From Elusimicrobiota bacterium (lineage in GTDB: Bacteria; CAYTYR01; UBA6262), in contig PMCA01000035.1 in NCBI GenBank assembly GCA_003153935.1, forward strand, positions 35,029-84,793: 49,765 nt of DNA, written 5' to 3'. The position numbers and the translations under genes were made by a program. The notes under the pieces are model-generated. The model made no database searches and had not been told where the DNA came from. It saw only the letters and a program-made list of their open reading frames with translations. This document shows positions 1-49,765 of the stretch, in pieces. Position 1 is the stretch's first letter. Each line of letters starts with the position of its first letter.

Positions 1-390
1 GAAAATGGCGATGTAATCGGGAGTCAGGAACTTGATCCTGATATCGAAGAAGATGAGCATGGAGGCGATCAGGGTTTCCAGGATCAACTTGGTCTTGAAA
101 TTGAGCGGCCGGATATCATCCACCAGTCCCAGGATCATGATCAGGGTCGCGCCGATCAGGATAACGCTTATCTCCCGGAAACGCAGTCCATGGAACAAAG
201 CCACCGCTATCGCCAGGACAAAACTAAAATAAATAGCCAGACCTCCCAGGTACGGGATGGGCTGGCGGTGATTCTTGATGCCATTGGGGTGGTCCAGGAT
301 GTCGAGCTTCCTGGCCAGCATCATGGCGATCGGGGTCAGGATAAGGGAAAAAACCAGACCCGCAGTGAAGATAAAAATATATTTATTCAT
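1..390 (-). CDS. Undecaprenyl-phosphate GlcNAc-1-phosphate transferase, WecA/TagO type (3' part beyond window)
   Basis: This gene runs off the left edge; 130 N-terminal residues are visible. Enzymes of this family move a sugar-1-phosphate from a UDP-sugar to undecaprenyl phosphate at the inner membrane, starting O-antigen, teichoic-acid or other glycan synthesis. The visible part has hydrophobic helices, the family signature DILDHPNGIKNHRQPIPYLG near residues 25-45, and GLVDDI near residue 92, the Asp-Asp region of the MraY/WecA family. The ATG at 388-390 follows a purine-rich AGAGAGAG. It starts 26 bases after the TPR gene stop, so it is probably the last visible gene of the rpsB operon. MraY itself is less likely because of the WecA/TagO-like N-terminus and absence of cell-wall neighbours. 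Confidence 0.85.
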   Translation of the reverse strand, partial: MNKYIFIFTAGLVFSLILTPIAMMLARKLDILDHPNGIKNHRQPIPYLGGLAIYFSFVLAIAVALFHGLRFREISVILIGATLIMILGLVDDIRPLNFKTKLILETLIASMLIFFDIRIKFLTPDYIAIF

Positions 391-416
391 TAGGCTCTCT
401 CTGATTTAAACCGGTT

Positions 417-1751
417 CTATTTTGGCGTCAGGGCCGCGATCCGGGACTCCGCCACTACTACCCAGATACTACCGGAAAAATCCTGTAATATCTTTTTATA
501 TATCTCCAGCGCCCGGGCCGCGTCTTTTATCTGCTCGCAGCAATAGCCGATGTAATAATAGGCGTAATCCAGGAATTCTGTTTGCGGGTAATTAACGATA
601 AAACTTTCATAGGCCTTGATCGCCTCGGGGTACTTTTGCAGTTTCTTGTAGCATTCACCGATCTTATACTGGGATTTACCGGCAAAAGGGCTCTGCCCGT
701 AATGGTCGATAATCTTCTGATATTCGGCAATGGCCCGGTCGGTCTGGTTGGTCTTGAACATATAGATATCGGCGATGGCATACTGGGACTCGACCGCCAG
801 TTTGCTCTCGCTGAAAGTGGCTATCAGCTTTTCGAATTGTTCCAGGCTCTCCGGATATTTCTTATCTTCGTAATAGCGTTCAGCTTTGATATAGTAGCGC
901 AGCGGATCGTAATTTCCCTCGGGGTTATCCTCGATTAATTTGCTGCGGGCCTGCGCTATCTTCACCCATTTGCTTTGCGGATATTTCTCGATGATCCATT
1001 TGTAAACGGCTTTGGCCTGCTCGTAATTATCCAAGGTGAAGAAATACAAATTAGCCAGTTTCTGCTGTGTTTCCTCATGCAGTTTAGAATCGGGGAATCC
1101 CTTGGCAAATTCCAGGTAACTTTTCTCCAAGCTCTGTATCAAATCTATGTCATTGGGATGCTGCTTTAAATGGAATTCACCAACCACGCATTTGGCGAAG
1201 GTCGCGTATTCCGATCTCTTGTAATAATTGATGTAGTTCTCATAATCGACGCTGCCGTCAAAGGTGGTCTTATTCATTCCCTCTATCGAAGGGTTCATAT
1301 GGGCTTTAATCCTGTGCTCCACCCGTTTGAGATAGACTACGTATTCTTCCAGCTTGCGTATCCTGGCCCGCCTCTTAAAATGATAAAAGATACCTAAGGA
1401 TAACAGCCCCAGGATGGCGGCAATCATGGCCAGCGAAACCGGACTGCTGAGCCAATCCGTCAGGGAAAATATCTCCATGCCGGCCGGGGCGGTCGATTCC
1501 CCTAGCACTATCTGGCAAAAGCTCAATTCATTCCGGGCCTGCCCGGCCCAGGAACTTTTAGGCGTCAAAGCCAGCGCTTTCTTCAAATAGATCTCGGCCT
1601 TGGCATGCTGGCCCTCTTGCAGCGCCGTGGTACCGGTCCGGTAATAGCTATCCCCCATTACCTGACGATACCTGACCAGGCCAAAAAATACAACTGCAAT
1701 TACCAGGACGATTATGATAGCTTGTGATTTCATGCCGCCGTTATTATTCAT
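417..1751 (-). CDS. Membrane-anchored tetratricopeptide repeat protein
   Basis: This is a 444-residue protein of unknown specific role. A hydrophobic segment at residues 10-25 is followed by a short TPR-like region (about 30-70), a second membrane helix near 105-125 and then a long array of TPR-like units ending in motifs such as YYIGYCCEQ and YAIADIYMF. The spacing of Tyr-Ala-Lys pairs resembles YbgF/BamD-like repeats, which usually hold protein partners near the envelope. Its ATG overlaps the ispG stop by four bases (ATGA), so the two are translationally coupled. The second methionine, seven codons in, is an alternative start. Confidence 0.8.
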   Translation of the reverse strand: MNNNGGMKSQAIIIVLVIAVVFFGLVRYRQVMGDSYYRTGTTALQEGQHAKAEIYLKKALALTPKSSWAGQARNELSFCQIVLGESTAPAGMEIFSLTDWLSSPVSLAMIAAILGLLSLGIFYHFKRRARIRKLEEYVVYLKRVEHRIKAHMNPSIEGMNKTTFDGSVDYENYINYYKRSEYATFAKCVVGEFHLKQHPNDIDLIQSLEKSYLEFAKGFPDSKLHEETQQKLANLYFFTLDNYEQAKAVYKWIIEKYPQSKWVKIAQARSKLIEDNPEGNYDPLRYYIKAERYYEDKKYPESLEQFEKLIATFSESKLAVESQYAIADIYMFKTNQTDRAIAEYQKIIDHYGQSPFAGKSQYKIGECYKKLQKYPEAIKAYESFIVNYPQTEFLDYAYYYIGYCCEQIKDAARALEIYKKILQDFSGSIWVVVAESRIAALTPK

Positions 1752-2824
1752 GGTTTCCTGTACCTGGATAAAGCCTTAACCAGCGTATCCAGTAACTTGC
1801 TTTCCGCTACCTTGCGGATGGCTTTACCATTGCTGAAAAAAAGTCCTTCACCCTTACCGCCGGCAATGCCGATATCGGCTTCCCTGGCTTCACCCGGTCC
1901 ATTAACTACGCAACCCATGACCGCGATCTTCAGGGGGAGTTTCCATTTGCTGGCCGGGACGCTGCCTATTTCTGCGCGAAGCTTGTTCGCCAGTCCTATT
2001 ATATCTATACGGGCCCGGGCGCAGGTCGGGCAGGAAATGATCTCCGGGAAACGCTGACGCAGTCCTAGACTCTGCAGTATGGCGTAAGCGACAGTAACTT
2101 CTTCTTCGGGGGCGGCAGTTAATGACACCCGGATCGTGTCGCCTATGCCCTCAGCCAGCAAAGCACCAATGCCCACGCTGGATTTAATAATACCGGTTTC
2201 CGCAGGACCGGCCTCCGTTATCCCTAAATGCAAGGGATAATCAAGCCGCTCCGCTGCCAGCCGGTAGGCCTTAATGGTCGTGGGCACATCCGTAGCTTTT
2301 AGGGAAACGACTATATTCCTGAATTTCGCCCTTTCAAAGAAGCGGACATAATCTATCAGCGAGGCCACCATTTCATCCGCTTTATCCCCCCCGCCGTGCT
2401 TGCCGGCTTTCCTGAGCGAGCCCGAATTAACGCCTAAACGTATGGGGATATTCTTTTTTTTCGCGGCGGTAATTATCGCCTGCAGGTTTTCTTTGTTCAT
2501 GTTGCCGGGATTGATCCTGATCTTATCAACGCCTTGTTCAATGGCTTCTAAAGCCAACTGCCAGTGGAAATGTATATCTGCCACCAGCGGTATCCTGATC
2601 TGTTTTTTAATTTTAGCCAGGCACAGAACTGATTGCTGATCCGGGACAGCTACCCTGATGATCTCACAACCGGCATTTTCCAGCCTTTTGATCTGGGCCA
2701 CCGTGCCCTTAACATCAGTGGTGGCGGTCTTGGTCATAGACTGGACCGCGACCAGATTCTGCCCGCCGATCTTCACTTTGCCGATCTTTATAACTTTGGT
2801 TTTATTTCTTTTACTGCTTTCCAT
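1748..2824 (-). CDS. ispG: 4-hydroxy-3-methylbut-2-enyl diphosphate synthase (IspG/GcpE)
   Basis: IspG performs the penultimate step of the MEP isoprenoid pathway, reducing MEcPP to HMBPP with a [4Fe-4S] cluster. The 358-residue length is the compact bacterial form. Visible marks are VQSMTKTATTDV near residue 28, the cluster motif SCPTCAR near 265 and VMGCVVNGPGEA near 300; the three Cys and the Glu that bind the cluster are present. It shares an operon with dxr, uppS and a small ferredoxin that could feed it electrons. A palindromic repeat sits in the 70-base gap from rseP. Confidence 0.97.
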   Translation of the reverse strand: MESSKRNKTKVIKIGKVKIGGQNLVAVQSMTKTATTDVKGTVAQIKRLENAGCEIIRVAVPDQQSVLCLAKIKKQIRIPLVADIHFHWQLALEAIEQGVDKIRINPGNMNKENLQAIITAAKKKNIPIRLGVNSGSLRKAGKHGGGDKADEMVASLIDYVRFFERAKFRNIVVSLKATDVPTTIKAYRLAAERLDYPLHLGITEAGPAETGIIKSSVGIGALLAEGIGDTIRVSLTAAPEEEVTVAYAILQSLGLRQRFPEIISCPTCARARIDIIGLANKLRAEIGSVPASKWKLPLKIAVMGCVVNGPGEAREADIGIAGGKGEGLFFSNGKAIRKVAESKLLDTLVKALSRYRKP

Positions 2825-2854
2825 TTATTTTCCTGTTCTTACTGCCATCCGCGA

Positions 2855-2872
2855 GTCCCGATCTATCGGGAC
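2855..2872. repeat. Palindrome in the rseP-ispG gap
   Basis: GTCCCGATCTATCGGGAC forms an 8-bp perfect stem with a 2-base loop. It lies within GC-rich sequence unlike the AT-rich start of ispG. It looks like a dispersed palindromic (REP-type) insertion rather than a terminator, because no T-run follows on either strand. Confidence 0.5.
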
Positions 2873-2894
2873 GGACTGCCAACCGTCATCGGCT

Positions 2895-3926
2895 CTACTT
2901 AGGTCCCGGTAACAACAACCTGATGATGTCTTTATACGTGGCAAAAAGAAATATCATTATCAATAAAGTCAATCCAACCTTCTGCGCCATCTCGATCTTC
3001 TTCAAGCTAACCGGCTTGCCTTTGATCGCCTCTATTATTAAGAACATAATATGTCCCCCGTCCAATATCGGAATCGGGAATAGGTTAAAAACCCCCAGGT
3101 TTATACTTAAAACAGCAATAAATCCTACCAAGCTGGCAAACCCGGCCTTGGCGGCTTCTCCGATCATCTGGGCTATGCCCACCGGACCAGATACTTCAGG
3201 AGCAATTTTTCCCGTCAACATCCACCATATAGCTTTTAAAGTTAACTCAGTCCAGTAATATGTTTCGTTACAACCTTTATATAACGCAGTTAAAAGGCCA
3301 AACTTCTCCTTCTCAGGGCTAATACCCATCAACCAAACTTTCTTTTCCGTATTATACTCTGGTATAATCCTATACTTAATCTCCTGCCCGTCCCTTTTTA
3401 TTATCAGGTCAAGTGCTTTACCGGCACTCGGATGGACAATATTGTATACATCCTCCCAAACATTAATCGGCTTATTGTTGATTTTAACAATTGTGTCACC
3501 GGGTTTTAATCCTGCTGTGAAGGCTGGTGTATTTTTAAAGACATCACCAATTCGATTTGTGCTTGCAGTCGGGACCCCGACCATAAATATCATCGTGAAA
3601 AGCAGGACAGCCAGGATAAAATTAGTTATCGGTCCGAAAACCACGATCAAAGCGCGCCGGTACCATTTCTGCGCCAGGTAACCGAAAGGCGAATCAACTC
3701 CTTCACTGCCGGGTTCGTCTCCCAGCATACGGACGTAGCCGCCCAGCGGTATCAGGTTAAGACTGTAACGAGTTTCCTTAGTGGAAAAACCCAGCCATTC
3801 CGGCCCGAACCCCAAGGCAAACTTCTCTACTTTCACCTTCAATAGTTTAGCGATAATAAAATGACCGAACTCATGGAAAACCACCAGTATGCTGAAGGCA
3901 ATAATAATTATGATCGTAGTTAGCAT
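2895..3926 (-). CDS. rseP: Site-2 intramembrane zinc metalloprotease RseP
   Basis: This 343-residue protease cleaves membrane substrates such as anti-sigma factors or signal-peptide remnants inside the inner membrane. The zinc motif HEFGH is at residues 18-22, a PDZ domain spans about 115-200 (PAFTAGLKPGDTIVKIN), and the second active-site motif NLFPIPILDGGH is near 280. At least three hydrophobic helices are present. It has one PDZ, where E. coli RseP has two. The start overlaps the dxr stop by seven bases. The dxr-rseP order after uppS-cdsA is a classic bacterial cluster. Confidence 0.95.
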   Translation of the reverse strand: MLTTIIIIIAFSILVVFHEFGHFIIAKLLKVKVEKFALGFGPEWLGFSTKETRYSLNLIPLGGYVRMLGDEPGSEGVDSPFGYLAQKWYRRALIVVFGPITNFILAVLLFTMIFMVGVPTASTNRIGDVFKNTPAFTAGLKPGDTIVKINNKPINVWEDVYNIVHPSAGKALDLIIKRDGQEIKYRIIPEYNTEKKVWLMGISPEKEKFGLLTALYKGCNETYYWTELTLKAIWWMLTGKIAPEVSGPVGIAQMIGEAAKAGFASLVGFIAVLSINLGVFNLFPIPILDGGHIMFLIIEAIKGKPVSLKKIEMAQKVGLTLLIMIFLFATYKDIIRLLLPGPK

Positions 3927-5077
3927 TTACCGATCCTGTCGATTATTTTTTTGGCCGCCTGGCGCGCCCAGTCCGCTGCTTTTAAGATATCGTCTATGCC
4001 GGGATTCGCGACCACCCGGTGTTTAGCCATTACCGCGCGGATCACCTGGCTGATCTGGACAAAAGAAATTTTACCGGCCAGGAAATACTCCACGGCTACT
4101 TCATCGCCGGCGCTCATGACCGCCGGCAAGGTCCCGCCCCGGGCCGCCGCTTTATAAGCATAGGACAAACAGGGAAATTTCTGCAGGTCGGGTTTGATGA
4201 AGTTAAGTGTTTTTACTTTGGTCAGGTCCAGCCGGCTGATCTTATTAGGTTGCCTCTCCTGATGACACAAAGCGTATTGGATCGGCAGGCGCATATCGGC
4301 AGTAGACAACTGGGCCAGCTGGGATCCGTCATTAAATTCCACCAGGGAGTGAACAACACTCTCCGGATGGATAAGAACTTCAATCTTGTTCAGCGGGACC
4401 CCGAACAGGTGATGGGCTTCTATCACTTCAAAACCCTTATTCATCAAGGTAGCTGAATCAATGGTAACCTTTTTGCCCATGTTCCAGGTCGGATGGTTCA
4501 AGGTGCGCGCCAGGTCCACCTTCTTCAGTTCCCCGGCGGGAAGCTGCCAGAACGGGCCGCCGCTGGCGGTCAGTATGATCCTGCTAATATTGCGGACCGG
4601 TTCATTCTTGAGACACTGCCAGATGGCGGAATGTTCACTGTCAACAGGTAATATATTAACCCCGCGCCGTTTAGCCTCTTTCATCATTATCTGGCCGGAC
4701 ATAACCAGCACTTCTTTATTCGCCAGGGCGATGTCCCGGCCTCTTTCAATGGCCCTCAAAGTTGGTTCCAACCCCCATGAACCTACCAGGGATGAAACGA
4801 CCAGGTCAACTCCCGGCCAACCTGCTGCCTTGGTCAGGGCGCCGGGTCCGCTTAACACTTTAAGATTACGGTATTTACGCTTAAGAAACTGCGCGTCTTG
4901 TCTGGAGCCTACCACGACTACTTCCGGTCGGTACTTCCTTATTTGCAGTTCCAGCAAAGATAAATTAGAATGACCGGTCAACCCCTTTACTTTAAACTGA
5001 CCCTTCAGGTCATCTATGACCCGCAGGGTATTTACACCGATAGACCCGGTGGAGCCGAAAATAAGAACGTTTTTCAT
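3920..5077 (-). CDS. dxr: 1-deoxy-D-xylulose 5-phosphate reductoisomerase
   Basis: Dxr makes MEP from DXP with NADPH, the first committed MEP-pathway step. The 385-residue protein has the N-terminal nucleotide fold GSTGSIGVNTLRVI at 8-21, LANKEVLV, the metal-site motif PVDSEHSAIWQCL, ASGGPFW and TIDSATLMNKGFEVIEA. Length and motifs are complete. It lies between cdsA and rseP and is in the same operon as ispG and uppS, so several isoprenoid steps are co-expressed. Confidence 0.97.
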   Translation of the reverse strand: MKNVLIFGSTGSIGVNTLRVIDDLKGQFKVKGLTGHSNLSLLELQIRKYRPEVVVVGSRQDAQFLKRKYRNLKVLSGPGALTKAAGWPGVDLVVSSLVGSWGLEPTLRAIERGRDIALANKEVLVMSGQIMMKEAKRRGVNILPVDSEHSAIWQCLKNEPVRNISRIILTASGGPFWQLPAGELKKVDLARTLNHPTWNMGKKVTIDSATLMNKGFEVIEAHHLFGVPLNKIEVLIHPESVVHSLVEFNDGSQLAQLSTADMRLPIQYALCHQERQPNKISRLDLTKVKTLNFIKPDLQKFPCLSYAYKAAARGGTLPAVMSAGDEVAVEYFLAGKISFVQISQVIRAVMAKHRVVANPGIDDILKAADWARQAAKKIIDRIGKC

Positions 5078-5088
5078 ATCAATTCCGG

Positions 5089-5907
5089 TTACAGCAAGAA
5101 TTTGATCAGGTAATACGCTATAGGAGCGCTCAATAAGATACTATCAAAGCGGTCCAGGATCCCGCCGTGTCCCGGCAACAGCGAACCGCTATCCTTAACG
5201 CCGTAATTTCTCTTCAGTGCCGACTCTACCAGGTCGCTCAATTGTCCAACGATGGTGATCGCCAGGCCCAGAGCCAGGCAGCCCAGCCAGGGTTTTTGCG
5301 CCAGGAATGATATTTTGATTACGGCCACCGCTGCTAATCCGAAGATTACCCCGCCCAGCGCGCCTTCCCATGATTTATGCGGGCTTATCTGTGGCGCCAG
5401 CTTATGCCGGCCCCATTTGACACCCGTAAAATAGGCGCCGATGTCTACTGCCCAAATAACGGCGAAAATTAAATAGATATATTCACGGCCCCAGGCAAAT
5501 TCCTCCCGGATCAGGAGCAGGAAACTTAAATTCCAGGCAACATAAAAGATGCCGGTAAAAACCAGGATGATATTGGGCCAGGCTGGAGATAGGTCCGACC
5601 GGAAAATGGCGGATAAGAGCAGTGCCAGGAATATTAAAGTGATCAGGAAGTCTGAAGGATTATTGTGGAAAATATGATTCTGTCCGTTGTTCAGGTAAAT
5701 CACTAAACTCATTAGTACGGCGCTGACCACTCCGATGATCTTCAGGCTGCGGTCCGTCAACCTGGTCAGCTGGAAGAATTCCAGCAGGCCCAGTATGATC
5801 ACCGTTTCTATAAAAAGCAGATAAACCGGCCCGCCCAGATAGATCGCGGTTAAGACTAGGGGGATGCCGATAATGCTGGTTAATATCCTTTTCTTAAATT
5901 CCTCCAA
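5089..5907 (-). CDS. cdsA: Phosphatidate cytidylyltransferase
   Basis: CdsA makes CDP-diacylglycerol from phosphatidic acid and CTP at the inner membrane, the branch point of phospholipid synthesis. The protein is almost all membrane helices and ends with the family signature SDLVESALKRNYGVKDSGSL followed by LPGHGGILDRFDS. I chose the TTG at 5905-5907 because GGGAGAGG lies just upstream and the protein then begins with the usual EEFKKRILTSIIGIPL. An upstream TTG at 5955 would add 16 residues inside uppS and lacks family resemblance. The start overlaps the uppS end, implying coupled translation. Confidence 0.93.
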   Translation of the reverse strand: MEEFKKRILTSIIGIPLVLTAIYLGGPVYLLFIETVIILGLLEFFQLTRLTDRSLKIIGVVSAVLMSLVIYLNNGQNHIFHNNPSDFLITLIFLALLLSAIFRSDLSPAWPNIILVFTGIFYVAWNLSFLLLIREEFAWGREYIYLIFAVIWAVDIGAYFTGVKWGRHKLAPQISPHKSWEGALGGVIFGLAAVAVIKISFLAQKPWLGCLALGLAITIVGQLSDLVESALKRNYGVKDSGSLLPGHGGILDRFDSILLSAPIAYYLIKFLL

Positions 5908-6604
5908 AACGCCTCTCCCTTTCCTGGTAATCGGCAATGGCTGCCAAGAGATCAATTTTGGTAAAATCCGGCCAGAATACCGGAGAAAAATATAATTCGG
6001 CGTAAGCGATCTGCCATAAAAGAAAATTGCTTATCCGTTCCTCACCGCTGGTCCTGATCAACAGGTCCACTTCCGCCAGTTCGGGATAATACAGGCTGCC
6101 GGTCACTACTGCTTCATCTATATCGCCGATCTGTTTCTGTCCGGTGACCACCTGCTCCGCTATCCGGCGGCAGGCATCCACGATCTCCTGACGGCCACCG
6201 TAATTAACGCACAGGTTAAAGATCATGCCGCGGTTATTCTCGGTTTTCTCTATGGTGTTCAATATTACCTGGCGGGCGGTTTCCGGTAGTCCGGCGATGT
6301 TGCCGGAAGCGACAAAGCGGATCTTATTTTTCGTCAGTTTTTTTACCTGTCGCTGCAAATAAAATACCAGCAGCTTCATCAGCGCGGATATCTCTTGTTG
6401 CGGCCGAGACCAGTTCTCGGTGGAAAAGGCGTAAAGGCTGAGAGCCTTGACGCCCAGGTCGGAAGCAGCTTGCACTATTTCCGTGACCCGTTTTGCTCCC
6501 ATGGCGTGGCCCGATACCCTGGGCAATTTCCGGCTTTTGGCCCAGCGGCCGTTGCCGTCCATGATAATAGCAATATGACCCGGTAATTGTTTTTTGTCGG
6601 CCAT
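5894..6604 (-). CDS. uppS: Isoprenyl transferase (undecaprenyl diphosphate synthase)
   Basis: UppS adds isopentenyl units in cis to farnesyl diphosphate, making the C55 lipid carrier for cell-wall glycans. The 236-residue protein carries IAIIMDGNGRWAKSR at 12-26 with the catalytic Asp, YAFSTENWSRP near 73, and LLIRTSGEERISNFLLWQ near 190, all diagnostic. It sits between the ferredoxin gene and cdsA, the usual frr-uppS-cdsA-dxr order interrupted only by the ferredoxin. Confidence 0.97.
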   Translation of the reverse strand: MADKKQLPGHIAIIMDGNGRWAKSRKLPRVSGHAMGAKRVTEIVQAASDLGVKALSLYAFSTENWSRPQQEISALMKLLVFYLQRQVKKLTKNKIRFVASGNIAGLPETARQVILNTIEKTENNRGMIFNLCVNYGGRQEIVDACRRIAEQVVTGQKQIGDIDEAVVTGSLYYPELAEVDLLIRTSGEERISNFLLWQIAYAELYFSPVFWPDFTKIDLLAAIADYQERERRFGGI

Positions 6605-6606
6605 TA

Positions 6607-6774
6607 TTAGCCTTGGCTGATTGCTTCCACCGGGCAGTTACTTACGCAGGCGCCGCAATCGGTGCAGGCCTCAGCCTTTATGGAATATTTCTCCCCTTCA
6701 ACGATAGCGCCGGAGGGACAACTGTCAATACAGGCGCCGCAAGCTATGCAGGCGTCGCTGATCTTATGGGACAT
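6607..6774 (-). CDS. Small 2[4Fe-4S] ferredoxin
   Basis: This 55-residue gene encodes a bacterial-type low-potential ferredoxin. Two CxxCxxCxxxCP motifs are seen, CIACGACIDSCP at residues 9-20 and CTDCGACVSNCP at 37-48, enough for two cubane clusters. An excellent SD, AAGGAGG, sits eight bases before the ATG and abuts the frr stop. Stop and next gene are separated by two bases. Its place among MEP-pathway genes suggests it may supply electrons to IspG; that is inference from context. Confidence 0.93.
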   Translation of the reverse strand: MSHKISDACIACGACIDSCPSGAIVEGEKYSIKAEACTDCGACVSNCPVEAISQG

Positions 6775-6787
6775 GGTAATTACCTCC

Positions 6788-7351
6788 TTAAACTTCCATG
6801 ATCTCTTTTTGTTTGTTTTCTAGTATCGAGTCTATCTTCTTGACGTGTTCATCCGTGGTCTTCTGAACGTGTTCATGACCCTTGAATTTCTGGTCCTCGG
6901 TTATCTGTTTATCTTTCTCCAGCTTGTCCACCTGCTCATTGGCCTGGCGGCGGATATTGCGCAATTCGATCTTCTTCTCCTCAGCCAGCTTATGGGCGCG
7001 TTTTACCAGTTCTTTCCGGCCCTCTTCCGTAGGAGTAGGCATGGTCAGCCTGATTATGTGGCCGTCGTCTACCGGGGTAATGCCCAGGTTGGATTTCAAG
7101 ATCGCTTTCTTGATCTCGGCCACCACGGATTTATCCCAGGGTTTGATCTCCAGGAGCTTGGCTTCGGGTACGGAGATGCTGGCCACCTGCTGTAACGGAA
7201 CCATGTTGCCGTAATACTCCACTTTTATGTCATTGAGCATCGAAGGATGGGCCCGCCCGGTGCGGATCCCGGTGAATTCCTCTTTCAGTTTCTCCAGGTC
7301 TTTATCCATTTTTTCCGCTAATTCCGCGAAAACGCTGTTTAAATTTGCCAT
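6788..7351 (-). CDS. frr: Ribosome recycling factor
   Basis: RRF splits the post-termination ribosome together with EF-G. The 187-residue length is standard. Signatures include FTGIRTGRAHPSML near residue 27, VPEAKLLEIKPWD, SNLGITPVDDGHIIRL and the helical LVKRAHKLAEEKKIELRNIR. The ATG follows AAGGGAG. It is the fourth gene of the rpsB-tsf-pyrH-frr block that is widely conserved in bacteria. Confidence 0.98.
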   Translation of the reverse strand: MANLNSVFAELAEKMDKDLEKLKEEFTGIRTGRAHPSMLNDIKVEYYGNMVPLQQVASISVPEAKLLEIKPWDKSVVAEIKKAILKSNLGITPVDDGHIIRLTMPTPTEEGRKELVKRAHKLAEEKKIELRNIRRQANEQVDKLEKDKQITEDQKFKGHEHVQKTTDEHVKKIDSILENKQKEIMEV

Positions 7352-7380
7352 CGCCGCTCCCTTCCGGTCAACTGACTCTC

Positions 7381-8097
7381 TTAAATAATTACCGTTCCTA
7401 CTTTTTCTCCCAATACCGCTTTCTTAATATTACCCGGCTGGTAGATATTAAAAACAATGATGGGCATCTTGTTATCCATGCACAGGGTAAGAGCGGTCGT
7501 ATCCATCACCTTAAGACCCTTCTGCAGGGCTTCCAGGTAGGTAATAGTTTTATATTTCCTGGCTTTGGGGTTTTTCACCGGGTCATCGTTATACACGCCG
7601 TCGACTTTAGTGGCTTTCATCACCACTTCCGCCCCGATCTCCACAGCGCGTAAAGCCGCCGTAGTATCGGTAGTGAAATAGGGATTGCCGGTGCCCCCGG
7701 CGAATATCACCACCCGCCCCTTCTGCAAATGCCTGATCGCCCGGCGCCGTATATACGGCTCGGCGATCTTCTGCATCTCAATGGCGGTTTGCACCCGGGT
7801 AAATACCTGGTGTTTTCTTTCCAGGGCGTCTTGCAGGGCCATGGCGTTAATAATCGTGGCCAGCATACCCATATAATCGGCCGCCACTCGGTCCAGGCCA
7901 TAGCGCTCCGCCTGTATCCCGCGGAAAATATTCCCGCCGCCGATGACCACGGCTATCTGGACGCCCAGCTTGCTGACTTCCTTTATCTGTTTGGCGACAA
8001 AATCCAGCATGGACGAGTCCAGCCCGGATTTTTTGTCGCCGCTCAGAACCTCACCGCTCAATTTCAGCATGATGCGTTTATATGACGGAGTAGCCAT
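7381..8097 (-). CDS. pyrH: UMP kinase
   Basis: PyrH phosphorylates UMP to UDP, feeding all pyrimidine nucleotides. The 238-residue protein has [13 protein letters not shown] at 6-18, [11 protein letters not shown] near 50, [20 protein letters not shown] near 74 and [20 protein letters not shown] near 132, typical of the amino-acid-kinase fold of bacterial UMPK. AGGAGAG precedes the ATG. Neighbours tsf and frr match the conserved order. Confidence 0.98.
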
Positions 8098-8114
8098 GTG
8101 CTCTCCTCTGCGCT

Positions 8115-8705
8115 TTATTCTTCGCCCAGTTTAAACCTGACAAACCGCTTGACCACGATATTCTCGCCGATCCGCGCGATCGCCGCTTTCAGCAGCTCAG
8201 AGATCTTCACCTTGTCGTCCTTGATGAATACCTGGTCCAGCAGGCAAAACTGCTCATAATACTTTTCTAATTTCCCGGTAACGATCTTTTCCACCACATT
8301 GGCCGGTTTGCCGGTCACTTGCGAGCTGGCGATCTCTTTTTCTTTTTCCAGGACAGCGGCCGGGATCTCATCCCGCTTCACGTACAGCGGGTTGGCCGCG
8401 GCTATTTGCATAGCCAGGTCATGGACCAGGTTCTGGAAATCTTCATTACGGGCGACGAAATCGGTTTCGCAGTCAACTTCCACCAGCACTCCCAACTGTC
8501 CGCCCATATGAACATAAGAAGCGATCAACCCTTGTTTGGTAGTGCGGGCGGATTTTTTCTCCGCTTGCGCCATACCTTTGGTGCGCAGGATCTTGACCGC
8601 TTCTTCGATATCGCCTTTCGCTTGTTCCAGGGCTTTCTTGCATTCCAGGACCCCGGCTCCTGTAGCCTGGCGCAATTTCTGCACCATCTCCATACTAATT
8701 ACCAT
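8115..8705 (-). CDS. tsf: Elongation factor Ts (short form)
   Basis: EF-Ts exchanges GDP on EF-Tu. I chose the ATG at 8705 because AGGAGG lies nine bases upstream; a longer reading adds nine residues. The protein is 196 residues, far below the E. coli form (about 280), and corresponds to the short Thermus-like architecture with one core domain. The N-terminal UBA-like part ([20 protein letters not shown]) and the [10 protein letters not shown] interaction loop are intact, so it should be functional. Confidence 0.97.
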
Positions 8706-8737
8706 TAGGCGTAACCTCCTGATATGATCCAAACAAA

Positions 8738-9514
8738 CTATGCCTGTTCGGGTAAACCGGTAGCGGTCGGTGCGTTCTTCGCAGCCAGAGCTTCAGCCGC
8801 GGCTGCCGCTACTCTTTCGGCGGCGTCCTTGGACTGCTGCTTGCCTTCGATGCACGCGTCGGCGACTATGGAAGATAACAATTTGATGGCCCTGATAGCA
8901 TCATCATTGGCCGGGATCAAATGGTCCACCTGTTCCGGATCGCAATCCGTATCCACTACGCCTACGATGGGTATCTCCATCTTACGGCATTCCTTGACGG
9001 CGTTCTGCTCTATATTGGTATCGACTATAAATACCAGGCCGGGAAGTTTCTTCATGCCTTTAATCCCGCCCAAAAGCTTCTGCAGTTTGGCTCTTTCTTT
9101 CTCCATCTGCGACTGCTCCTTCTTGGGCAGTTGTTCTATGCGGCCGCTAGTTTTCAGTTCCTCTATTTCACTTAAGCGTTCAATGCTCTTGTTAATAGTC
9201 TGATAATTAGTTAAAAGCCCGCCGATCCAGCGCTGATTGATATAGAACATCCCGCAACGCTGCGCTTCCAAGCCGATCGCTTCCTGCGCCTGCTTTTTAG
9301 TCCCGACAAAAAGAACAAATTCACCTTGAGCTACACGGTCTGCTATATACTTGTAGGCCTCCTTGATCTTCTTAACGGTCTTCTGGAGGTCGATTATATG
9401 AATCCCATTGCGCTCACCAAATATGTACTTGGCCATTTTCGGGTTCCATCTCTTGGTCTGATGTCCAAAATGGACGCCTGCCTCCAACAGTTGTTTCATT
9501 GATATGACTGACAT
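8738..9514 (-). CDS. rpsB: 30S ribosomal protein S2
   Basis: S2 is the late-binding small-subunit protein that helps anchor S1. The start at 9514 follows a G-rich SD (GGGGGG) with good spacing, giving 258 residues. Family marks are [36 protein letters not shown] and [21 protein letters not shown]. The C-terminus ends in an alanine-rich tail. It is the first gene of a long operon and has its own promoter and inverted repeat. Confidence 0.98.
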
Positions 9515-9554
9515 TTTTTCACCCCCCTTCATTGCGAATTTTTATTTCTATCAA

Positions 9555-9572
9555 ATATCTTTTTAAAGATAT
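9555..9572. promoter_or_regulatory. Inverted repeat over the rpsB -10 region
   Basis: ATATCTTTTTAAAGATAT is an 8-bp perfect inverted repeat with a 2-base centre. On the minus strand it covers the -10 hexamer of the rpsB promoter. It could be an operator or simply an AT-rich coincidence around the start site. Confidence 0.4.
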
Positions 9573-9594
9573 CATAAATAAGTCATTTTTGCAA
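9566..9594 (-). promoter_or_regulatory. Sigma-70-type promoter of the rpsB operon
   Basis: On the minus strand TTGCAA (9589-9594) is followed after 17 bases by TATCTT (9566-9571). It lies in the only gap before rpsB; the -35 box falls inside the last codons of the upstream gene. It would drive rpsB through the wecA-like gene. Confidence 0.6.
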
Positions 9595-10587
9595 GGAAAA
9601 TATTCTCAGCAAGTCTTTCCACCACTGGGTCAGCTTATGGCCATTGGTGATCACGCTTACCCGGTCATCCGGTGACAGTTCCGCCAACCCCATTATCGCC
9701 GGCCCGAAACGCACTTTCACCCTGACTTTTTCCTTGCCGGGCTCCACCTCTTCTACCGGAGCGGTTAAGGGGATAAGCTCTTCCCGGCCTTCTTCGTTCC
9801 TGACCCGGCCGCCCAGGAGCTTGGCCAGGTATTGGGCGATATCGCGCTCATCGGTCAATTTGGCCCAGACCGTTTCACCAGGTTTCAGTTCCCGCGCCAG
9901 GCGGCCCTTTTTATCCGTCTCCCCGACCATTTCTATTTCCAGGACCAGAGCCGCGGTTTCTTCGGTCACCACCAGGTTCTCCGGCAGCTGCAGCTTGGAA
10001 ATATCCTCGTCTATTTTTTCCTTCAGCTCCTTGAATTGCAAAAGGTTCACTTCATCCAGCTGTATATCCAGCTTTATATTCTGGTCCTGGCTGATCTCCT
10101 TTATCTCTTCGACCAGCCGGCTTTCCAGCAGTTCCCGGTTATTCTTGACCAGTGCCTCAAAGAATTGGGTGTCCTTATCCTTGTTAATCCAGCTCTTGAT
10201 ATTATTCTGCAGTTTTTGCGTCAATTCCTGCAGGCTGCCTTCACCCAGGCGCAAGGCGTATAATTTACGTTCGAATTCATGCCAGGGCTGGTCCAACCCG
10301 GTCTGGTAAATGCCCGGATTGTAGGTCACAATATTGGTGGCTCGCAGCAATTGGTTGTTCTTAATATCGGCAATCAATACCACCAGGCCGTAAATATTTG
10401 TCGTTTCAGCCTTGAATTTGCCTTTTAATACCATGATCTGCTTCAGCAGGGAATTGATGATCTTGATGGATTTACCTACGTCGTTACCGGTAGAATCCAG
10501 CACCAGCTTCGCCTGCTCGGCGTCACAACCGGTCTCTTCTATGATCAATTGGGTCAGGTGCTTCTTGTCTTTTATTCTCTCTGGCAT
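9583..10587 (-). CDS. Unknown protein with an EF-Ts-like (UBA-type) N-terminus
   Basis: I do not recognise this 334-residue family. Residues about 12-43 (LTQLIIEETGCDAEQAKLVL, then STGNDVGKSIKII) match the UBA/TS-N helical fold seen at the start of EF-Ts and in NAC-like proteins. The middle (about 80-220) is charged and helical, with a Glu/Lys-rich segment; the C-terminal third is beta-rich and ends in a basic/aromatic tail. No membrane segment or catalytic motif is seen. It follows the xerC-like gene by eight bases and lies immediately before the rpsB promoter. Confidence 0.75.
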   Translation of the reverse strand: MPERIKDKKHLTQLIIEETGCDAEQAKLVLDSTGNDVGKSIKIINSLLKQIMVLKGKFKAETTNIYGLVVLIADIKNNQLLRATNIVTYNPGIYQTGLDQPWHEFERKLYALRLGEGSLQELTQKLQNNIKSWINKDKDTQFFEALVKNNRELLESRLVEEIKEISQDQNIKLDIQLDEVNLLQFKELKEKIDEDISKLQLPENLVVTEETAALVLEIEMVGETDKKGRLARELKPGETVWAKLTDERDIAQYLAKLLGGRVRNEEGREELIPLTAPVEEVEPGKEKVRVKVRFGPAIMGLAELSPDDRVSVITNGHKLTQWWKDLLRIFSLQK

Positions 10588-10595
10588 CTATTATC

Positions 10596-11474
10596 CTAAG
10601 CTCGCGGATGATTTTTCTCGTAAACTTTTTTTAATCTCTCCAGGGTGACATGCGTGTATTTTTGCGTCGTTTCCAGGCTTTCATGTCCAAGCATCTCCTG
10701 GATAGAACGCAAGTCACAGCCGGCGTTCAGCAAATGTGTGGCAAACGTATGCCTTAGCACGTGAGCGCTGATCTTTTTGCTGACACTGGTCAGCCGTATA
10801 TAATGATCCAGGATACGGTTAATGCTGCGGTCGGTCAGGCGTTGTCCCCGCTGGTTGAGCAGCAGCGCTTTAGGTTCCCGGGTGATCTTTTTTCTTTCTT
10901 CCAGGTAATCATAAAGAACTGTCAGGGCCTTTTCTCCGATAGGGATTATCCGCTCTTTAGAGCCCTTACCCCGGACATTCACCAGCCCGGCCAGGTAATC
11001 GACATCCTCGATATTCAAACCGACCAGTTCCGTTACCCGTATCCCGGTGGAATATAGTGTTTCCAGGATACTGCGATCCCTTAAACCGCGGAATCCGGAC
11101 TTTGCCGGCGCCTCTAACAGCAACCGCATTTCCTCCAGCTCCAGGAAACGTGGCAGTTTTTTGTCCAGTTTAGGGGCATGCAGGAATTTAGCCGGATTGC
11201 TGGCCATTAATTTTTTCTTATTCAGGAATTTGATAAACGATTTCAATGCCGCTACTTTACGGCCGATACTTGTTTTCTGGTAATTTTTTTTATTCAGGTC
11301 GACCAGAAACTGCCTGAGCACGAGGTGGTTTATCTCGTTAAGAGAATTGATTCTTAGTTCCTTTAAGAATTCCTGGAACTGCAAAAGATCCAGCCGGTAG
11401 TTCCTGATCGTATGCGGGCTGTCGTTTCTTTCATACCGCAAGTATTCGAGGAAAGCGCCGATCTGGTCTTTCAT
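10596..11474 (-). CDS. Tyrosine recombinase, XerC/XerD type
   Basis: Xer recombinases resolve chromosome dimers at dif sites. The 292-residue protein has an N-terminal SAM-like core-binding domain (1-85) and a catalytic domain with Arg in STGIRVTELVGL, Lys in RGKGSKERIIP, HVLRHTFATHLL with the His/Arg pair, LGHESLETTQKYTHV with the second His and the nucleophile Tyr. Length and motifs fit XerC/XerD rather than phage integrases, and its place beside topA and dprA is a common chromosomal arrangement. I cannot tell XerC from XerD. Confidence 0.93.
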   Translation of the reverse strand: MKDQIGAFLEYLRYERNDSPHTIRNYRLDLLQFQEFLKELRINSLNEINHLVLRQFLVDLNKKNYQKTSIGRKVAALKSFIKFLNKKKLMASNPAKFLHAPKLDKKLPRFLELEEMRLLLEAPAKSGFRGLRDRSILETLYSTGIRVTELVGLNIEDVDYLAGLVNVRGKGSKERIIPIGEKALTVLYDYLEERKKITREPKALLLNQRGQRLTDRSINRILDHYIRLTSVSKKISAHVLRHTFATHLLNAGCDLRSIQEMLGHESLETTQKYTHVTLERLKKVYEKNHPRA

Positions 11475-11491
11475 ACCCGTCCTTTAAACGC

Positions 11492-13513
11492 TTATTTCTT
11501 AGGCAAAGGTTTGGTATTCTTGCACGCCGGGTAACCGCTGCAGGCGAGGAACTTACCGCGGCGGCCGAACTTGACTACCATCGGCTTGCCGCATTTTTCG
11601 CACTTCTCATCGGTCGTTTCCGGCGCTTTACGCTGCCCTTTCTCGTCAATATTAGCCGTAAATTTGCATTTAGGGAAATTCTTGCAGGCCATGAACTTGC
11701 CGTATGGGCCCTGGCGGATGACCAGCGGCGCCCCGTCCAGTGGGCAGATCTCGCTGGTAGGCTCTTCCTTGCTCACGTCCTTGATGGCCACTGCCGCTTT
11801 TTTCAAGGTCTGGCTGAACGGTACATAGAAATCCTGCAGGACCTTGGTCCATTGTTGCTTGCCTTCCGCTATATCGTCCAGTTCCTCTTCCATCTTGGCC
11901 GTGAAACCAACGTCTATCACTGAGGCAAAATTTTCTTTCAGGATATCGTTAACGGTGAACCCGATCTGTTCAGGATAGAATCTCCCGCTCTCGAGCTTAA
12001 CGTATTTGCGGACCAGAATGGTATTGATAATAGGCGCGTAAGTGGACGGTCGTCCTATCCCGTACTTCTCCAGGTTCTTGATCAGGCTGGCTTCGTTAAA
12101 ACGCGGCGGCGGTTCGGTGAATTTCTGGTCGTTCAACAGCCTTAACAGGACCAGTATCTCCTTTTCCGTTAGCGGCGGCAGCTTGGCCTTGCCCGGGGCT
12201 TCTTCCTGTCTTTCGGTTTCCTCTTCCTCGTCTTCCTCTATGTATAATACCATAAAACCGTCAAATTTTATAGTCTGTCCTGTAGCCCGGAACAGGTAAT
12301 CTTTGGCGCGGATATCGATAGACACATTGTCCATAATGGCGCTGGCCATCTGGCTGGCCAGGAATCTCTGCCAGATCAATTCGTAGAGGCGGTACTGGTC
12401 GGCGGTCAGGAAGTTCTTTATTTCCTCCGGCACATTGCGAACGGAAGTCGGCCGGATGGCTTCATGGGCTTCCTGGGCGCCCTTCACTTTGGTTTTATAG
12501 ACCCGTGGGCTTTCAGGCAAGTACTTGGCCCCGTATCTTTCTTGCACATAATTTTTAGCTTCCGCCTGAGCCTGCGCGCTCACATTATATGAGTCCGTGC
12601 GCATATAGGTGATCAAGCCGCTGAAACCTTTTACTTTCAGGTCGATACCTTCGTACAGCTGCTGGGCGATCATCATGGTCTTCTTCGCCGTAAAGCCCAG
12701 CTTGTGCACCGCTTCCTGCTGCAGGGTACTGGTAATGAACGGCGGCGCGGGGTTGCGCTTGGTCTCCTTGCGGGTGATCTTCTCCACCATGTACGGAGCC
12801 TGGCTCAGGTCCATAACTATGCGTTCCGCTTCTTCTTTGTTCTTGATATCCAGCTTGGCGAATTTTTTATCGCCCTGTCCGACCAGGGTGGCCAGGAACT
12901 TGATCTCATTCTGCTGCGACTTGAGTTCCGCTTTGATAACCCAGTATTCCTGGGGAACAAAATTCTGTATCTCCCGTTCGCGGTCTACTATAAAACGCAA
13001 GGCGATGGATTGCACCCGCCCGGCTGACAAGCCGGAATATATTTTTTTGCCCAGGATCGGGCTGATCTTATAGCCTACCAGGCGGTCCAGGATACGGCGC
13101 GCCTGTTGAGCTTCCACCAGGGACATATCCAGCTGCCGGGGATTCTGCAGGGCAGTCATGATGGCTTCCTTGGTTATTTCATGGAAGACGATACGCTTGA
13201 TACAGGCCGGTTCGGCTTTAGTGGCCAGCATGATATGCCAGCCGATAGCTTCCCCTTCGCGGTCCTCGTCAGTGGCCAGATAAACGGTCTTGGCCTGCTT
13301 TACCAGGGCGGCGAGTTCCTTGACGAATTTCTGCTTGACCTTGGGTATGACATAGGTAGGAGCAAATTGCTTCTCTACGTCCACGCCCAGGGCGCTCTGC
13401 GGCAAATCGCGGATATGTCCCATGGACGATTTCACCACGTAACCGCTGCCCAGGAATTTACTGATGGTCTTGGCCTTGGCTGGAGACTCTACTATGATTA
13501 ATTTATCGATCAT
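11492..13513 (-). CDS. topA: DNA topoisomerase I
   Basis: TopA relaxes negative supercoils through a 5'-phosphotyrosine. The 673-residue protein has the Toprim domain (IVESPAKAKTISKFLG at 7-22; YLATDEDREGEAIGWH near 79), the catalytic Tyr in GLITYMRTDSYNVS near 302, and EKYGIGRPSTYAPII near 480. Two C-terminal four-Cys zinc ribbons begin at CPLDGAPL and CEKCGKPM. It overlaps nothing and sits 10 bases after dprA in a dprA-topA-xer operon. Confidence 0.98.
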   Translation of the reverse strand: MIDKLIIVESPAKAKTISKFLGSGYVVKSSMGHIRDLPQSALGVDVEKQFAPTYVIPKVKQKFVKELAALVKQAKTVYLATDEDREGEAIGWHIMLATKAEPACIKRIVFHEITKEAIMTALQNPRQLDMSLVEAQQARRILDRLVGYKISPILGKKIYSGLSAGRVQSIALRFIVDREREIQNFVPQEYWVIKAELKSQQNEIKFLATLVGQGDKKFAKLDIKNKEEAERIVMDLSQAPYMVEKITRKETKRNPAPPFITSTLQQEAVHKLGFTAKKTMMIAQQLYEGIDLKVKGFSGLITYMRTDSYNVSAQAQAEAKNYVQERYGAKYLPESPRVYKTKVKGAQEAHEAIRPTSVRNVPEEIKNFLTADQYRLYELIWQRFLASQMASAIMDNVSIDIRAKDYLFRATGQTIKFDGFMVLYIEEDEEEETERQEEAPGKAKLPPLTEKEILVLLRLLNDQKFTEPPPRFNEASLIKNLEKYGIGRPSTYAPIINTILVRKYVKLESGRFYPEQIGFTVNDILKENFASVIDVGFTAKMEEELDDIAEGKQQWTKVLQDFYVPFSQTLKKAAVAIKDVSKEEPTSEICPLDGAPLVIRQGPYGKFMACKNFPKCKFTANIDEKGQRKAPETTDEKCEKCGKPMVVKFGRRGKFLACSGYPACKNTKPLPKK

Positions 13514-13523
13514 TTCCTAACCT

Positions 13524-14621
13524 CTAAACCCTGATATAATTCTTGCCGCCCACTTCCTGTATCAGTTCTTTCATTTCCAGCTGTAACAGGAGCGGTGATA
13601 ACCGCCCCATGGGCAATCCTGTCTGCACACATAACGATTCTATATTAACTGGTTCTGAGCCCAGCAACCTGTAAATATTACCTTCCCCTTCATTAAGGCC
13701 GGTAATGGCGAATTCGGGCTGGGCTGGCCTTTTCTTCCCGGCCGCCAGACCCTTCAGGCAGTTAATTTCCTCGATCACGTCTTCTACGCCCTCCACCAGC
13801 TTCGCTCCGTCCTTGATCAGTTTGTTAGTGCCACGGGAAAAGCGGCTGGAAATATTCCCTGGCAGGGCGAAAACCTCACGCCCCTGGGATACCGCCCATT
13901 TGGCCGTGATCAAGGCACCGGACTTCACATCGGCCTCTATCACCAACACGCCCAGGCTCAAACCCGATATGATCCGGTTGCGCAAGGGAAAGGTCTGCTG
14001 GGTGGGCGTCTCGCTCATCGTATATTCTGATATTACCGCGCCATTAGCGCTAATACTCCGAGCCAGTTCCTTATTCTCCGGTGGAAACAGCCTGGAAATA
14101 CCGCCGCCCAGGATAGCCAGGGTACGGCCGCCTTTATCCAGGGCTGCCCGGTGGGCAAAAGTATCAATGCCGTGCGCCAGGCCGCTGACTATAGTAATGC
14201 CGGCTTCGGCCAGCTGTCCACTCAATTCGGTGGCCTGAGACTTGCCATAAGGCGTGAACAACCTGGTACCAACCACACCTATGGCCACCAGGTCCCGCCG
14301 CAATACCTCTCCCTGTACATAGAGGACTATCGGCGCGTCGGGCAGGTAGCGCAGGCTCATGGGATAATTGTCATCGGCCAGAGTTATGGCCTTAACCCCG
14401 TATTTATCCATTAGCTCGTATTCTTTGTCAAGCTTGAATTTATCTTTGGCCATAGCCCGCGCTTTAGTAAATCCCTTACCTGCCAGGCCGCTATGCCAGA
14501 GTTCCTGGTCGCTGACGCGCAAGACATCTTCCGCGCTCCCGTAGAAATCCACCAGCTTCTTAAGCGCCAATTTATACGCGCAACCGACCGCGTTTAAACT
14601 CAGCCAACTGTCCATTTTCAT
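13524..14621 (-). CDS. dprA: DNA-processing protein DprA
   Basis: DprA binds incoming single-stranded DNA during natural transformation and loads RecA. I chose the ATG at 14621 because GAGGGG lies six bases upstream. The 365-residue protein has an N-terminal helical domain, the Rossmann-like core with GVVGTRLFTPYGKSQATELS, SGLAHGIDTFAHRAAL, GGGISRLFPPENKELA and FPLRNRIISGLSLGVLVIEA, and a C-terminal winged helix. The same window holds comM, so a transformation capacity is plausible, though both genes occur widely in non-competent bacteria. Confidence 0.96.
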   Translation of the reverse strand: MKMDSWLSLNAVGCAYKLALKKLVDFYGSAEDVLRVSDQELWHSGLAGKGFTKARAMAKDKFKLDKEYELMDKYGVKAITLADDNYPMSLRYLPDAPIVLYVQGEVLRRDLVAIGVVGTRLFTPYGKSQATELSGQLAEAGITIVSGLAHGIDTFAHRAALDKGGRTLAILGGGISRLFPPENKELARSISANGAVISEYTMSETPTQQTFPLRNRIISGLSLGVLVIEADVKSGALITAKWAVSQGREVFALPGNISSRFSRGTNKLIKDGAKLVEGVEDVIEEINCLKGLAAGKKRPAQPEFAITGLNEGEGNIYRLLGSEPVNIESLCVQTGLPMGRLSPLLLQLEMKELIQEVGGKNYIRV

Positions 14622-14636
14622 TCCATGCCCCTCAAA

Positions 14637-14661
14637 CAAAAAAGACAGCCAGGCTGTCTTT
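14637..14661 (-). terminator. Terminator hairpin between the HTH gene and dprA
   Basis: On the minus strand AAAGACAGC, loop CTG, GCTGTCTTT is followed by further T residues. It directly precedes the dprA SD. No promoter was found between it and the HTH gene, so it most likely ends the LysM-TPR-HTH transcript. Confidence 0.75.
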
Positions 14662-14699
14662 AGGATCAATCCTTACCAATTTCATTAGTTTTATCCCTG

Positions 14700-14725
14700 C
14701 CCGCCGTAGCTTTAGCGCAGGCGGG
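14700..14725. repeat. Palindromic repeat overlapping the end of the HTH gene
   Basis: Six-base arms CCCGCC and GGCGGG flank the core GTAGCTTTAGCGCA. The motif resembles CCCGCC-GTAGCTTTAGCG-GGCGGG palindromes I recall as scattered in uncultured bacterial genomes. Here it contains the stop codon and the last four codons of the HTH gene. Confidence 0.6.
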
Positions 14726-15026
14726 TTTTGCCATTTAATTGCTTGAATAGATTCAGGAACTTCCGCCGGTTGCGCGTAGTTTGATATTTCCTGGGAATCC
14801 TGCCGGCTGATAATACCAGGGTATCGGCATCACACTCCAGGCAGTGAGCGATCTTGACCAAGCTTCTCTCTTCACTGGGCGGGTTTCTTTTCCCGGCCAG
14901 GACCTTGGAGAGGAAGCTGGGGTCCAGCCCGACATTCCTTGAGAGCTGGCGCAAGCTGATATTTCTTTGTCGCAAGCTGTCTTTTATTAACTTACCGAAA
15001 TAATTATTAGGCATTTTATCATTCAC
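14712..15026 (-). CDS. XRE-family helix-turn-helix regulator
   Basis: This small protein (104 residues) has one HTH domain at about 10-68: LIKDSLRQRNISLRQLSRNV, then FLSKVLAGKRNPPSE, typical of Cro/C1-type DNA-binding proteins. The remaining basic tail has no recognised fold. Its target is unknown. It is the last gene after LysM and TPR genes. The final residues and stop codon lie inside a palindromic repeat, so the original C-terminus may have been altered. Confidence 0.85.
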   Translation of the reverse strand: MNDKMPNNYFGKLIKDSLRQRNISLRQLSRNVGLDPSFLSKVLAGKRNPPSEERSLVKIAHCLECDADTLVLSAGRIPRKYQTTRNRRKFLNLFKQLNGKTRLR

Positions 15027-15040
15027 TCGATCAGAGTTTA

Positions 15041-15433
15041 TTATTTGCTTTCTCTGAAAAGGTTCAGGATATCCAATTTATTCTTGGCCTTATGAATAAA
15101 CCCGTCTTTGGGATAGTTCTTAACGAAATCCTCATACTCAACCTTAGCCCTCAGGTAATTATCCTGCTCTTCATATATCCTGGCGATACTGTACTGGGCG
15201 CGGGCCGCATAGAAACTTTTGGGATAGTTCTTCTTGACCAAGCCATATGATCTTTCCGCCGCCGCGTAATCATGGGACATGAAATACACATCCCCGATAT
15301 AGTATTGCGCCTGCGGCGCCCAGTCCAGCTGGCTGTGACTATCCACATAAACCTGGGCTTTTTCCAGCCCCGTACGGTAGAAAGCTATGCAACAAATAAG
15401 TATTATCGCCAGAAAGAATAGTTTCCTGAACAA
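15041..15433 (-). CDS. Small envelope TPR protein (YbgF/BamD-like repeats)
   Basis: This 130-residue protein begins with a hydrophobic segment (3-17), serving as signal or anchor, then three TPR-like units with YYIGDVYF, ARAQYSIARIYEEQ and YEDFVKNYP. Such repeats typify periplasmic scaffold proteins. The start is a TTG; no AUG is available upstream of the hydrophobic segment. It follows the LysM gene by 18 bases, suggesting a shared envelope role. Confidence 0.75.
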   Translation of the reverse strand: MFRKLFFLAIILICCIAFYRTGLEKAQVYVDSHSQLDWAPQAQYYIGDVYFMSHDYAAAERSYGLVKKNYPKSFYAARAQYSIARIYEEQDNYLRAKVEYEDFVKNYPKDGFIHKAKNKLDILNLFRESK

Positions 15434-15451
15434 TTCCGCCGCCTGGTATAT

Positions 15452-16477
15452 TTATTTGCTAAATTTCACCGGGTCACCGATAGCTGCCGGTTCCAGGCTT
15501 CTCAGTATCTCAACATAACAGGTATTCTTTTTTACGGTTATGACTTTAGCCTGGGCTATTTTATTGACCGAGTTCATGGCTTTCTTATCCGCCATATCTT
15601 GCTGTTCCATTGTCCGGTTGGCCTCGTCCAAGTTCCCTCTCTCGCTCATCAACTTGCCGACCTTATAGATCGCTACCGTCATTCCTTCTTCCAGACCCTT
15701 ATTGGTACCGACATCCAGGACCACTATATCCCCGGCGCCGAACATGGTCTTGGCATCCTGGTCAGCCGGATTATAACCGACTATTTTGGCTTGCGCTCTG
15801 AATTTACTGCGGGGGATGGATTCAGTTTCGAAAGGCGGGGCCTTATCCGTTTGCAGGGTCAGACTGCCCATTACATTAGTGCTTATCTGATTCGTAGCTG
15901 AATTTACGTTGAATTTTTCCGGTTGGGTGCTTTCCGCGGCGACCTCTTTCTCTACTTCCTTGCTGACCGCCGGTGGTGCTTCATTTTTGACTTCGCCGGC
16001 CCCTTCTGATTGCATAGCCGTATCGTCAGCTTTGGTTTCTTCCTTGGCCGTCTCTACCGCGGCCGGGGCCGCTTCTTTCTTTTCTTCGGCTTTCACTTCC
16101 GCCTTGACTTCAGCGACTGCCTTTTTCTCTTCTGTCACGGTCGGCGCTGGTTTCTCTGCGGGTTTCTCCGCGACGACGGCAGGCGCCGGTTTTTCAACCG
16201 GTTTCGGCTCTGCCACTTCCGCCGCGGCTGGGGCCGCTTCTGTCGCTGCCGACATTTCAGGGATGGTCAATTTATCCCCAGCATGTATCCAATGCGCATC
16301 CTTTATATTCGGGTTAGCTTTTAAGATATCTTGCCATTTATCAGGATTCTTTAATTCTTTCCCGGCTATGCTCCACAAGGTATCACCCTTCTGGACAACA
16401 TATTCGCCGGCTTGCAATATGCCGGCGAGTAAAAGGACCAATAAAAAAAGTAAAGTTACGGTGAGATTTCTTTTCAT
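15452..16477 (-). CDS. Secreted LysM-domain protein
   Basis: LysM domains bind peptidoglycan glycan chains. The ATG at 16477 has AAGGAAGG upstream; an earlier in-frame ATG would place 18 odd residues before the signal peptide. The 341-residue protein has a signal peptide (about 1-24), LysM at 27-75 (YVVQKGDTLWSIAGKEL), an Ala/Lys/Glu/Pro-rich linker to about 185, and a C-terminal beta-rich domain resembling flagellar/LysM partner proteins (DIVVLDVGTNKGLEEGMTVA). Probably cell-wall-bound in the periplasm. Confidence 0.88.
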   Translation of the reverse strand: MKRNLTVTLLFLLVLLLAGILQAGEYVVQKGDTLWSIAGKELKNPDKWQDILKANPNIKDAHWIHAGDKLTIPEMSAATEAAPAAAEVAEPKPVEKPAPAVVAEKPAEKPAPTVTEEKKAVAEVKAEVKAEEKKEAAPAAVETAKEETKADDTAMQSEGAGEVKNEAPPAVSKEVEKEVAAESTQPEKFNVNSATNQISTNVMGSLTLQTDKAPPFETESIPRSKFRAQAKIVGYNPADQDAKTMFGAGDIVVLDVGTNKGLEEGMTVAIYKVGKLMSERGNLDEANRTMEQQDMADKKAMNSVNKIAQAKVITVKKNTCYVEILRSLEPAAIGDPVKFSK

Positions 16478-16521
16478 TTTCTGCACCTTCCTTCGCGGAT
16501 TTTTTATCTTTACTGTGTTAA

Positions 16522-16550
16522 AGGTTATCACATTTACCGGGTAGTGTCAA
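16522..16550 (-). promoter_or_regulatory. Promoter of the LysM-TPR-HTH operon
   Basis: Minus-strand TTGACA (16545-16550), 17-base spacer, TAACCT (16522-16527). It lies just after the comM stop and 45 bases before the LysM start. Confidence 0.7.
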
Positions 16551-16551
16551 G

Positions 16552-16584
16552 GGAAAAAGGAATCCTTCGACTGGGCTCAGGATT
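16552..16584 (-). terminator. REP-like palindrome and probable comM terminator
   Basis: On the plus strand AATCCTTCGACTGGGCTCAG continues to GATT, with arms AATCCT/AGGATT. Minus-strand T residues follow the stem (CCTTTTT). The core CCTTCGACTGGGCTCAGG resembles a palindrome I recall as widely dispersed in bacteria. A weaker hairpin (GATAGT/ACTATC) overlaps the comM stop at 16586-16608. Confidence 0.5.
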
Positions 16585-16606
16585 AGATAGTGAGTTAATC
16601 GAACTA

Positions 16607-18142
16607 TCAGTTAAAAAGGTTCTTATCCAACCCGCGGTACTGCAGGGCCTCGGCTATATTCTGGGTCTGGATCTGCGCCGTTCCCTCCAGGTCCGCGATG
16701 GTCCTGGCTACCTTTAGTATCCGGTCGTAAGCCCGGGCGCTCAGGTTAAGCTTATTGATGGCGTGTTTGAGCATTTCCTGCGATTCGGGACCTAATTTAC
16801 AGTATTTCCTTATTTGCCTGGCCTGCATGTGGGCGTTACAATAGACATGTTTCTCTTCCGCGAAACGCTCTCTTTGGGCTATCCGCGCCCGGTTCACCCG
16901 GGTCCTGATCACCGCGCTGTTTTCCGCCAGTGTTTCCTGGGTTATTTCATCGTATTTCAGGCGCGGGACATCTATGTGCATATCGATACGGTCCAGCAAT
17001 GGACCGGATATTTTGGACATATATTTCTGTATCTTAAAGACCGAGCAGACGCATTCCTGTTTAGGATCGCCGCTATAACCACAGGGGCATGGGTTCATAG
17101 CTGCAACCATCATAAATTTGGCTGGGAAAGTCAGGCTCGATTGGGCCCGGGCGATGGTCACTACTCCGTCCTCCAGCGGCTGACGCAATACCTCCAGCAC
17201 GTTGCGATGGAACTCCGGCAGTTCGTCCAGGAAAAGCACCCCGTTGTGCGCCAGGCTGACTTCGCCCGGTTTGGGATAAGCGCCGCCGCCTATCAGCGCC
17301 ACGTCACTTATAGTATGATGCGGCGAGCGAAAAGGCCGCGTAGCGATCAGGGCCTGGTTATGCGGCAGGTTGCCGACAATGCTATGTATCTTGGTTGTTT
17401 CTATGGATTCTTCCATGATCATATCAGGAAGTATGGTAGTCAGTCTTTTGGCCAGCATGGTTTTGCCCGAACCCGGAGGACCAACGAGAAGTATGTTATG
17501 CCCGCCAGCCGCGGCGATTTCAAGCGAGCGCTTGGCATAGAGCTGCCCTTTGACATCGCTGAAATCGATGCCATACTGCGAGTTCACATTAAATATTTCG
17601 CCTATATCGGTCTTATGCGGCTTGATGGCGCTTTCTTTGTTCAAATGCTTAACTAACTCGCTCAGGTTCTTTAAAGGATATACCTTCATGTTTTCCGCCA
17701 GGCAAGCCTCCTGCCGATTGCGGTGCGGGACATAGATCCCTTTTATTTTGCTGTCGCGCAATCCCACCGTTATCGGCAAAACTCCTTTTACGCTCCTGAT
17801 GGAGCCGTCTAATGCCAGCTCTCCCAGGTAGACATGGTCTTTCAGGCTATCCGGCTGTATCTGGCCGTGTGCCGCTAATATCCCCAGGGCTATGGCCAAA
17901 TCAAAGCTGGCCCCTTCCTTCTTAATGTCGGCCGGCGCCAGGTTGACGGTGATACGTTTGGTTGGGAATTCCAGTTCGCTGTTCTTGATAGCCGCCATCA
18001 CCCGGTCCCGGCTCTCGCGCACACTGGTATCCGGCAGGCCTACTATATTAAAGGTAGGCAACCCCGCGCTGATATCTACCTCCACCTTAATCAAATAAGC
18101 TTCAATACCCAACACCGCGCTGGACAACACCTTGGCAAGCAT
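16607..18142 (-). CDS. comM: YifB/ComM-family magnesium-chelatase-like AAA+ ATPase
   Basis: ComM is a hexameric branch-migration helicase aiding integration of foreign DNA during transformation. The start at 18142 follows AGGAG. The 511-residue protein has the N-terminal ChlI-like domain ([20 protein letters not shown]), Walker [15 protein letters not shown] near 217, Walker [12 protein letters not shown], and the C-terminal CPCG motif and sensor region. It is preceded by its own promoter and a leader hairpin. Confidence 0.95.
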
Positions 18143-18156
18143 GAGGACTCCTAATT

Positions 18157-18202
18157 TGGACAAAATAAAGAAAGCACATCCTTTCCTGCAGACATGCTTT
18201 CT
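18157..18202 (-). promoter_or_regulatory. Terminator-like hairpin in the comM leader
   Basis: Arms AGAAAGCA (18195-18202) and TGCTTTCT (18169-18176) pair, extended by inner wobble pairs, and are followed on the minus strand by TTTATTTTG. The hairpin begins within a few bases of the predicted transcription start and ends just before the SD. It may be an attenuator or a 5' stabilising stem. Confidence 0.65.
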
Positions 18203-18212
18203 AAAGCGTTTT

Positions 18213-18241
18213 AATATATACGATTAGTGGATTTTTGTCAA
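18213..18241 (-). promoter_or_regulatory. comM promoter
   Basis: Minus-strand TTGACA (18236-18241), 17-base spacer, TATATT (18213-18218). The expected start, near 18206, precedes the leader hairpin. Confidence 0.8.
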
Positions 18242-18244
18242 TAC

Positions 18245-18321
18245 TTATTGGTTAGACACCTTCGAGGTGACCACGCACCTCAGGGGCCTCCTGGAAGGTG
18301 TCATACCGGTTAACCCAATAA
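18245..18321. repeat. 77-base cloverleaf-like palindromic element
   Basis: Outer arms TTATTGG/CCAATAA and next arms GACACCTTC/GAAGGTGTC enclose two small hairpins, GAGGTG/CACCTC and CAGG/CCTG. It lies directly upstream of the comM promoter and after the 18342 gene stop. It has no T-run. It may be a small mobile palindrome (MITE/REP-like) or a regulatory fold; it does not match an integron attC because the conserved core triplets point the wrong way. Confidence 0.6.
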
Positions 18322-18341
18322 ACAGAAACGTCTTCTTAATT

Positions 18342-19007
18342 TTATTCCTCACTCGGCAAATATCCAAATTTCTTTATACTCCAAAGCCGGTAATTCGGTT
18401 CATCTCCAGAGAGCATTCCCCCTATTGGATTCTTTTCCCATTTATATCCCTCTGGAGGAGTTGGCAATGGGTGATCCTTATCCCAGTTAAAATAGATACC
18501 ATTCTTGACGCACTTATCAAATTCTGATTCATCTGTTGGATAACTCTTCCAATAATCTGAATAATATTGAGCCAAAATAAACTTATTTGGCCCTAATAAC
18601 TGTGACATCTTCTTCAGTCTTAACATCTTCTTGTACTTCTTCTTGTAATTGTCAAGTAGCGTTTTTTTGTTATCCGCAGGCAACTCTTTTGGCTGAACAG
18701 GCTCAATCTTTCGCTTTGATTCTCGTAGAAAAGCTAATGAAATTAGTAAAATAGCGGCAACAATAATATCTATAGCATGCCATGTACTTCTGTCTAAGTA
18801 AATTGGCCTAATCGGATTAAACAAAACCGCTACAATAGCAAGTATCCACACCCAAGATTTGTTGTTAATCTTATGTGCAAAATATGCCCCATATGCTGCT
18901 ACTCCACAGACAATAAACCTAAGCAAAGTATAATATCCATATGGATGCTTATCAAGGGACCAAAGTAATAATATAGCAGTCAAGATTCTAACGATTAAAT
19001 ATCCCAA
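18342..19007 (-). CDS. Membrane protein with DUF6804-like N-terminus
   Basis: This 221-residue protein of unknown role has three to four membrane helices in its first half (to about residue 100), with PYGYYTLLRFIVCG, FNPIRPIYLDRSTW and IDIIVAA, which I associate with the DUF6804 family. The C-terminal half is soluble, charged, with aromatic-rich ends. It starts at TTG with a strong AGGAGG four bases upstream. The gene is AT-rich, unlike comM. Confidence 0.7.
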   Translation of the reverse strand: MGYLIVRILTAILLLWSLDKHPYGYYTLLRFIVCGVAAYGAYFAHKINNKSWVWILAIVAVLFNPIRPIYLDRSTWHAIDIIVAAILLISLAFLRESKRKIEPVQPKELPADNKKTLLDNYKKKYKKMLRLKKMSQLLGPNKFILAQYYSDYWKSYPTDESEFDKCVKNGIYFNWDKDHPLPTPPEGYKWEKNPIGGMLSGDEPNYRLWSIKKFGYLPSEE

Positions 19008-19015
19008 TTATCCTC

Positions 19016-19107
19016 CTAATGAGACCTAATAAACGCATCTTTTTTCCATCTATACTGAACCGGCTCTTCTAATGCATAATCTTTTCCTATTTATACTTCA
19101 TTTCCAT
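19016..19107 (-). pseudogene. Possible frameshifted 30-residue leader ORF
   Basis: An ATG at 19107 preceded by AAGGTG starts MEMKYK. If one base were added to the A-run after codon 5, the reading would continue as GKDYALEEPVQYRWKKDAFI and stop at the TAG just before the SD of the 18342 gene. As written the frame hits a stop at once. It may be a decayed or sequencing-error small gene, or chance. Confidence 0.25.
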
Positions 19108-19134
19108 AGTAGCACCTTTTCAACTAAAGTTATT

Positions 19135-19404
19135 TTAATATCTACTCTCATTGGCAGATGAGAGCATGGCAATAATTATCCCTATTATACCAATGCCCCA
19201 AATTATAAAGTAAAAAGCTGGGAACACACCCTCAACTACCCAAAATATAATCGGAAATATTACGAGACCTGGAGCAATTATAATAGCAAGGATGCTGCCA
19301 ATAAAGCCAAGCCATTTCGTCATTGCAGAAAACCAGAATAAAAACATAATTATTGTTGATATATAAAAAAGAGCGAAGCCTACTATTTTACAAATTGTTC
19401 GCAT
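19135..19404 (-). CDS. Small integral membrane protein
   Basis: This 89-residue protein is mostly hydrophobic, with about three helices (9-27, 34-55, 60-80). No family is recognised. GGGAG precedes its ATG and it begins nine bases after the stop of the 19414 gene, so the two are likely co-expressed. Its AT-rich codons match its neighbours. Confidence 0.65.
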   Translation of the reverse strand: MRTICKIVGFALFYISTIIMFLFWFSAMTKWLGFIGSILAIIIAPGLVIFPIIFWVVEGVFPAFYFIIWGIGIIGIIIAMLSSANESRY

Positions 19405-19413
19405 AATTACTCC

Positions 19414-20070
19414 CTAATTAAAATGGAATAGTTTCCAAATGTCTACACCTGAATAATTAGTAATCCTTGTTAGAATAGTAAATAGATTAATAAATACTAC
19501 AATTGAGATAATTATTCCGAGTAGAAACTTATAGATAATTGGTATAATAACAATCAATTTATCAACCAATTTATTGTACCAGATCCATTGATATCGCTGG
19601 CGTTTCCAAATTAATTTGCTTAGCCAACAAATAATTAACCAATATATATAAAAAAGAAATGCGTAATATATAGTAAGTTCAAAAATACCTACAAGGTTAC
19701 TACCCAAACTACTGTTCGCATAACGATATGGTAATTCATGTAAATATATTACTAATAATATAAGTGTTATAATCGGATGTCCATAAATCTTTTCTTTTAG
19801 GGATTGAGCAGTATATTTTGAAGCTATCCAAGTCAATATTAACCATTGAAGAATATACACAACTATATGTAAGGATAATACGAGCCATATATTCAAACCG
19901 ATTGCTTGATACGGTGAATTACCTTCCTTAAAATAATATATTAAATGGTCAAAAGTACGATATAACAAAAGGAAAGCCATTGTAATAGTTATTATTTGAT
20001 ATTTCTTAATACGCGTAATAAACACATTATCTTTTTTATTAGGACTAATTATCTCTGTAGGTTCATTCAT
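19414..20070 (-). CDS. Multi-pass membrane protein, unknown function
   Basis: The ATG at 20070 gives 218 residues and avoids overlap with the preceding gene; an upstream start would add 19 residues. Five to six helices are visible, for example LLLYRTFDHLIYYF, VVYILQWLILTWIA, LIICWLSKLIW and YKFLLGIIISIVVFINLF. No family recognised. It is AT-rich and belongs to the run 20090-18342 of accessory envelope genes. Confidence 0.65.
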   Translation of the reverse strand: MNEPTEIISPNKKDNVFITRIKKYQIITITMAFLLLYRTFDHLIYYFKEGNSPYQAIGLNIWLVLSLHIVVYILQWLILTWIASKYTAQSLKEKIYGHPIITLILLVIYLHELPYRYANSSLGSNLVGIFELTIYYAFLFYIYWLIICWLSKLIWKRQRYQWIWYNKLVDKLIVIIPIIYKFLLGIIISIVVFINLFTILTRITNYSGVDIWKLFHFN

Positions 20071-20089
20071 GTCATGCCCTTTTTGTTCA

Positions 20090-20728
20090 TTACCTCTTAT
20101 TTTGTTCTTTATCATAAATGATAACACTATTGCCTATTTGTTGAAAAAGAGGGAGATAGCTATTAAACTCTTTAAGGAGTTTCTTATCTATTTTCTTCAA
20201 TCTACCAACCGCACATTGAATATATATCATATCCTTTCCATAAATAAACATATGCTGAAGCACATACATTTCAGTGGCAGTCTCATTATTCTCTTTGATT
20301 GTATAATACTTCCTCCACGCTCCAGGTTGGCCATCGTATTTTGTCTCTTCCCCATCAATAAATATTGAATCTGGAGGCAGCATTTTCATACCCGTTTTCG
20401 TAAACACCATCTTTGCTATAGCATCTGGAGATATTTTATCAGGTATTTCCGTAATTAAGATCGAAACCATTGGACTTATTCCTTCTAACTGTTTTCCTGT
20501 AAACAATTGAATATTGTCGGGATCGGGACTGCCGGCCTCATATGATTTCCAAGAGCTAGGATATTCAATGCTTATATTGAGCCCCTTGGCTTTTGGATTA
20601 TCTTTTGTGTAATATTTCTTTTTATTCCCATTCTTAAATGCTTGATAATCATTATTTTGCCCGTAAACTAAAGTACAATATTGCACCATAATAAACAAAC
20701 TTATTAGGATTAATGTAACTTTTTTCAT
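20090..20728 (-). CDS. Secreted protein, PsbP/DcrB-like fold suspected
   Basis: The 212-residue protein has a clear signal peptide (1-23, ending VYG). The mature part includes LNISIEYPSSWKSYEAG and later GAWRKYYTIKENN, the pattern of a beta-rich PsbP/DcrB-type domain in which a short 'I.YP..W' opens the fold. Function unknown; it probably acts in the periplasm. A strong SD (AGGAGG) follows a leader hairpin. The identification is by eye and weak. Confidence 0.65.
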   Translation of the reverse strand: MKKVTLILISLFIMVQYCTLVYGQNNDYQAFKNGNKKKYYTKDNPKAKGLNISIEYPSSWKSYEAGSPDPDNIQLFTGKQLEGISPMVSILITEIPDKISPDAIAKMVFTKTGMKMLPPDSIFIDGEETKYDGQPGAWRKYYTIKENNETATEMYVLQHMFIYGKDMIYIQCAVGRLKKIDKKLLKEFNSYLPLFQQIGNSVIIYDKEQNKR

Positions 20729-20741
20729 GTTTACCTCCTAA

Positions 20742-20775
20742 ATAAAAAAGCAACTCTCCATTTAGAGAATTGCTT
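20742..20775 (-). promoter_or_regulatory. Terminator-like hairpin in the 20090-gene leader
   Basis: Minus strand AAAGCAATTCTC, loop TAAATG, GAGAGTTGCTTT, then TTTTATTT and the SD. A 12-bp stem with one G-T pair. It lies between a plausible promoter and the SD. Confidence 0.7.
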
Positions 20776-20848
20776 TGCATTTTGAGATATTCATCTTATA
20801 CCCATCCTTATTGGAAGGTATAAATACTAAAGGATCTTCCTCTATATA

Positions 20849-20876
20849 AACATAGCACTATTTCCTTATATTTCAA
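20849..20876 (-). promoter_or_regulatory. Possible promoter of the 20090 gene
   Basis: Minus-strand TTGAAA (20871-20876), 16-base spacer, TATGTT (20849-20854). Less perfect than the others. The leader between it and the hairpin has complementary segments (for example TTATACC/GGTATAA). Confidence 0.4.
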
Positions 20877-20917
20877 GCATTTTTTTACTTGTTTCATATT
20901 AGGCTGAAACGTCCCCT

Positions 20918-21643
20918 TTATTTCCCTTTATTTTTAAGTTCTTCCCATTGTTGTTTTAAAATATCGTTAAGTTCATAGTGTTTTCTCTTTAGTAGGATTA
21001 TTTCCTTTTCTTCGTATAATTTACCAATACAATTGTGTTTATTTATTTCCATTAACATCTCGATAATAGATAAAGATAACTCTCCAACTATCCATATGTT
21101 TGCTTTAACAATGCGCTCCTTGGACATATCGAATATCGATTGGGCAATAGAAGAACCTATAATCTTAGTATTTCTAAAGCTTGTTATCATATTAGGGTGG
21201 GCAAAATACTTATTAATAAATTTCTCTTTCTTTTCTTTTATATTCTTAGAGTAATTAGGATAATTGGTCTCTAGCCATTTATTAGCTTTTGTTTTTCCAT
21301 GGATATTTATATTTAAAAGACCATCAGGTCTTTGGTTCATAAACTCAGATTCTTTAGGGTTCGTCATACAATATCCGGCCATGACGGCCGCTTCCAATGC
21401 TTGCCTTAACATCATATATGCTTGTGTTTCATGGCATCTGATCACTGATAACAAGGATAAGGTCATAGCGTTCCTTAACTGTGATAGAACTATAAAAAAT
21501 AACCATGTATTCTCATTAATATCAAATTTTAAATGCCATAATATATTTACTATGGCTTTTGTATTGACTAAAATATCACCATATTCATTGTTTGCGTCTA
21601 TTATTAGCCTATTTTCTACTTCTGAAATTCTTTCTAATTCCAT
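20918..21643 (-). CDS. Helical cytoplasmic protein, unknown (HEPN/DUF5677-like?)
   Basis: This 241-residue AT-rich gene encodes an all-helical protein without signal or membrane segment. SLLSVIRCHETQAYMMLRQA followed by LEAAVMAGYC resembles the 'LRQALEA' helix of DUF5677 and HEPN-like proteins of uncertain function. No catalytic motif is confirmed. SD is weak (AGAGAC). It stands alone between two separate promoter regions, which fits an acquired gene. Confidence 0.6.
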   Translation of the reverse strand: MELERISEVENRLIIDANNEYGDILVNTKAIVNILWHLKFDINENTWLFFIVLSQLRNAMTLSLLSVIRCHETQAYMMLRQALEAAVMAGYCMTNPKESEFMNQRPDGLLNINIHGKTKANKWLETNYPNYSKNIKEKKEKFINKYFAHPNMITSFRNTKIIGSSIAQSIFDMSKERIVKANIWIVGELSLSIIEMLMEINKHNCIGKLYEEKEIILLKRKHYELNDILKQQWEELKNKGK

Positions 21644-21702
21644 ATAGGTCTCTTTTATTATTTGGCGTTAACTATTTTGGGGCAGAATTATAAATAAATT
21701 CA

Positions 21703-22230
21703 TTATTTGTTGGGTATAATGACAGCCCCATCTTTAAAATAGTATCCATGTTTCTTTGCAATTGAATTACCCAGAAATCCAGCATCATAAAGTTCCTGTG
21801 TCTGATCTGCCTTTTCTTTGAAACAAATAACAGTTACAGTGTAATTTGGAAGGTTTATTGGCACTGAGATGGATGGGCTATTGTAAGTATTATAAGAACC
21901 ATAAGTCGTTCCCCCAATAGATCTTGATGTCCCGGTTGTATTGGCCGTACCACCCGTGTTGTACATGCCAGTTTTCCCTCCAGCATTTGAAGACATTATG
22001 CCAAAGTATTTGTATCCATTCTGCAAACATAGTTCTGCGCACCGGAGAAGAGTGTAATCTTGGACATCTAGGGGTTCACTTTTTGCGTTCCCCTGGAATG
22101 ATACAGAAAAAACGTTTTCCTGGAGTTGTGAGTCGTGATACCCAAAGCGCCCACCCTTCTGGTATGGAGTAGCACAGCCAACAAGAAGTAATGCCATTAT
22201 AAAAATAATAGGTTGTATAACTGTTTTCAT
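21703..22230 (-). CDS. CC0125/CC1285-type outer-membrane lipoprotein
   Basis: A lipobox (LLLVGC) ends the signal peptide at Cys19. The start of the mature chain, CATPYQKGGRFGYHDSQLQE, and FSVSFQGNA, YTLLRCAELCLQNGYKYF match the CC0125/CC1285 lipoprotein family as I know it, whose role is not defined. A Gly/Thr/Ser/Asn-rich loop (about 85-120) is variable. It follows the CsgG-like gene with four bases between them, so the pair may act together at the outer membrane. Confidence 0.78.
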   Translation of the reverse strand: MKTVIQPIIFIMALLLVGCATPYQKGGRFGYHDSQLQENVFSVSFQGNAKSEPLDVQDYTLLRCAELCLQNGYKYFGIMSSNAGGKTGMYNTGGTANTTGTSRSIGGTTYGSYNTYNSPSISVPINLPNYTVTVICFKEKADQTQELYDAGFLGNSIAKKHGYYFKDGAVIIPNK

Positions 22231-22234
22231 ACTC

Positions 22235-22909
22235 TTATTGCCTTCCGCTGCTTATTCTTTCTAATTCTTCGTCTAAGGGTATTCTCATAGTACCAAAATC
22301 TTTATCTTTCTTTATATCGTCACTTATAACGCGTTTCCCACTTTTCATACTAGTAGCAATATCAATTGCAACCTTTTTTAAAATAATATCTACTCTAATA
22401 CCTTCTTTTACAGATACGGTAGTGCTAGTTAGTACTTTTCCAGATTGCACATCAACCATACGGAATGTAGCCAAAAGAATTGATTTCAGCTGTTCGCTAG
22501 AAGGTATTACATAAACCATTAAAAGCGCATCAACTCCTAACATTTCACCCAATTTTTTTATATCATTTCTATCCAAAGTTTGAAAGTTGAAATTTCTGCT
22601 TTCATCAGATCCTTTTGATTCGCTCACCATACCTGTGTTTTGGAAATATAACTCTTTCATTACAGCTTCAAGATTACTTCTTTCAACAACTGTGAATCCG
22701 GCATCCATAAGTTCCGTTATCAGCGCTCGCCATGAATATGAACTAACCCAATATGGATCCCAATTCTCTGGTATAACGGCTATTTTTAGCTTAGTGGTTT
22801 TAGGAGCAACTGTTGTCTTTATATAAATATCACCTGGATCTGCACCTCTACTGTTTATCGGTAAAGAACAAATCAATATAAACGCTACAATAATCGATAT
22901 TTTCTTCAT
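22235..22909 (-). CDS. CsgG-like secreted protein
   Basis: CsgG-fold proteins are periplasmic or outer-membrane assembly proteins; CsgG itself is the curli secretion channel. This 224-residue protein has a signal peptide (1-23), KIAVIPENW, GFTVVERSNLEAVMKELYF, LGEMLGVDALLMVYVI and a strand ATFRMVDVQSGKVLTSTTVS: the usual CsgG-family order. No lipobox Cys is seen. It may be a CsgG-like component rather than curli export, since no curli subunits are nearby. It has its own promoter and leader. Confidence 0.75.
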   Translation of the reverse strand: MKKISIIVAFILICSLPINSRGADPGDIYIKTTVAPKTTKLKIAVIPENWDPYWVSSYSWRALITELMDAGFTVVERSNLEAVMKELYFQNTGMVSESKGSDESRNFNFQTLDRNDIKKLGEMLGVDALLMVYVIPSSEQLKSILLATFRMVDVQSGKVLTSTTVSVKEGIRVDIILKKVAIDIATSMKSGKRVISDDIKKDKDFGTMRIPLDEELERISSGRQ

Positions 22910-22968
22910 ACTCCCCCCTATATATTTTTAATCCTGGATAATTAGTCCAAATTAGTTACTATCTTACC

Positions 22969-23006
22969 TTAAATAAAATAAGCAACCCACTACCTCTGGA
23001 TTGCTT
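22969..23006 (-). promoter_or_regulatory. Terminator-like hairpin in the csgG-like leader
   Basis: Minus strand AAGCAATCC, loop AGAGGTAGT, GGGTTGCTT, then ATTTTATTT. About 60 bases separate it from the start codon. Confidence 0.65.
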
Positions 23007-23077
23007 TGATTTTTATTCCCCCCATTTCCTAATCCTTCTTAATATAGATCAGGCCTTACAAAAGATTGACTTATTTC

Positions 23078-23107
23078 CTTATACTCCTTATCCGTGCTGC
23101 ATGTCAA
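23078..23107 (-). promoter_or_regulatory. Promoter of the csgG-like/lipoprotein pair
   Basis: Minus-strand TTGACA (23102-23107), 18-base spacer, TATAAG (23078-23083). It precedes the leader hairpin and lies in the 206-base gap after the PEP-CTERM gene. Confidence 0.6.
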
Positions 23108-23115
23108 ACAATTAT

Positions 23116-23808
23116 CTATTTCTTCATCCTTTTCTTAAATCCAAACAGACCTAAGACTCCTGACCCGATTAAGATCAATGTAGAGGGTTCCGGGACAGGA
23201 GGTGTAGGTTCTCCCTCTACATAAATATCAGTAACTCTAAGATAATCCTGAGTGCCACCCAACATCCAGAAGGCAACCCAAACACTTGGCTTATTATCTG
23301 TTATGCGCAATGAGGATTGTGTCCATTGTATTACAGGGCCAGAAGTGTCATGCTCTGACCAATTGCTCAAGTTATATGGTCCGGTTCTTAAATCTATGGT
23401 TCTATCGGCATTGAATCCAGTAATATCATCATTATCATCCCAAAAGCTGGCCCGTCCTATACCATCACCAAATCCTTCCATCCATGAAAAGTGCAGTATG
23501 GTATTATCATAAGAACCTAAAGTGTTAATGTTAATTAGGAGGGCTGCTCCATCTGAAGCCCAGCCATGCATTTTAGGATCAGTATAAGCCATTTGGGACA
23601 TTCCCACATCATCGGAAATGGAACGTCCTGGTGCGCCATCTGCAAAGCGTGCAGCATACCAGTCATTGTCTGCCCCATTAGCTTCAATAGGTACTGCCCA
23701 ATTAACTTCATTACCCCAACCAAAATCCTCATAGAATAGAAAGGCGTTAGCTGTACCTGAGATGGATAAGATTAACGCAAACAGTATAGATGACACTAAT
23801 CTCTGCAT
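23116..23808 (-). CDS. PEP-CTERM sorting-domain protein
   Basis: The 230-residue exported protein has a signal peptide (about 1-23) and the C-terminal PEP-CTERM signal: PVPEPSTLILIGSG, hydrophobic helix, then the basic tail KKRMKK. Such tails are recognised by exosortase. The middle is beta-rich (APGRSISDDVG; FSWMEGFGDGIGRASFWDDN) and may form a jelly-roll-like fold binding sugars, but that is inference. The ATG at 23808 follows GAGG. It is cotranscribed with the Kelch gene; no exosortase is in this window. Confidence 0.88.
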   Translation of the reverse strand: MQRLVSSILFALILSISGTANAFLFYEDFGWGNEVNWAVPIEANGADNDWYAARFADGAPGRSISDDVGMSQMAYTDPKMHGWASDGAALLININTLGSYDNTILHFSWMEGFGDGIGRASFWDDNDDITGFNADRTIDLRTGPYNLSNWSEHDTSGPVIQWTQSSLRITDNKPSVWVAFWMLGGTQDYLRVTDIYVEGEPTPPVPEPSTLILIGSGVLGLFGFKKRMKK

Positions 23809-23826
23809 ATATAACCTCAACAATTA

Positions 23827-26151
23827 CTACTTTACCACCGCGACTTTGTGGGTTTCGGAGAAGCCGGCACCGGAGAAGTTAAATAAATAAACCCCGGAGG
23901 CGACGCGGCTGTTATTCTCATTGACGCAATTCCAGCTGACGACGCTCGTGATATTCTCCGCTACGTCCACATCATCCTCCCAAACTTTTTCTCCCATAAT
24001 AGTGTAGGCCCTTATATCTACCGTCCCCGAAGAGCCGGCGGTGATCAATATCCTGGCTGATTCGCCTTTGACCGGATTAATATAGCCCTTGGGCCCGCCG
24101 ATGATCTTGACGCCATTTGAGTTCATCATGACAAAGTTCTGATCGTTCAGATCCGTGACCAGGTTAGTGAAAACTTTCCGAGCGGGATTAAAGCGGTTGC
24201 CGCCCAGGCTCGGAGTGACAGTATAATTCCCGGCCGGTAAATTATCGAACGAGTAATATCCCGCAGCGCTGGTCGTAGTCGTGCTATTAGCGTCACCAGA
24301 AATGGTAACTGTAATATTGGCAATACCTGACCCTAAGTTATCAAGGACATAACCATAGATACCATAGTAGGTTACGGCAGCCGGGGTTATCCCTCCGGTA
24401 TCGGTCGGCGTCGTTGGCTGAGTTCCGGATGAGTCTCCTGACCCCCCGGATGAGTCTCCTGAACCAGACGAGCCTCCTGACCCTGATGAACCTCCTCCGG
24501 AGTTATCCCCCGGCGGATTATCCGGTGGATTTACCGGTGGTGGCGGCGTCGGTGGCGGTGGTGGAGGTGGCGTCGGCGCGGCGTGACGAGTAAAATCCTG
24601 GTTCTCCAGGTTGGCGCTCAGGCCCGTCACTGTCCGGCTGGAAGGATCAAAACTATAACCCGTCTGCTCTGGTTTAAGGGAATAATTGCCTCCGGCCAGG
24701 TTAAAAAATTCATAGTTACCGGTAGGAGTTGTGGTCGCCTGGACAGCCGCATCTCCGCCCAGATTTATCGTAACGCCAACGGCCGGGTCGCCATTACTAT
24801 CCTTTATCTGTCCCGTAATATTATACGTGCTGCCTATCGGCGGGATCCCTCCCACCTGTGGCGCGTTGACCGCACTGGTGGCCGCGCCTATAGCCTTGGA
24901 ATTATACGTGTCGTAAGCCTCAAAATAGTAAGAGTAATCGTTGCCTTCCTGCAATAAACCGATCTTTAAGTAATAGATCTTTCCGTCGGTATAGTTCGTA
25001 TCTCCCGGATCCGCGCTTAATAGTGGCAGCGGGCTGCCGGCAATTTCCGCGCCCCCCTTTAAAATATGGATTTTGGGGTACCCGGCTTCCGGCGCGTTAT
25101 TATCAACATCGGTATATCTAACCCGGTAAACATATGTGCTGCTGACCGTTCCGGTATCAGGATTCAACCCATCGCTAACGTAGCCTGGTTCTCCGGTCCA
25201 GTCGAGGATCGCGAAATTAATTACCATCCCGCCCCGTACGTCAGCTCGCAAGGTAGAGCCATCATCACCGCCGAACACCATTGGCCGGCCATTGACTACG
25301 CTGAGGGCGTAATTTCTGATGTTATGCGAATAGGAATAAGGTCGCCCTACCACCCAGCTGTCAGTAATCGGGTCATATTCGAAGACGCTCAGGAGGGCGA
25401 TTCCGTTCTGGTTGCCGCCAATGATGGCTATCTGCCCGTTTATGGTTACAGCGGTAAAACTATCCCGCGGGCTATTCTGATAAATGTTAGATTTGTAGGC
25501 CCAGTGGTCAGAAACCGGTGTATATTCTTCCACGGAGTAAAGGCTAGTGACGTTCTTGCCGCCGAAAGCGTAGATGTGGTTATTAGCCGCGGCCACGCCC
25601 ATCCTGGACCTGGGTGTAAGAAGATCCGCCTTGGTTGACCAGCTATTAGAATCAGGGTCATATGCTTCGACTTTGCTAAACGCTGTGCCTGAATCGTCCT
25701 CGCCGCCTATCACATATATTTTACCGTCCAGCATAGCCGCGGCACAGCCGGCGCGGGCTGTGGGCAAGGCAGTTTTCGTGGACCAAGTGTCAGTATTGGG
25801 ATCATACTCTTCCACAGTATCCAGTACTGAGGTATTCTTACCGCCAAAGACATAAATTTTATTATTCACAGCGGCAATGGCGAAATAGGCCCTGGGGGTT
25901 GGCATAGAGGTTTTGGTTGACCAGTGGTTAGCGGCGGGATCGTACTCTTCTACTATAGCCAGCGGAGATGAACTGTCATTCAGCCCCCCGATGATATAGA
26001 CCTTGCCATTCACGGTCGCGGAACCGCAACCGGCGCGCAATGTCGGCAGAGTCGTTACTTGCGACCAGAGCAGGTCGGAAGCGCCATAGGCATAGTTAAC
26101 CCATAGCGTATAAAGCAGTATTAAGATTAGGAGTTTTACGGCGTTACGCAT
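23827..26151 (-). CDS. Large secreted Kelch/CarboxypepD-reg/FlgD-domain protein
   Basis: This 774-residue secreted protein has a signal peptide (about 1-22), five to six Kelch repeats (about 25-310, for example MLDGKIYVIGG and NNKIYVFGG), two carboxypeptidase-regulatory-like domains (about 455-530 and 605-680), separated by a Pro/Gly/Ser-rich linker, and a C-terminal FlgD-like Ig domain with IMGEKVWED and GVYLFNFSG. The last domain resembles C-terminal secretion/sorting domains of Bacteroidetes-type T9SS, suggesting cell-surface export. The ATG at 26151 follows AGGG. Confidence 0.85.
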   Translation of the reverse strand: MRNAVKLLILILLYTLWVNYAYGASDLLWSQVTTLPTLRAGCGSATVNGKVYIIGGLNDSSSPLAIVEEYDPAANHWSTKTSMPTPRAYFAIAAVNNKIYVFGGKNTSVLDTVEEYDPNTDTWSTKTALPTARAGCAAAMLDGKIYVIGGEDDSGTAFSKVEAYDPDSNSWSTKADLLTPRSRMGVAAANNHIYAFGGKNVTSLYSVEEYTPVSDHWAYKSNIYQNSPRDSFTAVTINGQIAIIGGNQNGIALLSVFEYDPITDSWVVGRPYSYSHNIRNYALSVVNGRPMVFGGDDGSTLRADVRGGMVINFAILDWTGEPGYVSDGLNPDTGTVSSTYVYRVRYTDVDNNAPEAGYPKIHILKGGAEIAGSPLPLLSADPGDTNYTDGKIYYLKIGLLQEGNDYSYYFEAYDTYNSKAIGAATSAVNAPQVGGIPPIGSTYNITGQIKDSNGDPAVGVTINLGGDAAVQATTTPTGNYEFFNLAGGNYSLKPEQTGYSFDPSSRTVTGLSANLENQDFTRHAAPTPPPPPPPTPPPPVNPPDNPPGDNSGGGSSGSGGSSGSGDSSGGSGDSSGTQPTTPTDTGGITPAAVTYYGIYGYVLDNLGSGIANITVTISGDANSTTTTSAAGYYSFDNLPAGNYTVTPSLGGNRFNPARKVFTNLVTDLNDQNFVMMNSNGVKIIGGPKGYINPVKGESARILITAGSSGTVDIRAYTIMGEKVWEDDVDVAENITSVVSWNCVNENNSRVASGVYLFNFSGAGFSETHKVAVVK

Positions 26152-26165
26152 AAAATTACCCTGAA

Positions 26166-26202
26166 AAAACAAAAAAGCATCAGTTGGTTTCACTAATGCT
26201 TT
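26166..26202 (-). promoter_or_regulatory. Terminator-like hairpin in the Kelch-gene leader
   Basis: Minus strand AAAGCATTAGT, loop GAAACCA, ACTGATGCTTT, then TTTG and a T-rich run ending at the SD. It lies between a near-consensus promoter and the start codon. Confidence 0.75.
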
Positions 26203-26235
26203 GGCTATCCAATCGCATATATTTTATTTTATGTA

Positions 26236-26265
26236 ATTATATGCGTTATTATATCATTTTGTCAA
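26236..26265 (-). promoter_or_regulatory. Promoter of the Kelch/PEP-CTERM operon
   Basis: Minus-strand TTGACA (26260-26265), 18-base spacer, TATAAT (26236-26241): both boxes match the consensus exactly. It follows the glycosyltransferase stop by 15 bases. Confidence 0.8.
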
Positions 26266-26280
26266 GAAAAAAAAGTAAGC

Positions 26281-27399
26281 CTACTCAGATATCTCTTTGA
26301 ATATTTTTTTACAGGGATCCTGCGGCGCTATCCGCGAGGCATTATCTTTCAGGGCTTTCAACTTTTCCCGGTCCTGTATAAGCGCCACTACAGTCGCCGG
26401 TACATCATCCTGATCCTTGACCAATTTACCCGCCTCGTTTTTCTCCACAAATTTGGCGTTCTCTTCTTCCTGGCCAGGAATAGCGTTAACCATTATCATG
26501 GGCAAACCAAAAGCCAGGCACTCCGTTACTGTCAACCCGCCAGGCTTGGTTATCACTAGGTCCGTGACCTGGTAGTAATCGTAGATCTTATCGGTGAACC
26601 CGAATATCTTCAGTATCAGCGGCGTTCCGGCGAAATCCTTGCGTAGTTTCTTCTCCATAACTTTGTTTAAGCCAACTCCTACCATTAGCTGCAGCGTATA
26701 GGCGTATGGCTCCATTTTCTTAATCAACGCAGAAATGTCTCCAGTCCCCCCCGCCCCGCTGAGGACCAATACCGTAAATAGTTCGCGGTTAAGCCCCAGT
26801 TCAACTTTCCGGTCCGCGCGGCTTTCACGGCTGGCGGTCATAGGCTTGAAAGGTATGCCCGTCACCGTTATCCTTTCAGGAATGATACCTTTTTGTACCA
26901 GTATTTTTTTAACTTCCTCTGCGGCCACGAAATAATGGTCCACGAATACCGACACCCAGGCATTATGGGCGCAATAATCGGTGACAACCACGGTTAGCTG
27001 GTAATTGTTTTTCTTACGATCCTTCAGCAGTGAAATAGGCAGGAAATGAGTAGTGACGATGGTAGTCGGGTGGCTCTGATCCAGGTAGCGGTGAAACGAA
27101 GCGAACCATTTATGCTCCAGCTGGCGCCAAAACCTGGTCAGTGATGACTCCGGCGGGATCAGGTCCGTGCTATGGTACAAATAGGCCCAGAGCTTAGGTA
27201 ATTTCCTGATCAAAAAATAATACCCGTCGCGGTAGATTTTCCTATACCAGGACGGGGCAAATTCCAGGATATCTTTAAGTTCGACATCATCTTCGGTTTG
27301 AGATTTAAAATAGTCGGACAAAGCTTGGGCTGCTTTTTGATGGCCGGCGCCGCAGGGAGCGTACAGGATAAGGATCTTGTTCCTGACTGTATTAGCCAT
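26281..27399 (-). CDS. MGDG-synthase/UgtP-type glycosyltransferase (GT28)
   Basis: This family transfers sugars to diacylglycerol or uses UDP-sugar donors at the membrane surface. The 372-residue protein has the MGDG_synth N-terminal domain with ILYAPCGAGHQKAAQAL at 10-26 and the C-terminal GT28 part with VLSGAGGTGD and DLVITKPGGLTVTECLAFGL near 280. Processive diacylglycerol glucosyltransferase is the likely activity, but glycan product is unknown. It ends the def operon and overlaps the preceding unknown gene by eight bases. Confidence 0.88.
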   Translation of the reverse strand: MANTVRNKILILYAPCGAGHQKAAQALSDYFKSQTEDDVELKDILEFAPSWYRKIYRDGYYFLIRKLPKLWAYLYHSTDLIPPESSLTRFWRQLEHKWFASFHRYLDQSHPTTIVTTHFLPISLLKDRKKNNYQLTVVVTDYCAHNAWVSVFVDHYFVAAEEVKKILVQKGIIPERITVTGIPFKPMTASRESRADRKVELGLNRELFTVLVLSGAGGTGDISALIKKMEPYAYTLQLMVGVGLNKVMEKKLRKDFAGTPLILKIFGFTDKIYDYYQVTDLVITKPGGLTVTECLAFGLPMIMVNAIPGQEEENAKFVEKNEAGKLVKDQDDVPATVVALIQDREKLKALKDNASRIAPQDPCKKIFKEISE

Positions 27400-27823
27400 T
27401 TATGATGTTTTCCAGCTCCTGTTTAGTTTTGGTCATCAATTCTTTCTTCGATGCGTTATCATCTCCGGCAAAGAACAAGCCGCTGAACAGGCTGGCTTGT
27501 GTCGGGTCGCTCTGCCAGGGCCAGATAGCCGCGAAATAAGCGTATTCGGGATCGTTGGCGTTCAGGTACAAGGTCTGTTCCTTGCGGACCCCTTGCAGGG
27601 CCTGAATGATCTCCAGTTCGGCCAATTCACGGGCTGGTCTTTCACCGGCCGGCTTAAAGGGCGCTTTGAAGAACTTATCCAGTATTACGGTCATCGGGAC
27701 CAGCTTTTCCTCGGTCACTACCATGCGGAATTTTATGAAAGGCCCGTCAACATTAAAGTATATTTTCTCCGGGGTGAAAAAAGCCTTAAGTTCCCTGATC
27801 ATATCCTGGAAAACTGCCTGCAT
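27392..27823 (-). CDS. Unknown 143-residue protein
   Basis: I do not recognise this family. It is soluble, with alternating hydrophobic strands in the first half (KIYFNVDGPFIKFRMVV, VPMTVILDKFF) and a C-terminal helix rich in Lys and Glu. AGAGGAG precedes its ATG, supporting translation. It overlaps the glycosyltransferase start by eight bases and follows the WD40 gene by 12, so it is co-expressed with both. Confidence 0.65.
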   Translation of the reverse strand: MQAVFQDMIRELKAFFTPEKIYFNVDGPFIKFRMVVTEEKLVPMTVILDKFFKAPFKPAGERPARELAELEIIQALQGVRKEQTLYLNANDPEYAYFAAIWPWQSDPTQASLFSGLFFAGDDNASKKELMTKTKQELENIING

Positions 27824-27834
27824 TAAATTCTCCT

Positions 27835-28827
27835 CTATTCAGTAGGTATTAGCCATATTTTAATCGTATTGCGGTCGCCGCCGGTGGCCACGAATTTTTC
27901 ATCCGGGGAAAAGGCGATACTGGTTACATTTTCATTCTGGAGATCATAGACCATGACCGGGTCGTCGGAAAACGGCGACCAGAGCCGGACTGTGCCGTCA
28001 GTGCTGGTAGACCCTATATATTTGGCCAGCGGAGAAATTGCCACGCATTCGACGGTGTTGGTATGACCCTCATAAACCCGCAGGAGCCGGCCCTGCCGCA
28101 TAGCCCAGAGCCGGACTGTGCCGTCGTCACTGCCGGAAGCGATGTAGGTATAGCGGCTGGTCTGGGCGCAAGCCACTGTGTTAACCCAGAGTTTGTGTCC
28201 CTTGAAGACCCGGACGCTTTCCCCGGTTTTAACCGACCACATTTTGACAGTGTGATCTGTGCCGCCTGATATCAGGTAGGTTCCCCGCGGAGAGTAAGTT
28301 ACCGAACGTGGAGTATGGGCAGGCAACTTTAAGGCGTGAACATTGATGACTTTAATGCATTTTTCGGTCTGCAGGTCCCATATTCTCAGGGTCCGGTCGG
28401 CGCTGGCGGAAGCCAGTGTCTGTCCGTTAGGGGCAATGGCTACACATCGCACTCCCAACTCATGCCCACGCAAAGTCTTGATGCAGGTGTTATCCGTCAG
28501 GTTCCATATTTTAACAGTACAATCCAGGCTGCCGGAAGCCAGGAATTTCCCGTTGCGTGAAAAAGCCACGCTCAAAATCGGGCTGGTATGGCCGGTCAGC
28601 GTGGCCAGGCATTTACCGGTCTTAAATGACCAGACCTTGATGGTATTATCGGCACTGCCGGAGGCTAAATAATCTCCGTCCTGGGAAAACGCGACGCAGA
28701 GGATTCCTTTGGTGTGGCCCCGGAGCACTTTAAATAAATAGCTCCTGGTATCGTTACGATTATTCAAACCGAACAAAACCAGCATAGCCAATATAGACAA
28801 CAATACAAAAATTCTTTTATTTCTCAC
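27835..28827 (-). CDS. Membrane-anchored WD40 beta-propeller protein
   Basis: The GTG at 28827, preceded by GGGG, gives 330 residues; a TTG 48 bases upstream lacks a good SD. A hydrophobic anchor (about 4-22) precedes seven WD40 repeats with clear units such as GHTKGILCVAFSQDGDYLAS and SADNTIKVWSF. WD40 propellers are protein-binding scaffolds; no enzyme domain is attached. Placement after the HEAT gene suggests an envelope partner complex; function unknown. Confidence 0.88.
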   Translation of the reverse strand: MRNKRIFVLLSILAMLVLFGLNNRNDTRSYLFKVLRGHTKGILCVAFSQDGDYLASGSADNTIKVWSFKTGKCLATLTGHTSPILSVAFSRNGKFLASGSLDCTVKIWNLTDNTCIKTLRGHELGVRCVAIAPNGQTLASASADRTLRIWDLQTEKCIKVINVHALKLPAHTPRSVTYSPRGTYLISGGTDHTVKMWSVKTGESVRVFKGHKLWVNTVACAQTSRYTYIASGSDDGTVRLWAMRQGRLLRVYEGHTNTVECVAISPLAKYIGSTSTDGTVRLWSPFSDDPVMVYDLQNENVTSIAFSPDEKFVATGGDRNTIKIWLIPTE

Positions 28828-28875
28828 AATTTCCCCACACACTTTTATATAATAAAAAACTGTCGCTTGCAACAA

Positions 28876-29751
28876 TTATTTTTTCGCGGGCACCGCCAAA
28901 TCTTTTTCCTTTAAAATGTCGGCGACGCTCTCCCGCCCTTTATAAGACTTATCCTCCGCCATTTTTCGCAGGCTGGCCAGATATTCAGCCCCTAATTTTA
29001 CATATTCACTGGCCGCCCAGTAGGCCACTTCTCCGGTGTTAGTTTTAATTATTTCATCCAGGAATCGCGACTTTTCCACGGCCGCTAAATGATCATAACT
29101 TATTTTCTTCTCCGCCAGCGTCGCCGCATCGCGATAAGCGGTATCTTTCTTGATCTCTTGCAGTAAAGGTACCGCTTCGGTCTTGCCGATCATGGCCAAA
29201 GCGTACATGGATTGGATTTTCAGGGTCTTGTCTTCGCTGTGCAGGTATTTTAGCGCGGTCTCGTATCCAGAAGTATCTTTCAACTCACCTAGTGAACGTG
29301 CGGCGTACAATTGCAGGACCGGGTCTCTATCCCTCAGAGATTCCCGCAATAAAGGGATCACGGCAGGATCGCCGAAAGAACCCAGAGAAACGGCTGCCAC
29401 TTCACGGTTAAAGCGGTCGGTGCTGCGCTTCAGGTAAGCAATAACAATGTTTTTGGCCCGGGGATCGGCGAACTCCGCCAGTTTTAATATTAATTCCCCC
29501 TGGGCGATGGCCGACACCGGGTATTTGCCGCTGATGGTTTTCAGCGGTTTATTAGCCAGGCTCACTTTCAGGATCTCTACCAACTCCGGAACTGCTGTCG
29601 GTTTAAGCTGGGCGAAATGGGAGGTAACCAGCTGCAGTTTATTGTCGCGATCGAGATAGAATATTTCATCCCTGATACCGGCCGCCCCGGCTGGAATGGT
29701 TACAATCATTAATAATACTATAATTAAGTTCTTATAAAAATTTTTGTTCAA
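28876..29751 (-). CDS. Exported HEAT-repeat protein
   Basis: This 291-residue protein has an N-terminal hydrophobic signal (about 8-23, ending AGAAG) and HEAT-like repeats such as VAAVSLGSFGDPAVIPLLRE, LQLYAARSLGELKD and MYALAMIGKTEAVPLLQE. Start is TTG with AGAGGTG upstream. It begins 29 bases after yraN, and the WD40 gene follows. Such repeats bind proteins; the partner is not known. Confidence 0.82.
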   Translation of the reverse strand: MNKNFYKNLIIVLLMIVTIPAGAAGIRDEIFYLDRDNKLQLVTSHFAQLKPTAVPELVEILKVSLANKPLKTISGKYPVSAIAQGELILKLAEFADPRAKNIVIAYLKRSTDRFNREVAAVSLGSFGDPAVIPLLRESLRDRDPVLQLYAARSLGELKDTSGYETALKYLHSEDKTLKIQSMYALAMIGKTEAVPLLQEIKKDTAYRDAATLAEKKISYDHLAAVEKSRFLDEIIKTNTGEVAYWAASEYVKLGAEYLASLRKMAEDKSYKGRESVADILKEKDLAVPAKK

Positions 29752-29780
29752 TCTACACCTCTATATCTCTAAACCTGCCC

Positions 29781-30143
29781 TTAATACCGATACCTGCCGT
29801 CTGATTGAAACGCATTTTTGATCAACTCCACTTCCTCGCCGGTGATGCTGACCACGTCGAACCTGACATCTTTGTCAACTATCCCCCGGCTCTTAAGGTA
29901 ACCCATAGCCGTCTTAATGATCTTTTGCTGTTTGCGCGGGTTGACAGCCTGGGCGGCTGTCCCGAAAGCGCTACTTTTCCTGGATTTAACCTCCACGAAC
30001 ACCAGGGTGTCCTTTTCGCTGGCGATAATATCCAATTCGCCCAGCTTGCTCCGCCAGTTCTGCTGCAGTACGACATACCCCTTTTGCCTCAAATACTCAG
30101 CGGCCTGCGCCTCCCCCGTAGTTCCTTTGGCGCGATTATCCAT
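29781..30143 (-). CDS. YraN/UPF0102 family endonuclease-like protein
   Basis: UPF0102 proteins have a restriction-endonuclease-like fold of uncertain role. The 120-residue protein shows GTTGEAQAAEYLRQKGYVVL, LGELDIIASEKDTLVFVEVK and SRKS: the metal-binding Glu, Asp and ExK pattern is intact. The start overlaps rnhB by eight bases. The rplS-rnhB-yraN order is widely conserved. Confidence 0.92.
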   Translation of the reverse strand: MDNRAKGTTGEAQAAEYLRQKGYVVLQQNWRSKLGELDIIASEKDTLVFVEVKSRKSSAFGTAAQAVNPRKQQKIIKTAMGYLKSRGIVDKDVRFDVVSITGEEVELIKNAFQSDGRYRY

Positions 30144-30783
30144 GGGGCAGGTCCTTGACCGGAGCGAAACTGCGGCGGTGATACGGGCAGGGCCCGAATC
30201 TACTCAGGGCCTCCAGGTGTGCTTTGGTGCCGTATCCTTTGTGCTGGTTAAAACCGTACTGGGGGAACTCCCGGTGTATGTCCATCATTATTTTATCGCG
30301 GTGCACTTTGGCGATGATACTGGCGGCGGCGATCGATGCGCTTATCTGATCTCCTTTGATCAGGTTTAACTGGGGAATATCCACATCGGCCAGCTTAACC
30401 GCGTCGATCAATAAAAAATCCGGGGTTACCCCCAGATTTTTTATAGCTATTTTCATGGCCATCCTGGTCGCTTCCAGGATGTTATGTTTGTCTATCAGAG
30501 CCGCATCCACTACCCCGATGCCTACGGATTGGGCCCTGGCCGCGATCTCCCGGGATAATTTAGTCCGTTTGGGTTCAGCCACCAGTTTGGAATCATTAAG
30601 CCCCGGCAAGAAAATAAGCGGCGGCAGGATAACGGCGCTGGCCACTACCGGCCCGGCCAGCGGCCCTCTTCCCGCTTCGTCTACGCCCGCTACCAGTTTA
30701 CTGCCGTTGTTATAGCAGTTTTCTTCATGGACGTAGAGCTTGGCTACTCTCTCCTGCTCTCTCTTATCACCCTTTTGCCGCAT
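30136..30783 (-). CDS. rnhB: Ribonuclease HII
   Basis: RNase HII removes ribonucleotides from DNA. The 215-residue protein has [20 protein letters not shown] near 34-53 with the catalytic Asp and Glu, [36 protein letters not shown] and [13 protein letters not shown]. The start lies inside the rplS end, implying coupled translation. It has a short N-terminal extension (about 27 residues) common in the family. Confidence 0.96.
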
Positions 30784-31144
30784 CGGTTGGTGTGGACTGG
30801 ATAGTCGACTTTTCCCGAATTTTAGCTTCTTTTCCCTCTTTATCGCGGATATAGTAAAGTTTGGCCCGGCGCACTTGCCCTTCTTTTATCCTTTCAATTT
30901 TGATCACCCGCGGTGAATGGATAGGGAATACTCTCTCCACGCCCACGCCGAAAGAGATCTTGCGCACCGTTAAAGTCTCGTTGGTACTGCCGCTCTTGCG
31001 CGCGATCACCGTTCCTTCAAATACCTGTACCCTTTCATTGTCCCCTTCCACCACTTTTGTGTGGACCTTTACCAGGTCGCCGGGCTTGAATGAAGGCAGG
31101 TCTTTTTTCAACTGCTTGTCCTGCACCATCTTTACCAAGTTCAT
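30767..31144 (-). CDS. rplS: 50S ribosomal protein L19
   Basis: L19 lies at the subunit interface. The 125-residue protein has [50 protein letters not shown] and [10 protein letters not shown], all diagnostic. It follows trmD with a four-base overlap and precedes rnhB, the classic rpsP-KH-trmD-rplS order. Confidence 0.98.
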
Positions 31145-31845
31145 TTGCCGCTCCTTTTTTTATTTATTTTTCTATGTAATGCCCAGAGATCGGGCCTTTT
31201 GCTTTTTGTGATCTTTTCCGACTGCTGCTGGCGCCATTCCTGTATGAGAGCGTGGTCGCCCCCCAGTAATACCGCCGGCACTTTCATTTTCTTATAGACC
31301 GCCGGCCTGGTGAAATGGGGCCAGTCCAGCAAGCCTTCATAGAATGAATCCCGTTCGTACGATTCCTTTTTGCCGATGGCGCCTTTGACCAGGCGCACCG
31401 TGGCTTCGATCATTAACATCGCCGGCAGTTCGCCGCCCGCGGTCACAAAATCCCCGATCGATATTTCCTCATCCACCAGGGTTTCTCTGACTCGTTCATC
31501 CACACCTTCATAGCGGCCGCAAATGAATACCAGGTGCTTTTTTTTGGCCAATTCCCCCGCCATCTTCTGGTTAAAGGTTTTTCCCTGGGGAGATAGCAAT
31601 ATAACCTTGCTGTCCCTGGTACTGGCTGCCTTGATCGCTTTAAAGAGCGGTTCGCACTTCAGGACCATCCCCGCGCCTCCGCCGTAAGGCGCGTCGTCGC
31701 AGGTCCGGTGCCGGTCGCTGGCGTAGTCCCTTAAATTGATCAAGTTAAGTTCGAGAACTTTCCTCTTTTTGGCTTGTTTTATCAGCGCTTCTTCGGTAAA
31801 GCCGCGAAATATATCCGGAAAAAGAGTGATGACATCTATCTTCAC
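31141..31845 (-). CDS. trmD: tRNA (guanine-37-N1) methyltransferase
   Basis: TrmD methylates G37 next to the anticodon, guarding against frameshifts. The 234-residue protein has the trefoil-knot motifs [40 protein letters not shown] and [20 protein letters not shown]. Start is GTG with AAAGGGG upstream. It is 10 bases after the KH gene. Confidence 0.98.
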
Positions 31846-31855
31846 CGCGGCCCCT

Positions 31856-32098
31856 TTACTCGATTATTTCCAAAACAATTCTTTTTTTAGCCTTGGCACC
31901 GGCGGCTCCCAGCAGCAGGCGGATGGCTTTGACTATACGTCCCTGTTTGCCGATGACCTTGCCGATATCATTTTTGGCGACATGCAGCTCCAGTATCACA
32001 GCCTGCTCGCCCTGCACTTCAGTAACTGAAACTTGTCCGGGCTCGTCCACCAGCGTCTGCACTATATAAACGACCAGTTCTTTCAAATTATCGGACAT
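31856..32098 (-). CDS. khpA: KH-domain RNA-binding protein KhpA
   Basis: This 80-residue protein is a single KH domain with KNDIGKVIGKQGRIVKAIR, the GxxG RNA-binding loop. KhpA (YlqC) binds RNA, often with KhpB, and affects cell division and envelope in Firmicutes. Between rpsP and trmD its position is conserved in many bacteria. GGAGGG precedes the ATG. Confidence 0.92.
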   Translation of the reverse strand: MSDNLKELVVYIVQTLVDEPGQVSVTEVQGEQAVILELHVAKNDIGKVIGKQGRIVKAIRLLLGAAGAKAKKRIVLEIIE

Positions 32099-32115
32099 GG
32101 TCCCTCCAGTTCTGG

Positions 32116-32364
32116 TTAAGCGAGCTTAATGCCTGCCTGTAACAGGATCTTCTTGACGGTATTGGTAGGTCTGGCCCCTTTTTTGTACCAGGCCATTATC
32201 TCTTCCGGCTTTACGTCTTTTAAGCGGGGAGAAGTAAACTGGCTGTATTGTCCCAGGATCGCCACTACTTTACCTTTGGTCGCCCGTGATTCGTCCTGCG
32301 CTACCAACCGGTAAAATGCCCGGTGCGGCGCTCCGTTCCTTTGTAACTTCAGCTTTAATGACAC
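32116..32364 (-). CDS. rpsP: 30S ribosomal protein S16
   Basis: S16 is a small-subunit assembly protein. The 82-residue protein has LKLQRNGAPHRAFYRLVAQD and ILGQYSQFTSPRLKDV, and PTNTVKKILLQAGI. Starts at GTG right after the rpe stop, with AGGAGG nine bases upstream inside the rpe end. Confidence 0.98.
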   Translation of the reverse strand: MSLKLKLQRNGAPHRAFYRLVAQDESRATKGKVVAILGQYSQFTSPRLKDVKPEEIMAWYKKGARPTNTVKKILLQAGIKLA

Positions 32365-32365
32365 T

Positions 32366-33028
32366 TCAACACACCTCCTTTGAATTTTGGCGAAGTAACT
32401 TTATAGCCTTCGCGATATTGCCTTGTTTGAAAATATAACTGCCGGCGACAATGAAATTGGCGCCGCTGGCGGTAACTTTGTCTACGTTCTGGTCGGTGAT
32501 GCCGCCATCCACACCCAGGTCGATCGCTTTCCCCGATCTATCGATCATTTGCCTTATGGTTTTAATCTTTCTCATCATGGCAGGCATGAATGCCTGTCCG
32601 CCAAAGCCCGGTTCCACGGTCATGACTAGCACCAGGTCCACTTTGGCCAGGTAAGGCGCTATCCTTGACGCCGGCGTTTTGGGTTTCAGGGAGATACCCG
32701 CTTTCAACCCTGCTTTCTTTATCTGGTCTATGGTACGGCCGGGGTTCCGGTCCGCTTCCACGTGGATAGTGATCAAGTCGCTGCCGGCGGCCGCGTAATC
32801 TTTTATATATTTTCCCGGATTGGCGATCATTAAGTGAGCGTCAAAAGGCAGACGGGTTTTCGGCCGCAGGGCTTTAATGACCGGCGGACCAATGGTCAGG
32901 TTCGGCACAAATACTCCGTCCATGATATCCAAATGCAGCCAGTCCGCCCCGCCTTTCTCCAGCAATTTTACCTCTTGGTCCAGTCGGCTTAAGTCACAAC
33001 TCAGAATGGACGGCGCTATTTTTATCAT
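32366..33028 (-). CDS. rpe: Ribulose-phosphate 3-epimerase
   Basis: Rpe interconverts ribulose and xylulose 5-phosphates in the pentose phosphate pathway. The 220-residue TIM barrel has KIAPSILSCDLSRL, WLHLDIMDGVFVPNLTIGPP, VMTVEPGFGGQAFMP and DLGVDGGITDQNV. Metal ligands His and Asp are present. It overlaps the PASTA gene stop by four bases, fitting the known rpe-PASTA neighbourhood. Confidence 0.97.
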   Translation of the reverse strand: MIKIAPSILSCDLSRLDQEVKLLEKGGADWLHLDIMDGVFVPNLTIGPPVIKALRPKTRLPFDAHLMIANPGKYIKDYAAAGSDLITIHVEADRNPGRTIDQIKKAGLKAGISLKPKTPASRIAPYLAKVDLVLVMTVEPGFGGQAFMPAMMRKIKTIRQMIDRSGKAIDLGVDGGITDQNVDKVTASGANFIVAGSYIFKQGNIAKAIKLLRQNSKEVC

Positions 33029-33969
33029 TGTAGTTGTCTTTCCTCGGCTAGGATCTCATTTACATAAATTTTAGCGCTGGCCTTGCCTTTTACCGTAACC
33101 GCCAGGTTCACCTTACTGCCAGGGGTCTGTGTCTGGTTATAAGCCTCTCTTTCCCCCTGCTCATCCGTTACTAATATGCGCACGCGTTTTTCCAGCAATC
33201 CCTGGGCAACTTCATAATGCAGCATTTTTACGGTCGGCGAAGCTAGTTCTTCTCCCGATTTTATACTGATCGTCAGCTCTACGGGCGTATCCACGGTGAT
33301 CGAGCTGTTGGGATCCGGCACCTGCCGTAGAACCGTGCCGGAATCAATGTTGTCATTGACTTCCGTGGACACTTTCCCTATCTTCAGCCCCATTAATTTT
33401 ATTATCCTGTCCACCTGGTTATAGGAGCGGCTCAAGAGATTGGGCATGACTGAGCCGTCTTTAACCGGGCCGGCGCTGACCACCAGATTGACCGGACTGC
33501 CTTTTTCCACGCTGGTACCGACTACCGGGTCCTGCAGGACCACTGTGTCCATATCCTTAACTGAATAAACACGCAATGTTTCACCGATGGACAGCCCTGC
33601 CTGCCGCAGTATGATCTCCGCGTCCCTCCATGTCTTGGAGGTCACATCCGGAGCGTTGACTTTTTCCGAACCGCGGCTGATAATAACTCTTATTTTGCGC
33701 CCGGCTTTCACTTTCGAGCCCGGTAAGGGATTCTGCGAAATTATCCCGCCGCCGGTAACCGTGGCGCTATATTGTTCGCCATCCTTGACCAGGAACAGGT
33801 CAATGGCGGTTAATCTATCATAAGCGTCCTGCACCGCGATACCGGTCAAATCCGGCACTACCACTTCTTCTCCCTGGCGTATCAGCAGGAACATTACCAG
33901 GTTAACGCTGAAGTAAACCAGCGCTAGGACTAAAACGATATAAAGACCCATTTTCGTAAATTTTTTCAT
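33025..33969 (-). CDS. PASTA-domain membrane protein (no kinase domain)
   Basis: PASTA domains bind muropeptides. The 314-residue protein has a short cytoplasmic tail, one membrane helix (about 8-29) and three PASTA units: [38 protein letters not shown] and [20 protein letters not shown], then a beta-rich C-terminus. In Gram-positive bacteria PASTA units sit on PknB kinases or PBPs; no kinase part exists here. It lies between htpX and rpe. Confidence 0.93.
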
Positions 33970-34847
33970 GAGATAATTTTGGGCATCCCGGCCATTTTTT
34001 GTTCCTGGTCCATTTTCTCCAGGAGAGCGATGCGCTTGCTCATCGGCGGATGGGTGCTGAACAGGTTAGCCAGTCCTTCCCCGCGCAACGGGTTTACGAT
34101 GAACATATGCGCTGTCGCCGGAGTGGCCTGCATTGGTACCTGTTTCGCGGCTTCTTCCAGCTTTTTCAAGGCGCTGGCCAAAGCTAATGGATTATGGGTG
34201 ATCTTGGCGCTGCCCGCGTCAGCCAAATATTCCCGGGAACGAGAGATCGCCAGCTGTATAAGTATAGCAGCGATCGGCGCCAGGATTATCATGAACAACA
34301 TACCCAGCCCGCCACCACGGTCGTCGCGATCGCGTCCGCCCATACCGCCGAAGATCATGGCAAATTCGCCTATCCTGGCCAGTACGGTTATAGCGCCGGC
34401 AAATGTGGCGGCGATGGTAGAGATCAATATATCCCGGTTCAGAACATGGCTCATTTCGTGCGCGATCACCGCGGTCAATTCTTGCTCGTTCAAAATATCC
34501 ATGATGCCCCCGGTAACCGCCACCGCCGCGTGCTGCGGATTGCGTCCGGTGGCAAAGGCGTTAGGTGTCGCCGTGTCGATCACATAAACCTTAGGCATGG
34601 GAATATTTTCTTTTACGGCCATATTCCTGACTATCCTGAACAGCTCCGGCTGGTCCTGCTCCTGCACCGGTTTAGCCCGGTACATGGCCAGGACTATCTT
34701 ATCGCTGAACCAGTAACTGAAAACGTTCATCACTATCGCCAGCAGTAGGGCCATGATCATGCCCTGTTCCCCACCGATATACCTGCCGGCTGCGGCGAAC
34801 AATACTATCATTAAAAACATCAGCAAAAAAGTTTTCATTATGTTCAT
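33966..34847 (-). CDS. htpX: Membrane zinc metalloprotease HtpX
   Basis: HtpX degrades misfolded membrane proteins. The 293-residue protein has N-terminal membrane helices, the zinc motif [13 protein letters not shown] near 140, a second pair of membrane helices, and [14 protein letters not shown] with the third ligand Glu near 220. It overlaps the PASTA gene by four bases and precedes by five bases from the DUF116 stop. Confidence 0.96.
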
Positions 34848-34851
34848 GAGC

Positions 34852-35364
34852 CTACTCCTTGCCCAATAAACCGATTAAAGCTTTTTCCACCTGGGCGATA
34901 TCCACGTCGGTGTTAATGCAGGGGCCGAAGGGCCGGGAGTTTACCACCGCCGTGACTCCTACCGGGTAAGAATCCAGGATGCCGCTGACCAATTCTTTCT
35001 CGCAGGCTACCGCGATAACTGCGTCCGCCTTGGCCTTCTGTACGATCTGCCTGGCCAATCGGCCGCCGGTAGCCACCGCCAGCCTGGTCTTATGTTTCGC
35101 GCTTAACTGCAGCAGGTCCTTGATGCGGCATTTGCCGCAGCCCTGGCAGTGGGCTATATCTTCCACGATATTATTCTCGCAATCCTTATTCTGCAGGCAG
35201 CTGGGGGTCAGTATAAGTATTTTTTCCCGCTGCCGTTGTTCTTTTTTTTGTATCCGGTTATTGAGACCGATCAAATGCAGTTCGGCGGCGTCGGCCGGCA
35301 GTCTCAACACTTTCCCGGCCAATAAAACCAGGGGAAAATACAGGTTATAGATTATCCACTTCAC
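34852..35364 (-). CDS. DUF116 cysteine-rich protein
   Basis: DUF116 is an uncharacterised family. The 170-residue protein has a hydrophobic N-terminus (to about 20) and the conserved [53 protein letters not shown] and [20 protein letters not shown]. Six or more Cys, including CQGCGKC, suggest metal or Fe-S binding. Neighbours fmt and htpX are typical. Start is GTG overlapping the fmt stop. Confidence 0.9.
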
Positions 35365-36320
35365 CCTAAAACGTCACCCTTCTTGAGATGATGCCCTATC
35401 ACAAAATTATAAGCCGGCATGACCTTGCCGCCTTCCGATTGTATCCTGGTCAACAACAGGCCGCCAGTACCGCACTTAACCGCCAGCCCATGCCCCTTTA
35501 AAATATCCAGAACCGCGCCATCAGCGGTATTCGAGTTTGCCAGTTCTATTTTATGGATCTCTTCCGCTTCCCAGATCTTCATCATGTGCTTCTTACCGTC
35601 CTGGCTCTGGTAATGCGTGAAAGATCCGGGCCAGGGGTAAAGTCCGCGTACAAAGTTATATAATTCACGTGAACTTTTATGCCAGTCTATCAATCCGCTC
35701 TCTTTAGCCAGCAAGGGAGCATAAGAGGCTTGCGACTCTTCCTGCTCTTTAGCCTTAGCCTTCCCCTGCTTGACCAGGGAGACGGTGTCTTTAAGGACCT
35801 CTACTCCCAAATTTGTCAATTTTTCCGTCAGGGTTACGGCATTGTCCTTTTCTTCGATCGATATCTCTTTTTGCTGCAACACCGGTCCACTGTCCAGTTT
35901 CCTGACCAGGAACATGGTGGTGATACCGGTTTTTTCTTCCCCGTTCATGATGGCCGCCTGGATCGGGCTGGCTCCCCGGTATTTCGGCAGCAGTGAAAAA
36001 TGCACGTTTATGCATCCCAGTTTAGGCAGGTCCAGCAGCTTCTGGCTCAGTATCTGTCCGAAACCCACTACTACGGCCAGGTCCGGGTTCCAGTTCTTGA
36101 TTCTCTCCAGGGAAACTGGTTCATTTATCTTAACCGGTTGCAATACCGGGATATTGTTTCTCCGAGCGAACTCTTTGACCGGCGGCTCTTTTATTTCCTG
36201 GCTGCGGCCCACCGGCCGGTCCGGCATAGTTACTACCCCCGCGACTTCCTCGCCGCTGTCCAGTAACGACCGCAGGAACGGGACGGCGTATTGGGGAGTG
36301 CCCATGAAGATTATCCGCAT
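35361..36320 (-). CDS. fmt: Methionyl-tRNA formyltransferase
   Basis: Fmt adds formyl to initiator Met-tRNA. The 319-residue protein has MGTPQYAVPFLRSLL, the folate-binding and catalytic motif CINVHFSLLPKYRGASPIQA near 105-125 (Asn, His), and SGPVLQQKEI with the catalytic Asp. The C-terminal tRNA-recognition domain is present (RELYNFVRGLYPWPG). Paired with def in the usual order; gap one base. Confidence 0.97.
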   Translation of the reverse strand: MRIIFMGTPQYAVPFLRSLLDSGEEVAGVVTMPDRPVGRSQEIKEPPVKEFARRNNIPVLQPVKINEPVSLERIKNWNPDLAVVVGFGQILSQKLLDLPKLGCINVHFSLLPKYRGASPIQAAIMNGEEKTGITTMFLVRKLDSGPVLQQKEISIEEKDNAVTLTEKLTNLGVEVLKDTVSLVKQGKAKAKEQEESQASYAPLLAKESGLIDWHKSSRELYNFVRGLYPWPGSFTHYQSQDGKKHMMKIWEAEEIHKIELANSNTADGAVLDILKGHGLAVKCGTGGLLLTRIQSEGGKVMPAYNFVIGHHLKKGDVLG

Positions 36321-36321
36321 T

Positions 36322-36843
36322 TTATATTTCCGCCTTTATTCCCGCCTTAACCCGCTTTTTCAACTTTCTTTTAAGCTTAAGTTTTTTCAAAAATCCGACT
36401 GAATCCACTATCAATTTTCCCATTAAGTGATCCAGCTCGTGCTGCAGTGCCCGCGCCTGGTAACCGGAGTCTTCCCGGATCACCTTCTCGCCCTCCCGGT
36501 TAATTCCCTGTAAGGTTATCCTCTGGGCGCGTTTCATTTTTACGGAAACATTTGGGCAGGACAGGCAACCCTCTTCCAGTTCTTCACTGCCTTCCCAGGC
36601 CAACAGTTCGGGATTGACCAGGACTATCAGCTCGTGTTTGCCTACCACGTCTCCGACATCAACCACGATGATCTGTTTGTTGACGCCGACCTGAGGAGCG
36701 GCCAAACCTACCCCTTTAGCCGTGTACATGGTCTCGATCATATCATTGATGAGATTGATTACTTCCGGGGTGATTAACTTGACCTTATCATTCTTGCGGG
36801 TTAAGCAAGGATTTCCGTATGTTTTTATAGGCAAGACAGCCAT
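36322..36843 (-). CDS. def: Peptide deformylase
   Basis: Def removes formyl from new proteins. The 173-residue protein carries all three motifs: GVGLAAPQVGV near 42, EGCLSCP near 91 and QHELDHLMGKL near 134, the metal ligands Cys and two His. It heads the long operon driven by the promoter at 36914-36942 and has a leader stem-loop. Confidence 0.97.
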   Translation of the reverse strand: MAVLPIKTYGNPCLTRKNDKVKLITPEVINLINDMIETMYTAKGVGLAAPQVGVNKQIIVVDVGDVVGKHELIVLVNPELLAWEGSEELEEGCLSCPNVSVKMKRAQRITLQGINREGEKVIREDSGYQARALQHELDHLMGKLIVDSVGFLKKLKLKRKLKKRVKAGIKAEI

Positions 36844-36877
36844 AATTGGTTCCGTAATAAGCTAATTAAAATACGTT

Positions 36878-36910
36878 AAGGCAATCCCCGCAATCTCAGG
36901 AATTGCCCTT
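36878..36910 (-). promoter_or_regulatory. Leader stem-loop before def
   Basis: Minus strand AAGGGCAATTCC and GGGGATTGCCTT pair around a nine-base loop with one bulged G. It begins at about the predicted start of the def transcript. The following TTAACGTATTTT is only a weak T-run. Attenuator or 5' stabiliser. Confidence 0.6.
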
Positions 36911-36913
36911 TAT

Positions 36914-36942
36914 AATATACAATATTTCCGGCATCCTGTCAA
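36914..36942 (-). promoter_or_regulatory. def operon promoter
   Basis: Minus-strand TTGACA (36937-36942), 17-base spacer, TATATT (36914-36919). Ten-base arms TTTCCGGCAT (36925-36934) and ATGCCGGAAA (36951-36960) flank the -35 box. Confidence 0.8.
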
Positions 36943-36960
36943 TGAAAATAATGCCGGAAA
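36925..36960. promoter_or_regulatory. Inverted repeat around the def -35 box
   Basis: TTTCCGGCAT and ATGCCGGAAA are perfect arms of 10 bases, 16 bases apart, enclosing the TTGACA. The layout fits an operator. The arm also overlaps the T-run of the small-RNA terminator, so it may be a second terminator stem. Confidence 0.55.
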
Positions 36961-36993
36961 AATGAATCGGGTCTACTGTTATCAGTAGACCCG
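36957..36993 (-). terminator. Terminator of the priA-def intergenic RNA
   Basis: Minus strand CGGGTCTACTG and CAGTAGACCCG form an 11-bp stem with loop ATAA, followed by ATTCATTTTT. Strong rho-independent shape. It also would stop transcripts arriving from priA. Confidence 0.8.
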
Positions 36994-37100
36994 GTTCCCT
37001 GGCTAAAAAACCTGGAAAACTTACCCTCTTTCTCCCCAAGTTTAGTCATATCTTTGACGCCGTGGCATTTCTCAATTTCGGCTACGTCTTTCATATGACT
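36957..37100 (-). ncRNA. Candidate structured small RNA between priA and def
   Basis: From the promoter's expected start (37100) the RNA begins with AGTCATAT, which pairs perfectly with ATATGACT (37044-37051). Inside, GAC-GTA-GCCG pairs with CGGC-GTC. Next comes AAACTT/AAGTTT around a purine-rich loop (GGGGAGAAAGAGGG), then the terminator. A possible 68-residue frame crosses it but runs through the terminator, so coding is unlikely. It does not match riboswitches I can recall. Confidence 0.55.
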
Positions 37101-37106
37101 GATAAA

Positions 37107-37135
37107 ATAATAGCAGAGAAAAGAGCCTTTGTCAA
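37107..37135 (-). promoter_or_regulatory. Consensus promoter of the priA-def intergenic RNA
   Basis: Minus-strand TTGACA (37130-37135), 17-base spacer, TATTAT (37107-37112). Starts six bases beyond the priA stop. Confidence 0.8.
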
Positions 37136-37141
37136 GACCAA

Positions 37142-39088
37142 TCACAGCATCTCTTCCGGGTCGACCCGGGTACTGATCTTGACCGCCGCGGTGCGCTTAT
37201 TGGGCATGATTTTCCTGAGCAGTTTGATAAGAGTTTCATGGTTCGCCGACTTTAGTATGATATTCTGGCGGTACTGGCCCCGCAACTTGACCTTAAATGA
37301 CGGCGTCGGCCCGTAAACCTTCAATCCTGGCGCTTTGAACCTGGCCGCCAGCTGCTGGGCCTCTTTCTCCGTTTTATCATTATCCGGCCCTCTCACTTCC
37401 ACCTGCGCCAGGCTGCCAAAGGGAGGATATTTGAGATCTTCCCGTAATTCCAGTTCCTGGGCGTAAAAGCTGTCCCAATCCTGCTTCAGGACGGCCTGCA
37501 GGAGGTAATGCCCCTTATCTTCGGCTTGGATCATTACCGTCGCCGCGCTGCGGCTGGTGTCCAGGCGCTGGATCAGCCTGATGAGATGCTGGAGAGTGCG
37601 CTCGGCCGCGCGGAAATCTGGCAGGTTAAGCATCAGGTCTATCAGCATCACTCCCAGGAAAGTCGCCTGAGGAAAAGCATCATAGTTATTCAGGGCCTGG
37701 GTGCCTACCAGTATGTCATAGTCTTTTAATTCCCTGTTACGGGTAAATGTATCCGCGTCTATTCTTTTTATCCTGGCCTGGGGAAAAATTTCCCTCAGTA
37801 CCGACTCGGCGGTTTCCGTGCCGAAGCCGTAAGACTCCAGGTCGGATTTATGGCACGCCGGGCATTCAGGTAAATGCATATGGCTGTAGCCGCAATAACG
37901 GCAAAACAATTTTTTTCTGTCCTTCGTTTCCGTCAACGGCACATCGCAATCAGGACATTTTACCACCTGCTGGCAGGCCCGGCAGAAGACATAATTACCG
38001 AATCCGCGCATGTTGACAAAGATGATGCCACGTTCTTTCCTGGCCAGACTTGCTGCCAAAGCATCGATAAAATCCTGTTTAAAATACAACGGGGCTTTAT
38101 ACTTGCTCCGGGGCGGAACGGATAAAAGATTTACTTGCACTTTGTTTTGATCGAACAGTTCCCGCCATTTAATTAAAGTATATTCGCCTGCCTGGGCCCG
38201 GTAATATGATTCAACCGTCGGCGCGGAAGTAGCCATGACCAAAGGTACGCAGGACAGCTCCGCCAATTTCCGGGCTACGTCCCGGGCGTGATACATTGGT
38301 TTCTGGTCCGATTTATAGAGCGGGTCCTGCTCCTCTTCCAGAACAACCAGCCCCAGTTTGGGGAAGTTGTAAAACAGCGCCAGTCGGGTGCCTAAAACCA
38401 CCCGGACCCTGCCCTGTTTCAGGTTCTCGCTTATTTCATATTTTTCGCTATCCGATAAACCGCTATGTATTATCGCCACCTGCTCCCGGTAGCGCACGCT
38501 GAAATATTCCTGGTAAGATTCAATCATATCGATCTGCGGGAAAATTATCAACGCCTGCCGGCCGCTGTTTACCAGCTGTTCGATCAATTCCAGGTAGATC
38601 TTTACTCTCTGGCTGGTTAATCCTCCCCAAAGTAATGCCGGCTTCTTTTCTGGTCCTGTACTAACGCCCCGTAATTGCTCTAAGATCCGGCTAGATTCCT
38701 CATCCAGGAGCCCTGGCAGTTCCGACACGCTTTCACTTCTTTCTCTCGCCGGCACCGCTTTGGCCCGCTTGCCGGGTGGACTGATCAGGCAAGACTCCAG
38801 CGCCTCTCCCCAGGAACAAAAGTAATAATCCGCTATCCAGCGGGTGAGACGCAAATGGACCTCATCCACCGCCGGTTCGCCGCTTATGATACCCGATATA
38901 TCCTTGACCTTCTTAAATGCGGATTTTTCCTGCAGCCGGGTGACCACACCCCGCGAAGCTGTTTGGCCAAAGCTGACGGACACCAGCTGGCCCGTACTGA
39001 TCTGGGCGCGCAGCGATTCCGGCACGGCATAATCAAACTCCGTATCAATGGCTATACCCGGAATAACGATCTTGGCGAATTCATTCAT
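37142..39088 (-). CDS. priA: PriA-like primosomal protein with degenerate helicase motifs
   Basis: PriA reloads the replisome at stalled forks. The 648-residue protein keeps the N-terminal 3'-end-binding domain (1-100), the eight zinc Cys (369, 372, 378, 381, 396, 399, 409, 412) and LPDFRAAERTLQ. But Walker A (normally GVTGSGKT) reads GGLTSQRV at 155-162, DEEH reads EEEQ at 251-254, the motif III region reads SAPT, and the Arg-rich motif VI reads RLIQRLDT. ATP hydrolysis is therefore unlikely, as for actinobacterial PriA. It follows the UDG gene by four bases. No frameshift is seen, so it is probably functional as a non-ATPase loader. Confidence 0.9.
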   Translation of the reverse strand: MNEFAKIVIPGIAIDTEFDYAVPESLRAQISTGQLVSVSFGQTASRGVVTRLQEKSAFKKVKDISGIISGEPAVDEVHLRLTRWIADYYFCSWGEALESCLISPPGKRAKAVPARERSESVSELPGLLDEESSRILEQLRGVSTGPEKKPALLWGGLTSQRVKIYLELIEQLVNSGRQALIIFPQIDMIESYQEYFSVRYREQVAIIHSGLSDSEKYEISENLKQGRVRVVLGTRLALFYNFPKLGLVVLEEEQDPLYKSDQKPMYHARDVARKLAELSCVPLVMATSAPTVESYYRAQAGEYTLIKWRELFDQNKVQVNLLSVPPRSKYKAPLYFKQDFIDALAASLARKERGIIFVNMRGFGNYVFCRACQQVVKCPDCDVPLTETKDRKKLFCRYCGYSHMHLPECPACHKSDLESYGFGTETAESVLREIFPQARIKRIDADTFTRNRELKDYDILVGTQALNNYDAFPQATFLGVMLIDLMLNLPDFRAAERTLQHLIRLIQRLDTSRSAATVMIQAEDKGHYLLQAVLKQDWDSFYAQELELREDLKYPPFGSLAQVEVRGPDNDKTEKEAQQLAARFKAPGLKVYGPTPSFKVKLRGQYRQNIILKSANHETLIKLLRKIMPNKRTAAVKISTRVDPEEML

Positions 39089-39092
39089 GGTC

Positions 39093-39842
39093 TTAGTCCG
39101 CAGCTAAAAAGTTTTTGATCTTCTTGAAGTCTACCCAGAGGTATTTCTTATTGGAGGGATCATAAAGACAATTAGCAGGATGGATCGTGGCGATCACCTG
39201 TATATCCTTGGATCCGTATTTCATAGTGTAAAACTTGTTACGCAACTGATGGATGCCGTCACTGGACTTAAGTATCGCCTGCGCCGCGGTCCGTCCCAGC
39301 AGGCAGATAATATCCGGTTGGATTATCTCGATCTGCCTGGTGATAATAGGCAAACATGAAACCATCTCCTCCGCCGCCGGCGGCCGGTCGTTACCGCGCA
39401 TATCCGGCTTCCCGGGATCTTTCATCGGGTGGCACTTAGTTATATTGCCTATATAGGCTTCCGCCCGTTTTATCCCTATAGTGGTCTCGATCGCTTTGGT
39501 GAGCAGCTGCCCGGCCTTGCCGATGAAAGGACGGCCTGTATGATCCTCGTCGAATCCAGGACCCTCGCCGATGAACATCAGCCGAGCGTTCGGATCGCCT
39601 TCGCCGAAAACAAATTTCTTCCGGGTGCGACCCAGGGGGCAATTCAGGCAGGCGGCGTATTCCTGATAGAGTTTGGCCAAGGCCTCCGGCTTGCCGGCAT
39701 TGGTAACAACCTTAGGCGTTGTGACCGGGGTGATAACCGGCGCTTTAGACCTGGCTACCTGGGTCAGCCCCCTATTTTTCTCCTGGGCGAGATAACCTCT
39801 CAGATCTCCGATTATACTTTGCAGTTCTTCACGCGCGTCCAT
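39093..39842 (-). CDS. Family 4 uracil-DNA glycosylase (Fe-S)
   Basis: This enzyme class removes uracil from DNA and holds a [4Fe-4S] cluster. The 249-residue protein has CLNCPLGRTRKKFVFGEGDP, IGEGPGFDEDHTGRPFIGKA and TIHPANCLYDPSNKKY near the C-terminus; the cluster Cys are visible in the first motif and in MVSCLPI. A 50-residue N-terminal extension is charged. SD AAGGAG is clear. Paired with priA as a DNA-maintenance unit. Confidence 0.93.
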   Translation of the reverse strand: MDAREELQSIIGDLRGYLAQEKNRGLTQVARSKAPVITPVTTPKVVTNAGKPEALAKLYQEYAACLNCPLGRTRKKFVFGEGDPNARLMFIGEGPGFDEDHTGRPFIGKAGQLLTKAIETTIGIKRAEAYIGNITKCHPMKDPGKPDMRGNDRPPAAEEMVSCLPIITRQIEIIQPDIICLLGRTAAQAILKSSDGIHQLRNKFYTMKYGSKDIQVIATIHPANCLYDPSNKKYLWVDFKKIKNFLAAD

Positions 39843-39857
39843 TTTTCTCCTTAAATA

Positions 39858-39878
39858 ACAAAACCCCGTCAGCGGGGT
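39858..39878 (-). terminator. Terminator after the PorV-like gene
   Basis: Minus strand ACCCCG, loop CTGA, CGGGGT followed by TTTG. It ends the ileS-PorV block and sits just before the UDG SD; no promoter was found between. Confidence 0.7.
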
Positions 39879-39916
39879 AAATACCTTAACTTAAAACTTA
39901 TAACTTAACACTTCCT

Positions 39917-40867
39917 TTAAAATTTTATCCCTATCTCTATCCGGTGGGTTGAGCCTAATTCTCCGAAGGACATCCAGGCATAATCAAATTGCATCTTGAC
40001 GTTCAGTATCTCGTCAATATAATCCTCATTAACGCTGATACCCGCCGTGAACCCGCTGGAATTCCCCGGGCTGTTCACATCCTCATATCCCGTCCGCAAG
40101 GCGAAAAGTTTATTGAAGCGATATTCAGCGCCGCCATGAAATCTCATATTACGGTCATTGGGGAAATCGACATCGGTAGCCAACAGCAGATTATTGTTGA
40201 ACATTCTGTATGACAGGCCAGCTTTAAGGTTGGTCGGTAATTTTTCTTTGGTGCCGCTGACATCCATTTTCGGCCCCAGGTTCTGTACCATTAAACCGAC
40301 CGCCAAATTATCGGGGAGCTTTTCCAGTATACCGGCATCCAGGGCAAAACCGTTATCCTGGCTCTTGTCCATGGCCATACGTATACCCTTCACTGTGAAT
40401 CCTAGATTCGTGGTATCACGCAACTGCCAAGCCACTGTCCCGGCCACCGCCAAGTCCGCCACTTTAGCCTGCCCATCGCTCACCCCGGCGCTGGTGCGGC
40501 GGTCAATATCATCCACACCTAAATATACGGCGTGGATACCAAATGCCAGTTTGTTATCCATCAAGGTTATAGGGAAACCAAAAGCCACGTAATCGTGATT
40601 GATGCTCTGCAGCCACAAGGTGTGAACGGCGCTGAAGGCCCGGCTATCCAATTGGGCCAGTCCGGCAGGATTGTAATATAAAGCGTTCAGATCGTCGCTG
40701 ACCGCGGCAAAAGCCCCGCCCATCGCCGTAGGCCTGGCGCCGGTCTCGATCTTGAGGAAACTGGCGGTTGTCGTGCCGGTTTTACTATCCGCCGCGTAAA
40801 GATTAGATGACAGATAACAGACGGCAGATAACAATATTAATGTTGTAATTTTCCTGTTTTTAAACAA
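39917..40867 (-). CDS. PorV/PorQ-family outer-membrane beta-barrel protein
   Basis: The 316-residue protein has a signal peptide (about 1-25), then FLKIETGARPTAMGGAFAAV and ALYYNPAGLAQ, the N-terminal signature of the PorV/PorQ (UPF0164) family, and beta-strand-rich repeats with a terminal Phe. PorV shuttles cargo of type IX secretion in Bacteroidetes; members occur widely with FlgD-domain proteins. Its partner gene directly upstream carries such a domain. TTG start with GGGAGAG upstream. Confidence 0.88.
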   Translation of the reverse strand: MFKNRKITTLILLSAVCYLSSNLYAADSKTGTTTASFLKIETGARPTAMGGAFAAVSDDLNALYYNPAGLAQLDSRAFSAVHTLWLQSINHDYVAFGFPITLMDNKLAFGIHAVYLGVDDIDRRTSAGVSDGQAKVADLAVAGTVAWQLRDTTNLGFTVKGIRMAMDKSQDNGFALDAGILEKLPDNLAVGLMVQNLGPKMDVSGTKEKLPTNLKAGLSYRMFNNNLLLATDVDFPNDRNMRFHGGAEYRFNKLFALRTGYEDVNSPGNSSGFTAGISVNEDYIDEILNVKMQFDYAWMSFGELGSTHRIEIGIKF

Positions 40868-40876
40868 GAACTCTCC

Positions 40877-43033
40877 CTATTTCAATATTATCATTTTCTT
40901 AACCGCTTCCCGGGTATTGCCGCTGGAATATTCCGCTTTGATGCGATACAGGTAAACGTCATTAGCCAGGACTTCACCGTCATTATTGGTGCAGTTCCAT
41001 GTTATCGTGTTCGTGCCGCCTGTGGGATTGGAAATCACCCGCGAGAATACTTTCTCGCCTATCAAGGTATAAACCTCCAGTGTCACGGTAGCGGCAGAAG
41101 CCAGGTTATAGGAGAAGGTCGCATTCCGGTTAGTAATAGGATTGGGATAAACGAATACGTTATCCTTAAAATTTACATCTTCCGCGGAAGAGTTAAGGGT
41201 GAAGGTTATAGTTGATTGGGCGGCCGTGTTTCCCGCTTTATCCTTCGGGGTCACCCTGATCGTATAGGTGCCATTGGTACTCTGTGCGGGTACGGTTAGT
41301 ATAATTGTATCCACTGCGTCATTAGTCTGGGTCCCGGTAACATTATTACCGGCTGGGTCGCTGAGGATAATGGCGGAATTATCCAGGTCTACTCCTGAGC
41401 CACCTGAATTATCCGCCAGTTTGGCGCTTATTTGCGTAAACGACGCGCTCAGGGTATCGCCATTAGCGGGTACTGTCGAAACTATTGTCGGAGCAGTTGA
41501 ATCCGTAGCCACCTGACTGGCCGTCTTGTCGATGGAAATGGTCGTCCGGAATAAATTATCGGTGCCGGAAGTGTTGAAGAATAGATTCCCTTCCACGTCC
41601 TTGGCCGTGATAACGACTAAATAGAGGCCGTTATCCTGGGCTTTTCCGCCTTCATCATTGCCATCCCAGGTAACATCCTGAACTCCGCTATTTTGTTGGT
41701 TAAAAGTGAATGTTTTTACCAGGTTGGCCGCGGGACTGGGAACCGCCTCTCCCGTAGTCGCGTCCGTTGAGAATGTCGTGCCGGATTTGCAGATCTTTAT
41801 CTTTACGCTGGCCGGCTCGCTCAGGACGTATTTTATTTCCGATAAGGCATTGGTGGCGGTGATAGCCGTGGTGTTTATATCAACTATTCTTTTATCCAGA
41901 GCGAATTCCCATCCTCTGGAGTTGGCGGTATCGCGGGTGGCTACACCGGAATGGTCAAAGTAAGCATCTATGGCAAAACGGTATATTCCTGAGGGAACCA
42001 GTTTATTATTGCTGTCGGTGCCGTCCCAGGACTGATATTCGGTGAAGGTCCGGTCTGCGCCCTCTCCGTTCCGCGGCGACTTGAATGTGAAACTTTTTAT
42101 TAGCGTATCATCGCTGGTATCATTGGTACCGTTAGTATTATAGATGCTAATAGTGGTCCATGCCGCCTGGGTAAGTTGATAGGAAATGTTTATCGGTAGG
42201 CTATGGGCAATAGTTGTCGTGCCAAAATCCGTAAAGGCCTGAATTACGTTGTTAACGTGCACCACATGGACATTTATAGTAATAGAATAAATCGGCCCAG
42301 GGTTTCCGGCAAAATCAATTGACCAGATCTTGACCGTGTAACTGCCATCGTGTTTTGTGGGTTGAACGGTGTTGAACCAACTGCCATTCCAGGTGATCGT
42401 CCCTTGACTGACGCCGCCCACGCCTGAGATTATCTCGGGAGGTTCTTTATAGATGGATGAACTGGTGAAATCGTCTATAATATCATAGTCTACCTGAGCG
42501 GCTATCAGGCGCTGGCCGGTATTGGGATCAATAGGAAGTTGGTAAGTAATAACGGTATTAGTTGGAGCCCCGACAATAGTGCTATTTTCGTAATCTATCA
42601 ATGAATTTGAAGCGATGGCGGTTAAAACATAATCTTTGCCGCTGTTAAAATCACTGGTAGCGGAACTGGATAAAGAACCAGTAGCGCTTTGGCCGATGGT
42701 ATCAGTGGCCGTAGCGAAATAATAATAGGCGGTGCCATCGGTAACGCTGGTATCTGTAAAACTAGTTGCCGATATGCCGGTACCGACGATTGAATAAGCG
42801 CCGTAAGGCTTAACTGGCGGGTCAACAGTCAAAACATCGGTGCTGCGGTAAACGGTATAAGTTAGTGATCCCACCCCGCCAGTACTGGCAGTCCAGCTTA
42901 AATATATCGGTCCTTTTAGATTTTGGGCGGTAAAACTTGTGGGGGCGTTAGGCAGAGCTTGCGCGGATCCCGCCAAAAATAAAATACTAATCAGGGTAAG
43001 AACCGTAATTAGTATTATTTTAGGTTTAAACAT
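40877..43033 (-). CDS. Large secreted Ig/FlgD-domain protein
   Basis: This 718-residue exported protein begins with a signal peptide (about 1-26) and an FN3-like domain (PTSFTAQNLKGPIYLSWTAS). Middle parts hold repeats typical of FlgD-Ig domains (for example ADRTFTEYQSWDGTDSNNKL and VPSGIYRFAIDAYF). The C-terminus has VYPNPITNRNATFSYNLASA, TLIGEKVFSR and DVYLYRIKAEY, resembling T9SS-like C-terminal sorting domains. A weak TTGACA-17-TAAAAA occurs in the coaBC end. Confidence 0.82.
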   Translation of the reverse strand: MFKPKIILITVLTLISILFLAGSAQALPNAPTSFTAQNLKGPIYLSWTASTGGVGSLTYTVYRSTDVLTVDPPVKPYGAYSIVGTGISATSFTDTSVTDGTAYYYFATATDTIGQSATGSLSSSATSDFNSGKDYVLTAIASNSLIDYENSTIVGAPTNTVITYQLPIDPNTGQRLIAAQVDYDIIDDFTSSSIYKEPPEIISGVGGVSQGTITWNGSWFNTVQPTKHDGSYTVKIWSIDFAGNPGPIYSITINVHVVHVNNVIQAFTDFGTTTIAHSLPINISYQLTQAAWTTISIYNTNGTNDTSDDTLIKSFTFKSPRNGEGADRTFTEYQSWDGTDSNNKLVPSGIYRFAIDAYFDHSGVATRDTANSRGWEFALDKRIVDINTTAITATNALSEIKYVLSEPASVKIKICKSGTTFSTDATTGEAVPSPAANLVKTFTFNQQNSGVQDVTWDGNDEGGKAQDNGLYLVVITAKDVEGNLFFNTSGTDNLFRTTISIDKTASQVATDSTAPTIVSTVPANGDTLSASFTQISAKLADNSGGSGVDLDNSAIILSDPAGNNVTGTQTNDAVDTIILTVPAQSTNGTYTIRVTPKDKAGNTAAQSTITFTLNSSAEDVNFKDNVFVYPNPITNRNATFSYNLASAATVTLEVYTLIGEKVFSRVISNPTGGTNTITWNCTNNDGEVLANDVYLYRIKAEYSSGNTREAVKKMIILK

Positions 43034-43083
43034 TATTTAAATCTCCGCTATGACGAGAAGATTTTTCTGTTAACTGCTATTTT

Positions 43084-44265
43084 TTAACATAACGATAGTA
43101 TCTTGTCAAGAATTACTTTTGCCAGTTTTTCCTTAGCTAATACCGGCAGGGCTTCTTTACGGCTGTTTTTAAATATCAGGGTGACTTTATTGGTGTCTTT
43201 GGCGAAACTGTCGGCTATTTTGTTGGCGATGATCAGGTCCAGGTTCTTGTTTTTCAGTTTGGCTTTGGCATTGGCTTCCAGGTCGCGGCTCTCCGCGGCA
43301 AACCCTACCAGTAATTGCTTTTTTTTCTTCTTCTTCCCCAATTCTTTTAGGATATCCGGGTTGGCTACCAGTTCCAGGTTAAGCCCCGCTTTCTTCTTGA
43401 TCTTTCCCGCGACTAATTTCGCCGGACGGAAATCCCCCACCGCGCTGGAGGCGATAACTATATCGCTGGACGGGAAATTAGCCATAACTTTTTCATACAT
43501 TTGCCTGGCGGTTTTTACCCCTAATAATTCCACGCCCTTGGGCGGCGCCAAGCTGACCGGCCCGGATACTAGTATCACCCGCGCTCCGCGGCTAACGGCT
43601 TCCCGGGCTAAAGCGTAGCCCATCTTCCCGCTCGAACGGTTTGAGATATATCTGATCTCGTCCAACGGCTCCTGGGTCGGCCCGGCGGTTATCAGGACGG
43701 TTTGTCCGGCGTAATCAGCATTGGGCATTACCGTTTCCCTTATTGCAGTCAGTATTTTGTCCTCACTGGCCAGGCGGCCGGCTCCCTCATCGCCGCAAGC
43801 CAGGCGGCCGGTTTCGGGTTCTATGAAAAGAAAACCCCTCTGCCTTAATTTAGTCATGCTTTCCTGCACGACCCTGTTCTCATACATGTTTGTGTTCATG
43901 GCCGGGCAGATCAGAATCGGCGCTTTAGTCGCCAATACCAAAGTGCTCAGGAAATCATCGGCGATGCCCGCAGCGCACTTATTGATGAAATTAGCCGTAG
44001 CCGGAACTATCACTACCGCGTCGGCTTTCTTGGCCAGGGTGATATGCTCAATTTCCCATTGCTTGGGGGTCATGACCATATCGGTGATGACCTGCTTGGC
44101 GGACAGGGACTGGAAGGTCAGCGGAGTCACGAATTCCTGTGCCATCTTGGTCATAACTATGGTCACGACGGCTTTTTCTTTCTTCAGCCGGCTGACGATA
44201 TAGGCCGCTTTATAGGCAGCAATGCCGCCGGTTATGCCGACGACTATTTCCTTACCCGACAACAT
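43084..44265 (-). CDS. coaBC: Bifunctional phosphopantothenoylcysteine decarboxylase/synthase
   Basis: CoaBC performs two middle steps of coenzyme A synthesis. The 393-residue protein has the flavin-binding half with GITGGIAAYKAAYIVSRL and CPAMNTNMYENRVVQESM, and the CTP-dependent half with TAGPTQEPLDEIRYISNRSS, then GKMGYALAREA, and LVGFAAES. It follows rpoZ by five bases; the gmk-rpoZ-coaBC order is widely conserved. Confidence 0.97.
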   Translation of the reverse strand: MLSGKEIVVGITGGIAAYKAAYIVSRLKKEKAVVTIVMTKMAQEFVTPLTFQSLSAKQVITDMVMTPKQWEIEHITLAKKADAVVIVPATANFINKCAAGIADDFLSTLVLATKAPILICPAMNTNMYENRVVQESMTKLRQRGFLFIEPETGRLACGDEGAGRLASEDKILTAIRETVMPNADYAGQTVLITAGPTQEPLDEIRYISNRSSGKMGYALAREAVSRGARVILVSGPVSLAPPKGVELLGVKTARQMYEKVMANFPSSDIVIASSAVGDFRPAKLVAGKIKKKAGLNLELVANPDILKELGKKKKKKQLLVGFAAESRDLEANAKAKLKNKNLDLIIANKIADSFAKDTNKVTLIFKNSRKEALPVLAKEKLAKVILDKILSLC

Positions 44266-44270
44266 TGGTA

Positions 44271-44495
44271 TTATTCCTTGTTTTTTTCTTTTTCCTTGCT
44301 TTGCTTCTTGATCTGCCTGGCTATCATCTTGTTCAAGGCTTCCAGGGTTATCTTACCCAGGTTGGCGGTATGATCCTTATCCAGGGCCTTGATCTTCTTA
44401 GCTTCATTAGCCGCGTTAATCACCATGGCGTACTTATTGGTAACTTCATCTACGATCGATTGCTCTAAAGCTTCATCATGCGCTTGTTCGGTCAC
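44271..44495 (-). CDS. rpoZ: RNA polymerase omega subunit
   Basis: Omega stabilises beta-prime. The 74-residue protein has LEQSIVDEVTNKYAMVINAA, typical of the family's helix, then LEALNKMIARQIKKQ. GTG start with AAAGGAG upstream. It lies between gmk and coaBC. Confidence 0.9.
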   Translation of the reverse strand: MTEQAHDEALEQSIVDEVTNKYAMVINAANEAKKIKALDKDHTANLGKITLEALNKMIARQIKKQSKEKEKNKE

Positions 44496-44508
44496 TGTTA
44501 TGTCTCCT

Positions 44509-45066
44509 TTAGTTGGTATTTATTATTTTTTCCCTGATGCTTTTCACGGTTCTTTTCAGGTCATCGTTAATTACCAGAAGGTCATACCTGGGGATGTATT
44601 TCAGCTCCTTTTCTATTTGTTTCATCCTCCTGTTTATTACCGTCACACTGTCTTTCTTACGGTTAATGAGTCGCTGGCGCAAAATCTCCAAGCTGGGCGG
44701 CAGGATAAAGATCAACAGGGCCCCGGGAAAACATTTCTTTATGTTCAAGGCGCCCTGCATATCGATATCCAGCAGAACATTTACCCCCTGGCTTAAATTG
44801 GCCAGGACCTGCTTCTTTGGCGTACCGTAATAGTGGTCATAGACTTGCGCCCATTCTAAAAACTCCCCTCTCTTGATCTTGTGATGAAATTCCTTCCTGG
44901 ACAGGAAATAATAGTCCACTCCATCCTGCTCTCCCGGTCGCCGGGTCCGGGTAGTGGCGGAAATGGAAAACGCGGTCCGCGGTATTTGTTTGATCAATTC
45001 GTGGCAAATGGTCGTTTTGCCGGTACCTGACGGACCTGATAAAACTACTAATAAACCTTTTCTCAT
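44509..45066 (-). CDS. gmk: Guanylate kinase
   Basis: Gmk phosphorylates GMP. The 185-residue protein has Walker A LSGPSGTGKTTICHEL at 9-24, ATTRTRRPGEQDGVDYYF and VLLDIDMQGALNIKK. The start overlaps the UPF0280 stop by four bases. Confidence 0.97.
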   Translation of the reverse strand: MRKGLLVVLSGPSGTGKTTICHELIKQIPRTAFSISATTRTRRPGEQDGVDYYFLSRKEFHHKIKRGEFLEWAQVYDHYYGTPKKQVLANLSQGVNVLLDIDMQGALNIKKCFPGALLIFILPPSLEILRQRLINRKKDSVTVINRRMKQIEKELKYIPRYDLLVINDDLKRTVKSIREKIINTN

Positions 45067-45803
45067 AATGCTCCGGTTTCCTTTATTTTAATGTTTCCCC
45101 ATATTCCCAGTTCATTATCCACGATAAGCAAAACCCCTGATAGATCCGGCAGTTTCTGCGCCATGGCCAAAATCCCGGGTAGGTCCGCTTTAGTCTGGAC
45201 CAGGTTCCCGATCGCTGAAGCATAAGCGTCAGCCAAAGTACAGGAAGCGCATTTTACCAGACAGGCCTCGGCACGCCCCAAACTAACGGAATGGCCGATG
45301 GTACCGCTGGAAGTGCATACGCCCAGGGGCGTTTCTTCCGGTCTTATTTCCAGGGCCAACTTGCCGGTAAATTTTGATGCCCCCGCGTAAATACCGATAT
45401 TCCGGGTCTGGCCTGTCCGAATATATATATCCCCGCCGTTCTCGACGATCACTTCGCGGGAATACTTTGCCAACTCTTCCCCTGCCATTTCCGCCAGGCA
45501 CCCGGCCACACCGGCCATCGGCCCGACTCCCGCCCGTTCCGCGGCTGCTGCCAATCGTTTGACTATGGACGGCGCGTCTGGAAGCACGGGTATGGGCTTA
45601 AAACTCATTTCAAACAGTGGATTCTTCCCGATATATATTTCCAGGTCGTTCCGTAGATCTGCTAATTTTTGTTTAAGGATATCCTTTATTTCTGCGGTGA
45701 CGCGGTCCACTCCGATCAACAGGTCCGTCTCTTTCATCGTCAGCTGGAAATATTCCAGGTCATTCTTGCGGAGCTGTTCGCGGTAAAATCTTTGCTCATA
45801 CAT
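45063..45803 (-). CDS. UPF0280-family (ApbE-like) protein
   Basis: The 246-residue protein has QRFYREQL, LQLT-like start, AAERAGVGPMAGVAGCLAEM, EVIVENGGDIYIRTG, VCTSSGTIGHSVSLGRAEAC and LADAYASAIGN, all characteristic of UPF0280, a family with an ApbE-like fold and no fixed function. In many genomes YicC or RemA precedes gmk; here this gene does. Confidence 0.88.
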   Translation of the reverse strand: MYEQRFYREQLRKNDLEYFQLTMKETDLLIGVDRVTAEIKDILKQKLADLRNDLEIYIGKNPLFEMSFKPIPVLPDAPSIVKRLAAAAERAGVGPMAGVAGCLAEMAGEELAKYSREVIVENGGDIYIRTGQTRNIGIYAGASKFTGKLALEIRPEETPLGVCTSSGTIGHSVSLGRAEACLVKCASCTLADAYASAIGNLVQTKADLPGILAMAQKLPDLSGVLLIVDNELGIWGNIKIKETGAL

Positions 45804-45805
45804 GG

Positions 45806-46192
45806 TTATAACTCTAAAGTTATTTGCTTTTTACTTTCTTTTTTCTTCAGCTCGCCCTGTGACCCCTTTTCCTCCAGCCCTGCCGCGGCCTGCACCTCCG
45901 CGATCTTCTTTTCCAGCTGGGCCAGCCTCAGGTCCATGTCATAAATATGATTTACCACTTCGATCACTCTCTGCGTCACTTCATCCATGCGGCCGTGTTC
46001 TTCGTTAAATTCCGCGAACTTCTTCTTGAAATCCTTTATGTCCGCGTCCAGTTCCTTGACCCGGTCGGCCATTTTATTGACAGTTTTTTCAGTCAGCTTG
46101 AATTGTTCCAGCTTAGATTCAATGTCCGTGATAAAGCCGCTGACAGTTACTTCCCTATTCTTTTTCCTGAACAGTCTTTTGAAGAATTTCAT
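45806..46192 (-). CDS. Coiled-coil protein, unknown
   Basis: This 128-residue protein is basic at its start (KRLFRKKNR), then almost all coiled coil, with TVNKMADRVKELDADIKDFK and IYDMDLRLAQLEKKIAEVQA. The tail is Glu/Lys-rich. It resembles archaeal flagellar FlaC-type and similar helical adaptors but no family match is claimed. ATGA overlap with rluD stop. Confidence 0.7.
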   Translation of the reverse strand: MKFFKRLFRKKNREVTVSGFITDIESKLEQFKLTEKTVNKMADRVKELDADIKDFKKKFAEFNEEHGRMDEVTQRVIEVVNHIYDMDLRLAQLEKKIAEVQAAAGLEEKGSQGELKKKESKKQITLEL

Positions 46193-47103
46193 GAGTTAGC
46201 CTTAATTACGTCTTTAAAATCCTGCGGCAACTCCGCTTTAAAGGTCATTTTGATACCCGTGACCGGATGGATAAAGGTCAGGGTTTCAGCGTGCAGCATC
46301 TGCCTCCCGATGCCTTCGTTGTCCCAGCTACATCCATACTTCCTGTCTCCGACCACCGGATGTTTCAGGTATGACAAATGCACCCGGATCTGGTGAGTGC
46401 GTCCGGTCTGGGGAAAGATCTTAAGTAAAGCCATTTTGGAATACTGTTTAACAACCTCATAACTGGTCTTGGAGGGTCGTCCGGTACCGGTGACTTTCAT
46501 CTTGGTCCGGTCGCTGCTGGCCCTGCCGATGGCCAGGTCTATACTGCCTTGCCGGTAGGACATTGTACCCCAAACCAGGGTCAAATAGGTTTTGTTTATC
46601 TGGTGCGAACCGAACTGGGCCGATAACCGCCGGTGCGCCCGGTCATTCTTCGCCACCACCATTACTCCGCTCGTGTCTTTATCCAGCCGGTGCACTATGC
46701 CGGGGCGGAAACAGCCGCCGATCTGGGAAAGTTCGCGGCAGTGATGCAGCAGGGCGTTGACCAGGGTGTTTTTGTTTATGCGCCCTACCGGATGCACCGT
46801 CATGCCAGCGGGCTTATTGAGCACCAGCAGATCCGGGTCTTCATACAGGATCTCCAGCGGGATATCCTGAGCCTCCACCTCGATCTTCTTAACGGCCGGG
46901 ATAGTAACTATTATTTTATCGCCTACTCTTAATTTATATCCGGATTTGGTTTCCGGCTTGGCCCGGTTAACCAGCACCGCGCCTTCTTTGATCAGCTTAT
47001 GCAGGTACGAGCGTGAGAGATCCAGCTTTTTGGCCAGATAAACGTCTAAACGCTCACTTTCATCCGCTATTATTACTGTGATGGGACCCTCTGTTTTTTC
47101 CAT
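46189..47103 (-). CDS. RluD-family 23S rRNA pseudouridine synthase
   Basis: The 304-residue enzyme has an S4 RNA-binding domain (SERLDVYLAKKLDLSRSYLH) and the catalytic core with GIVHRLDKDTSGVMVVAK holding the catalytic Asp, and PQTGRTHQIRVHLSYLKHPV. RluC or RluD cannot be told apart. The start lies 31 bases inside lgt; no good SD was found, so the exact start is uncertain. Confidence 0.93.
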   Translation of the reverse strand: MEKTEGPITVIIADESERLDVYLAKKLDLSRSYLHKLIKEGAVLVNRAKPETKSGYKLRVGDKIIVTIPAVKKIEVEAQDIPLEILYEDPDLLVLNKPAGMTVHPVGRINKNTLVNALLHHCRELSQIGGCFRPGIVHRLDKDTSGVMVVAKNDRAHRRLSAQFGSHQINKTYLTLVWGTMSYRQGSIDLAIGRASSDRTKMKVTGTGRPSKTSYEVVKQYSKMALLKIFPQTGRTHQIRVHLSYLKHPVVGDRKYGCSWDNEGIGRQMLHAETLTFIHPVTGIKMTFKAELPQDFKDVIKANS

Positions 47104-47840
47104 TTAACCACGTAGATTACCAGCGCGACCACTAATATGGCGATACAAATGAATTGATACAGGGTAAAGCCCAGCCCCAGGACCGGGTTATCGCCGCGGT
47201 AAAATTCCACGACCAGCCTGACTGACGCGTATAGCACAAAATAAAGCAGGAAGATCTGCCCCGGGAATTGGCGCCGGCGGCTTATATTCAATAATAACAA
47301 AAACACCACGAAATCCCCGACCGCCTCAAAGATCTGGGTTGGATACAAGGGTATCCCGGTAGGCGCCAGGCTCTGAGTATTTTCAAATTTCAGGGCGAAC
47401 CAGTAATCGCAAGCCTTGCCGTAGCAACAGCCGGCAAAGAAGCAACCGATCCGTCCTATCGCCTGTCCCAATGCCAGGTAAGGCGCCAACAGGTCCCCTG
47501 TGGTCCAGACCGGTAATTTTGTTTTCAGGCAATAAACCACGCCCCCGGCAACTCCGCCAGCCAGTCCGCCAAAATAACTTAAGCCCCCCTCCCAGATCTT
47601 GAACATTTTCCACCAGTCCATCTGGTAGTAGGCCAGGTTGGTTATGATCTCCAACGCCCTGGCGCCGACCAGCGCGGCTAGCAGGATCCAGAAGCTCAGG
47701 TCAAGTATCCGGTCGCGTTCCAGGCCGTACTCGTGCGCCCGGGAACTGGACAGGATCACTGCCGCCAGGAAGCCCAGGGCGACCATCACCCCGTAGGTGT
47801 GTATCACCAGGGGTCCTATTTTCAAAAGGATCGGGTACAC
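47073..47840 (-). CDS. lgt: Prolipoprotein diacylglyceryl transferase
   Basis: Lgt attaches diacylglycerol to lipobox Cys at the inner membrane. The 255-residue protein has HTYGVMVALGFLAAV, GGLSYFGGLAGGVAGG and GRIGCFFAGCCYGKACD with the signature Arg-Ile-Gly. Seven helices fit. It follows lspA by one base: consecutive lipoprotein-maturation enzymes. Confidence 0.96.
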   Translation of the reverse strand: MYPILLKIGPLVIHTYGVMVALGFLAAVILSSSRAHEYGLERDRILDLSFWILLAALVGARALEIITNLAYYQMDWWKMFKIWEGGLSYFGGLAGGVAGGVVYCLKTKLPVWTTGDLLAPYLALGQAIGRIGCFFAGCCYGKACDYWFALKFENTQSLAPTGIPLYPTQIFEAVGDFVVFLLLLNISRRRQFPGQIFLLYFVLYASVRLVVEFYRGDNPVLGLGFTLYQFICIAILVVALVIYVVKWKKQRVPSQ

Positions 47841-48292
47841 TAGATTATCTCCTTCTTGGGTTCTTTATTGAATAGAATTCGAATTAACAGCAGGACCATG
47901 CCCACGGTTATCGCGGCGTCGGCGATATTGAACACCGGCCAAACCTGAAAATCAATAAAATCAACCACGAAACCCAGACGCAGGCGATCGATCAAGTTGC
48001 TGATGGCTCCGCCTAATACCAGGGAGAATATGATCTGGACATAGATATCCTTCTTTTCTTCTTTGATGAGGAAATAGATGATGAACAGGATAACGACGAT
48101 TGAAATAACGATGAACAGGTTGGTTGAATTGCGCATGATGCCGAAAGCGCCGCCGGTATTCTGCACATAGGTCAGGTTAAAGATGCCTTTCAGCACCGGG
48201 ACGGATTGTCCCAGAAAGAAATCCTGCGTTATAGCCAGCTTGGTATATTGGTCGGCTACCAGCACTAGCAAGAAAAGGATCAGGTAAAACAT
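47840..48292 (-). CDS. lspA: Lipoprotein signal peptidase
   Basis: LspA removes signal peptides from lipoproteins. The 150-residue protein has four helices, VADQYTKLAIT, LTYVQNTGGAFGI, SNLIDRLRLGFVVDFIDF and FNIADAAITVG with the two catalytic Asp. Seven bases after ileS. Confidence 0.96.
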   Translation of the reverse strand: MFYLILFLLVLVADQYTKLAITQDFFLGQSVPVLKGIFNLTYVQNTGGAFGIMRNSTNLFIVISIVVILFIIYFLIKEEKKDIYVQIIFSLVLGGAISNLIDRLRLGFVVDFIDFQVWPVFNIADAAITVGMVLLLIRILFNKEPKKEII

Positions 48293-48298
48293 TATGGT

Positions 48299-49765
48299 TT
48301 ATCCCTCCTGGATTTTTTTGACTACCGGCGCGCAGCGTTCACAAAGTTCCGGATGTTCGTGGTCCCGGCCGACCTGCTCGCTGTAATTCCAGCAGCGCAC
48401 GCATTTCTGTCCGGCCGCCCTGGTTACTTTAACCTGCAAACCTAATTTGGCGTCTTCCGGCGTGAAGAAATCACCGGTCAACTCGCTCTGGCTTAATACC
48501 ACCTGTGACACGATCAGGATGGCGGGCCACTGCTTCTCATATTTCTTGAGTATGGCGGCGTATTCAGGACGGTCATTTTTTACGAACATCTCCACTTTGG
48601 CTTCCAGGGAACTGTTTATTATTTTGTCGCGACGGGCGATCTCCAGCGCTTTGCTGATCTCACCCCTTAACGACAATACCTTGTTCCAACTACCGGCCAA
48701 TTCTATGTTCCGGTATTCATCCTTAACCTGGGGGAAAGCGGTCAGCAAAACGCTCTGGGCCCTATTTTTGTCCGGCAGGAACTGCCAGATCTCTTCAGCG
48801 GTAAATGACAGCACCGGCGCCAACAGGGCCGCCAGGGTTTCCAGTATCTCATTGAGAACGGTCTGCGCCGAACGCCTTTCCAGTCCATCCGCCTGGAAGG
48901 TATATAAACGGTCCTTCAGGACATCGAGATAGAACGAGCTCATCTCGACAATGCAGAAATTATATATCTTGGAATAGACCTGGTGGAACTGGTAATTATC
49001 ATAAGCATTGGTCACTTCCTTTACCAGCTCCTGCAGTTCATGCAAAGCCCAGCGGTCGATCTCCGGCATATCTTCATGTTTAACCCGGTTCCTGGTAGGA
49101 TCAAAGTCAGCGGTGTTAGCCAGCAAATAGCGCGCGGTATTCCTGATCTTGCGGTAAGCTTCAACCAGGTGCTTGATTATATCTTTGGATAAACTGACGT
49201 CCTCTGTATAATCCTCGCTGGAAACCCAGAGCCGCACTATATCAGCTCCCTGGTGCTCGTATATATCCTGCGGGCTGATGGTATTACCCAGGGATTTGCT
49301 CATTTTCTTGCCTTCGCCGTCCACCGTGAACCCGTGCGTTAAAACGGTCCGATAAGGAGCTTTTTCATTGACGGCGACGGAAGTTATCAGGGAGGTCTGG
49401 AACCAGCCGCGATGCTGGTCACTGCCCTCCAGATATAAGTCAGCGGGCCAGGTCACGCCCGGGAACAATTCAGGATGTTTAAGTACCGCTTCGTGGCTCA
49501 CCCCGGAATCGAACCAGACGTCGAGAATATCGGTTTCCTGGCGGAATTTGTTGCCGCCGCACTTGGGACACTTAATGTCCGCCGGCAAAATCTCCGCGGG
49601 TTTCTTCGTGTACCAGGCATCGGCACCTTCCTTTTTAAACAAGTCCTCCACCGCTTGTATCGCTTCCACGTTCAGCAGGTCGGTATTGCAGTCCTGGCAG
49701 TAAAATATCGGGATCGGCACTCCCCAGAATCGCTGGCGGGACAGGCACCAATCCGGCCGTTGTTC
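48299..49765 (-). CDS. ileS: Isoleucyl-tRNA synthetase, C-terminal part (5' end beyond window)
   Basis: The gene runs off the right edge; 488 residues are visible, starting with RPDWCLSRQRFWGVPIP of the catalytic domain. KMSKSLGN is at about residue 150; the anticodon-binding domain (about 200-400) and the C-terminal zinc motif CVRCWNYS and CERCAPVV are present. No start is visible. It heads the lspA-lgt operon. Confidence 0.97.
   Translation of the reverse strand, partial: EQRPDWCLSRQRFWGVPIPIFYCQDCNTDLLNVEAIQAVEDLFKKEGADAWYTKKPAEILPADIKCPKCGGNKFRQETDILDVWFDSGVSHEAVLKHPELFPGVTWPADLYLEGSDQHRGWFQTSLITSVAVNEKAPYRTVLTHGFTVDGEGKKMSKSLGNTISPQDIYEHQGADIVRLWVSSEDYTEDVSLSKDIIKHLVEAYRKIRNTARYLLANTADFDPTRNRVKHEDMPEIDRWALHELQELVKEVTNAYDNYQFHQVYSKIYNFCIVEMSSFYLDVLKDRLYTFQADGLERRSAQTVLNEILETLAALLAPVLSFTAEEIWQFLPDKNRAQSVLLTAFPQVKDEYRNIELAGSWNKVLSLRGEISKALEIARRDKIINSSLEAKVEMFVKNDRPEYAAILKKYEKQWPAILIVSQVVLSQSELTGDFFTPEDAKLGLQVKVTRAAGQKCVRCWNYSEQVGRDHEHPELCERCAPVVKKIQEG

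Follow-up and report, generated by a model that had tools for sequence, protein, structure and literature searches.

The region between priA (37142-39088) and def (36322-36843), both on the minus strand of the 49,765-nt stretch of DNA analysed here (the window), raises the question of whether it encodes an RNA that acts on its own or a leader that regulates def. The original prediction, made on the letters of this stretch, favoured an independent small RNA over a def riboswitch. The window belongs to a 1.75-Mb assembly (hereafter G000) of the GTDB phylum UBA6262, which is represented by only five genomes in the collection searched. The RNA was also present in two further genomes of the same family, which belong to another genus: G001 (Elusimicrobia bacterium UBA6262, contig DJVG01000020.1) and G003 (isolate STB_115, JAQTPL010000005.1). 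Comparison of the three copies indicates, with a probability that we put at about 80%, that a structured small RNA of roughly 140 nt is encoded here as a gene of its own, with a predicted promoter and terminator.

Promoter, predicted start site and terminator

The promoter TTGACA-17-TATTAT of the original prediction is present and carries a TG ahead of the -10 element. It lies on the minus strand, which had not been specified before, as does the whole cassette of promoter, RNA and terminator. The -35 hexamer TTGACA (37130-37135) is invariant in all three genomes, and the -10 hexamer TATTAT (37107-37112), TGn-extended and set off by a 17-nt spacer, completes a sigma70-type promoter that scores 11/12. 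Only three places in the 50-kb window reach a score of 11/12 or better when the spacer is 17 nt, compared with 0.35 expected by chance, and the promoter of the RNA is one of them. At the same -10 distance the relatives read TGC-TAATTT and TGC-TAAATT, and all three genomes share the pattern TTGACA-17-TGC-TANNNT, in which the 7th base after the -10 hexamer is the A of AGTCATAT. This geometry of promoter and start is the same in the three genomes despite differing spacer sequences. In the window the 7th base is position 37100, and the predicted start thereby coincides exactly with the beginning of the 8-bp arm AGTCATAT, as had been claimed.

At the other end of the RNA, the expected 11-bp terminator was recovered as an intrinsic terminator hairpin (36964-36997, minus strand) with a core stem at 36993-36968, followed by ATTCATTTTT. 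All 28 of the 28 stem columns are invariant, and the U tract of G003 is weak (ATTCATTTAG). Two features generally looked for in an independent small RNA, namely its own promoter with a predicted start at the RNA 5′ end and its own intrinsic terminator, are both found here. A reading on the plus strand was dropped, as that strand has no promoter and a folding z of only -1.3.

Fold and conservation of the RNA

The predicted non-coding RNA spans about 143 nt on the minus strand (36958-37100), from the predicted start at 37100 to the end of the U run at 36958, and across the three genomes its folding z runs from -5.5 to -7.0. The 144-nt RNA of the window has a minimum free energy (MFE) of -49.7 kcal/mol and a z of -5.5, with none of 200 shuffles folding equally well, in agreement with the structured RNA of 144 bases that had been proposed. 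The 5′ portion forms hairpin A (37044-37100), whose lower helix P1 (8 bp, 37100-37093 paired with 37051-37044) is separated from helix P2 (5 bp, 37088-37084 paired with 37060-37056) by a symmetric 4x4 internal loop, GAAA/AAAG. Above P2 lies an asymmetric loop containing GCCACG (GUA/GCCACGG), and then a variable apical P3, which in the window genome does not align as a kept helix. Hairpin B (37008-37043), a 12-bp helix of AAACTTGGGGAG and TTTTCCAGGTTT with a variable loop, abuts hairpin A without a linker. It is part of the MFE structure in the two relatives; in the window genome it is absent from the MFE structure, and the forced form lies 1.7 kcal/mol above it. The small hairpin that comes next (36998-37007, loop AGCC) shows two C-G to U-G changes in the window genome, both one-sided and both retaining pairing through G-U. 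This hairpin can extend as GGUUUNNU-AGCC-AGGGAACC and then competes with hairpin B. The two are 1.5 kcal/mol apart in the relatives, and in the window the competitor lies about 5 kcal/mol above the structure with hairpin B forced; by thermodynamic folding, the competitor leaves the terminator core stem intact. In the relatives, hairpin A, hairpin B, the small hairpin and the terminator follow one another without a linker. Nowhere is an invariant single-stranded run predicted to reach 7 nt.

The RNA is 85% identical when the window genome is compared with its relatives of the other genus, and 97% identical when the relatives are compared with each other; the comparison covers three sequences, two of which are closely related. 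The neighbours def, fmt, htpX, the PASTA gene and rpe reach 67-74% and 88-91% in the same comparisons, and the spacer between the RNA and def is 89% identical between the relatives. Against round neighbour rates of 0.70 and 0.889, the excess identity of the RNA gives binomial P values of at most 4.5e-5 and 4e-4. Invariant columns are concentrated in the core of hairpin A (40/40), the terminator stem (28/28) and helix B (21/24, each of the three variable positions keeping its pair through G-U), compared with 4/17 in apical P3, 6/13 in the B loop and 2/7 in the terminator loop. Judged from these alignments, the internal-loop core of hairpin A and the terminator stem are under strong purifying selection, while the apical loops drift. 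The stems are therefore kept in two relatives, as had been expected. The covariation that was expected with them did not appear, the changes among the three sequences being one-sided and pair-keeping, with no two-sided compensatory change. With no two-sided change in three sequences, the fold rests on thermodynamics together with wobble-keeping substitutions, and covariation does not yet serve as proof.

Genomic setting and alternative explanations

The gene upstream of the RNA is priA in the window, a 95-aa open reading frame without a Pfam match in G003, and in G001 a 294-aa protein that is possibly an outer-membrane protein (weak, sub-threshold DUF5723 match). The RNA thus follows a different gene in each of the three genomes and has no fixed link to priA. 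As an observation on the neighbouring gene itself, the PriA of the window (37142-39088, minus strand) is missing the GKT of Walker A (LLWGGLTSQRVKIYLE), and LEEEQD replaces the usual DEEH-type motif (near residues 152 and 252); the PriA of G003 is altered likewise. A PriA pseudohelicase has been shown in Deinococcus radiodurans (PMC4504706), and by analogy the window protein looks like one.

Downstream, in contrast to the changing upstream gene, def-fmt follows the RNA on the same strand in all three genomes. This constant linkage leaves some room for a cis-acting leader of the def-fmt operon, a riboswitch or attenuator in which hairpin A would act as sensor and the terminator as switch, with def fed by readthrough. 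Hairpin A indeed resembles aptamers in its compact conserved core and variable apical loops, hairpin B has a competing alternative hairpin, and transcription-attenuating riboswitches, like the RNA, have a terminator after a conserved 5′ domain whose apical loops vary. However, in contrast to such riboswitches, thermodynamic folding of the three genomes gave no antiterminator, that is, no fold that opens the terminator, and the next gene has a separate promoter. The competing hairpin spares the core stem, and the 5′ arm of the terminator is largely free in the relatives until its own 3′ arm is made, while in the window genome it pairs weakly. As originally claimed, def has its own promoter, TTGACA-N17-TATATT at 36942-36914 (minus strand) in the window, with the same motif upstream of def in both relatives, so that a separate def promoter lies downstream of the RNA in 3/3 genomes. 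The distance and content between the RNA and def also vary, with unrelated repeats inserted. The absence of an antiterminator from these folds, together with the independent def promoter, makes a cis-leader role unlikely, and we give it only a small share of the probability. The view of an independent small RNA rather than a def riboswitch is thus upheld, the promoter, RNA and terminator being kept together across two genera with no terminator-opening fold found.

The stretch between the RNA and def has features of its own. A hairpin GGCAAT...ATTGCC (36878-36909 in the window, minus strand) sits at the predicted def transcript start in 3/3 genomes, with an interior that differs in each; in the two relatives a terminator-like T run follows. 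It is possibly a 5′ stabiliser or an attenuator of def. Imperfect inverted repeats of the form GATTACACCGATT...AATCGGTGTAATC lie in the gap that separates the RNA from def in the relatives, and a repeat of this type ends the contig upstream of def in G002, the fourth genome of the family (repeats at L061:4740-4900, L058:3290-3390 and L020:2040-2130).

A different question is how an independent small RNA would act. Antisense pairing in trans with mRNAs, perhaps with a KhpA/KhpB chaperone, is a sub-case of the independent-RNA reading, and the size, promoter and terminator of the RNA suit it. Intrinsic-terminator small RNAs of Hfq-lacking bacteria likewise have their own promoter, a 5′ hairpin, an intrinsic terminator and a single copy. 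A search of the four genomes of the family (91-95% complete) for Hfq, ProQ and CsrA found none of them, so that, as far as can be seen, the RNA depends on neither Hfq nor ProQ; KhpA/B-type KH domains are encoded. One KhpA-type KH domain gene lies at 31865-32083 of the window (minus strand), within the def-fmt-htpX-rpe cluster, and KhpB-like matches occur elsewhere in the genome. However, the most exposed parts of the RNA (the B, P3 and terminator loops) are its variable parts, and it offers no invariant single-stranded run of the length noted above. When six genes of the def cluster were examined, the match of the RNA to their starts did not rise above that of shuffles (complementarity z -0.9 to +1.0). 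In contrast to the small RNAs of Hfq-lacking bacteria, the RNA thus has no exposed conserved seed, and its terminator stem is conserved by letter, beyond what a helix needs. We regard an antisense role as less likely than not.

Translation of the RNA and membership in a housekeeping RNA family are both most improbable. If the transcript were the leaderless or short-leader mRNA of a small protein (ATGAAAGACGTA...), its ATG would lie no more than 7 nt from the predicted start, in a frame that stays open in the window. Between the relatives and the window, however, a 2-nt indel in the apical loop shifts that frame after about four codons, and identity is concentrated on stems and internal loops rather than following codons. 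An indel inside the most plausible frame of a conserved RNA argues that the RNA is non-coding. A divergent housekeeping RNA (6S, a CsrB-like decoy, SRP or tmRNA) would match the single copy, stable fold, own promoter and many hairpins, yet the RNA is without an Rfam match. 6S RNA (RF00013) is similarly single-copy and highly structured with its own promoter, and acts by protein binding, the mode proposed below for the RNA; it was rejected because the RNA has no RF00013 match and neither a 5′-3′ closing stem nor a central bubble. Three of the four family genomes have a separate, above-threshold 6S RNA at another locus (in the window genome at G000:C21:123076-123232). CsrB/RsmZ-type decoys share an independent, hairpin-rich architecture with the RNA. 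They were set aside since CsrA was not found and there are no conserved repeated GGA loops; the single ACGGA loop of two genomes reads GAGA in the window. The 6S and CsrB identities are thus largely refuted, and the exclusion of SRP and tmRNA rests on the empty Rfam scan.

Distribution and a possible mode of action

In Rfam 15, no family matched at the gathering threshold, and relaxed thresholds applied to the window and one relative gave nothing credible, consistent with the earlier remark that the RNA fits no nameable class. A covariance model (R1) searched against 386 genomes returned the three known copies only, and a laxer run on the five genomes of the phylum found the same three without a paralogue. 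No match was obtained in one genome of another family of the phylum (88% complete), nor in two genomes of another phylum, which are uninformative as to absence. A pattern scan of 84,980 genomes, which required 21 exact bases and may therefore miss distant relatives, gave 14 stretches. Two were the RNA, both in this family, and the other 12 were rejected for missing the P1 stem and hairpin B. The same kind of scan on IMG/VR and blastn against phages and plasmids gave no match. G002 showed no copy, which is uninformative because its def contig stops within the repeat 163 nt upstream of def. UBA6262 has been reported from Fennoscandian groundwaters (PMC11484514); a literature search combining the phylum with RNA topics gave nothing on point. 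As far as can be seen, the RNA is restricted to one family of the candidate phylum UBA6262.

Seed-type antisense RNAs usually keep their exposed single-stranded segments conserved. In this RNA the exposed loops are the parts that change, and the paired core and internal loops stay fixed, a pattern that fits recognition of hairpin A, and perhaps of the terminator hairpin, by a protein or ligand. Within the independent-RNA reading, we give such a binding mode somewhat less than an even chance. The RNA would be transcribed from this promoter, starting at 37100, and fold into a series of hairpins with few if any unpaired bases between them. The internal loops GAAA/AAAG and GUA/GCCACGG of hairpin A, together with the terminator hairpin, would then be presented to a protein or ligand, and the RNA would act as a scaffold or decoy rather than through an exposed base-pairing seed. 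More tentatively, it may represent a new UBA6262 RNA family whose invariant 4x4 purine loop and terminator hairpin bind a global regulator or ligand in the manner of 6S or CsrB, with a putative partner in a lineage in which Hfq, ProQ and CsrA were not found.

Taken as a whole, the results support a lineage-restricted orphan small RNA gene whose family is new although its kind is known. As a candidate non-coding RNA gene it is well supported, in a candidate phylum represented here by only five genomes; its core is conserved letter for letter, and Hfq, ProQ, CsrA and 6S do not explain the RNA on present evidence. The RNA would become the founding member of a new family and, with one copy of 140 nt, offers a clean target for finding an RNA-binding partner in these bacteria.
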